Both the position numbers and the translations under genes were made by a program. From Jatrophihabitans sp. (GTDB lineage: Bacteria; Actinomycetota; Actinomycetes; Mycobacteriales; Jatrophihabitantaceae): a DNA stretch of 44,074 nt. The stretch spans positions 1 to 44,074 of the forward strand of contig JAICKR010000005.1 in the NCBI GenBank assembly GCA_025927835.1, written 5' to 3'. Position 1 is the stretch's first letter, and each line of letters starts with the position of its first letter. This document shows positions 1 to 44,074 of this stretch, in pieces. A model generated the notes under the pieces. That model was not told the DNA's origin, did no database searches, and saw only the letters and a program-made list of their open reading frames with translations.

Positions 1-167
1 ACGGATCGGGTGAACAACCGCCCGGCCTCGCATCGTGCGTCCGTAGTTCCGCACGCATGCGACCCCGGCGTGCACCGCCCTCCTGCAATGTCGCTGGATA
101 TCACCTAACGATCCTGGCGACGTCCTCGGTGAAGGTGGTCACGCTCGAGCGAACAGAGGAGACCACA

Positions 168-770
168 ATGGAGGCTTTCGAGTCCTTCGTCGCGCTGACA
201 CTGGAGGCTCAGGGTTTGGTGGTCTCTGAGGCGGTCAAGTTTCCGGTGACCCGGCAAACGGCCAAGGCCGCCTACGCCGAGACGCAGACCCACGGCTTTG
301 AAATCGACCTTGTAGCCGCCCGGGCTGACAAATTGATTCTCGCAACGGTGAAGTCGTTCTTCGGGTCGCGCGGCGTCGTCTCTGAACACGTCATGGGCCA
401 GTCATCGACGCAGCGCTCCAACAGGCTGTACGCGATGCTCAATGATCCCGTCGTCCGCGACGCCCTGATCGACGGATCGTGCAAGCGTTACGGCTACACG
501 CCGAACCAGATCGAACTGCGGCTATACGCGGGGCACTTCGCAGGAGACAAGAAGGGCGTGCACGAACGTCGCATCCGGGACTGGTGCGCTAGCCAGCACG
601 TCGGCGGAGGGCCTATCCGCGTCTTCGGCCTCGAGGAAGTCGCAACCGCGGCCCGGCGTGTGGCCAACAGCAAGATGTACCGAGACAACCCGGCTCTTGT
701 CGCGATCAAGGTTCTCGAAGCCGCGGGGATGCTGACGCCGCTCGCATCGTCCGACGTCATCGCCGATTGA
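168..770 (+). CDS. Hypothetical protein, possible degenerate PD-(D/E)XK nuclease fold
   Basis: This 200-residue protein lies inside the putative integrated element. I chose the ATG at 168 because AGAGGAG sits 7 nt upstream; an in-frame ATG at 57 has no ribosome site. Residues 43-63 resemble the core of restriction-endonuclease-like folds: acidic E45 and D47, a short linker, then a hydrophobic strand ending in V61-K62. The usual acidic residue of the (D/E)xK half-motif is T60, so nuclease activity is doubtful. The C-terminal half is basic, with no membrane segment or signal peptide. Base composition is lower in GC than the host genes to the right, which fits cargo DNA. Function is unknown; the nuclease-fold link is a motif-level inference. 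Confidence 0.7.
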   Translation: MEAFESFVALTLEAQGLVVSEAVKFPVTRQTAKAAYAETQTHGFEIDLVAARADKLILATVKSFFGSRGVVSEHVMGQSSTQRSNRLYAMLNDPVVRDALIDGSCKRYGYTPNQIELRLYAGHFAGDKKGVHERRIRDWCASQHVGGGPIRVFGLEEVATAARRVANSKMYRDNPALVAIKVLEAAGMLTPLASSDVIAD

Positions 771-836
771 GCGTCGCAGTCGCGGATCGAGTACCAGGCG
801 AAGATCACCGCCTGTCAGACATGTTGATCTTCTTCG

Positions 837-866
837 GTCCGCAAACAGTCCGCAAGAAGTCCGCAA
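837..866 (+). repeat. Three direct repeats GTCCGCAA, 11-bp period
   Basis: GTCCGCAA occurs at 837-844, 848-855 and 859-866. The spacing is about one helical turn, so bound proteins would lie on one face of the DNA. The position about 120 bp inside the tRNA-derived core fits arm-type binding sites of a tyrosine integrase. This reading is inferred from arrangement only. Confidence 0.5.
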
Positions 867-889
867 GCTGCTGTTGTTGATCATCGCTG

Positions 890-905
890 GCCAACGTCAG
901 CCAAC
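890..905 (+). repeat. Direct repeat GCCAAC, 10-bp period
   Basis: GCCAAC occurs at 890-895 and 900-905. It may be a second set of recombinase or excisionase sites between the 837-866 repeats and the attachment core, but it is short enough to be chance. Confidence 0.3.
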
Positions 906-987
906 ATGCTTGCAGCCCAGCAAATACGGGACCTCTAAGCACCTGACCCAAGCAATACCGCACCTGCCTGAGATCGCCAAATTGGCA

Positions 988-1030
988 CTCCTAAGCCGGG
1001 CGTCGCAGGTTCGAATCCTGCCGGGGGCAC
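988..1030 (+). other. tRNA-Arg(CCT) 3' fragment, probable attachment core
   Basis: The fragment runs from the anticodon loop CTCCTAA (anticodon CCT at 990-992) through the T arm (GCAGG 1005-1009, loop TTCGAAT 1010-1016, CCTGC 1017-1021) to the 3' acceptor strand CGGGGGC (1022-1028) and discriminator A1029. The bases before the loop do not form an anticodon stem with GCCGG downstream, and no 5' acceptor strand GCCCCCG lies upstream. It is therefore a partial copy. Integrative elements that recombine at the anticodon loop rebuild the tRNA at one end and leave such a 3' copy at the other. The intact gene should lie outside the window. Confidence 0.75.
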
Positions 1031-1032
1031 CG

Positions 1033-2418
1033 TCAGGCCGGTTTGATGTTCGCGTTCAGGTGAAAGACGTTGTCCGGGTCGTACGTCGCCTTGATCGCCT
1101 GCAACCGGGCGTACTTGTCGCCGTACGCGTTGCGCACCCGTTCCTCGTCCTGCTCGGGCATGAAGTTGACGTAGCTGCCGATGCCGGTCGCGTGCGGCAC
1201 CAGGGCCGACCAGTAGTTGCGCACCCACTCGCGCTCCGCAGCGAAGCCGTCCGGGTCGGGTGTGCTGCCCGAGATGTTGATGACGTAACCGACGTCAGGT
1301 CGTCCACCGAACGCAGTGGCCTCCGCGTCGGCGCCGGCGTACGCGCCGCCGCACACGAAGATGGGGACGAATGAAAGCGGGTGGATCTTCTTGGGCTGGT
1401 GCTCCAGGATCACGTCGATCACGCCGTCGGTGAGGTCGTCGACATAGACGGCCTTCTCGTACGAGTTCAGCCCCCACGGCGCCGACTCGTCGAACATCTG
1501 CTGCAGGGCGACGTACGGGATCGGTGTCACGAGTTGCACGATCGGCTGCAGCGCTGCGGTGATCGGGGCGATGACGGCCCCGTGCGCGTCCGCGTCGCCG
1601 AGCCCGACAACGAGCAGGCCGAACGCCGGCGTGAAGTGCAGCTCCTCGGGCACGAACGGTGCCGGTGGCGCGCTCAGGCCGGCCAGGAAGACGCCGTAGT
1701 CGGCCGGGGCGCTGCGCACGTACTCGCGCGCGAACCGGAACAGCTCCGCGCCTTGGTCCGGGCTGAACAGGAACAACCCGAGCTGTACGAGTGGGCCGAC
1801 CGGGTGCAGCGCGAACTCGAACTCGGTGACGACGCCGAAGTTACCGCCGCCCCCGCGTATCGCCCAGAAGAGGTCGCTGTTCTCGTCTGCCGACGCGGTG
1901 AGCACCCGGCCGTCCGCAACCACCACCCGGGCGCCGACCACGTTCTGGCAGGACAGGCCGAACGCGCGCACCAGCCAGCCGATGCCGCCACCGAGCGTCA
2001 GTCCGGCCACGCCGGTGTGGCTGATGAATCCCCCGGTCACCGCCAGCCCGTGCTCCTGCGTCGCCGCGTCGAGCTCGCCCCAGGTGGCGCCGCCGTCACA
2101 GCGGACGCGCCTGGCGTCCGGGTCGACGGTGATCGACTTCATCGGCGTCAGGTCGATCATCAGCCCGCCGTCGGTCAGCGCGAACCCGGCGTAGTTGTGC
2201 CCGCCGCCGCGCACCGACACCTCGAGCCCCGCACCTTGCGCATAACGCAGGGCGGCCGCGACGTCCAGATCGGCGGCGCAACGCACCACCACCGAGGGAC
2301 GGCGGGTGATCGCACCGTTCCAGATGCGCACCGCTTCGTCGTAGCCCGGCTCACCCGGCTCGCACAGGGTGCGCGGGTCGGTGAGTTCGGCCCGCAGTGC
2401 GTCGAACTGGTTCGACAT
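1033..2418 (-). CDS. FAD-binding oxidoreductase, BBE family
   Basis: This 461-residue PCMH/BBE-type flavoprotein has an FAD-binding N-terminal half with the RGGGHNYAG motif around residues 70-78. H74 is in the position used for covalent 8-alpha-histidyl FAD attachment in this family. LGGGIGWL and RGGGGNFGVVTEFEF follow. The C-terminal 45 residues match the berberine-bridge tail (YVNFMPEQDEER, then a DPDNVFHLNANI-type end). I see no cysteine at the place used for a second covalent bond in bicovalent members. Such enzymes oxidise sugars, alkaloids or secondary metabolites; the substrate cannot be read here. The stop codon is three bases from the tRNA fragment, so the element sits immediately downstream of this gene. 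Confidence 0.85.
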   Translation of the reverse strand: MSNQFDALRAELTDPRTLCEPGEPGYDEAVRIWNGAITRRPSVVVRCAADLDVAAALRYAQGAGLEVSVRGGGHNYAGFALTDGGLMIDLTPMKSITVDPDARRVRCDGGATWGELDAATQEHGLAVTGGFISHTGVAGLTLGGGIGWLVRAFGLSCQNVVGARVVVADGRVLTASADENSDLFWAIRGGGGNFGVVTEFEFALHPVGPLVQLGLFLFSPDQGAELFRFAREYVRSAPADYGVFLAGLSAPPAPFVPEELHFTPAFGLLVVGLGDADAHGAVIAPITAALQPIVQLVTPIPYVALQQMFDESAPWGLNSYEKAVYVDDLTDGVIDVILEHQPKKIHPLSFVPIFVCGGAYAGADAEATAFGGRPDVGYVINISGSTPDPDGFAAEREWVRNYWSALVPHATGIGSYVNFMPEQDEERVRNAYGDKYARLQAIKATYDPDNVFHLNANIKPA

Positions 2419-2491
2419 CGCATCCCCCGAGAATCGTCGTCCTGGCCATTCGACTCCCGGGGGACTGCGGATGACAAGAGCGGCGAACTCG

Positions 2492-2713
2492 TCAGGACTT
2501 GTGAGCCGCTGCCTTGCCGCCCTTACGGCCCGCCTTCTTCTTCTGCGCGGTGGTGCCGCCCTGGCTCGAATCGCCGCCCTTGCCGCTCTGCTTGCCGCCG
2601 TGCTTCGACGCGTCCGGGCTGTTCGCGATCTTCGCCGCCCGCTGCTTGGACATGCCCTTGTCCTTGAGCGCCTCGTACTGCTTCTCGTTCTTCACGCTGG
2701 CTCGCGTTGCCAC
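2492..2713 (-). CDS. Small basic DUF7218-like protein
   Basis: This 73-residue lysine-, glycine- and alanine-rich protein begins ATRASVKNEKQYEALKDKG and ends KKAGRKGGKAAAHKS. It resembles a short family common in actinomycetes, with conserved 'KNEKQYEALKDKGMSK..AAKIANSP' and a Ser/Gly/Lys tail, which I recall as DUF7218. I chose the GTG at 2713 because AAGGAG (2719-2724) precedes it by 5 nt; the preceding GTG at 2716 is too close. A longer in-frame start at 2770 is possible but would add an unconserved leader. The role is unknown; the charge suggests nucleic-acid association. It is transcribed away from ku, sharing a 187-bp intergenic region. Confidence 0.75.
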   Translation of the reverse strand: MATRASVKNEKQYEALKDKGMSKQRAAKIANSPDASKHGGKQSGKGGDSSQGGTTAQKKKAGRKGGKAAAHKS

Positions 2714-2900
2714 CACAACTCCTTCCGATCGATCTTCATACCGATCTTTCCCAGGAGTCCCGCGCGGCACACGGGAGCGGCCGGACGTCTACGTGGGTAT
2801 GAGTACATGGGTGTTTGCGACCGGCATCGCCCGGCGGTGTGCGCTGCTAGCCGCTGCGTTGACAGCCACCGGACTCGACGCCTGAAGGGAGCTGCGGACA

Positions 2901-3839
2901 ATGGCACGCGCGGTGTGGACGGGTGTTCTTTCGTTCGGTCTCGTATCGGTGCCGGTAGCGCTCTACTCGGCCACCGAGGAGCACACGCCCGACTTCCATC
3001 AGTACGTCAAGGGCACGGCCCAACGCATCCGCTACAAGCGGGTCTCGGAGAAGACCGGCAAGGAGGTCGACTACGCCGACATCGTCAAAGGCGCCAAGGT
3101 CGGCAGCAAGCTCGTGACCCTCGACCAGGACGAACTCGACGCGATCGCACCCGGCAAGTCGCGCTCGCTGGAGGTGGCGACGTTCGTCGACCGGGAGGAG
3201 GTCGATCCCCTGCTGTTCAACAAGACGTACTGGCTCGGACCCGGCAACGACGAGGCCAAGAAGACCTACGCGTTGCTGCGCGACGCGATGACGGCCGAGG
3301 ACAAGGTCGCCATCGGCATGTTCGTCATGCGCGGCAAGCAGTACCTGTGCTGCGTACGGCCGGACGGCAACACCCTCGCGCTGGAGACGATGTTCTTCGC
3401 CGACGAGGTCCGCGAGCCGAAGAAGGAGATCGACAACCTGCCCGGCAAGGTCAAGCTCGCCGCCAACGAGATCAAGATGGCCCGCCAGCTCGTCTCGAGC
3501 ATGTCGGGGCCGTTCCGCGCGGGCGACTACCGCGACACCTACACGGCCGCGGTGAACAAGCTGCTCCGCGCCAAGGCGAAGAACCGTGAGGTGTCGACGG
3601 CCGAGGACGCGCCGGAGCCGACGAACGTCGTCGACCTGATGGAGGCACTGCGCGAGTCGGTCGCGAACGCCAAGTCCGGTCGCGGCGGCAAGAAGACGAC
3701 GAAGAAGACGGCGGCCAAGAAGACAGCGGCCAGAAGGACAGCGGCTAAGAAGACAGCGGCTAAGAAGACAGCTAAGAAGGCGACCAAGACGACCAAGCGG
3801 AAGAGAACGTCGAAGAAGCCGGCCCGCAAGAGCGCCTGA
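2901..3839 (+). CDS. ku: Bacterial Ku protein, non-homologous end joining
   Basis: Ku forms a homodimeric ring that threads onto DNA double-strand ends and recruits LigD. Residues 1 to about 200 form the bacterial Ku core: it opens MARAVWTGVLSFGLVSVPVAL and continues with the family's H.....G.RIRYKRV, YLGP-like and FRAGDYRDTYT segments. Residues from about 255 to 312 form a lysine-rich tail built of repeated AAKKT-like units, as in mycobacterial and streptomycete Ku, where the tail binds DNA. At 312 residues the length suits the tailed class. GAAGGGAG (2884-2891) precedes the ATG. No ligD is next to it in this window, so the partner must be elsewhere. Confidence 0.95.
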   Translation: MARAVWTGVLSFGLVSVPVALYSATEEHTPDFHQYVKGTAQRIRYKRVSEKTGKEVDYADIVKGAKVGSKLVTLDQDELDAIAPGKSRSLEVATFVDREEVDPLLFNKTYWLGPGNDEAKKTYALLRDAMTAEDKVAIGMFVMRGKQYLCCVRPDGNTLALETMFFADEVREPKKEIDNLPGKVKLAANEIKMARQLVSSMSGPFRAGDYRDTYTAAVNKLLRAKAKNREVSTAEDAPEPTNVVDLMEALRESVANAKSGRGGKKTTKKTAAKKTAARRTAAKKTAAKKTAKKATKTTKRKRTSKKPARKSA

Positions 3840-3842
3840 GGC

Positions 3843-4124
3843 TCAGGAGCGGACGAGCCGCGCGATCGCGTCAGCGGCCTCGCGCACCTTGAGGTCGGCG
3901 TCGGCTCCCCCGGCCCGGGCTGCGTCGACCACACAACTCGCCAGGTGCTCCTCGAGCAGGCCGAGGGCGACCGACTGGAGCGCCTTCGTCGCGGCGCTCA
4001 CCTGGGTAAGGATGTCGATGCAGTACTTGTCCTCGTCGACCATCTTCGCGATGCCACGCACCTGTCCCTCGATGCGGCGCAGCCGCTTGAGGTAGTCGTC
4101 CTTGTTCGCCGTGTAGCCGTGCAT
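3843..4124 (-). CDS. csoR: CsoR-family copper-sensing repressor
   Basis: This 93-residue all-helical DUF156/CsoR protein carries the Cu(I)-binding set C35, H60 and C64 with C-x24-H-x3-C spacing, which defines copper sensors in the family. Apo-CsoR binds GC-rich palindromes as a tetramer and releases on Cu(I) binding. The ATG at 4124 starts MHGYTANK, the usual CsoR N-terminus; upstream in-frame extension crosses the operator and is not plausible. The gene ends four bases after ku, in convergent orientation. No copper ATPase or chaperone follows, which is unusual. It probably represses itself through the site at 4135-4149. Confidence 0.9.
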   Translation of the reverse strand: MHGYTANKDDYLKRLRRIEGQVRGIAKMVDEDKYCIDILTQVSAATKALQSVALGLLEEHLASCVVDAARAGGADADLKVREAADAIARLVRS

Positions 4125-4134
4125 GCCGCGACTG

Positions 4135-4149
4135 TACCCCCTAGGGGTA
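4135..4149. promoter_or_regulatory. CsoR operator
   Basis: TACCCC, then CTA, then GGGGTA form a perfect inverted repeat 10 bp upstream of the csoR start. This matches the TACCC-spacer-GGGTA form reported for actinomycete CsoR sites. The site lies between csoR and the divergent gene at 4217, so it could affect both. Confidence 0.75.
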
Positions 4150-4216
4150 TGAGCCCCGCGGGAATATCGGGCAGCTGCCCGATCCGCGATCGGCGCGTGC
4201 GACCTAGAACTGAGCC

Positions 4217-4630
4217 ATGACCACAGCCACCGACCGGCCCGGCGCCGCACGCTTCGCCCTCGCCGGCACGTTCCTGGAGGCGCTCGCCGACCAGGACTTC
4301 GACCGCATCGCGACCACCTTGCGTCCCGACGCCGTGCTGCAGGCACTGGTGCCGCGCGGAACCCGCGAGGCCGAGGGCGCGGCGGAGGTGTGCGCCCAGC
4401 TCGGACGCTGGTTCGGCGACACGCAGGAGTTCCAATTGGTCGAGGCCGTACTCGGCGAGGTCGGGCCGTGCCTGCACCTGCACTGGCGCGTCCGGCTGCG
4501 CGCGGCACGGCTCGGTGCGGGTTGGTTCGTCGTCGACCAACAGGTCTACGCCGAGACCGATGCCGACGGACGGATCAGCAGGCTGCGGCTGCTCTGCTCC
4601 GGCTACTGCCCGGAGGCCGGCACCTCGTAG
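4217..4630 (+). CDS. NTF2/SnoaL-like domain protein
   Basis: This 137-residue cone-fold protein has an N-terminal helix (ALAGTFLEALADQDFDRIATTLRPDAVLQALVPRG) of the type that opens SnoaL-like and ketosteroid-isomerase-like proteins, followed by alternating strands ending in a curved sheet. The fold serves as small enzymes or ligand-binding subunits. I see no diagnostic catalytic pair, so no reaction is assigned. It is read divergently from csoR across a 92-bp region containing the CsoR operator, so copper-responsive expression is possible but unproven. Confidence 0.7.
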   Translation: MTTATDRPGAARFALAGTFLEALADQDFDRIATTLRPDAVLQALVPRGTREAEGAAEVCAQLGRWFGDTQEFQLVEAVLGEVGPCLHLHWRVRLRAARLGAGWFVVDQQVYAETDADGRISRLRLLCSGYCPEAGTS

Positions 4631-4672
4631 GTCCGGGTTTCGCTCTAGTTGTGCCCGGGTACGAGCCTATTT

Positions 4673-7027
4673 GTGTCAGACCGCGCCCGGGCGCTGAGCA
4701 AGCTTGTGCTCGCCGTCGTCGTCATGGGGTTGATCGCGGCCGTGGCCATGCTGCCGGTCGTGCTGACCGCCGGCGGGGCCGTCGAGTCGGCAGCCGGGCG
4801 CTTCCTCGACGCCTCGTGCGACGTGCACGAAACCGCGCCCCCGCAAGCGTCCACGTTGCTCGCCCGCGACGGGCGGACCGTGCTGGCCCGGCTGTTCACC
4901 CAGAACCGCACGCCGGTGCGGATGCAGGACGTGCCGCCCGTGCTCGTGCGCGCGCTCATCGCGACCGAGGACCGCCGCTTCTACCAGCATCACGGCGTCG
5001 ACGTGCGCGGTCTGTTCCGCGCCGCGCTGCACGACGCGAACGGCGGCGATACCCAGGGTGGTTCGACGCTCACCATGCAGTACGTCAAGCAGGTGCGCTA
5101 CTACCAGGCACGCACCGCCGCGCAGCGCGATGCCGCGATCGCGTCGAACCTCGACCGAAAGCTGCAGAACGCGAAGTGCGCGCTGGCGCTGGAGCGCCGC
5201 TTCACCAAGCACCAGATCCTGCAGAAGTACCTCGACATCGCGTTCTTCGGGGAGAACTCCTATGGCATCGCGACCGCCGCGAAGACGTACTTCGACAGGC
5301 CGGTCGCGCAGTTGTCGGTGCCGCAGAGCGCGCTGCTCGTCGGGCTGCTGCAGGCGCCGTCGCAGTACGACCCGTTCCTGCACGCACTCGCCGCGCGCCA
5401 GCGGCGCAACCAGGTGCTCACGAACATGGTGGCCGTCGGCGCGCTGAGACCGGCCATGGCCGCGCACTACGCGCGCGCCCCGCTCGCGCTCGCGAGCAGG
5501 CGTCCGCCGCCGGTGCCCGAGGGGTGCGCGCACGCGAACCCGGCCGTGCTCAACGCGGGCTTCTTCTGCGACTACGCGCTGAACTGGCTGAGCGAGCACG
5601 CCGTCAGCCAGGAGGAGCTGGACACCGGCGGGTTGCGCATCGTCACGACGCTCGACGCGACGCTGCAGACGCGCGGCCAGCGCGCGATCTGGCGGGCGGG
5701 CCTGCGCCCGGCCTCCGACTACGTGCTGGTCATGCCGTCGGTGGACCCGAAGACCGGCGCGGTGACGACCATGATCACCAGTCGCCGCTACGGGCTGCGC
5801 GGCGCCGGGCGGTCGTCCAACCCGCTGTTCACCGCGGCGTACGCCGGGGCGGGTTCGACCTACAAGTACTTCACCGCAGCCGCGGCCTTGAGCGCCGGTG
5901 CCCCGACGTCGCTCAAGCTCACGACGACGAACAACCAGTACCGCACGAAGAACTGCGCGACGAGGTACCGGGTGCACAACGCCGGGCACTACCCCGACAC
6001 GATGGCGCTGCGGGACGCGCTGCCGCAGTCGTCCAACACCTATTTCGTCGCGATGGAGGACCAGTTCTTCGGCTGCCATCTCAAGCCGGTCGTCGACACC
6101 GCCGTCCGGCTCGGCATGCGACGGCTCGAGGAACCTCTCACCGACAGCGCCTCGACCCCCATCCGGAAGGAAGTCGTCCGCTCCGAGGAGCCGACGTTCA
6201 CCCTCGGCCAGGAGCCGACGTCAGCGCTCGAGCTGACCGGCGCGTTCAGTGCGGCGGCCAATGACGGCGTCTATTGTCCGCCGGCCCCGGTGCTGCGGGT
6301 GCTCGGGCCGGACGGCAAGCCGCGCCACATCGTGCGCCAAGGCTGTCATCGCGTCCTGAACAGCTACGTCGCGCGCACGCTTGTCACGCTTATGCGCCAC
6401 GACACCCACGACGGCACCGCGGCGTCCTACTTCCACGGCTGGTACGCGGGGCATCGCAGCGACGTCGCGGCCAAGACGGGCACCGACAACAACGCGGCCG
6501 ACAACGGCAACTCGGCACTCTGGTTCGTCGGCCTGACCCCGCGCCTCGTCTCGTCGGCAGCGCTGGTGGACCCGGCGAACCCGAAGGCGACCGTGCACGG
6601 CCTGCCCGGCCTGCCCGACTCGTTCGTCAGCCAGGACGTGTTCGGTGCATACGCGTCGACCTACTGGCAGGCCGCGTACCGCTCCGTGCTGCGCGGGCAC
6701 TGGAACTGGCCGGCACCCGGCGCGGTCGGCGGGCGTGCCGTACCCCGGGTCATCGGGTTGAGCCGTAGTGCGGCGGTGCACCGACTGCGCGAGGCCGGGT
6801 TCCGGGTGCAGGTCTTCCCGGTCGCCTGCGGCAGCAGCCGGCCCGCCGGCGAGGTCGCCTATCAGGGCCCGCCGCGCGCACCCGCTCGTTCGGTCGTCAC
6901 GATCTGCATCTCGAGCGGCGACCGGCTGCGGGTGTACGTCCCGCCGCCACCACCACCGAAGTCGTTCCACCCACCGCGGCATCAGTGGCCGGGTCCGCCC
7001 AAGCACCACCACCACGGACACGGCTAG
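4673..7027 (+). CDS. Bifunctional class A penicillin-binding protein with PASTA domain
   Basis: This membrane-anchored enzyme polymerises and cross-links peptidoglycan. From the GTG at 4673 it has 784 residues: a membrane anchor at 11-32; a GT51 glycosyltransferase domain with catalytic E99 in ATEDRRF and the GGSTLTMQ motif at 129-136; a transpeptidase domain with S395-x-x-K398 (STYK), S453-S-N455 and KTG at 601-603; one PASTA-like repeat near 690-755; and a proline- and histidine-rich tail. PASTA domains bind peptidoglycan or beta-lactams. The start is uncertain, because a TTG at 4649 is in frame and neither has a strong ribosome site. It is 42 bp downstream of the NTF2-like gene. Confidence 0.92.
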   Translation: MSDRARALSKLVLAVVVMGLIAAVAMLPVVLTAGGAVESAAGRFLDASCDVHETAPPQASTLLARDGRTVLARLFTQNRTPVRMQDVPPVLVRALIATEDRRFYQHHGVDVRGLFRAALHDANGGDTQGGSTLTMQYVKQVRYYQARTAAQRDAAIASNLDRKLQNAKCALALERRFTKHQILQKYLDIAFFGENSYGIATAAKTYFDRPVAQLSVPQSALLVGLLQAPSQYDPFLHALAARQRRNQVLTNMVAVGALRPAMAAHYARAPLALASRRPPPVPEGCAHANPAVLNAGFFCDYALNWLSEHAVSQEELDTGGLRIVTTLDATLQTRGQRAIWRAGLRPASDYVLVMPSVDPKTGAVTTMITSRRYGLRGAGRSSNPLFTAAYAGAGSTYKYFTAAAALSAGAPTSLKLTTTNNQYRTKNCATRYRVHNAGHYPDTMALRDALPQSSNTYFVAMEDQFFGCHLKPVVDTAVRLGMRRLEEPLTDSASTPIRKEVVRSEEPTFTLGQEPTSALELTGAFSAAANDGVYCPPAPVLRVLGPDGKPRHIVRQGCHRVLNSYVARTLVTLMRHDTHDGTAASYFHGWYAGHRSDVAAKTGTDNNAADNGNSALWFVGLTPRLVSSAALVDPANPKATVHGLPGLPDSFVSQDVFGAYASTYWQAAYRSVLRGHWNWPAPGAVGGRAVPRVIGLSRSAAVHRLREAGFRVQVFPVACGSSRPAGEVAYQGPPRAPARSVVTICISSGDRLRVYVPPPPPPKSFHPPRHQWPGPPKHHHHGHG

Positions 7028-7076
7028 CCAGCGCCACCGCATCGCCGTGGGTCGAGAGCTGGGTTACGGTCCTTCC

Positions 7077-10000
7077 GTGGCGGAGGGAGCCCGACAGGTC
7101 GGCACCCGCTCAGTGCTGTTCACCGACCTCGTCGGATCCACGGAACTGCGCGTCCGGCTCGGCGAGGACGTCGCGGACGAGCTCCGCCGCGCGCACGACC
7201 TGATGATCACCGAGGCCGTCGAGGCGCACCGCGGCACCGTGGTGAAGGGACTCGGTGACGGCGTACTCGCCACCTTCGAGTCGGCGGCCGACGCGGTCGC
7301 CGGGTCCGTCGCGGTGCAGCAGGCTGTGGACTCCTTCGGCCGGCACCACCCCGACCGCGCGTTCGCGGTGCGGGTCGGCATCTCGATCGGCGACGTCTCG
7401 GCCGAGCAGGGCGACGTGTTCGGCGTGCCGGTGATCGAGGCATCACGGCTCTGCGCGACCGCGGGCGGCGGCGAGATCCTCGTCGCCGACCTGGTGCGAG
7501 CCCTCGCCCGCGGTCGGGCGAGGACAGTGTTCGAGCCGATGGGCGAGCTCGACCTGAAGGGGCTGCAGGAGCCACTTGCCGCGTGTCGGGTGGTGTGGGA
7601 GCCCGTCGTCGAACGCGCCGCCGACGCAGCGGACGAGCCGGTGCCGCTGCCCGCGGCGTTAGGCGGGTCGGCGACGAGCTACGTAGGGCGCGACGAGCTG
7701 TGCGAGCGATTGCGCACCGAGTGGGCGGCCGCGCGCGGCGGGTCGTGCCGCACGATCCTGCTCGCAGGTGAGCCGGGCGTCGGCAAGACGCGCACCGCGG
7801 GCGAGATCGCCCGGCAGGCGTACGCCGACGGTGGGCTCGTCCTCTACGGCCGCTGCGACGAGGACCTCGACGTCCCGTACCAGACCTTCGTCGAGGCGCT
7901 GGGTCACTACGCGCGGCACGCCGCGGCGCCCGTCCTGGGCAGGCTGCCCGGCGAGCTGGCCCGGCTGGTGCCTGACCTCGGCACGCACGTCGGCACGCTG
8001 CCGGCCGCGGTCACGTCCGATCCCGCGTCCGAGGAGTACCGGCTGTTCGAGGCCACCGCGTCGTGGCTGATCGAGGCCGCGCGTGACGCCGGCGGGCTGG
8101 TGCTGGTGCTCGACGACCTGCACTGGGCGACGAAGCCGACGCTGCAGCTGATGCTGCACGTGGTGCGCGCCGCGGCGGACGAGCGTGCGCCGATGCTGAT
8201 GATCGCGACGTATCGCGACACCGACGTCGACCGCACCCATCCACTCGCGTCGGTCCTCGCCGACCTGCGCCGGCTGCCCGGCGTCGACCGGCTGGCCGTC
8301 GAGAACCTGAACCTGGACGAGGTACTCCAGCTCATCGAGGCCGCGGCGAGCCTCGAACTCGACGAGGAGATCCGGCTGCTCGCCACGGTCATGTACGGCG
8401 AGACGGAAGGCAACCCGTTCTTCGTCGGCGAGGTGCTGCGCCACCTCGTCGAGACCGGGGCGGTGCGCCGCGACGCCGAGAGGTGGGTGCTGGCCGCACC
8501 CGAACGCATCACGATCCCCGAGGGCGTACGAGACGTCGTCGGACGCCGGCTCAACCGGCTGCCCGTGGTCGCCAACGACGTGCTGTCCGTCGCTTCCGTG
8601 CTCGGCCGCGACTTCGACGTCGATCTCCTGCTCGGCGTCAGTGACGCCACCGAGAACGACGCGCTCGACGCGCTCGATCAGGCGATGCGCGCGCGGCTCG
8701 TCGAGGAGACGGGGGTCGACCACTACCGGTTCGCCCACGCACTCGTGCGCACCACGCTCTACGACGAACTGTCCGCCACCCGCCGCCGGCGGCTGCACCG
8801 CCGCGTCGCGGACGTCCTCGAGAAGCTGCATCCCGACGACGTGCGCGCACTCGCGCACCACTGCACCGAGGCCGGACCGGACGGCGGCGACATCAGCAGG
8901 GCGCTGCGCTACACCCTCGCCGCCGCCGAGCAGTCGCTCGCGGCGCGCGCGTTCGGTGACGCGGAGGCGGGATTCCGCAGCGCGCTGGAACTGCTCGATG
9001 ACGGCGGGCACGACGGTGCGCCCGAACGCGCGGCCGCGCTGTGCGGCCTCGGCGAGGCGCAGCGCGACCAGGGCATCAGCGAGTTCCGCGAGACGCTCCT
9101 GGAGGCCGGGCGCGAGGCGCTCGCGGCCGGGAGCGTGCCGCTGCTGCAGCGTGCCGTGCTCGCCAACACGCGCGGCTTCGCCAGCATCATCGGCGGCATC
9201 GACCCCGAACGGATCGACCTGCTCGCGCGAGCCCTCGAGCTGACCGACCCCGAGCCCAGCGCGATGCGCGCACTGCTGCTGGCGCATCTCTCCTCCGAGG
9301 AGACGTTCGGCGCGAACAAGCAGCGCATGCTTCAATTCGCGGACGAGGCCGCGGCGATGGCCCGGGGCCTGGCCGACCCGGCGCTGCTCGCCCGGGTGTT
9401 CGTCATGACGAGCTATGCCTACGTCAACGGGCCGCGTTACGAGGAGGCGTTGCCCCGCTCGGCCGAGACCGTCGAGCTGGCCGACGGCACCGGCGACCCG
9501 ACGCTGCGCGCGCTCGGGCGGCTCTTCCGGTCCGGCTCGCTCCTCACCATCGGCGAGTTCGGTGCCGCGCAGGAAATTCTGCGCGCCGGCACGGCCATCG
9601 CGGACTCGGAGGGCGCGCCGCTCACGCAGTGGGCCTTGCACAGCAACGCCGTGCGGATAGCAGAGCTGGCCGGCCGCCTCGACGAGGCCGACGCGTTGAA
9701 CAACGCCGCACTCGACGAGGCCAACGCACTCGGCCAGTCGGACGGTGCCGAATGGTGGGCGGCCACTTACACCGGATTGCAATGGCTTCGCGGCAACGCC
9801 GGCGCGCTTGCCGACGCTGCCGAGGAATTCGCGTTGCGCTACCCGTTGAACCCTGCCTGGCGTGCCGTGCAGTCCTGGCTGCTCAGCGATGCGGGGCGGC
9901 ACACCGAAGCGCGCGCCGTGCTGGCCGAGCACCGCCTGGACCCCGTCGACCTGCTGGCCGAGCCGTTCCCGTTCATGGCCACGACGCACGTTGCCTTCGC

Positions 10001-10373
10001 CGGCTGGACCTTGCAGGACACCCAGCTCGCTGCACGGGCGATCGAGGCGCTCGAGCCCTACCGCGGCTGCTGGGCGCACTACTTCCTGTTCATCATGGGT
10101 CCGGTGACCTGGCCGCTCGGACTGTCCTACGCGGTAACCGGCCAGCTCGATCTCGGGGTCGAACTGCTCGACGAGGCGCTGACCAGTGCGCGGGCGAACG
10201 GATTCGCGGCACACGCCGCGTTGATGGCGCTCGATCTCGCGATCGTCCTGGTGCGCCGCGGCACCGAGGGTGACCACGAGCGCGCGCGGGAGCTGCTCGC
10301 GCAGGCCCGCGCGGCGGCGGAGCAGGTCGGCGCGCCGGGCGTCGTCACACGCGTCGAGGCCGTCGCGATCTGA
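7077..10373 (+). CDS. Class III cyclase-domain / AAA ATPase / TPR regulator
   Basis: This is a 1098-residue cytoplasmic signalling protein. Residues 1-175 form a class III nucleotide cyclase domain with metal-ligand candidates D17 (LFTDLVGST) and D61 (GDG). The position of the transition-state asparagine is I120, although R124 remains, so catalysis is doubtful. Residues 195-600 are an AAA_16/STAND-type ATPase with Walker A GEPGVGKT (231-238) and Walker B LVLVLDD (341-347). The rest is helical TPR-like repeats ending without a LuxR helix-turn-helix. The GTG at 7077 begins just before the conserved domain; a GTG at 7047 is an alternative. It probably senses a ligand or partner through the TPR region. 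Confidence 0.85.
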   Translation: MAEGARQVGTRSVLFTDLVGSTELRVRLGEDVADELRRAHDLMITEAVEAHRGTVVKGLGDGVLATFESAADAVAGSVAVQQAVDSFGRHHPDRAFAVRVGISIGDVSAEQGDVFGVPVIEASRLCATAGGGEILVADLVRALARGRARTVFEPMGELDLKGLQEPLAACRVVWEPVVERAADAADEPVPLPAALGGSATSYVGRDELCERLRTEWAAARGGSCRTILLAGEPGVGKTRTAGEIARQAYADGGLVLYGRCDEDLDVPYQTFVEALGHYARHAAAPVLGRLPGELARLVPDLGTHVGTLPAAVTSDPASEEYRLFEATASWLIEAARDAGGLVLVLDDLHWATKPTLQLMLHVVRAAADERAPMLMIATYRDTDVDRTHPLASVLADLRRLPGVDRLAVENLNLDEVLQLIEAAASLELDEEIRLLATVMYGETEGNPFFVGEVLRHLVETGAVRRDAERWVLAAPERITIPEGVRDVVGRRLNRLPVVANDVLSVASVLGRDFDVDLLLGVSDATENDALDALDQAMRARLVEETGVDHYRFAHALVRTTLYDELSATRRRRLHRRVADVLEKLHPDDVRALAHHCTEAGPDGGDISRALRYTLAAAEQSLAARAFGDAEAGFRSALELLDDGGHDGAPERAAALCGLGEAQRDQGISEFRETLLEAGREALAAGSVPLLQRAVLANTRGFASIIGGIDPERIDLLARALELTDPEPSAMRALLLAHLSSEETFGANKQRMLQFADEAAAMARGLADPALLARVFVMTSYAYVNGPRYEEALPRSAETVELADGTGDPTLRALGRLFRSGSLLTIGEFGAAQEILRAGTAIADSEGAPLTQWALHSNAVRIAELAGRLDEADALNNAALDEANALGQSDGAEWWAATYTGLQWLRGNAGALADAAEEFALRYPLNPAWRAVQSWLLSDAGRHTEARAVLAEHRLDPVDLLAEPFPFMATTHVAFAGWTLQDTQLAARAIEALEPYRGCWAHYFLFIMGPVTWPLGLSYAVTGQLDLGVELLDEALTSARANGFAAHAALMALDLAIVLVRRGTEGDHERARELLAQARAAAEQVGAPGVVTRVEAVAI

Positions 10374-10431
10374 TGCCGGCTACCGGGCCGGCCGGTGCGC
10401 GGCGCGGCGCCCTGCGCTGCGTTGCGTTGCG

Positions 10432-11265
10432 CTAGAGCGTGCCGACCCAGCCGGCGGTGTCGTCCCACAGCCGGGCCGCGACCGCTGCGTCGTCCGCCTC
10501 GCTGCTCTGCCGGGTCGGCATGCAGTCGCGGTAGTAGCCGCTGGGCAGGTCATCGGCGGTGGCGCAGTGCAGCGTGGTCTGCGCGCCGTCGGCCGGCGAG
10601 AGCAGCGCGCGGCGTTCGAGCGGGGCGGCTACCCGGCGCAACGTCGTGAGTAGCCGGTGCCCCTCGAGGCCGCGGTCGGCGATGTGCGTGTACACCGACC
10701 CGGGATGCACGGCGTAGGCGCCGACGTCGTGTCGACGCGCTAGCTCGTTCGTGGCATGCACGAGTGCGAGCTTGGACAACCCGTACGCGTCCCACGAGTG
10801 GTAGGGCGTGAGCGGAGCGAACAGGAACTCGTTGCGGCCGCGCACGTGCAGCTTCGACACGACGTTGACGACGCGCGCGCCGGGGGTGGCGAGCAGCGTG
10901 GGCAGCAGCAGGTGCGTGAGCTGCATCGTGCCGAGGTAGTTCGTCCGCCAGTGGATCTCGAACCCGTCGGCGGTGAGCTGCGGCTGCTTCCACGTCGAGC
11001 GCAGATCGAGGTGGATGCCGGCGTTGTTGACGAGCACGTCGAGGCGTTCGTGCTTCGCCGCGAACCAGGCGGCGAAGGCCCGCACCGCCGCGGCGTCGGT
11101 GAGCTCGAGGCGTTGCCCGGTCGCGCCGGAGCGGCTCGTGACGACGACGTCCGCGCCCCACGCCGCGAACGCCGCGGCCGTGGCCGCACCGAGCGAGCCC
11201 GGGCTCGCGCCGGTGACGAGCACCGTCCGTCCGCCGAGGTCGACGGGGGTCGCGCGTTTCGTCAT
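10432..11265 (-). CDS. Short-chain dehydrogenase/reductase
   Basis: This 277-residue classical SDR has the NAD(P)-binding motif TGASPGSLG at 18-26, NNAG at 80-83, catalytic S137 and Y161-x-x-x-K165. It oxidises or reduces a hydroxyl/keto group with NAD(P)(H). The WGADVVVTSRSG segment after beta-2 contains an arginine, compatible with NADP(H). Its ATG overlaps the stop codon of the upstream reading frame by ATGA (11262-11265), so it was translationally coupled to the now broken DUF2236 gene. Both are read from the promoter with the KstR-like box at 11760-11773, which suggests a steroid or other lipid alcohol/ketone as substrate. Confidence 0.88.
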   Translation of the reverse strand: MTKRATPVDLGGRTVLVTGASPGSLGAATAAAFAAWGADVVVTSRSGATGQRLELTDAAAVRAFAAWFAAKHERLDVLVNNAGIHLDLRSTWKQPQLTADGFEIHWRTNYLGTMQLTHLLLPTLLATPGARVVNVVSKLHVRGRNEFLFAPLTPYHSWDAYGLSKLALVHATNELARRHDVGAYAVHPGSVYTHIADRGLEGHRLLTTLRRVAAPLERRALLSPADGAQTTLHCATADDLPSGYYRDCMPTRQSSEADDAAVAARLWDDTAGWVGTL

Positions 11266-11749
11266 CGGCGCAACTGCTCGGTCGGCTGGAACTCGGCGCG
11301 CCGCTCGCCCATCTGGTTGCGGTACCACGACTCGCGGCGGCGGCGCTGGCTGCGGTCGGCCGCGCGGTACTCGATCTCGTCGCGGACGCGCTTGCGCCAC
11401 GGCGAGCCCGGCTTGGGCGCGAACGCCGGCAGGTACGACTCCGCCGGATGAAGACGTGCATGATGCGCACCCGCATCGCGGTGGCGCGGCCCGAGCCGCC
11501 GGCGTCGAGCCCGCCCGGGTCGGACACGTCGATCCAGAACCGGACGGTCTCGAGCTGGCGGTGGTGCGCGACGAACGCCCCGGCGACCGGATCGGTGTCG
11601 TAGTAGGCCTGCGCGAAGCGGCGGACGTACTCGTCGGACGGCTGCGGGTCGAAGCGGCAGACCGTGCGCCATGCCTTGCGCGCTCGCTGGACCGCGGGCC
11701 GGCTCACCTGCTGCCAGTACCGGAATTCCGTCGGTACCTGCTCCGCCAT
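11262..11749 (-). pseudogene. Decayed DUF2236 (MpaB/latex-clearing-like) oxygenase
   Basis: From the ATG at 11749 the frame encodes about 104 residues resembling the N-terminal part of DUF2236 proteins, including the segment ETVRFWIDVSDPGGL and RATAMRVRIMHVFIRR. Near 11445 this homology stops in frame. A second frame then encodes a short tail (ESYLPAFAPKPGSPWRKRV through PTEQLRR) that ends at 11262, overlapping the SDR start by ATGA as expected for the true end of the gene. Family members run to roughly 280-400 residues with a histidine-rich haem region after the RVRLMH motif, so a large part of the middle is missing and the frame is shifted. It is probably non-functional, unless a sequencing error explains the shift. 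Confidence 0.65.
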
Positions 11750-11755
11750 GCGCTA

Positions 11756-11777
11756 AATCTAGAACGTGTCCTAGTTT
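11756..11777. promoter_or_regulatory. Overlapping divergent promoters with a KstR-like box
   Basis: TAGAACGTGTCCTA at 11760-11773 differs in one position of the second half-site from the KstR pattern TnnAACnnGTTnnA, which controls cholesterol catabolism genes in actinomycetes. TAGTTT (11772-11777) lies 7 nt before the rightward ATG at 11785. TAGATT (minus strand, 11761-11756) lies 6 nt before the leftward ATG at 11749. Both fit -10 hexamers of leaderless transcripts, and the box overlaps both, so one repressor could close both directions. The whole intergenic region is 35 bp. Confidence 0.65.
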
Positions 11778-11784
11778 GGTGCCC

Positions 11785-12906
11785 ATGGAGGACGTCCTCG
11801 TCATCGGTGCCGGACCGGGCGGCCTCGCCGCGGCGGCCGAATTGCGCCGGCACGCGATCCCGGCAGTCGTCGTCGACAAGGCGGACGCGGTCGCCAACGC
11901 GTGGCGCAACCACTACGAGCGGCTGCACCTGCACACGGTCCGCTGGACGTCGCACCTGCCCGGTTACAAGATCCCGCGCCGGTACGGGCAGTGGGTCGCC
12001 CGCGACGACGTCGTCCGCTATCTCGAGGACTACGTGCGGCACCACCGGCTGTCGGTGCGCACCGGCGTGCAGGTCGACCGGCTCGAGCGCGTCGAACGGC
12101 ACTGGGTGGCGCGCAGCCGGCAGGGCGACCTGTCCGCGCGCCGGGTCGTCGTCGCCACCGGCTACAACCACACCCCCGATGTGCCGCCGTGGCCGGGGGC
12201 GGACGGCTTCTCCGGGGAGCTGATCCACGCGGCGCAGTACCGCAACGCGGCGCCATACCGCGGCAAGGACGTGCTGGTCGTCGGCACCGGCAACACCGGA
12301 GCCGAGATCGCGGTCGACCTCGTCGAGGGCGGCGCGGCTCGCGTGCGGCTCGCGGTCCGTACCGTGCCGACGTTCGTGCGCCGGCAGGTCGGGCCGCTGC
12401 CGAACAGCGCGGTGAGCATCGTGCTGCGCCGGCTGCCGCCGCGGCTCGTGGACCGCATCGTCGACGTGTCGAGCCGGCTCAACACGCCGGACCTGAGCGC
12501 GGTCGGGCTGCCACGCCCAGGTCCCGGCGTCTACACGAAGCTGCTCGCCGACGGCGCGGTGCCGATCATCGACGTCGGCCTCATCGACGCATTGCAGGCG
12601 GGTCAGGTCGAGGTCGTCGGCGCGGTCGTCGGCTTCGACGGCGACAAGGTGCTACTCGACGGCGACACGGCGGTCGCACCCGACGCGGTGGTGGCGGCCA
12701 CCGGGTACAAGCAAGGGCTCGACGCCCTCGTCGGGCACCTCGACGTGCTCGACCATCGCGGCCGGCCGCGCGTCCATGGCGGGCACACGCACCCGAACGC
12801 GCCGGGGGTCTACTTCACGGGCTACACGAACCCGCTGTCGGGCATGTTCCGCGAGCTGCGCATCGACGCGCGCCGAATTGCGAAGGCGGTGGCCGCGGAT
12901 GGGTGA
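11785..12906 (+). CDS. Flavin-containing monooxygenase-like protein
   Basis: This 373-residue class B flavoprotein monooxygenase has FAD Rossmann motif GAGPGG at 8-13, the FMO fingerprint FSGELIHAAQY at 142-152 (FxGxxxHxxxY) and NADPH Rossmann motif GTGNTG at 167-172. ATGY motifs at 124-127 and near 310 are typical of the family. Such enzymes insert one oxygen atom next to N, S or a ketone using NADPH and O2. The start is fixed by the leaderless-type promoter 7 nt upstream. It leads a probable operon with the GMC oxidoreductase 46 bp downstream. Control by a KstR-like site suggests a steroid or fatty substrate. Confidence 0.88.
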   Translation: MEDVLVIGAGPGGLAAAAELRRHAIPAVVVDKADAVANAWRNHYERLHLHTVRWTSHLPGYKIPRRYGQWVARDDVVRYLEDYVRHHRLSVRTGVQVDRLERVERHWVARSRQGDLSARRVVVATGYNHTPDVPPWPGADGFSGELIHAAQYRNAAPYRGKDVLVVGTGNTGAEIAVDLVEGGAARVRLAVRTVPTFVRRQVGPLPNSAVSIVLRRLPPRLVDRIVDVSSRLNTPDLSAVGLPRPGPGVYTKLLADGAVPIIDVGLIDALQAGQVEVVGAVVGFDGDKVLLDGDTAVAPDAVVAATGYKQGLDALVGHLDVLDHRGRPRVHGGHTHPNAPGVYFTGYTNPLSGMFRELRIDARRIAKAVAADG

Positions 12907-12917
12907 CCTGCGTCTTA

Positions 12918-12946
12918 TTGGCCGCGTGTCAACAGTGGCCTAGGCT
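12918..12946 (+). promoter_or_regulatory. Leaderless-type promoter of the GMC oxidoreductase gene
   Basis: TTGGCC (12918-12923) and TAGGCT (12941-12946) are separated by 17 bp. The -10 element ends 6 nt before the ATG at 12953, so transcription would start at or beside the start codon. It gives the oxidase its own promoter besides read-through from the monooxygenase. Confidence 0.5.
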
Positions 12947-12952
12947 GCCCTC

Positions 12953-14653
12953 ATGCCGCAGTACGACTACGACGTCATCGTCATCGGGTCCGGATTCGGT
13001 GGCAGCGTCAGCGCGCTGCGACTCACCGAGAAGGGCTACCGCGTCGGCGTCCTCGAGGCCGGGCGGCGCTGGGAGTCCAAGGACTTCCCGAAGACGAACT
13101 GGCGGCTGCGCGACTCGATCTGGGCACCGCGGCTCGGGCTCACCGGCACCCAGCGGATCAGCCTGCTCGGCAAATGCACGCTGTTCAGCGCCGCCGGCGT
13201 GGGCGGCGGTTCGCTGATCTACGGCAACACCCTGTACGAGCCGCTGGACGATTTCTGGACCGACCCGCACTGGGCGCACATGACCGACTGGCGCGCGGAG
13301 TTGGCGCCCTACTACGACCAGGCGAAGCGGATGCTCGGCGTCGCGCCGAACCCGCGCGACACACCCGCCGACGAGGTCCTGCGTTCGGTCGCGGCCGAGT
13401 TGGGTGTTTCCGACTCGTACCACCCCACCAACGTCGGAGTGTTCTTCGGCGAACCGGGAGTCGAGGTGGACGACCCGTATTTCGGCGGTGCCGGCCCGCG
13501 GCGCACCGGCTGCATCCACTGCGCGGGCTGCTTCGTCGGCTGCCCGCACAACGCGAAGAACTCGACCCCGACGAACTACCTCTATCTCGCCGAGCAGGGC
13601 GGTGCGGTGGTGCATCCGCTGACGACCGTGACCGACGTCCGCCCGCTGCCGTCCGGTGGGTACGCGATCTCGACCGTGCGCTCCGATCGCTGGGTGCGTC
13701 GCGCGCGGCGGACGTTCACCGCCGAGCAGGTCGTGTTCTCCGCCGCCGCGCGCGGCACGCAGCAGTTGCTGCACAAGTGCCGCGCCGCGGGGTCGCTGCC
13801 CGACATCTCGCCGCGGCTCGGCGAGCTGTCGCGGACGAACTCCGAAGCCGTGTTGTCGATGTCGAGCCGGTCTCGCTTCGATTTTGCCCAGGGCGTGGCG
13901 ATCACGTCGTCCATCCACCCGGAGAAGAACACGCACATCGAGGTGTGCCGCTACGGCAAGGGGCAGAACGCCCTTTTCCCGCTGACCGCGCCGCTCGTCG
14001 ACGGCGGCCGGATGCGGTTCCTTCGCTTCGTCGCCATCTGCTTGTTCCATCCGCTGCGGTTCCTGCGCAGCCTGCGGGTGCACCGCGCGTCCGAGCGGAC
14101 GGTCATCCTGCTGGTCATGCAGTCGCTCGACAACTCGCTGACGTCGTTCGGCAAGCGCGGGTTGTTGGGCTATCGGCTGCGGACGAAGCAGGGCGAGGGG
14201 TCGCCGAACCCGGACTGGATCCCGCTGGCGCACGATGTCGCACGGCGGTATGCGAAGAAGATCGACGGCGACGCGTTCGGCATGTACGCCGACGCGTTCA
14301 ACATCCCGTCGACCGCGCACTACATCGGCGGCGCGGTGATGGGGCTGACACCGGATGAAGGTGTCATCGACCCGTACCAGCGCATGTTCGGACACCCGGG
14401 CCTGCACATCGTCGACGGATCGGCCGTCTCCGCGAACCTCGGCGTCAACCCGTCGCTCACGATCACCGCGCAGGCCGAGCGTGCGATGGCGTTCTGGCCG
14501 AACCGCGGTTCGGCTGACCCGCGTCCGCCGCTCGGCTCGGCCTACCGGCAGATCGCACCGGTCGCGCCGCAGCGCCCGGCCGTCCCCATCGCCGCGCCCG
14601 GCGCGCTGCGACTGCCCGTCATTCCCGTCGTTGCGGAGGTGTCGTCGCGATGA
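12953..14653 (+). CDS. choD: Cholesterol-oxidase-like GMC oxidoreductase
   Basis: This 566-residue GMC flavoprotein is close in length and layout to mycobacterial ChoD (about 578). It has FAD motif GSGFGG at 12-17, a GVGGGSLIYGN segment, cysteines C187, C190, C193 and C197 in CIHCAGCFVGC followed by NAKN as in ChoD-type proteins, and the C-terminal DGSAVSANLGVNPSLTI segment that carries the active-site Asn. It would oxidise a 3-beta-hydroxysteroid or similar alcohol to the ketone with FAD. Mycobacterial ChoD itself has disputed activity, so the substrate is inferred. The stop overlaps the next start by ATGA. No signal peptide is present, so the enzyme is probably cytoplasmic. Confidence 0.85.
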   Translation: MPQYDYDVIVIGSGFGGSVSALRLTEKGYRVGVLEAGRRWESKDFPKTNWRLRDSIWAPRLGLTGTQRISLLGKCTLFSAAGVGGGSLIYGNTLYEPLDDFWTDPHWAHMTDWRAELAPYYDQAKRMLGVAPNPRDTPADEVLRSVAAELGVSDSYHPTNVGVFFGEPGVEVDDPYFGGAGPRRTGCIHCAGCFVGCPHNAKNSTPTNYLYLAEQGGAVVHPLTTVTDVRPLPSGGYAISTVRSDRWVRRARRTFTAEQVVFSAAARGTQQLLHKCRAAGSLPDISPRLGELSRTNSEAVLSMSSRSRFDFAQGVAITSSIHPEKNTHIEVCRYGKGQNALFPLTAPLVDGGRMRFLRFVAICLFHPLRFLRSLRVHRASERTVILLVMQSLDNSLTSFGKRGLLGYRLRTKQGEGSPNPDWIPLAHDVARRYAKKIDGDAFGMYADAFNIPSTAHYIGGAVMGLTPDEGVIDPYQRMFGHPGLHIVDGSAVSANLGVNPSLTITAQAERAMAFWPNRGSADPRPPLGSAYRQIAPVAPQRPAVPIAAPGALRLPVIPVVAEVSSR

Positions 14654-15336
14654 AGCCTGCCGAACTGCTCGCCGTGCCCGGAGTTGCCGAGTCCGCGCTC
14701 TCGCCGGCCGCTGCTGCGTCGTTGCCGGCCTCGGCGCCCGAGGCGCCGTGGACGTGCAAGAGCGCGGGTGTCGTGTGGTGGTCGCGAGCACGCGGGGTGC
14801 GCGGTTCGTCCGCTGAATCCATCGGCGCCGGGCGCGGCAAACCCGTCGTCGCCATCGGCGGGCTGATCTCGTACGCGTCGACGCCGGTCGGCCCGTATCA
14901 CGAGGTGTTCGGCGGCATCGGCACGCGTCATGGACGCGGGGTGGAGGTGTCGATCCCGTTCATGGCGGTCGACTCCCCCGACTCGGTCGTCGGTGGCCGG
15001 CAGAACTGGTCATTGCCCAAGGTGCTCGCGTCGTTCACCGGCGAGCCCGGTGTCGACTGGGGCTTGTTCGCGTCGGGCGAGGGCTGGACGGTGCGCGTCA
15101 CGGCGCGTCCGATCGCGCCGCGGCTGCCCGCGAAGATGAAGGGGCTCGTCGTGCAGCGCTGGCCCGACGGCTCGGTGCGGACCGCGATGCTGACCGGACG
15201 TGGGCGGTCGCGGCTCGCGATCGTGAACGTGGAGGTCACCTCGTCCGTCGGGGATCTTGCTTCGTGGTTGCGGCCCGGCAAGCATCTCGGCGTGATCACC
15301 TCGGACGTCGAGTTCACGCTGCCGACGATGAGCTGA
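14650..15336 (+). CDS. Acetoacetate-decarboxylase-fold protein
   Basis: This 228-residue member of the acetoacetate decarboxylase superfamily has the segments YASTPVGPYHEVFGGIG (75-91) and IPFMAVDSPDSVVGGRQNW (102-120), the latter followed by SLPK. K124 corresponds in position to the Schiff-base lysine region of the family. Homologues use the fold for decarboxylation, aldol or hydration chemistry on keto acids, so the name does not fix the reaction. ATGA overlap (14650-14653) with the GMC oxidase shows translational coupling, so it probably acts on the same ketone-bearing substrate. A possible acyl-binding or isomerase role cannot be excluded. Confidence 0.75.
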   Translation: MKPAELLAVPGVAESALSPAAAASLPASAPEAPWTCKSAGVVWWSRARGVRGSSAESIGAGRGKPVVAIGGLISYASTPVGPYHEVFGGIGTRHGRGVEVSIPFMAVDSPDSVVGGRQNWSLPKVLASFTGEPGVDWGLFASGEGWTVRVTARPIAPRLPAKMKGLVVQRWPDGSVRTAMLTGRGRSRLAIVNVEVTSSVGDLASWLRPGKHLGVITSDVEFTLPTMS

Positions 15337-15491
15337 CGGCGGCTCCCACGCCGCATCGGGTGATGAGCGCGGTTGCGGCGAGGCGTCGCCCACTGCTGGG
15401 ATGAATCGATGATCGATCGGTCGCACGACGCCGACGAGGGCGGCGGCTTGCCCCAGCCTGCCGCAGCATATGTCCGCGGCGTCCCCCAGGC

Positions 15492-16844
15492 TCAGCCCGA
15501 CCGCGCGGCGAAGATCGGCCAGGTACCGGGCACGCCCTTGAGTTCGTGCGTGCCGTGGTCGTCGAAGGCCACGTCCGCGCCGGCGAGCATCAGCCGGACG
15601 ACGTCGGTGACGAAGACCTGATCGGCACCCGCCAGGTCGCATACCCGTTTGGCGATGCTGACCGGCAGGCCCACGACGTCGTCCGGCCGTACCTCGACCT
15701 CGCCGGTGTGCACGCCTGCGCGCAGTTCCAGTCCCAAGGCGCTTGCGGCTCGCACGATCTCCAACGCTGCCCGCACCGCCCGCGACCCGGCATCGAACGT
15801 CAGCAGGAAGCCGTCACCCGTCGACTTCACCTCACGACCCTGATAGCGCTGCACGGTTGCCCGGGTCATCGCGTCGTGTTCCTCGACGAGCCGCGTCCAC
15901 CGTCGATGGCCGAGCCGAGCCGACTGTTCGGTCGAGGACACGATGTCGGTGAAGAGCACGGATGTGGTGACGACCTGACCCTCAGGAGCCTGGCGACCGC
16001 CGGTCAGGAAGTCCTGCAGCTCGTCAACGAGGGCGTCGACCTCGCCGACGAAGAACAGGTTGTCGATACCCGGCAACTCGACGTATCTGGCCCCGGGGAT
16101 GGACGCCGCGAGGTAGCGGCCCGCGTCGGCCCTGATGTAGCGGTCGCCGTCGCGATGTAGCACGAGCGTCGGGACACGCAACGTCGTCAACAAGTCCGTG
16201 ACGTCCGTCGACAGCGCCCGGCGAAGGCTCGCCGCCGCCTGATCAGGCGGTTGCCCGAGCCGCTCGAGTCGGGCGATGCGCTGCCGGAACAGGGCGTCCG
16301 CAGCCCTGCTGGGTGCGAGCACGTCGACGGACATGCCGCTCCCCCACGACGGGATCAGCTCGAGGAACCGGTCCAGGTCGGACTCCCGTAGCCCGATCGG
16401 ATACTCCGGCGTCCGCAGGTAGCGGGCGAACGTGTCGATCAGCACGAGCGCACGAACCCGATCGGGATGGTCGTGCGCGTAGCGGATCGCGAAGGGTCCC
16501 GCGACACCGAATCCGACGACGACGACCTCGCCGCATCCGGCATCGTCGAGCACGGCGGAGAAGTCGTCGTTCACGGTGTGCCCGTCGAACAGCTCGGTCC
16601 AGCTACCGCCTGACCCGCCAAACCCGCGCGCGCTGCCCCAGATGCTGCGGCTGAAGCGCGCGACTCGTCGCGCGAAGTGCGCGAAGCTCGGCTCGTCCCA
16701 GAGCAGGTCGAACGGGAACGAGACGACCGGCGTCCACAGCACATCCAGCGGCCCGTCGCCGAGGACGTGATAGCCGAGGCTCACGCCGTCCGGGGCGGTC
16801 GCGTACCGCGTGTCGGGCCGCTGGTCCACGACGGTGAGTATCAC
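15492..16844 (-). CDS. Alpha/beta-hydrolase fold fused to class III cyclase domain
   Basis: This 450-residue protein joins an N-terminal alpha/beta-hydrolase domain (about 12-285) to a C-terminal cyclase domain (about 292-448). The nucleophile elbow reads GFGVAG at 111-116: glycine 113 replaces the serine, so the hydrolase domain probably only binds a ligand. The cyclase half keeps metal-ligand candidates D300 (LFTDIVSST) and D344 (GDG) and arginine R400, but serine 396 stands where the transition-state asparagine is expected. It may make cyclic nucleotide weakly or act as a sensor scaffold. It starts with GTG at 16844. The 155-bp gap to the convergent gene on its left holds no clear terminator. 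Confidence 0.85.
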   Translation of the reverse strand: MILTVVDQRPDTRYATAPDGVSLGYHVLGDGPLDVLWTPVVSFPFDLLWDEPSFAHFARRVARFSRSIWGSARGFGGSGGSWTELFDGHTVNDDFSAVLDDAGCGEVVVVGFGVAGPFAIRYAHDHPDRVRALVLIDTFARYLRTPEYPIGLRESDLDRFLELIPSWGSGMSVDVLAPSRAADALFRQRIARLERLGQPPDQAAASLRRALSTDVTDLLTTLRVPTLVLHRDGDRYIRADAGRYLAASIPGARYVELPGIDNLFFVGEVDALVDELQDFLTGGRQAPEGQVVTTSVLFTDIVSSTEQSARLGHRRWTRLVEEHDAMTRATVQRYQGREVKSTGDGFLLTFDAGSRAVRAALEIVRAASALGLELRAGVHTGEVEVRPDDVVGLPVSIAKRVCDLAGADQVFVTDVVRLMLAGADVAFDDHGTHELKGVPGTWPIFAARSG

Positions 16845-16880
16845 CGAAACCGATCAAGACCGCAGGGCTACCGTCCGAGT

Positions 16881-16918
16881 GATCGCACAGCTTGTTGCCG
16901 GTGGTCAAGCGTGCGATC
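16881..16918. other. Hairpin 1 in divergent intergenic region
   Basis: GATCGCAC-A-GCTTG pairs with CAAGC-GTGCGATC (16906-16918), giving a 13-bp stem with one bulged A at 16889 and an 11-base loop. It lies 37 bp upstream of the cyclase-fusion start. Genes on both sides are read away from it, so it is not their terminator. Confidence 0.6.
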
Positions 16919-16959
16919 GATGCAGATTTACACCGCGGGCATTGCATGGATCCTGACTT

Positions 16960-16991
16960 GGAGCTTGCCCGCACCGTCGCGGGCAAGCTCC
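16960..16991. other. Hairpin 2 in divergent intergenic region
   Basis: GGAGCTTGCCCGC (16960-16972) and GCGGGCAAGCTCC (16979-16991) form a perfect 13-bp stem with a 6-base loop ACCGTC. No T-run follows on either strand. The 301-bp gap 16845-17145 that holds both hairpins has no gene I can support; a small RNA, a protein-binding palindrome pair or a repeat remnant are possible. Confidence 0.65.
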
Positions 16992-17133
16992 TAGCTCTGC
17001 GTGAGAGGTAGCCAACCTTCATCTCCGCGCAGGGCCCCGCGCTTGCATACCGTATCCACCACCAGGCCTGGGAGGGCTGCAGCTGACCCGGATGCATGGA
17101 CACCTATGTACCTGATCGTCGAGCCCGCAGCGA

Positions 17134-17139
17134 TAGCGT
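17134..17139 (+). promoter_or_regulatory. -10 element of the amidohydrolase gene
   Basis: TAGCGT fits TAnnnT and ends 6 nt before the ATG at 17146, consistent with a leaderless transcript. No convincing ribosome site is present. Confidence 0.4.
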
Positions 17140-17145
17140 CGGGGC

Positions 17146-18345
17146 ATGCGGACGGTACTCGCCGGTGGCCAGGTGTTCGATCCGATCAGCGGCGCGATCG
17201 CGCCGGGCGACGTGCTGATCGAGGGCGAGCGGATCGTCGATGTCGGCACCGGGCTAGACGGTGACACGTCCGTCGACTGCACCGGGCTGACCCTGCTTCC
17301 CGGCCTGTTCGACTGCCACGTGCACATGACCTTCTCCGGTGACCTCGACTGGCTGCGCGGGTTCCAGCGCGGCTTCAGCTACCAGTTCTTCGAGGCCGCC
17401 CGGAACCTGCGCCGCACGCTCGACATCGGCATCACCACGGTGCGCGACGCCGGCTTCTCCGACATCGGGGTCAAGCAGGCGGTCGAGGACGGCGTGGTCG
17501 AAGGCCCACGGCTGCGCATCGCGGTGACGCTGCTGAGTCAGACCGGCGGCCACAACGACGGCATGATGCCCTGCGGCGTGGACGTCAACCCGCCGCCCTA
17601 CCCCGGCATGCCGAGCGGGGTCGTGGACGGCCCGGGGAACGCCCGCACGCGGGCCCGCGAGGTACTGCGCGCCGGTGCCGACCAGATCAAGATCGCGTCG
17701 TCCGGCGGCGTGCTGTCACCGACCTCGAACCCGCAGCTCGCGCAGTTCCTGCCCGACGAGATCGATGAGATCGTCGCCGTCGCCGAGGCCGCCGGCACCT
17801 ACGTCATGGCGCACGCCCAGTCGGCCGCGGGCATCAAGAACGCGCTGCGCGCCGGCGTCCGCTCGATCGAGCACGGTGTCTACCTCGACGACGAGGCGAT
17901 CGAGCTCATGCTCGCGAAGGACGCATGGCTCGTGCCGACCCTGATCGCACCCCGCGGCGTCCTCGACGCGGTCGAGCGCGGCGAGCAACTGCCCGACCGG
18001 GTCGTGCAGAAGGCCCACGAGGTGTCCGGCGCGCACACCGAGTCGTTCCGCCGTGCGGTCGCCGCCGGCGTGCGGGTCGCGATGGGCACCGACACCGGCG
18101 TCTCGCCGCACGGCGAGAACCTGCGCGAGCTCGAGCTGATGGTCGAGGGCGGCATGTCCCCCGCCGCCGTGCTGCAGGCGACCACGCTCGAAGCCGCACG
18201 GCTGATGCGCCTCGACGGCGAGCTGGGCTCGCTCGAGGCCGGCAAGCGCGCGGACGTCGTGGCCGTCGCCGGTGACGCGCTGTCCTTCGGCGACCTGCGC
18301 GAACGCATTCGCCAGGTCTGGAAGGACGGCGTGCGCGTCCGCTAG
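17146..18345 (+). CDS. Metal-dependent amidohydrolase
   Basis: This 399-residue amidohydrolase-superfamily enzyme has all the expected metal-site parts: H58-x-H60 in DCHVH, K182 (IKIASSGG, usually carbamylated), H223 (AHAQ), H243 (EHG) and D316 (GTDTG). The arrangement and TTVRDAG segment resemble the imidazolonepropionase/prolidase-like subgroup, whose members cleave Xaa-Pro or Xaa-Arg dipeptides or cyclic amides. The substrate cannot be read from sequence. No signal peptide is seen. It ends in a 4-base convergent overlap with the next gene (18342-18345). Confidence 0.88.
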   Translation: MRTVLAGGQVFDPISGAIAPGDVLIEGERIVDVGTGLDGDTSVDCTGLTLLPGLFDCHVHMTFSGDLDWLRGFQRGFSYQFFEAARNLRRTLDIGITTVRDAGFSDIGVKQAVEDGVVEGPRLRIAVTLLSQTGGHNDGMMPCGVDVNPPPYPGMPSGVVDGPGNARTRAREVLRAGADQIKIASSGGVLSPTSNPQLAQFLPDEIDEIVAVAEAAGTYVMAHAQSAAGIKNALRAGVRSIEHGVYLDDEAIELMLAKDAWLVPTLIAPRGVLDAVERGEQLPDRVVQKAHEVSGAHTESFRRAVAAGVRVAMGTDTGVSPHGENLRELELMVEGGMSPAAVLQATTLEAARLMRLDGELGSLEAGKRADVVAVAGDALSFGDLRERIRQVWKDGVRVR

Positions 18346-19619
18346 GCCCGGAACAGCTCCGGGTCGGCGACCTTCGGCGCCTCCAGCCCGATGCGGCGGA
18401 ACAGTCGCCACAGCGCGTCCAGATGCGGGCCGAGGACGGGCTTGCCGCTGGTGATGAACCCGACCGCGAGCTCGCGGCGCGGGTCGGCCCACATCGACAC
18501 GTTGGTGAAGCCCAGGTGCCCGAACGCCTCGTCGGTGTCCGGCCCGTACAGGCTCATCGTCTTCGCCCCGAGCATGAAGCCGTGCGAGTAGCGGATCGGG
18601 AAGCCGAGGGTGCGGTCGAACTCGTGATACGACGTCTCGACTGTCGCCCGCCGGATCGTCCGCGGCGCCATCACCTTCACCCCGTCGAGCGTGCCGCCCG
18701 CACGCAGCAGGTCCATGAACCGCGACATCTCGTTCGCGGTGGACACGACGTTGCCCGCCGGGACGATGCCGGTCAGGAGCCGCGGGTCGTTCGAGAGCAG
18801 CGTCAGCTCGTCGATCGGCATCCCCAGCGCACGCGCGAGCATGCCGGACACCGGCGGCATCGCCGGCGGCCCGGTCGGGTAGGCGAGCCCGACGAGCGGG
18901 ACGTCCTCCGGCGCGACGCCGTAGTTCATCCACCGGAAGCCGAGCGGGTGGAGGATCTCCTCGGCCAGCACCGTGCGGATGTCCTTGCCCGTGAGCCGCC
19001 GCACGACCTCGCCGAGCACGAACCCGCCGGTCACCGTGTGGTACGCGACCGCGGCCCCCGGCCGGTGCACGCTGCGCAGCTTCGGGATGGCCTCGATGAT
19101 CCGCTCGGGATCCTCCAGCCGCTCCAGATCCATCATGCTGCGCGGCAGGTGCGGGATGCCGGCGCGGTGCGAGAGCACCTGCGCCACGGTGATCGAGTCG
19201 CGTCCACCGCCGGCGAACTCGGGGATGAAGTCGGTGACCCGATCGCTCAGATGCAACAGGCCGCGTTCGGCGAGCACGTGCATGACGGTCGCGGTGACGG
19301 CCTTGGACGAGCTGAACGTGCAGAACGGGGTCTCGGGTGTCGCCAGCTCCCGCTCGCCGTCGCGCGGGTCGGACGGCCCGCCGCCGCGGGCCCAGCCGAT
19401 CGCGCGGTCGAGCACGACCTCACCCTGCCGACGCACGGTGAGCGTGATGGCCGGGCTCATGCCCCGCCGGAAGAGCCGCTCGACGCCGGTCCAGATCCGA
19501 TCGATACCGGCCGTGGACATCCCGACCCGCTCCGGGTCGGCCTCGTGCTCACTGCGGGTGGTGATCGATGCCAGATCACGAGGCACGCGCACGCGCCGCA
19601 GGGGATTCACGCGACTCAC
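18342..19619 (-). CDS. Beta-lactamase-fold serine hydrolase (class C/esterase-like)
   Basis: This 425-residue protein has the beta-lactamase/transpeptidase-like fold: S103-x-x-K106 (SSSK) as nucleophile and general base, Y193 in AYHT standing for the YxN motif, and a late HLGF segment in place of the KTG box. This set is typical of actinomycete esterases such as LipE rather than true beta-lactamases. There is no signal peptide, so it is probably cytoplasmic and acts on esters or amides of lipids. GTG at 19619 follows a minus-strand TAGGCT (19632-19627) by 7 nt, another leaderless-type promoter. The 78-bp divergent gap also serves the peroxidase gene. Confidence 0.85.
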   Translation of the reverse strand: MSRVNPLRRVRVPRDLASITTRSEHEADPERVGMSTAGIDRIWTGVERLFRRGMSPAITLTVRRQGEVVLDRAIGWARGGGPSDPRDGERELATPETPFCTFSSSKAVTATVMHVLAERGLLHLSDRVTDFIPEFAGGGRDSITVAQVLSHRAGIPHLPRSMMDLERLEDPERIIEAIPKLRSVHRPGAAVAYHTVTGGFVLGEVVRRLTGKDIRTVLAEEILHPLGFRWMNYGVAPEDVPLVGLAYPTGPPAMPPVSGMLARALGMPIDELTLLSNDPRLLTGIVPAGNVVSTANEMSRFMDLLRAGGTLDGVKVMAPRTIRRATVETSYHEFDRTLGFPIRYSHGFMLGAKTMSLYGPDTDEAFGHLGFTNVSMWADPRRELAVGFITSGKPVLGPHLDALWRLFRRIGLEAPKVADPELFRA

Positions 19620-19684
19620 GGGCCGCAGCCTATGGGGAAATCCGGCTCCCTACCCTCCGGTAGCGCAGGTACGCGCCGTAGCAG

Positions 19685-19690
19685 TACGTT
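19685..19690 (+). promoter_or_regulatory. -10 element of the peroxidase gene
   Basis: TACGTT fits TAnnnT and ends 7 nt before the ATG at 19698. With no Shine-Dalgarno sequence, a leaderless transcript is likely. Confidence 0.4.
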
Positions 19691-19697
19691 CCGCGCC

Positions 19698-21506
19698 ATG
19701 AGTCCTCAGTGGTATGAGCACCCGTCCCTGCTCCTGCAGCTGGCGAGCCTCTCGAAGCTGCGCGGCGACCTTCGCGAGAAGAACCTGTTCGAGGGCGACG
19801 ACCTGCGTCCCGACCTCTCCGCCGACCAGCCGCCCGAGTCGGCGCTCAAGGCCCGCATGTCGGACGGCACGTGGAACGACCTCGCGTGCCCCGCGATGGG
19901 CGCGAAGGGCACCGGCTTCGGCCGCAACGTGCCGGTCGAGATGACGAAGCCGAACCTCAAGCGACTGCTCGACCCCGACCCGCGCGTCATCAGCCGCGAA
20001 CTCATGGCCCGCGACACGTTCAAGCCGGCCGGCATCATCAACGCGCTCGCCGCCGCGTGGCTGCAGTTCGAGAACCACAACTGGTTCTTCCACGGCGACG
20101 GCGTGCCCGGCCGCAACATCGAGATCCCGCTGCAGGACGGCGACGACTTCCCCGAGAACCCGATGAAGATCCGCGAGACGATCCCGTTGCACGGCGAGAT
20201 CGTCGACGGCAAGCCGGCCCCGGTGTTCGCGAACCAGGAGACGCACTGGTGGGACGGGTCGCAGATCTACGGCAGCGGCAAGGTGCGCCAGGACGAGGTG
20301 CGCACCTTCATCGACGGCAGGGTGAAGGTCGAGGACGACGGCCGGCTGCCCAAGAGCGACGTGCTCGGCATCGACCTCACCGGCATGCGGGAGAACTGGT
20401 GGGTGGGCGTCGGTCTGCTGCACACGCTGTTCGCCCGCGAGCACAACTCCGTCTGCGCCGCGCTGAAGAAGTCCTACCCCGGCCTGGACGACCAGCGGCT
20501 GTACGAGATCGGCGTGCTGGTCGTCTCGGCGCTCATCGCGAAGATCCACACCGTCGAGTGGACGACCTGCGTGTTGCGCCACCCGGCGCTGCAGATCGGC
20601 ATGAACGCGAACTGGTTCGGCGCACTCGGCGAGACGTTCAAGGACAAGGTCGGCCGCCTCGGTGACAGCGAGGTGCTGTCCGGAATCCTCGGCTCCGCGA
20701 CCGACCACCACGCGGCACCGTTCTCGCTGACCGAGGAGTTCGTCTCGGTCTACCGGATGCACCCGCTCATCCCGGACGACTGGGAGTTCTTCTCCCTCGC
20801 TTCGGGGGAGCTGCTCGAAACGGCAGAGTTCACAGAGCTGCAGGGCAAGTACACGCGCGACTTCATGGACCGCATGGAGATGGGCGACATGTGGTACTCG
20901 TTCGGCAAGGCCAGCGCAGGCGCGGTGTGCTTGCACAACTACCCGAACGCGCTTCGCAAGCTCACCCGGGTCGACGGCCAGATCACCGACCTCGCGACGC
21001 TCGACATCGTCCGTGACCGGGAGCGCGGCGTGCCGCGCTACAACGACTTCCGCGAGGCGCTGCGCATGCCGCGGCGCAAGTCGTTCGAGGACATCACGCC
21101 CAACAAGCAGTGGGCGAAGGAGATGGCCGAGATCTACAACGGCGACGTCGACAGCGTCGACCTGCAGATCGGCATGCAGGCCGAGAAGCCGCCGAAGGGT
21201 TTCGGCTTCTCGGACACGGCCTTCCGCATCTTCATCCTGATGGCGTCGCGGCGGCTCAAGAGCGACCGGTTCTTCACCAACGACTTCCGCCCCGAGGTGT
21301 ACACGCAGCTCGGCTACGACTGGGTCAACAACACGACGATGAAGGACGTCCTGATGCGCCACTATCCGGAGCTCGAGCCGGTGATCGGCGACGTCGACCG
21401 CGTCTTCGCGCCGTGGCACGAGATCGGCGCGAAGGAGCCGGGCCAGAAGCCGCGCATCGTGCGGCTCGCCGACACCGTGCGTTCGTACATGCCCTGGGAC
21501 ATCTGA
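19698..21506 (+). CDS. Animal-type haem peroxidase, cyclooxygenase/alpha-dioxygenase-like
   Basis: This 602-residue haem protein of the animal peroxidase superfamily carries a distal histidine H127 in QFENHNWF, the WWDGSQIYG motif (184-191), and VYRMHPLIPD at 351-360. In that segment Y352 and H355 align with the catalytic tyrosine and proximal haem histidine of prostaglandin synthase (YHWHPL). LLHTLFAREHN (240-250) is also family-typical. The retained tyrosine suggests fatty-acid dioxygenase rather than simple peroxidase chemistry. It lacks a signal peptide, unlike animal enzymes. The gene 18 bp downstream is probably co-transcribed. A plain peroxidase role remains possible. Confidence 0.88.
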   Translation: MSPQWYEHPSLLLQLASLSKLRGDLREKNLFEGDDLRPDLSADQPPESALKARMSDGTWNDLACPAMGAKGTGFGRNVPVEMTKPNLKRLLDPDPRVISRELMARDTFKPAGIINALAAAWLQFENHNWFFHGDGVPGRNIEIPLQDGDDFPENPMKIRETIPLHGEIVDGKPAPVFANQETHWWDGSQIYGSGKVRQDEVRTFIDGRVKVEDDGRLPKSDVLGIDLTGMRENWWVGVGLLHTLFAREHNSVCAALKKSYPGLDDQRLYEIGVLVVSALIAKIHTVEWTTCVLRHPALQIGMNANWFGALGETFKDKVGRLGDSEVLSGILGSATDHHAAPFSLTEEFVSVYRMHPLIPDDWEFFSLASGELLETAEFTELQGKYTRDFMDRMEMGDMWYSFGKASAGAVCLHNYPNALRKLTRVDGQITDLATLDIVRDRERGVPRYNDFREALRMPRRKSFEDITPNKQWAKEMAEIYNGDVDSVDLQIGMQAEKPPKGFGFSDTAFRIFILMASRRLKSDRFFTNDFRPEVYTQLGYDWVNNTTMKDVLMRHYPELEPVIGDVDRVFAPWHEIGAKEPGQKPRIVRLADTVRSYMPWDI

Positions 21507-21524
21507 CCGCACCTGGAGGACGGC

Positions 21525-22175
21525 ATGACGACCTCGACCGACACGTCGTCCGGGTCCGCAGCCGAGCGCGTCGCGCTGTTGCGCGAGCGCGCCGCGCACG
21601 AGCCGGCCGCAGTGCAGGAGACCGCCTGGCAGTGGGTCCTCGACCTCAAGGAGCGCTCCGGTAGCGACCGCAAGGGCGCCGACGCCGAGCTGGACGAGCT
21701 GTTCCGCACCGGCACCGTCCCGCGCGGGCTGGACGGTCCGACCGACGGCATCCTCGTCACCACGACGACGAACGCGGTGCTCGATCCCGCCGTGCGGGCG
21801 ATCACGAGCATGTGGATGCCCTGGCAGGGGAAGCGCTTCGATTCGGCCGCCGCGAGCGGCGACAACCGCATGACGACGTCGTCGTCGGTCGCGTCGAAGC
21901 TGCTCTGGCCGTTCTACCGGATGAAGGACGCCCAGGACGGCAAGCTTGCCTTCGACTTCAAGACGTACGAGGACGACGGCAAGGACGACCCCGACCTGCG
22001 TGTCATGGTCATCGACTACGCCGATATCGAAGACAACCCGCGCCTGGTGATCCGCAGCATTCGAGACGAGCTCGTCGAGATCGCGGCCGGCGCCTACCTC
22101 GGCAAGATCCTGTTCCGTACCCCGCGCGGGAACTACGAGAAGATCGGCTTCTTCGCGCTGCGCACGAACGGCTAG
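21525..22175 (+). CDS. Unknown partner of the haem peroxidase
   Basis: This 216-residue soluble protein follows the peroxidase by 18 bp, with GGAGG (21515-21519) before its ATG. Residues 1-50 are helical and charged. The middle holds LFRTGTVPRGLDGPTDGIL and a MPWQGKRFDS segment that recalls GXWXG/DUF4334-type proteins. The end has DELVEIAAGAYLGKILFR, a beta-barrel-like motif seen in small ligand-binding families. I cannot assign it firmly to any family. The tight linkage suggests it binds the substrate or product of the dioxygenase, such as a fatty acid, or protects cells from it. Confidence 0.7.
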   Translation: MTTSTDTSSGSAAERVALLRERAAHEPAAVQETAWQWVLDLKERSGSDRKGADAELDELFRTGTVPRGLDGPTDGILVTTTTNAVLDPAVRAITSMWMPWQGKRFDSAAASGDNRMTTSSSVASKLLWPFYRMKDAQDGKLAFDFKTYEDDGKDDPDLRVMVIDYADIEDNPRLVIRSIRDELVEIAAGAYLGKILFRTPRGNYEKIGFFALRTNG

Positions 22176-22273
22176 CCCGCCTGTCGGGTGGCCACGTGGA
22201 CCCGATCACATCTACGTGTGTCGCTGCGCGGGTTTGCCGATGACTGCGGGCAGGATCAACCCCAGACATAGGT

Positions 22274-22310
22274 GTGGGGCCCTGTCATGTATGAGATGAC
22301 AGGGCCCCAC
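22274..22310. terminator. Strong hairpin after the peroxidase operon
   Basis: GTGGGGCCCTGTCAT (22274-22288) and ATGACAGGGCCCCAC (22296-22310) form a perfect 15-bp stem with a 7-base loop. It lies 98 bp after the stop at 22175. No T-run follows, as is common for actinomycete terminators. Confidence 0.75.
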
Positions 22311-22325
22311 GTTCGTCGAACCGCC

Positions 22326-22720
22326 CCGCCGATGCGAAGATCAACTGGCTTGCCCGACACGATCGAACCCGCTTTGCGAACCCAAGGGCCCACTGCGCCG
22401 ATCGACCGCTCGGTCTCACCGCCCCGCTGATCCGGAGACCAACCGGCTTGCTTGACCTACCGGCTGCGCTGCTTCGTCGTTCCGAAGACCGACCAGCTTG
22501 CTCAACCGGGTGATCGCGCCGCTCTGCCGATCCGAAGACCGACCAGCTTCCACGATCTGGCCAAACCGCTCTGCCGATCCGAAGACCGACCAGCTTGCCC
22601 GACCTGACCCGACTGCCTTGCTGATCCGAAGATCAACCGGCCTTTCCGAGCCAATCACTCGCCTGAGTACCGATCCTCTCGAACCGGTTTCCCGGCCGAT
22701 CCGACCTGTCGAAAGTTGCC
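22326..22720. repeat. Degenerate tandem array, about 47-50 bp period
   Basis: The core CCGAAGACCGACCAGCTT recurs with decay. The anchor base before CCGAAG or its variant lies at 22431, 22481, 22531, 22578 and 22625, with weaker copies at 22333 and 22674 and a very eroded one near 22380. Spacing is 50, 50, 47, 47 and 49 bp. Copies at 22481-22604 are almost identical in the core, and a CCGCTCTGCCGAT stretch precedes two of them. The period is not a multiple of three, so it is not coding on either strand. No similar array occurs elsewhere in the window. Confidence 0.8.
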
Positions 22721-22816
22721 TTCCGACTTGGTACTCCGCGCTGCGATGTGGAATTTCTACTGGCCGCGGAAGGGCCGCGCAAGTGGTAGTCGCAAAGTCG
22801 TTCATGATCTTTTTCG

Positions 22817-22903
22817 TCGTCCACAGAAGTGGCTGGGTTATCCCCCGACGCAGAGAGTTTTGCACCGCGTCGTCCACAGTTTTGATCAACTTCTTGTGGA
22901 CGA
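22817..22903. promoter_or_regulatory. Three DnaA-box-like sites
   Basis: TCGTCCACA occurs at 22817-22825 and 22870-22878, and inverted at 22895-22903. It differs in one base from the actinomycete DnaA box TTGTCCACA. TTATCCCCC at 22838-22846 is a weaker match. The cluster is in a locally AT-richer stretch between the tandem array and the end of fadH. Binding by DnaA is inferred. Confidence 0.4.
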
Positions 22904-22904
22904 A

Positions 22905-25517
<2,613 letters not shown>

Positions 25518-25602
25518 TCGGACGCGCATCACAGTCCGCAGGTTGAGCTTTGGCCCGGCCAATTGGGTCGTTGTCGCGACGATCTCGGACGAGACTCCAG
25601 GC

Positions 25603-26598
25603 ATGCAGTTCACCCGCGCCGAACTGGACGCCGCCAGCGAGCTCGTGCACCGCTCCTTGCCGCCGACCCCTGCCTACCGCTGGCCGCTGCTGGCGGAGGC
25701 CACCGGTGCGGACGTGTGGGTCAAGCACGAGAACCACCTGCCGGTCGGCGCGTTCAAGGTGCGCGGCGGGCTCGTCTACGTCGACCGGCTGCTGCGCCGC
25801 AACCCGGGCGTGAGTGGGCTGATCTCAGCGACGACCGGAAACCACGGGCAGAGCCTCGCGTTCGCCGGGCGCGCGCACGGCCTGCCGGTGCGCATCGTCG
25901 TGCCGCACGGCAACAGCCGGGACAAGAACGCTGCCATGCGCGGGCTCGGCGCCGAGGTCATCGAGCACGGCCACGACTACCAGGCCGCCCGCGAGCACGT
26001 CGCCACGTTGGCGGCGGCCGACCCCGGCCTCGAGATCGTCCCCGCGTTCCATCCCGATCTCGTGCTCGGCGTCGCGACCTACGCGCTCGAACTGTTCCAG
26101 TCGGTGCCCGACCTCGAGACGGTGTACGTCCCGGTCGGCATGGGCTCGGGCGCGTGCGGGCTCATCGGCGTGCGCGACCTGCTCGGCCTGCGCACCAGGA
26201 TCGTGGGCGTGGTCGCCGAACGCGCCGACGCCACCGCGCAGTCGTTCGTCACCGGCCAGCTCGTCGCCACCCCGTCGGCCGACACCTTCGTCGACGGCGT
26301 CGCGACGCGCTCGCCCGACCTCAACGCGATCCGGCTGCTCATCGCCGGCGCGGCGCGCGTCGTCACGGTCGGCGAGGACGCGGTCGCCGAGGCGATGCGG
26401 CTGCATCTGCAGACGACACACAACGTGCCCGAGCCGGCCGGTGCGCTGGCGCTGGCCGCGCTGCTCAAGGAGGGCGCCGCGGTGCGCGGCAAGCGCGTCG
26501 CGGTCATCCAGACGGGCGGCAACGTCGACGCGAGCACCCTGGCCACCGTCCTCGAGGGACGCACCCCAGCGCCTCCGTCGGCGCTGCTCAAGCGCTGA
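25603..26598 (+). CDS. Threonine/serine dehydratase-like PLP enzyme
   Basis: This 331-residue fold-type II PLP enzyme has Schiff-base lysine K52 in VGAFKVRGG, the substrate/phosphate-binding TTGNHGQS, and a late TGGN motif. It lacks the C-terminal ACT-like regulatory domain of biosynthetic IlvA, so it is a short, probably catabolic-type threonine or hydroxy-amino-acid dehydratase, or a racemase of the same fold. The ATG at 25603 begins the conserved N-terminus. It ends in an 11-bp convergent overlap with the MBL gene. Confidence 0.85.
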   Translation: MQFTRAELDAASELVHRSLPPTPAYRWPLLAEATGADVWVKHENHLPVGAFKVRGGLVYVDRLLRRNPGVSGLISATTGNHGQSLAFAGRAHGLPVRIVVPHGNSRDKNAAMRGLGAEVIEHGHDYQAAREHVATLAAADPGLEIVPAFHPDLVLGVATYALELFQSVPDLETVYVPVGMGSGACGLIGVRDLLGLRTRIVGVVAERADATAQSFVTGQLVATPSADTFVDGVATRSPDLNAIRLLIAGAARVVTVGEDAVAEAMRLHLQTTHNVPEPAGALALAALLKEGAAVRGKRVAVIQTGGNVDASTLATVLEGRTPAPPSALLKR

Positions 26599-27226
26599 CG
26601 GCGCCGGCCCAGTTGGCGAACTCGACGTCGTAGCGCGCGAGCAGCGGCACGAGCGACCCCTGGAGGATGCCGCCGTACAGATCGGCCTGCACGAGCGCGT
26701 CGTGGATCGGGTACGCCTTCGGCGCGCGAACGGCGATCGCGAAGTCGATGAGGTCGCCGACGCGGGCCCACGGCGCCATCGAGGGCAGCAGCAGCGTGCT
26801 CACGTCCACCGGCGGCACCACGAGCGAGTCGCCCGGGTGATAGGCCGCGTCCTCGACGAGGTAGCCCACGTTGGCCACGATCGGGATGAGCGGATGGATC
26901 AGCGCATGCTGACCGCCGAACGTGCGCACCGCGAACCCGGCCGCCTCGAAGCTCTCGCCGGCGCCGACGGCGACGACCTGCTCGCCGAGCGCGCCGAGCG
27001 CCTCGGCCACCGGCGCCGGCGCCCAGACCCGCAGCCGCGGGTCTGCCTCGGCCGCGGCGAGGAGCTTGTCGGCGTCGGCATGGTCGCGGTGCTCGTGCGT
27101 GACGAGGACGGCCTGCGCGCCGTCCAGCGCCGCCGCGACATCGCTGAACACGCCCGGGTCGATGACCATCGCGCGGTCGCCGTCGTCGAAGCGGACGCAC
27201 GAGTGGCCGAACTTGGTGAGCTCCAC
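26588..27226 (-). CDS. MBL-fold metallohydrolase (UlaG-like)
   Basis: This 212-residue metallo-beta-lactamase-fold protein has H44-x-H46-x-D48-H49 (THEHRDH) for the dinuclear metal site and a later H in YHPGDS. The compact length and opening MELTKFGHSCVRF match the UlaG/L-ascorbate-lactonase-like subgroup. Physiological substrates in this subgroup are mostly unknown. The GTG start shares one base with the TAG stop of the upstream DUF5709 gene, so the two are co-translated. Confidence 0.85.
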   Translation of the reverse strand: MELTKFGHSCVRFDDGDRAMVIDPGVFSDVAAALDGAQAVLVTHEHRDHADADKLLAAAEADPRLRVWAPAPVAEALGALGEQVVAVGAGESFEAAGFAVRTFGGQHALIHPLIPIVANVGYLVEDAAYHPGDSLVVPPVDVSTLLLPSMAPWARVGDLIDFAIAVRAPKAYPIHDALVQADLYGGILQGSLVPLLARYDVEFANWAGAVSA

Positions 27227-27657
27227 TAGCGGTCCAGCTCGTCCTCGTCGCGCACGTGGACGGCGGCCTCCTCGGCGCTGGAGGCGTAGCCGGCCGGGCC
27301 GACGTCCTCGGCGATCTCATCCGACTCCTCGTCCGCGCCGACTCCCTCGTCCGGGGCGAGCAGCCGGCCTGCGCGCGGGTCGGCAGCCTCGTCGTCGATG
27401 TCGTCGACGCTGACGTCGGGCACTTCTTCGGCGAGCTTCTCGTCGAGCGACTCGCCGTCGTGCTCCTCGCGCGGCGTGGGGAAGTGTTTGAGGTTGTACG
27501 GCTCCCGGTCGGGCGGGTTGTAGCCGGTCTGCATGGCCTCGTCCGGGTCGTCGCCGGTGAGGCTGTCGATCGGGTCGAGGTCGTCGGTGTCGTCCACCGC
27601 GTCACCGGACTCGTACACGGTGTCGCCGTACAGCTCTTCGTCGCCGGGCTCGCTCAT
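27226..27657 (-). CDS. DUF5709 acidic protein
   Basis: This 143-residue protein is strongly acidic and low in hydrophobics, with the family pattern DAVDDTDDLDPIDSL, then GYNPPDREP and ESLDEKLAEEVPD. It is probably largely disordered. DUF5709 proteins are restricted to actinomycetes and have no established role. The ATG at 27657 gives the conserved MSEPGDEELYGD start; an upstream in-frame start at 27720 would run into the photolyase promoter region. Confidence 0.8.
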   Translation of the reverse strand: MSEPGDEELYGDTVYESGDAVDDTDDLDPIDSLTGDDPDEAMQTGYNPPDREPYNLKHFPTPREEHDGESLDEKLAEEVPDVSVDDIDDEAADPRAGRLLAPDEGVGADEESDEIAEDVGPAGYASSAEEAAVHVRDEDELDR

Positions 27658-27709
27658 GCCCGCAACGTACCCCGGTTCGTGCAGCGGTCTCACGGGCAGA
27701 CTGCTCCCC

Positions 27710-29062
27710 GTGACGAGCATCCTGTGGCTGCGCCGTGACCTGCGGCTGGGTGATCACCCGGCGCTGCACGCGGCCGCTGCCGACGGGCCGGTGGTCGCAT
27801 TGTTCGTGCTCGACCCGCGGCTGCTCGGGCCCGCGGGCGCGGCGCGGGTCGCGTTCCTCTACCGGTCGCTGCGCAGCCTCGCCGCCGACCTCGAGGACAA
27901 GGGTGGCCGGCTGACGCTGCGCCGCGGCGACCCGGTCACGACGGTGCCGCGCGCGGTGCGCGAGGCGGGTGCCGATTCGGTGCACGTCAGCGCCGACTTC
28001 GCCCCGTACGGCGTGCGCCGCGACGACGCGGTCGCCGACGCGCTCGGCGATACGCCGCTGGTGCGCACCGGCTCGCCGTACGCGGTGAGTCCGGGTCGGG
28101 TGCGCAAGGCCGACGGCGAGCCGTACCGGGTGTTCGGCGCGTTCTACCGCGCGTGGCGCGAACACGGCTGGCGCGCGCCTGCCAAGGGTGTCGCCGGACG
28201 GGTGCGCTGGCACACCGAGCTCGACGGCATCGCGGTGCCGAACGACCCGCGGCTGCCCGCCGGCCTGGAGCTGCCCGAGGCGGGCGAGGACGCGGCGTTG
28301 CGCGCCTGGCGCCGGTACCGGCGCGACGCGCTCGGCGAGTACCCGGACGTGCGCGACCGCCCTGACCTCGACCGCACCTCGCGCATGTCGGTGTATCTCA
28401 AGTGGGGTGCGATCCATCCGCGCACCATGCTCGCCGACCTCGATGCCGGCGACGAGGCGTTTCGCAGCGAGTTGGCGTGGCGAGAGTTCTATGCTGCCGT
28501 GCTGTACGCGTGGCCCGAGTCGGCGCGCGAATACTTCCGCCCGGCGCTGGCCGGCATGCGCCACGCATCACCACGGTCGAAGGCGTTCGACGCGTGGCGC
28601 GACGGCTGCACCGGCTTCCCGATCGTCGATGCCGGCATGCGGCAGCTGCGTGCGCAGGGCTGGATGCACAACCGGGTGCGCATGATCGTCGCGTCGTTCC
28701 TGGTCAAGGACCTGCACATCGAGTGGCAGCACGGCGCCCGGCACTTCATGCGGCACCTCGTCGACGGCGACCTCGCGTCCAACCAGCACAACTGGCAGTG
28801 GACGGCCGGCACCGGCACCGACGCGGCGCCGTACTTCCGGGTATTCAACCCGGTGACGCAGGGCCGCACGTTCGATCCGGACGGCGACTACGTGCGGCGC
28901 TGGGTGCCGGAGCTGCGCGAGGTGACCGGACGGGCGGTGCACGAGCCGTGGACGCTGCCCGAGCAGCCGCCCGGCTACCCGGAACCGATCGTCGACCACG
29001 CGACCGAACGCCAGGTCGCGCTCGAGCGCTACCGCACGGTCAGCGGCCGCGGATCGGGGTGA
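27710..29062 (+). CDS. phr: Deoxyribodipyrimidine photolyase
   Basis: This 450-residue light-dependent repair enzyme splits cyclobutane pyrimidine dimers using FADH-. The N-terminal antenna domain starts SILWLRRDLRLGDHPAL. The FAD domain has SRMSVYLKWG, RSELAWREFY, GFPIVDAGMRQL, GWMHNRVRMIVASFLVKDL and DLASNQHNWQW followed by AGTGTDAAPYFRVFNP, the class I CPD photolyase pattern that includes the dimer-binding residues and tryptophan electron chain. GTG at 27710 is the start. It overlaps the convergent epimerase gene by 23 bp. Confidence 0.94.
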   Translation: MTSILWLRRDLRLGDHPALHAAAADGPVVALFVLDPRLLGPAGAARVAFLYRSLRSLAADLEDKGGRLTLRRGDPVTTVPRAVREAGADSVHVSADFAPYGVRRDDAVADALGDTPLVRTGSPYAVSPGRVRKADGEPYRVFGAFYRAWREHGWRAPAKGVAGRVRWHTELDGIAVPNDPRLPAGLELPEAGEDAALRAWRRYRRDALGEYPDVRDRPDLDRTSRMSVYLKWGAIHPRTMLADLDAGDEAFRSELAWREFYAAVLYAWPESAREYFRPALAGMRHASPRSKAFDAWRDGCTGFPIVDAGMRQLRAQGWMHNRVRMIVASFLVKDLHIEWQHGARHFMRHLVDGDLASNQHNWQWTAGTGTDAAPYFRVFNPVTQGRTFDPDGDYVRRWVPELREVTGRAVHEPWTLPEQPPGYPEPIVDHATERQVALERYRTVSGRGSG

Positions 29063-29945
29063 TGCCCCACGAGCCGCTCCACGCGCCGTCGGGCTCGAGC
29101 ACGATCAGCCCAGCCCCGGTGTTGAACGCGTTCGGCGCGCACGTCATCGGCTCGATCGCGACACCGGCCTGGCCGCGGGTCAGCGCGTCGACGGTGAACA
29201 GCTGCAAGAACCGGAAGGTCTCGTCGAACCAGACCTGCGCTCCCCCCGCGGGCGTGCGCAGCTCGGCGACACCGCGCCCGGCGTGGGTGTCGAGCGCGGT
29301 GAACCCGTCGTCGAAGCGGTTGTTGCGCAGCCGCGGCCCCTCGCGCAGGTCGTGAGAGGTGCCGGCCACGGAGCGGGTGCCGATCGGCACCTGCTTGTCG
29401 TCGACGACGAGCCGCTCACGCGCCGGCAACCGGACGATCGTGTCGGCCAGTGCGTGGCCGCGGGTGGAGAGGTACGGGTGTGACCCGGCCCCGAACGGCG
29501 CGCGGCGGGTGCCGACGTTGCGCGCACCGAGGGTCACCATCAGCCCGTGTTCGGCGTGGATCATGTACGTGGTCTCGACCCGCACCTCGAACGGGTAGCC
29601 GGTCTGCGGCACGACGTCGAGGCGCAGCGTCACCCGGTCCGGCTCGTGCTGCACGAGTTCCCAGCGCGACCAGCGCCCGAAGCCGTGGATCGCGTTGCGG
29701 GCGGCCGGCTCCGACAGCGGCAGCTGGTAGGACGTGCCCTCGAAGGTGTACTTGCCGTCGCGGATGCGGTTCGGCCAGGGCACGAGCGTGGTGCCGCAGC
29801 CCTTGGGCGGCAACTCGTCGTCGCCGTAGCTGCAGGTCACGTCGGCGCCGTCGACCGCATAGCGCTGCAGGCCGGCGCCCACCTCGACGACCGTGGCCCG
29901 ATGCGCGCCGGCCTCGATGACGTACTTGCGCCCGCACAAACTCAC
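29040..29945 (-). CDS. Aldose 1-epimerase family protein
   Basis: This 301-residue galactose mutarotase-fold protein has LVPWPNRIRDGKY (substrate arginine), NAIHGFGRW (catalytic histidine in HG) and GAGSHPYLS, with the distal family aspartate/glutamate region in VAIEPMTCAPNAFN. It interconverts alpha and beta anomers of a sugar. The gene is last in a three-gene operon; its GTG overlaps the MFS stop as GTGA (29942-29945). Together with the transporter it suggests sugar or sugar-like cargo, although the transporter is not a classic sugar porter. Confidence 0.88.
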   Translation of the reverse strand: MSLCGRKYVIEAGAHRATVVEVGAGLQRYAVDGADVTCSYGDDELPPKGCGTTLVPWPNRIRDGKYTFEGTSYQLPLSEPAARNAIHGFGRWSRWELVQHEPDRVTLRLDVVPQTGYPFEVRVETTYMIHAEHGLMVTLGARNVGTRRAPFGAGSHPYLSTRGHALADTIVRLPARERLVVDDKQVPIGTRSVAGTSHDLREGPRLRNNRFDDGFTALDTHAGRGVAELRTPAGGAQVWFDETFRFLQLFTVDALTRGQAGVAIEPMTCAPNAFNTGAGLIVLEPDGAWSGSWGITPIRGR

Positions 29946-31270
29946 GGGGCAGACCGTATCTCGGCCCGCGCGTCGTAGCGCCAGAACGAGCGCACCAGCA
30001 GCCCGCCGACGGCGACGACGGCCATGCACGCGATGCCGCCGCCGACCCAGGAGAACGTCGTCGACGTCGCCGCGGCCGTCGCGCCCGCCCGCACGTCGCC
30101 CAGCCGCGGCCCGCCCGCGACGACGGCGATGAACACGCCCTGCATCCGTCCGCGCATCTCGTCCGGCGCGTAGGTCTGCAGGATCGTCTGCCGGTAGACG
30201 GCGCTGACGAGATCGGCCGCGCCGGCCACTGCGAGCAACCCGACCGCCAACCACAACGCGTGCGCCAACCCGGACAGCGCCACCGCACCACCCCAGCAGA
30301 CGATCGCGACGACGAGTGCCACACCCTGCCTTCGCACGCGCCCGATCCAGCCGCTGGACAGCCCGGCGATCACCGCGCCGATCGCGATCGCCGCATACAG
30401 CGGACCGACCTGGCCGTGGAACCGCGTATCGGCCGCGGCCGGGAACAATGCGCGCGGCATCGCGAACACCATGGCGGCGATGTCGACGGCGAACGACATG
30501 ATCAGGACGGGACGGGTCGCGATGAACCTCAGCCCGTCCGCCACCGAGCGCAGCCCCAGTTTCGGCGCGCTGCCGTCCGGCGGGATCGGCGGCAGCCGCA
30601 GCGCCGAGTAGAGCGCCGCGGTGAACAGCACCGCGTCCACCCCGTACGCCCAGGCGAACCCGTGCGAGCGGGTCACGAGCAGCCCGGCGAACAGCGGCCC
30701 GACGACCTGCCCCACGTTGCCGACCGTGAAGCTGAGCGTGTTCGCGGCCGCGACGAGGTCCCCGTCCACGAGCCGCGGAATGATCGCGCCGCGCGTCGAC
30801 GAGGCGATCGCGAACGCGGCCGACTGCACCGCGACCAGGGCGAGGATGAGCCCCACGCTGTTCACACCGAGCAGCGTCTGCACGAGCAGCGCCAGCGTCA
30901 CCAACCAGGTGCCGATCGAGGACCAGTAGTAAAGGATGCGGCGATCGATCGCGTCGGCGATCGCGCCGCCGTAGAGGCCGAAGACCACGATGGGCACCAG
31001 GCCGGCGAGCCCGACCAGCCCGACGTAGAGCGACGAGTGCGAGATGGCGTACACCTGCACCGGCACCGCGACCTGAGTGAGCATCGAGCCGATGAACGCC
31101 GTCCCCTGCCCGATCAAGAGCCGCTTGTACGCCGGCACGGCGAGCGGCCGGGTGTCGACGGCGTGCCGGCGCAGCATCGAGCGCAGCGTGCGCGCCTGCT
31201 CGGGCGCTTGTTCGAGATCGGGGGTGGGGTCTTGCTCGAGGCTGGGGTCCGGCTCCGTGGCATCGTTCAT
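29942..31270 (-). CDS. MFS transporter
   Basis: This 442-residue major facilitator has twelve hydrophobic segments after a charged 45-residue cytoplasmic N-terminus. The loop 2-3 signature reads GLYGGAIADAIDRRILYYWSS, the enterobactin exporter/DHA3-like form, which favours an efflux role over sugar uptake. ATGA overlap with pdxH upstream and GTGA overlap with the epimerase downstream show tight translational coupling. The substrate is unknown. Confidence 0.88.
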   Translation of the reverse strand: MNDATEPDPSLEQDPTPDLEQAPEQARTLRSMLRRHAVDTRPLAVPAYKRLLIGQGTAFIGSMLTQVAVPVQVYAISHSSLYVGLVGLAGLVPIVVFGLYGGAIADAIDRRILYYWSSIGTWLVTLALLVQTLLGVNSVGLILALVAVQSAAFAIASSTRGAIIPRLVDGDLVAAANTLSFTVGNVGQVVGPLFAGLLVTRSHGFAWAYGVDAVLFTAALYSALRLPPIPPDGSAPKLGLRSVADGLRFIATRPVLIMSFAVDIAAMVFAMPRALFPAAADTRFHGQVGPLYAAIAIGAVIAGLSSGWIGRVRRQGVALVVAIVCWGGAVALSGLAHALWLAVGLLAVAGAADLVSAVYRQTILQTYAPDEMRGRMQGVFIAVVAGGPRLGDVRAGATAAATSTTFSWVGGGIACMAVVAVGGLLVRSFWRYDARAEIRSAP

Positions 31271-31908
31271 GGAGCGAGCCGCTCGCGCACCCAGTCCTCG
31301 CCCGCGAGCCGGAACCGGATGCGGTCGTGCAACCGGCCCTCGCGGCCCTGCCAGAACTCCACCTCGTCCGGCTCCAGCAGATAGCCGCCCCAGTGCGGCG
31401 GTGCTGGTATCGCACCGTCGCCGAAGCGGGCCGCAGCCTCGTCCGCCAGCCGGTCGAGCGCCGCGCGGGACGCGACGACCTGCGATTGCGGCGAGGCCCA
31501 CGCGCCGAGCTGCGACTCGCGCGGTCGCTGCGCGAAGTAGGCCTCGGTCTCGGCCCGCTCGACCTTGCGCACCGGCCCCGACAGCCGTACCTGGCGCTGG
31601 TGGGCGACCCAGACGAACACCGCGGCGGCGCGCGGGTTCGCGGCCAGATCCCGGGCCTTGGCCGAGTCGTAGTTCGTGTAGAAGACGATCCCCCGCTCGT
31701 CGATGCCCTTGGCCAGCACGGTGCGCACCGCGGGACGGCCGTCCGGGCCCACGGTGGCGAGCTGGACGGCGTTGGGCTCGAGCACGACGGGGTCGGCCGC
31801 GGCGGCGTCGAACCAGACCCGCAACTGCCCGATCCAGGTGCCCGCGACCTCGGTCTCGTCGAGGTGGCCACGGGTGTAGTTGGCGCGCAGCCCGGCCGGA
31901 TCGGTCAC
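31267..31908 (-). CDS. pdxH: Pyridoxamine 5'-phosphate oxidase
   Basis: This 213-residue FMN-dependent enzyme oxidises pyridoxine/pyridoxamine phosphate to PLP. Segments typical of PdxH are visible: RTVLAKGIDERGIVFYTNYDSAKARDL (FMN phosphate site), QRQVRLSGPV, SRAAL, and the C-terminal PHWGGYLLEPDEVEFWQGREGRLHDRI with the family's conserved end. GTG at 31908 starts VTDPAGLRANY, the conserved N-terminus; an upstream in-frame ATG at 31968 would overlap citA. It heads the pdxH-MFS-epimerase operon, divergent from citA. Confidence 0.94.
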   Translation of the reverse strand: MTDPAGLRANYTRGHLDETEVAGTWIGQLRVWFDAAAADPVVLEPNAVQLATVGPDGRPAVRTVLAKGIDERGIVFYTNYDSAKARDLAANPRAAAVFVWVAHQRQVRLSGPVRKVERAETEAYFAQRPRESQLGAWASPQSQVVASRAALDRLADEAAARFGDGAIPAPPHWGGYLLEPDEVEFWQGREGRLHDRIRFRLAGEDWVRERLAP

Positions 31909-31966
31909 CGGGAAATCTTGACACCTCCATGGCGCCCGAAATCGGGGATGTGAGCAGAATGGGTTC

Positions 31967-33073
31967 ATGACCAGCGACTACAGCCCCGGCCTGGAAGGCG
32001 TCATCGCGTTCGAGACGGAGATCGCCGAGCCGGACAAGGACGGCGGCGCGCTGCGCTATCGCGGCGTGGACATCGAGGACCTCGTCGGTCACGTCACCTT
32101 CGGCAACGTCTGGGCGCTGCTCGTCGACGGCAAGTTCGGGCCGGGACTGCCTCCGGCCGAGCCGTTCCCGATCCCGGTGCACACCGGTGACGTCCGGGTC
32201 GACGTCCAGGCGGCGCTCGCCATGCTGTCGCCGATCTGGGGCTACCGCGCGCTGCTCGACATCAGCGACGAGGAGGCCCGCGAACAGCTCGCCCGGGCCG
32301 CGGTCATGGCGCTGTCCTACGTCGCGCAGTCGGCGCGCGGGCTGACCACGCCGGCCATTCCGCAATCGCGCATCGACCAGTGCACGACGATCGTCGAACG
32401 GTTCATGACCCGCTGGCGCGGCGAGCCCGACCCCGCGCACATCCAGGCCGTCGACGCCTACTTCGTGTCGGCCGCCGAGCACGGCATGAACGCGTCCACC
32501 TTCACCGCGCGGGTGATCGCGTCGACGGGTGCCGACGTCGCGGCCGCGATGTCCGGCGCGATCGGCGCGATGAGCGGCCCGCTGCACGGTGGCGCGCCGG
32601 CCCGCGTGCTGCCCATGATCGACGAGGTCGAGAAGTCGGACGACGCGGCCAAGGTCGTGCGCAACATCCTCGACCGGCACGAGCGGCTCATGGGCTTCGG
32701 GCACCGGGTCTACCGTGCCGAGGACCCGCGCGCCCGAGTACTGCGGCGCACCTGCAAGGAGCTCGGCGCGCCGCGCTTCGAGGCGGCACAGGCGCTCGAG
32801 CAGGCCGCGCTCGCCGAGCTGCGCGAGCGCCGCCCCGACCGCCCGATCGAGACGAACGTCGAATTCTGGGCCGCGGTCATCCTCGACTTCGCCGAGGTGC
32901 CGCCGCACATGATGCCGGCGATGTTCAGCTCGGCCCGCACGGCCGGCTGGTCGGCGCACATCATGGAGCAGAAGAAGACCGGCAGGCTCGTCCGCCCGTC
33001 CGCGCGCTACGTCGGCCCGGCGCCGCGCAAGCCCGAGGACGTCGAGGGCTGGGACGACATCGCCCACGAATAG
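31967..33073 (+). CDS. citA: Citrate synthase, CitA type
   Basis: This 368-residue enzyme condenses acetyl-CoA and oxaloacetate to citrate. Active-site histidines fall in EHGMNAST (H172), GPLHGGA (H207) and GFGHRVYR (H246). The catalytic aspartate of the usual NVDFYSG motif is glutamate here (NVEFWAA), as I recall is also seen in mycobacterial CitA. The C-terminus GWSAHIMEQ and LVRPSARYVGP is typical. It is shorter than GltA and lacks its NADH-regulatory N-terminal extension. It is divergent from pdxH with a 58-bp gap that contains TTGACA (31918-31923). Confidence 0.93.
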   Translation: MTSDYSPGLEGVIAFETEIAEPDKDGGALRYRGVDIEDLVGHVTFGNVWALLVDGKFGPGLPPAEPFPIPVHTGDVRVDVQAALAMLSPIWGYRALLDISDEEAREQLARAAVMALSYVAQSARGLTTPAIPQSRIDQCTTIVERFMTRWRGEPDPAHIQAVDAYFVSAAEHGMNASTFTARVIASTGADVAAAMSGAIGAMSGPLHGGAPARVLPMIDEVEKSDDAAKVVRNILDRHERLMGFGHRVYRAEDPRARVLRRTCKELGAPRFEAAQALEQAALAELRERRPDRPIETNVEFWAAVILDFAEVPPHMMPAMFSSARTAGWSAHIMEQKKTGRLVRPSARYVGPAPRKPEDVEGWDDIAHE

Positions 33074-33085
33074 CGTTGCCCCTGG

Positions 33086-33342
33086 CTGACGCGACTGCTC
33101 CTGATCTCAGGCTCGACCCGCGCCAACTCGACGAACTCCGCGTTCGTCCGCACCGCCGCGGTGCGGGTGCGCACGAGACGCTGGCCACCGTGCTCGGCTA
33201 CGTGCAGGCGCGGGTCATCGAGCAGGCGTGCGTGAGCGTGCCGATCGGCCGCGAGCCGGTGTCTGCGGACGGGGTGGTCGCCGACCCGGCGACCCGGGCC
33301 GCGATCACCGACGCATTGGCCGGGTTCGCAGCGCTCACCTAG
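33086..33342 (+). pseudogene. Decayed NAD(P)H-dependent FMN reductase
   Basis: Two pieces of a flavodoxin-fold FMN reductase lie side by side in different frames. From about 33086, one frame gives LTRLLLISGSTRANSTNSAF..., the N-terminal FMN-phosphate loop of the family. From about 33157, another frame gives RGAGAHETLATVLGYVQARV, then EQACVSVPIGREPV and DGVVADP, the family's C-terminal part. The middle (roughly 110 residues, including the active-site PEY segment) is absent. A deletion with frame change explains this. There is no ATG or GTG for the N-terminal piece. It should be non-functional. Confidence 0.7.
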
Positions 33343-33353
33343 GCAGGCTCGGT

Positions 33354-33359
33354 TAGCTT
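33354..33359 (+). promoter_or_regulatory. -10 element of the cutinase gene
   Basis: TAGCTT fits TAnnnT and ends 6 nt before the ATG at 33366, consistent with a leaderless transcript. Confidence 0.4.
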
Positions 33360-33365
33360 CGCTGC

Positions 33366-34292
33366 ATGCGGTTCGGGTGGACGGCGGCGGCGGGCGCGTT
33401 GCTCGCTGCCGGCTGCTCGGTCACGGTATCCGGCGCGGGCCGGGCCGTGACACAGGGCGCGACCCCGGCGCCGGTCACCACACCGGTGCCGTCGAGCAGC
33501 ACGCCGGCCGCGTCGGATACCGCCTCCCGGCCGGCGTCGGCGCCGTCGTCCGGCCGCGCTCCGGTCACGTCCACCTGCCCGGCCGTGTTCTTCGGCGTCC
33601 CCGGCTCGGGCCAGGGTCTGCAGCATCCGCCGCCGCGCGGGGTGCCCGCCGGTGTGAGCGCGTCCGACGCGCACGCGTACGGAACCGCGGTCGGGCTGGT
33701 GAAGACGGTGCTCGTCAAGATCGCCGGTTCGGGGTTGGGCGCGTCGCACGCGATCGACTATCCGGCCACCGCGCTGCGGAACTGGTTCGGCAGCGGCGGG
33801 CAGACGACCAATCTCGATTCGAGCGAGGCGCAGGGCACGCGCGCCCTCGTCAACGCGATCACCGCGTCCGAGCAGGGCAGCTGCCTCGGCCGGCCGGTTC
33901 TGCTCGCCGGCTACAGCCAGGGCGCCGAGGTCGTGATCCGCGCGGTCAACGCGCTCGCGCCGGAACAGCGCGTGGGGGTGGTCGTCGCGATGTTCGGCAA
34001 CCCGAGCTACGAGCCCGGCCAGACCGGCGACTACCCCGGCACGGTGAACGCGCGCGGCGTGCGTCCGTCGTTCACCGGCGTCGGCTATGCACTGCCGCTC
34101 GACGTGCGCGCCCGCACGATCGACATCTGCGCGCCCGGCGACCCGGTGTGCGGCATGAGCCCGGCCGCGCAGACCGACGCGGAGCGGCTGGCCTACTTGA
34201 TCCGCAACGCGAACACGCACGCCACCGCGTACGCGTTCGACCACCCGCGCTACGCGACGATCGCCGCCCAGTTCCTTTGGCAGCATCGCTAG
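33366..34292 (+). CDS. Cutinase-family lipoprotein
   Basis: This 308-residue secreted serine esterase is anchored as a lipoprotein: a signal peptide of 16 residues ends in lipobox LAAG-C17. A Ser/Thr/Pro/Ala linker covers about 30-70. The cutinase domain (70-300) has nucleophile S184 in GYSQG, D259 in CAPGDPVC and H285 in NTHATAY as catalytic triad, with cysteine pairs expected to form disulfides (C71-C173, C255-C262). Actinomycete homologues hydrolyse lipid esters or phospholipids at the cell surface. The pattern is complete, so activity is likely. Confidence 0.92.
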   Translation: MRFGWTAAAGALLAAGCSVTVSGAGRAVTQGATPAPVTTPVPSSSTPAASDTASRPASAPSSGRAPVTSTCPAVFFGVPGSGQGLQHPPPRGVPAGVSASDAHAYGTAVGLVKTVLVKIAGSGLGASHAIDYPATALRNWFGSGGQTTNLDSSEAQGTRALVNAITASEQGSCLGRPVLLAGYSQGAEVVIRAVNALAPEQRVGVVVAMFGNPSYEPGQTGDYPGTVNARGVRPSFTGVGYALPLDVRARTIDICAPGDPVCGMSPAAQTDAERLAYLIRNANTHATAYAFDHPRYATIAAQFLWQHR

Positions 34293-34318
34293 TTTTTCGG
34301 CCGGCACCGCCGGGCCGC

Positions 34319-35455
34319 CTAGCCGAAGGTCTTGCCCTCGCCGCGGTAGGTGGGGACGGATTCGGCGACCGCACCGTCGGCCACCACGTGGATCGTCGCG
34401 AAGCGCTCGCACAGCTCACCGGCCTTGGCGTGCCGCAACCAGACCCGGTCGCCCACCTGCAGCGCCTGCGCGCCGTGGCCGCGCACCGGCGTCTGCACCT
34501 CGCCGGCGCCCTCGGTGCCGAGCAGCTCGAGGCCGGGCGTCGCGAGCCGGGGCAGCCGCGGCTTTCCGGCCGGCCCGGACGCGTGGTAACCGCCGCCGAA
34601 CAGCGTCGCGATGTCGCGGGTCGGCCGGCGCACGACCGGCAGCGCGAAGTACAGCGACGGCCGCGGGCGGAACGAGTCGTAGCGGTCGAACAACCCGGGC
34701 ACGTACAGCCCGGAGCCGGCGGTCACCTCGGTCACCGCCCGGTCGGCCGAGCTCACCTCGAGGCTGCCGGTGCCGCCGGAGTTGACGATCTCGAGCGCGC
34801 CGGCGACCTTCTCGACAGCCTCGACGACCGCGCCCCGGCGCTCCGCGAGCTCGGCCGCGGAGCGGCGCTTCACGAACCGGACCGCGGGCGAGGTGTCCTG
34901 CAGGCCGGCGATCTGCGCCTCGTAGAACATCACGCCCACGACACGCTGCCCGGCGTCGACGGCCTGCTGGGCGAGCGCGGCCGCGTCGGCCGGTGTGCGC
35001 AACGGGGAGCGCCGCACTCCGAGGTGCAACCGGCCGATGCGCAGCGACGCGTCGATGTCGAGGCACACCCGGGTGCCCGGCCCGAGCATCGCGACCTGCG
35101 CCGCGTCGTCGACCATCAGCGTTATCGCGTCGCGCAGGGCCGGGTCGGCGGCAAGCTCGGCGAGGGCCGGGCGGTCGGCGGTCGGGTAGCCCATCAGCAC
35201 GTCCGACACCCCGCCGCGCACCAGCCAGATCGCCTCGGGCAGCGAGAACGCCATGACCCCGCTGAACCCCGGCCGGGCGAGCACGCGTTCGAGCACCCAG
35301 CGGCAGCGCACCGACTTGGACGCCACCCGTACCGGCGTCCCACCCGCGCGCCGGACCAGATCGTCGGCGTTCGCGTCGAGCGCGGCGAGATCCAGCGCGG
35401 CGAGCGGAGCGGGCAGCTCGGCCGTGGCATCCGTGAGTACACGCAGGTCGGTCAT
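34319..35455 (-). CDS. PLP-dependent amino acid aldolase/deaminase (alanine racemase N-terminal fold)
   Basis: This 378-residue fold-type III PLP enzyme has an alanine-racemase-like barrel with PLP lysine K47 in RVASKSVR, and a C-terminal beta domain with HAKAGELCERF (His and Cys as possible divalent-metal ligands, as in D-threonine aldolase). The likely reaction is D-threonine aldol cleavage or D-amino-acid deamination. Its start is 17 bp from the divergent lactone oxidase gene. There is no signal peptide. Confidence 0.85.
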   Translation of the reverse strand: MTDLRVLTDATAELPAPLAALDLAALDANADDLVRRAGGTPVRVASKSVRCRWVLERVLARPGFSGVMAFSLPEAIWLVRGGVSDVLMGYPTADRPALAELAADPALRDAITLMVDDAAQVAMLGPGTRVCLDIDASLRIGRLHLGVRRSPLRTPADAAALAQQAVDAGQRVVGVMFYEAQIAGLQDTSPAVRFVKRRSAAELAERRGAVVEAVEKVAGALEIVNSGGTGSLEVSSADRAVTEVTAGSGLYVPGLFDRYDSFRPRPSLYFALPVVRRPTRDIATLFGGGYHASGPAGKPRLPRLATPGLELLGTEGAGEVQTPVRGHGAQALQVGDRVWLRHAKAGELCERFATIHVVADGAVAESVPTYRGEGKTFG

Positions 35456-35461
35456 CGTCCA

Positions 35462-35467
35462 TAGTGT
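35462..35467 (+). promoter_or_regulatory. -10 element of the aldonolactone oxidase gene
   Basis: TAGTGT fits TAnnnT and ends 5 nt before the ATG at 35473, indicating a leaderless transcript. The divergent gap is only 17 bp. Confidence 0.4.
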
Positions 35468-35472
35468 GTCTC

Positions 35473-36771
35473 ATGCCGAGGTGGACGAACTGGTCCGGAA
35501 CCGTGAGCATCGACGTCCCGGTCGCGGCACCGGCCACCGTGAGCGAACTCAGCCGCGTCGTCGCCGACGCCGCCGAGCGCGGGCAACGCGTCAAGCCGAT
35601 CGGCGCCGGGCACTCGTTCACGTCCATCGGCGCGACCGACGGGCTGCAGCTTCGCCTCGACCGGATGGCCGGCATCGTGCAGGCCGACCGCAACACGGGG
35701 CTCGTCACCGTGCTCGCCGGCACCAAGCTGCATGCACTGAACGAGACCCTGTGGGACGTCGGCCTCTCGATGACCAACCTCGGCGACATCGACGTCCAGA
35801 CGATCTCCGGCGCCATCTCGACCGGCACGCACGGCACCGGGTTGAAGTTCGGCGGAATCGCCACCCAGGTGCGCGCGCTCGACCTCGTCCTCGCCGACGG
35901 GTCGCCGCTGCACTGCAGCGCGGACGAGAATCCCGAGGTGTTCGCCGCCGCTCGCGTCGGGCTGGGCGCGCTCGGGGTCATCGCCACCGTCACGCTGCAA
36001 TGCGAGCCGGCGTACGCGCTCGCCGCGGCCGAGGCGCCGGCGTCGCTCGACGAGGTGCTCGACGAGTTGGACGAGAACGTCGTCGGCAACGACCACTTCG
36101 AGTTCTACTGGTTCCCGCACACGAGACGCGTCCTCACCAAGCGCAACAACCGGGTGCTGCCCGGCACCGAGCTGCGTCCGGTGGGGCGGTTCCGGCACTG
36201 GCTCGACGACGACCTGCTGGCCAACCGGGTGTTCGACCGGGTCAACCGGATCACCACCCGCCGGCCCGGCCTCATTCCGCGGGCGAACGCGCTCGCGGCG
36301 CGGCTGCTCAGCCCGCGTGACTTCGTCGACCGGTCGCATCGGGTGTTCGCGTCGGTGCGCACCGTCCGGTTCCGCGAGATGGAGTACGCGGTGCCGCGGG
36401 CCGTGGTGCCGCAGGTGCTTGCCGAGATCGAGACCTACCTGGCGCGCAGTGGCGAACAGGTGGGCTTCCCGGTCGAGGTGCGTTTCGCCGCTGCGGACGA
36501 CATCTGGCTCTCGACGGCCAACGGGCGGGAGACCGGCTACCTCGCGGTGCACCAGTACCACCGCCGCGAGCACGAGTCGTACTTCCGGGCCGTCGAGGAC
36601 ATCGCGAAGGACTACGGCGGCCGGCCGCACTGGGGCAAGCTGCACTACCGCGATGCGGCCGCGCTGCGCGAGGTGTATCCGCAGTTCGACGAGTTCGTGG
36701 CACTGCGCGACAAGCTCGACCCGCAGCGTGTGTTCGGCAACGAGTACCTGACCCGCGTACTTGGTGGCTGA
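35473..36771 (+). CDS. D-arabinono-1,4-lactone oxidase / L-gulonolactone dehydrogenase family
   Basis: This 432-residue VAO-type flavoprotein has GAGHSFTS at 44-51 (H47 in the place of the covalent FAD histidine in oxidases), STGTHGTG in the FAD domain, and the ALO C-terminal domain ending HWGKLHY (386-392) and LDPQRVFGN. It oxidises an aldono-lactone to an ascorbate-like product with O2 or an electron acceptor. Mycobacteria have a similar L-gulonolactone dehydrogenase. The ATG at 35473 is preferred over a GTG nine bases earlier because of the promoter position. Confidence 0.9.
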   Translation: MPRWTNWSGTVSIDVPVAAPATVSELSRVVADAAERGQRVKPIGAGHSFTSIGATDGLQLRLDRMAGIVQADRNTGLVTVLAGTKLHALNETLWDVGLSMTNLGDIDVQTISGAISTGTHGTGLKFGGIATQVRALDLVLADGSPLHCSADENPEVFAAARVGLGALGVIATVTLQCEPAYALAAAEAPASLDEVLDELDENVVGNDHFEFYWFPHTRRVLTKRNNRVLPGTELRPVGRFRHWLDDDLLANRVFDRVNRITTRRPGLIPRANALAARLLSPRDFVDRSHRVFASVRTVRFREMEYAVPRAVVPQVLAEIETYLARSGEQVGFPVEVRFAAADDIWLSTANGRETGYLAVHQYHRREHESYFRAVEDIAKDYGGRPHWGKLHYRDAAALREVYPQFDEFVALRDKLDPQRVFGNEYLTRVLGG

Positions 36772-36777
36772 GCTTGG

Positions 36778-38260
<1,483 letters not shown>

Positions 38261-38302
38261 TCGCAGCGGCGTGTGCTGCCGCGATTTGGCGGCGCGCGCG
38301 CC

Positions 38303-38308
38303 TAGGGT
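38303..38308 (+). promoter_or_regulatory. -10 element of sepH
   Basis: TAGGGT fits TAnnnT and ends 6 nt before the ATG at 38315, so a leaderless transcript is likely. Confidence 0.4.
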
Positions 38309-38314
38309 CGGCGC

Positions 38315-39292
38315 ATGCGCGAGCTGCGTTTCGTGATGCTCTCCGAGGACGGTGAGCAGCTGGTCGTCGAGGACACCGAGTGCGATGTCCGCTTCGCGGT
38401 GCGACTCGACGACACCCTGCGCCGGGCGGTCACCGCCGAGCCGCCTCGGCGGCCCGCGCCGGCACCGGCCGCGGCCGAGCCCGACGTCGCGCAGCCGGCG
38501 ATCGGCCCGCGTGAGATCCAGGTGCGGGTGCGGGCCGGCGAATCCCCGCAGGAGCTCGCCGAGACCTACGACATGCCGCTCGAGCGCGTGATGCGCTTCG
38601 CCGGCGCGGTCATGGACGAGCGCATCCGGATCGCCGACGAGGCCCGGCGGGCGCGCGCCCGCCGCGGCACCGAGGGCGGCGACAGCAAGCTCGTGTTCTT
38701 CGGCGAGGCCGTCGACGAGCGGTTCCGCGCGCACGGCATCGACCCCGAGTCGGTGTCGTGGGACGCGCGCCGGCGCGACGACGGCGAGTGGCTGGTCGTC
38801 GCGTCCTGGCTGGGTGGCGAGGCCACGCACCTCGCCGAGTGGCTGTTCTCGCGCAGCTCACGCACGGTCGCCCCACTCGACGACACCGCGTCCGACCTGC
38901 TCAGCGACCGGCCGATCCGTCCCGTGGTGCCGCCGCAGCCGGCCCGTGCGCTGTCGTCCGCGCCGCCGCTCGCCCCCGGCATCGTCGCGTTCCCGCCGAT
39001 GCCCGACGCCGAGACCGGTCCGGTGCCGCACGTCGAGGAGGTATTCGACCAGGACGCCCCGCCCGAGGGACCGCGGACGATCGCGCCGCTCGTCCCCGCT
39101 GCGGCCGCAACGCTCGACTACGACGAGCCGCCGCTGCCGCTGGGCATCTCCGACCCGGCCCCGCAACATGCCGCCGGTACGTTGCGCAACCTGGGCGTGA
39201 GCCGCCGCGACGAGACCGACGAGGAGCGCGCCGCCCGCGCCCGCGTCCCGTCCTGGGACGACATCCTGCTGGGCATCAAGCGCCGCGACTGA
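38315..39292 (+). CDS. sepH: Septation protein SepH
   Basis: This 325-residue DUF3071 protein has an N-terminal domain (1-165) opening MRELRFVMLSEDGEQLVVED and containing the helix-turn-helix-like ELAETYDMPLERVMRFAG and WLVVASWLGGEATHLAEW segments. A proline- and acid-rich disordered linker follows, with a short conserved C-terminal VPSWDDILLG motif. SepH binds FtsZ and promotes Z-ring assembly in streptomycetes and mycobacteria. Length and layout match the family, and it is monocistronic or read through from serC. Confidence 0.93.
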   Translation: MRELRFVMLSEDGEQLVVEDTECDVRFAVRLDDTLRRAVTAEPPRRPAPAPAAAEPDVAQPAIGPREIQVRVRAGESPQELAETYDMPLERVMRFAGAVMDERIRIADEARRARARRGTEGGDSKLVFFGEAVDERFRAHGIDPESVSWDARRRDDGEWLVVASWLGGEATHLAEWLFSRSSRTVAPLDDTASDLLSDRPIRPVVPPQPARALSSAPPLAPGIVAFPPMPDAETGPVPHVEEVFDQDAPPEGPRTIAPLVPAAAATLDYDEPPLPLGISDPAPQHAAGTLRNLGVSRRDETDEERAARARVPSWDDILLGIKRRD

Positions 39293-39326
39293 TCGGTCGA
39301 TTGCGTTACGGATCCCCGCCTCCGGG

Positions 39327-39342
39327 TGTCACCAACGTGACA
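39327..39342. promoter_or_regulatory. Possible operator upstream of the orphan gene
   Basis: TGTCAC-CAAC-GTGACA is a perfect 6-bp inverted repeat 47 bp before the -35 hexamer of the 39429 gene. It could be a repressor or activator site, or the weak end signal of sepH 35 bp upstream. Confidence 0.3.
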
Positions 39343-39373
39343 GCCCGATTCGCCGGATGAGGGCCCAAGGTCC

Positions 39374-39403
39374 TTGATGCGGCGAGCTGCCCGTCGATAC
39401 GTT
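39374..39403 (+). promoter_or_regulatory. Promoter of the orphan gene
   Basis: TTGATG (39374-39379) and TACGTT (39398-39403) are separated by 18 bp, with a predicted start near 39410. GGAGG (39419-39423) lies 5 nt before the GTG at 39429. This is the clearest promoter-plus-ribosome-site arrangement in the window, so expression is probably strong. Confidence 0.5.
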
Positions 39404-39428
39404 TGGTCCCCCTTACTCGGAGGCCATC

Positions 39429-40442
39429 GTGGGCGATCTACGTAACAGCATCCTCGAACTCCAGAAGCAGGTCCTGGCCGCCGCGAAGTCCGGTGACGAG
39501 CTGGCGGTCCAGCTCGAGAAGGACGCCGCACAGGCCGGCTCGCACTTCGAGCGATTCTGCGGCGGCGTCGAGGTCCTGTGGAACTACGTCGACGCGATGT
39601 TCGACAAGAACGGTCGCGACATCAAGGCGCACATGAACGACAAGCTGTCCGAACACTCCGACTCGGAGATCACTTCGTACCTGACCGGGATCAAGAAGGC
39701 CGCTGAGGAAACCCTCACCGCCATCAAGACGTTCGAGACCACTCAGGCGAAGCTGCCGCCGGAATACGCGCGTATCGATGCGGCGATCGCGACGATCCGC
39801 CGCAACATCGAGAAGAAGCGTTCGAAGCTGTTCAACTCGAAGAAGTACAAGGCGAAGCTGACCACCTACGATCGCGCACTCGACGAGATCGTCACCGCGG
39901 TCGAAGGCCGGCGCAAGATGCTGAAGGACTTCTCGAAGAAGAAGACGAAGACCCCGCAAGCTGTGAGCTCGCGCCTCGTCCTGCCGAGTTGGAAGCTCGT
40001 CGACGTCGAGAACGCAGCCGGCATCGGGCTCGAGGGCGCGCTCAAGCAGATGAAGCAAGAGGTCGAAGAGGGCAAGTACGTCGGGCGCAAGTTCCACGAG
40101 AACGGCGACCTCAAGGAAGCCTTCGGCACGCTGAAGCAGTGGGCGGGCGAAGCGGACGCGATGGATCAGGAGGTCCAGAACCTCGACCCCAACGCCGTCA
40201 AGCCCATCAAGGACGTGAAGATCTTCTCCGGCTCGAAACTCGTCGGGACGGCCGCCAAGGCGACCTTCCAGGGCAAACGCCCGATGGAGATCCAGTCCGT
40301 CACCTGGCAGCGCGGCGTGAACACCTTGTCGCTGTTGCAGAAGCCCGTCCGGCTCGAGGCGAAGTACGTCACGGGCGACGGCAGCTTCGTGCACGACATG
40401 AAGGTCAACGGGATCAAGGACACGACGCTCAAACTGACCTGA
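39429..40442 (+). CDS. Unrecognised lysine-rich coiled-coil protein
   Basis: This 337-residue soluble protein has no signal peptide or membrane segment. Residues 1-175 are almost wholly helical with heptad-like patterns and many Lys/Glu, including an RRNIEKKRSKLFNSKKYKAKL stretch and a KKKTKTP linker. After a short hydrophobic RLVLPSW segment come more helices (to about 255). The last 85 residues look like a beta-sandwich (KDVKIFSGSKLVGT through VNGIKDTTLKLT). Lysine is encoded almost only by AAG, yet the gene is less GC-rich and much richer in Lys than its neighbours. I do not recognise a family. The layout suggests a structural or pore-forming-like protein, but that is a guess. Confidence 0.8.
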   Translation: MGDLRNSILELQKQVLAAAKSGDELAVQLEKDAAQAGSHFERFCGGVEVLWNYVDAMFDKNGRDIKAHMNDKLSEHSDSEITSYLTGIKKAAEETLTAIKTFETTQAKLPPEYARIDAAIATIRRNIEKKRSKLFNSKKYKAKLTTYDRALDEIVTAVEGRRKMLKDFSKKKTKTPQAVSSRLVLPSWKLVDVENAAGIGLEGALKQMKQEVEEGKYVGRKFHENGDLKEAFGTLKQWAGEADAMDQEVQNLDPNAVKPIKDVKIFSGSKLVGTAAKATFQGKRPMEIQSVTWQRGVNTLSLLQKPVRLEAKYVTGDGSFVHDMKVNGIKDTTLKLT

Positions 40443-40553
40443 GCAGCGGGCCCCTTCGCGAGTCCCTCCAGCTCAGAACTGCTCGACCCACTGCGCGCGA
40501 TACGCGGGCGGATCCCATCCTTCCTACCGCAAGGCGCCCCAGCTTCGGTCCGC

Positions 40554-40584
40554 TTGAGTTGAAGTGGGGTTCAACTTCTAGCCT
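40554..40584 (+). promoter_or_regulatory. MerR-type promoter for the ABC exporter
   Basis: TTGAGT (40554-40559) and TAGCCT (40579-40584) are separated by 19 bp instead of 17. A perfect inverted repeat AGTTGAA-GTGGGG-TTCAACT (40557-40576) fills the spacer. An overlong spacer with the operator inside is the hallmark of promoters activated by MerR-family proteins through DNA untwisting. The start codon is 68 bp downstream. No MerR gene is seen nearby. Confidence 0.6.
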
Positions 40585-40652
40585 GGAACGATGCCGGCCT
40601 GCCGCGAAACTGAGTCGCCCGATGACGGGGTTGCCACGTACCGTCGACGGAC

Positions 40653-42419
40653 GTGACGACGGCAGCGCAGCCTTCACAGGTGAGCACCGTCGCGACCCTG
40701 TGGCGGTTGCGGCGCTGGGCTCGCCCGCACCGTCGCGCCATCTTCTTCATGCTCGCCGCGGCCTGTGGGGCGATGCTCGCCCAGTCACTGGTCCCGATTG
40801 TCATCGGCAAGGTCGTCGACGGGCCGATCCGGCATCACGACACGGCTGGGCTGTGGGAGCTCAGCGGCGTCGCGCTGCTGTTCGGCGTCACGGAATCGGG
40901 TCTGTTCTTCGCCCGCCGGCGCGCAATGGCGATCTCCGCGCTCGGTGTCGAGACCGACCTGCGCCGGGACCTCTTCGCACACGTCCAGCGGCTGCCGGTC
41001 TCCTTTCACGACCGCTGGCCCTCGGGCCAGCTGCTCTCGCGCCTCACCACCGACCTCTCGACGCTGCGCCGCTTCATCGGGCTCGCCGCGGTCTTCCTGC
41101 TCGCCAGCACGCTGACGATCTGCGTCGTGGTCGTCCTGCTGATCACGATCCAGCCGTGGCTCGGCCTCATCGTGCTCGTCTCGATGGTGCCGCTGCTGAT
41201 CGGCACCCGCCGCTTCGAACTGCGCTACAGCCGCGACGCGCGCCGCGCACAGGACCTCACCGGTGACCTCGCGACGTCGGTCGAGGAATCCGCACTCGGC
41301 ATCCGGGTCATCAAGGCGTTCGGCCGCCGTCCGCACATGCTGGCCCGGTTCCGCGCCGATGCGCAACGGCTGCAGTCGGCCGAGCTCACCAAGATCCGCA
41401 CCCTCGGGCTGTTCTGGGCGCTGCTCGAAGGGCTGCCGCAGGTCGTGCTCGCGCTGGTCACGGTCGGCGGCGTCTATGCCACCGCGCACCACGCGATCTC
41501 GGTGGGCCAGCTCGTGGCGTTCGTCGCGCTGTACCTGACGCTCGTCTGGCCGATCATCATGCTGGGCTGGCTGCTCGCCCTGACGCAGGAGGCCGCGAGC
41601 GCGTGCCGGCGCATCTTCGAGGTGCTCGACACCGAACCGACGATCCTCGACCCGCAGCGCCCGGTGCCGGCCGAGCAGGGCACGACGCTGCAGTTCGAGG
41701 ACGTGCACTTCCGCTACGAGGACGGCGAGGACGAGGTACTGCGCGGTATCGACCTCGAGCTGCGCGCCGGCGAGACCATGGCGCTGGTCGGCGCGGTCGG
41801 CTCGGGCAAGACCACGCTTACCGCGCTCGTGCCGCGGCTCTACGACGTCACCGGCGGACGCGTGCTCATCGGCGGCGTCGACGTGCGCGACCTGCGCCTC
41901 GACCAGCTGCGCCATGCGGTCACGACTGCGTTCGAGGACGCGACGCTGTTCTCCGCGAGCGTGTACGAGAACCTCACCCTCGGCCGGGCCGGCATCACCG
42001 ACGCCGACGTCGCCGAGGCGATCGACGTCGCGCAGGCGCAGTTCGTCCACGACCTGCCGTTCGGACTCGACACCCGCATCGGCGAGCAGGGCCTGTCGCT
42101 GTCCGGCGGGCAGCGGCAGCGCCTCGCGCTGGCCCGCGCGGTGCTGGGCCGGCCGCGGGTACTCGTCCTCGACGACCCGCTGTCGGCGCTCGATGTGCAC
42201 ACCGAGTCGCAGGTCGAAGCGGCGCTGCGTCGGGTGCTTGCCGAGACCACCGCGCTCGTCGTCGCGCACCGCCCGTCCACCGTGCTGCTCGCCGACCGGG
42301 TCGCGCTGCTCGCCGACGGCCGGGTCGCCGCGGTGGGCACGCACTCCGAACTGCTCGACACCGTTCCCGCCTACCGGCAGCTGCTCGCCCAGTCCTCCGA
42401 GCTAGAGGGGGTGAGCTAG
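40653..42419 (+). CDS. ABC exporter subunit with degenerate catalytic site
   Basis: This 588-residue half-transporter has six membrane helices (about 25-310) fused to a nucleotide-binding domain. Walker A GAVGSGKTT is near 379-387, signature LSGGQRQR near 483, Walker B LVLDD with D507, and the switch histidine in VAHRPST. The catalytic glutamate is D508, as in the degenerate half of heterodimeric exporters such as BmrC/TM287. It is followed without a gap by the second subunit. Substrate is unknown; drug or lipid export is typical. It starts with GTG at 40653. Confidence 0.92.
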   Translation: MTTAAQPSQVSTVATLWRLRRWARPHRRAIFFMLAAACGAMLAQSLVPIVIGKVVDGPIRHHDTAGLWELSGVALLFGVTESGLFFARRRAMAISALGVETDLRRDLFAHVQRLPVSFHDRWPSGQLLSRLTTDLSTLRRFIGLAAVFLLASTLTICVVVVLLITIQPWLGLIVLVSMVPLLIGTRRFELRYSRDARRAQDLTGDLATSVEESALGIRVIKAFGRRPHMLARFRADAQRLQSAELTKIRTLGLFWALLEGLPQVVLALVTVGGVYATAHHAISVGQLVAFVALYLTLVWPIIMLGWLLALTQEAASACRRIFEVLDTEPTILDPQRPVPAEQGTTLQFEDVHFRYEDGEDEVLRGIDLELRAGETMALVGAVGSGKTTLTALVPRLYDVTGGRVLIGGVDVRDLRLDQLRHAVTTAFEDATLFSASVYENLTLGRAGITDADVAEAIDVAQAQFVHDLPFGLDTRIGEQGLSLSGGQRQRLALARAVLGRPRVLVLDDPLSALDVHTESQVEAALRRVLAETTALVVAHRPSTVLLADRVALLADGRVAAVGTHSELLDTVPAYRQLLAQSSELEGVS

Positions 42420-44074
42420 ATGACCGACGTGGTGGAGAACCCGTCCGAGGCGGTCACCTGGCAGGGCCGGCTCACCCCCGACTCGCAGGCGCGCGCCAAC
42501 CAGGAAGCGGACGCCGCGCAGGGCATCGCACTGCGATCGGCCGGGCGGAAGCTGCTCGGCGAGCTGGTGCGTCCGCACAAGCGTCCCATCGTCGGCGTGC
42601 TGCTCATCGTGCTCGCCCAGGTCGCGGCCACGATGGCCGCGCCCTGGCTGGTCGGCGTCGCGATCGACACGTCTCTGCCCGATGCGCGCGACGGCCGCTA
42701 CACGTCACTCGTCGTCGTCGGCGTGCTGCTGCTCGTCGCGGCGCTGCTGTCGGGGTGGCTGCGCTCGGTGTTCGTCCTGCGCAGCGGCGTCATCGGGCAG
42801 GACATCCTGTTCGATCTGCGCCAGCGCGGCTACGACCACATGCAGGCGCTGTCGGTGTCCTTCCACGAGCGGTTCACGTCCGGCCGGGTGATCTCGCGGC
42901 TGACGTCCGACGTCGACACGCTGACCGAGTTGCTCGACAGCGGGCTCGACGGGCTGCTGACGGCGGTGTTCAACAGCACCGCGATTGCCGTGCTGCTGCT
43001 CGTGCTCGACCCGCCGCTCGCCGCGATCGCGCTCACCTCGCTGGTGCCGCTGTGGCTGCTCTACCGGTGGTTCTCACCGCGGGCCGCGGTCGCGTTCCGG
43101 CGCACCCGCGAGACGGTGGCGACGATGATCGTCAGCATCGTCGAGACGTTCAACGGCATCCGCGCGGTGCAGGCGTTCCGCCGCGAGAAGCGCAACGACG
43201 CCATCTTCGCCGAGCTGAACGACGGCTACCGCGAGGCGAACCGCGAGACGTTCAACCTGCAGGCGTGGTTCATCCCGGGCACTGCGCTCATCGGCAACGT
43301 GGCCACCGTGGTCGTGTTACTGGTCGGCGGCTACCGGGTGTCGAACGGCGGGCTCGAGCTCGGCGTGCTCACCTCGTTCCTGCTCTACCTGCGCCAGTTC
43401 TACGATCCGATGCAGGACATCGGCGTGTTCTACAACTCGCTGCAGTCGGCCACCGCCGCGCTGGAGAAGATCGCGATCGTGCTCGCCGAGCCGCCCAGCG
43501 TGGCCGAGCCGGAGGTGCCGGCCGAGCTGGTCCACCCGTTGCGCGGCGCGGTCGCGCTCGAGGGGGTCACGTTCGCCTACCGCTCCGACCGGGTCGTGTT
43601 GGCCGAGCTCTCACTCGACATCCCGGCCGGGCAGACCGTCGCACTGGTCGGCGCGACCGGCGCGGGCAAGACGACGATCGCGAAGTTGATCTCGCGGTTC
43701 TACGACCCGACGTCCGGGACGGTGCACCTCGACGGCGTCGACCTGCGCGACATCGCCGACGCCGACCTGCGGCACGCGGTCGTCATGATCACGCAGGACG
43801 GCTTTCTGTTCTCGGGTTCGGTCGCCGACAACATCGGTTTCGGCCGGCTCGGCGCCTCGCGGGCGGAGATTGTGGCCGCCGCGACGGCAGTCGGTGCGCA
43901 CGAGTTCATCACCGGCCTGCCCGACGGCTACGACACCGACGTGCGCAAGCGCGGTGGCCGGCTCTCCGCCGGCCAGCGCCAGCTCGTCGCGTTCGCGCGC
44001 GCGTTCCTCGCCGACCCGGCGGTGCTCATCCTCGACGAGGCGACGTCGTCGCTCGACGTGCCGAGCGAGCGCGC
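42420..44074 (+). CDS. ABC exporter subunit with canonical catalytic site (partial)
   Basis: The ATG follows directly on the TAG of the first subunit, with AGAGGGGGTGAG just upstream as ribosome site. The 551 visible residues hold an N-terminal extension, six membrane helices, and a nucleotide-binding domain with GATGAGKTT, LILDE (catalytic E540) and ATSSLD. The signature is LSAGQ rather than LSGGQ. The frame is open at the window's right edge, so the C-terminus, including the switch histidine, is missing. With the first subunit it should form a heterodimer: this chain supplies the active glutamate, and its altered signature faces the degenerate site. Confidence 0.92.
   Translation, partial: MTDVVENPSEAVTWQGRLTPDSQARANQEADAAQGIALRSAGRKLLGELVRPHKRPIVGVLLIVLAQVAATMAAPWLVGVAIDTSLPDARDGRYTSLVVVGVLLLVAALLSGWLRSVFVLRSGVIGQDILFDLRQRGYDHMQALSVSFHERFTSGRVISRLTSDVDTLTELLDSGLDGLLTAVFNSTAIAVLLLVLDPPLAAIALTSLVPLWLLYRWFSPRAAVAFRRTRETVATMIVSIVETFNGIRAVQAFRREKRNDAIFAELNDGYREANRETFNLQAWFIPGTALIGNVATVVVLLVGGYRVSNGGLELGVLTSFLLYLRQFYDPMQDIGVFYNSLQSATAALEKIAIVLAEPPSVAEPEVPAELVHPLRGAVALEGVTFAYRSDRVVLAELSLDIPAGQTVALVGATGAGKTTIAKLISRFYDPTSGTVHLDGVDLRDIADADLRHAVVMITQDGFLFSGSVADNIGFGRLGASRAEIVAAATAVGAHEFITGLPDGYDTDVRKRGGRLSAGQRQLVAFARAFLADPAVLILDEATSSLDVPSER

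Follow-up and report, generated by a model that had tools for sequence, protein, structure and literature searches.

A degenerate tandem repeat between two convergent genes of Jatrophihabitans sp. is almost certainly part of a structured non-coding RNA gene on the minus strand, as its predicted fold and its relatives indicate. Compensatory changes among the array copies indicate that they are maintained by selection on the pairing of this RNA. The repeat was studied within a stretch of 44,074 nucleotides (contig JAICKR010000005.1, positions 1 to 44,074, assembly GCA_025927835.1), which we call the window.

The repeat array and its surroundings

The array lies in the gene-free stretch 22176-22904, flanked on the left by an orphan gene for 216 amino acids that ends at 22175 and on the right by a FadH/OYE-type oxidoreductase gene that ends at 22905. 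A sequence-only reading of this DNA had described seven to eight degenerate units of 47-50 bp, the best of them in the middle. The array is real by three measures. Tandem Repeats Finder gives 22481-22632 (period 47, score 158) as the top-scoring array of the window; a repeat search finds six in-register copies, starting at 22315, 22413, 22463, 22513, 22560 and 22607; and autocorrelation peaks at lags 47 (0.43) and 50 (0.42), against a maximum of 0.39 over 500 dinucleotide shuffles. A consensus scan adds a weak seventh copy, in phase, at 22370. The copies in mid-array are indeed the best preserved, and seven units stand; the eighth (about 22653-22702) is instead part of domain I, another domain of the RNA.

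The 18-base core, CCGAAGACCGACCAGCTT, occurs three times exactly and once with three mismatches, where 0.03 occurrences would be expected in the window. A search for the core and a comparison of copy number had been suggested: the former gave no exact match outside the array in the source genome sequence (76% complete), and the latter showed that copy number differs between species. The period of 47-50 nt disfavors a coding repeat. A CRISPR array was also considered and rejected; the unit and “spacer” parts pair together in every unit, and only three cores are identical.

The orphan protein (21525-22175, plus strand) has no match in Pfam or NCBIfam, and neither plasmids nor 24 genomes of the family contain a relative; because it lacks such relatives, we place its gene outside the RNA system. 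Elsewhere in the window are a protein of 1027 aa that includes an animal-type haem peroxidase domain (18423-21506, plus strand), a LipJ-like fusion of an alpha/beta hydrolase with a guanylate/adenylate cyclase domain (15492-16844, minus strand), and a large protein resembling TOMM kinase/cyclase fusions (6768-10373, plus strand).

Layout of the RNA gene

The features of the putative gene, in the direction of its transcription, are as follows.

22895..22903, minus strand: DnaA-box-like site TCGTCCACA, one mismatch (motif scan)
22870..22878, minus strand: DnaA-box-like site, TGTGGACGA on the RNA strand, one mismatch (motif scan)
22817..22825, minus strand: DnaA-box-like site, TGTGGACGA on the RNA strand, one mismatch (motif scan; predicted only)
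22777..22782, minus strand: promoter-like -35, TTGCGC (12 of 14 loci keep a TTGYGC-type element, N17/18 from the -10)
22754..22759, minus strand: promoter-like -10, TAGAAA (conserved in relatives)
22270..22747, minus strand: inferred non-coding RNA of ~475 nt (folding z -8.0 over 22745-22274; homologues in 12 of 399 genomes)
22660..22740, minus strand: domain I, a three-way junction that holds the CCGGGAAACCGG hairpin (fold; consensus of relatives)
22605..22652, minus strand: hairpin unit 7, first in the RNA (fold, own-arm pairing and unit model, as for units 6 to 1)
22558..22605, minus strand: hairpin unit 6
22511..22558, minus strand: hairpin unit 5
22461..22508, minus strand: hairpin unit 4
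22411..22458, minus strand: hairpin unit 3, UCCG loop
22361..22408, minus strand: hairpin unit 2, CUUG loop, diverged sequence but fold kept
22313..22360, minus strand: hairpin unit 1, last in the RNA
22274..22310, minus strand: terminal hairpin GTGGGGCCCTGTCAT-CTCATAC-ATGACAGGGCCCCAC (perfect 15-bp stem; loop conserved)

The ends of the RNA are placed by sequence, with the start about 7 nt past the -10 and the end just beyond the terminal hairpin, which is probably the 3′ end or terminator of the transcript. A hairpin had been noted as preceding the array and DnaA-like boxes as following it. Both exist, but with the gene on the minus strand they have to be read in the opposite order: the “preceding” hairpin would be the 3′ end of the RNA, and the “following” boxes would be its upstream region.

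Pairing on the minus strand

Only one strand of the array folds more stably than expected by chance. The minus strand folds better than all of 100 shuffles (z -4.9) and the plus strand worse than all of 100 (z +2.1); G-U pairs, common in most units, account for the failure of the plus strand. As minus-strand RNA, every 47-50 nt unit is predicted to form an outer stem, an internal loop, a 3-bp stem, a second internal loop and a 7-bp stem that is capped by a tetraloop. The loop is UUCG in four units and lies inside a hexaloop in one more; UCCG and CUUG occur once each. Unit 2 looks decayed in sequence, yet it retains the hairpin fold.

The pairing of each unit's 5′ arm with its own 3′ arm gives the lowest mean energy among all 5,040 permutations. 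In an alignment of the units, 8 of 18 pairs have changed on both sides. The covariation score is 0.45 versus 0.25 in shuffles, none of 500 shuffles reaching 0.45; this shuffle test takes the units as unrelated, and the permutation result and the relatives outweigh its figure. The signal is lost when partner columns are slid by 1-3 positions, and the score rises to 0.49 when the units of a second genome (G002, below) are added.

Homologous loci

A covariance model of the unit, run against 24 genomes of the family, detected one further array, of three units and with E-values down to 2e-7, in G002, a genome from the same genus. The two loci are orthologous: the OYE gene (82% identity) is followed in G002 by conserved sequence, the array and then a terminal hairpin, whose loop is identical to that of the window and whose stem is compensated. 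There, the array has a folding z of -6.5 on the RNA strand and -3.8 on the other, with the near-palindromic terminal hairpin included. In G011, a genome from another genus, the same locus is present but lacks the array, and comparison of the three shows that TTGCGC-N17-TAGAAA and the terminal hairpin are conserved. Isolated matches to the unit model elsewhere in the order (E 0.0006-0.006 per genome), as well as those in G010, G015 and G018, were treated as chance.

A search of the order for the terminal hairpin, allowing up to three mismatches, returned 14 places in 12 of 399 genomes, and a reversed control pattern returned none. Nine of these places are in family f1 (eight genomes), two in f13 (one genome) and three in f9. 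The search employed a strict terminal-hairpin pattern, and the true range of the gene family is likely wider than 12 genomes. All 14 loci have DnaA-box-like sites, promoter-like sequence, RNA and terminal hairpin in the same order. The promoter-like sequence is of the TTGYGC-type N17/18 TA-G/C-AAA type in 12 loci, and the -35 is TTGACG in the other two, both of them among the three f9 loci. Neighboring genes differ between groups (OYE, PEPCK, biotin carboxylase, tryptophan dioxygenase, S8 protease, SDR); they are unrelated, and the RNA gene therefore appears to stand alone rather than to be part of an operon. Conservation in relatives, the absence of which had been named beforehand as one part of the grounds for abandoning a functional array, is thus present. 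Of the roles put forward earlier, that of a repeated non-coding RNA agrees with the one-strand structure, the compensatory changes and these homologous genes.

Most relatives carry the RNA in a single-copy, short form, of which seven copies align over about 205 nt. Their consensus of 61 pairs comprises a three-way-junction domain, one unit-type hairpin and the terminal hairpin. In the alignment, 94.6% of cells pair, 21 pairs have changed on both sides, and the covariation score of 0.358 (0.218 in shuffles) is reached by none of 500 shuffles. One such RNA alone folds with a z of -7.8. When the terminal hairpin is left out, the RNA strand still beats the other strand relative to shuffles at 11 of 11 loci, by a small margin in G008 and G035a.

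The loop of the terminal hairpin, CTCATAC, is identical in 13 of the 14 places found, and the stem is compensated. Its context, AUCUCAUACAU, likewise shows no difference among 13 of the 14 copies, which come from three families. Termination would require less conservation than this, and a protein or an RNA may bind here.

These data bear on the idea that the hairpins serve stability, insulation or termination, as an extreme tandem terminator without specific partners. The window locus does lie between convergent genes, its loops are tetraloops of highly stable classes, and its terminal hairpin resembles a terminator. However, other loci are not always between convergent genes, the RNA has a promoter-like sequence of its own, and the three-way junction and internal loops are conserved. 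We consider this explanation unlikely.

Several carriers deserve separate mention. Two genomes, G009 (f1) and G035 (f13), have two RNA genes each (including L150, G009:C375, and L153, G035:C291); both are draft bins with possible contamination. One copy in each has neighbors in common across the families (biotin carboxylase, acetyl-CoA hydrolase), which could reflect paralogy, transfer or bin contamination. In G006, extra GGGAAACC/GGGAGACC-type hairpins stand between domain I and the unit hairpin (L136, G006:C1:3185351), as if another part of the RNA were being multiplied. The f9 loci (L154, L155, L156) place the gene between a RecQ-like helicase + SDR pair and a glycosyltransferase-like + polysaccharide-deacetylase-like pair, these names other than SDR having been assigned by eye.

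Expansion of the hairpin domain

The hairpin domain is present in seven copies in the window, three in G002 and one in most relatives, so several copies are not required; many carriers are draft bins, and assembly could affect these numbers. In family f9, the G143 locus has about nine to eleven hairpins with GCAA loops, at a pitch of 45-49 nt for most steps, and the pairing of their own arms is better than all of 20,000 random assignments. Folds of the two further f9 loci apparently contain two or three such hairpins. Because the loop and sequence in G143 differ from those of the window, the data argue for a separate expansion of the hairpin there.

Minisatellites of the MIRU-VNTR kind are also intergenic tandem units of about 50 bp whose number varies between genomes. 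The minisatellite proposed earlier is correct only as to the origin of the copies, as copy number varies between species; what maintains the copies is selection for their pairing as RNA. A neutral element of the MIRU/VNTR type would account for an array that is tandem, degenerate and variable in number. It would not account for the compensatory changes, for folding on one strand through G-U pairs, for the conservation of both flanks and of a single-copy form in relatives, or for a separate expansion at similar pitch. We regard it as barely credible.

DnaA-box-like sites

To the right of the array, TCGTCCACA occurs three times, each copy one mismatch from TTGTCCACA, the box that DnaA binds with high affinity in M. 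tuberculosis and S. coelicolor (PMC4285127). Sites with up to two mismatches to TTGTCCACA number 3-6 per 150 nt at all 14 loci versus 0.3-0.9 in shuffles, an enrichment of 3-10 fold or more at every one. At several loci, the boxes share one orientation and have positions near -117, -105, -93, -74 and -53 relative to the -35. Those of the window, with one mismatch each, are 40-120 nt upstream of TTGCGC-N17-TAGAAA, and their arrangement is not the one seen most often; as a -10, TAGAAA matches the consensus imperfectly. We rejected the notion that the boxes are mere arms of an RNA stem, as relatives place them upstream of the conserved promoter-like sequence. Because near-consensus actinobacterial boxes are upstream of promoter-like sequence at every locus, DnaA control is plausible, and we judge it an even call that DnaA regulates the RNA gene. 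The suggestion that the array units are themselves protein-binding sites on DNA found no support; the flanking DnaA-box-like sites remain a plausible DNA-binding array.

The main rival to our explanation reverses the roles. The upstream DNA would be the functional element, either a DnaA-titrating or -recharging site (datA/DARS-like) or a DnaA-dependent RNA-primed origin, and the RNA or its transcription would serve it. Consistent with this, boxes are found at 14 of 14 loci with mostly similar spacing and orientation, RNA-based origins are known in mycobacterial prophages (PMC7157519), and transcription modulates datA in E. coli (PMC10950094). On the other hand, structural selection on the RNA is strong and includes a compensated expansion, which a mere transcript does not need. 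Further, the G006 locus is at 3.19 Mb, off the rough GC-skew minimum of about 2.35-2.45 Mb (weak skew, 20 samples), which may speak against a chromosomal origin there, and plasmids and phages gave no match. No dnaA or dnaN was seen near the loci. We hold this rival to be somewhat unlikely.

As in E. coli datA and DARS, a single intergenic block contains multiple near-consensus DnaA boxes at these loci; unlike there, the putative boxes lie directly upstream of a conserved RNA gene. In Streptomyces, clusters of DnaA boxes occur outside oriC.

Comparison with known systems

Rfam 15 has no gathering-threshold match in the window, and relaxed thresholds gave only chance-level matches in the window and 13 homologous loci. 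We found no earlier report of this RNA in the open-access literature. The gene thus appears not to have been listed before, and we set it in no named family. Searches that relied on sequence similarity were similarly unproductive: the array DNA matched only a chance coding region among 41 genomes of the order (L002), a two-core pattern found only an unrelated 15-bp repeat of Streptomyces ipomoeae in the genome contigs (L012), and viral contigs contained scattered single cores and no terminal hairpin. Comparing synteny around citrate synthase did not reveal the RNA either.

We also weighed whether the RNA is a divergent, Ms1/6S-like binder of RNA polymerase. The two share the character of a structured intergenic actinobacterial RNA with its own primary-sigma-like promoter, the single-copy form is about 200 nt, and Ms1 is hard to recognize from sequence (PMC9130861). 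The consensus, however, has three separate domains, among them the three-way junction, rather than a long hairpin with a central bubble, and there is no Rfam 6S match. The neighbor genes also differ: in most species, that of Ms1 is a HAD hydrolase gene (PMC9130861), and none was among the neighbors examined by Pfam. The upstream DnaA-box-like sites go unmentioned in the 2014 Ms1 paper (PMC4191392). Kinship with Ms1/6S is therefore very unlikely.

Another parallel may be in CsrB/RsmZ, in which many similar hairpins are also found in one RNA (seven units here), and in which the number of sites could set the amount of protein held (PMC5027483). The likeness would be one of logic only. The GGA loop motif is absent, the loops being UUCG, UCCG and CUUG, with GCAA in G143. 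Further, whole hairpins with internal loops are conserved here, and copy number shifts by tandem expansion.

Proposed mechanism

We propose the following sequence of events. The RNA would be transcribed from the TTGCGC-N17-TAGAAA promoter and would end at the terminal hairpin, and DnaA bound upstream could tie expression of the RNA to the state of replication. Each hairpin would be a docking site for one RNA-binding partner, and copy number would set how many partner molecules are held per RNA, as CsrB holds CsrA. Gain or loss of units by slippage or recombination could then tune this holding capacity. Because the number of modules varies while each module stays intact, we take multi-site binding to be the likeliest function; such a role is plausible, though not quite probable. 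The explanation as a whole, that is, a structured minus-strand RNA gene with DnaA-coupled expression and multi-site binding hairpins, is offered tentatively, at a little under an even chance.

Significance

Structured bacterial RNAs that are missing from Rfam turn up regularly, but a domain that multiplies in tandem with compensated pairing in each copy is unusual. These loci could represent a new class of replication-coupled regulatory RNA, in which a DnaA-box array governs transcription, a fast-evolving, expandable hairpin domain sets the number of binding sites, and separate expansions have taken place in at least two actinobacterial families; this broader claim is possible but rather doubtful. 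The copy number across species provides a natural dosage series, and the upstream array of DnaA-box-like sites makes it possible to test whether the replication initiator is directly linked to a regulatory RNA. More generally, what looks like a minisatellite between genes of a GC-rich genome can turn out to be an RNA domain, legible on just one of the two strands.
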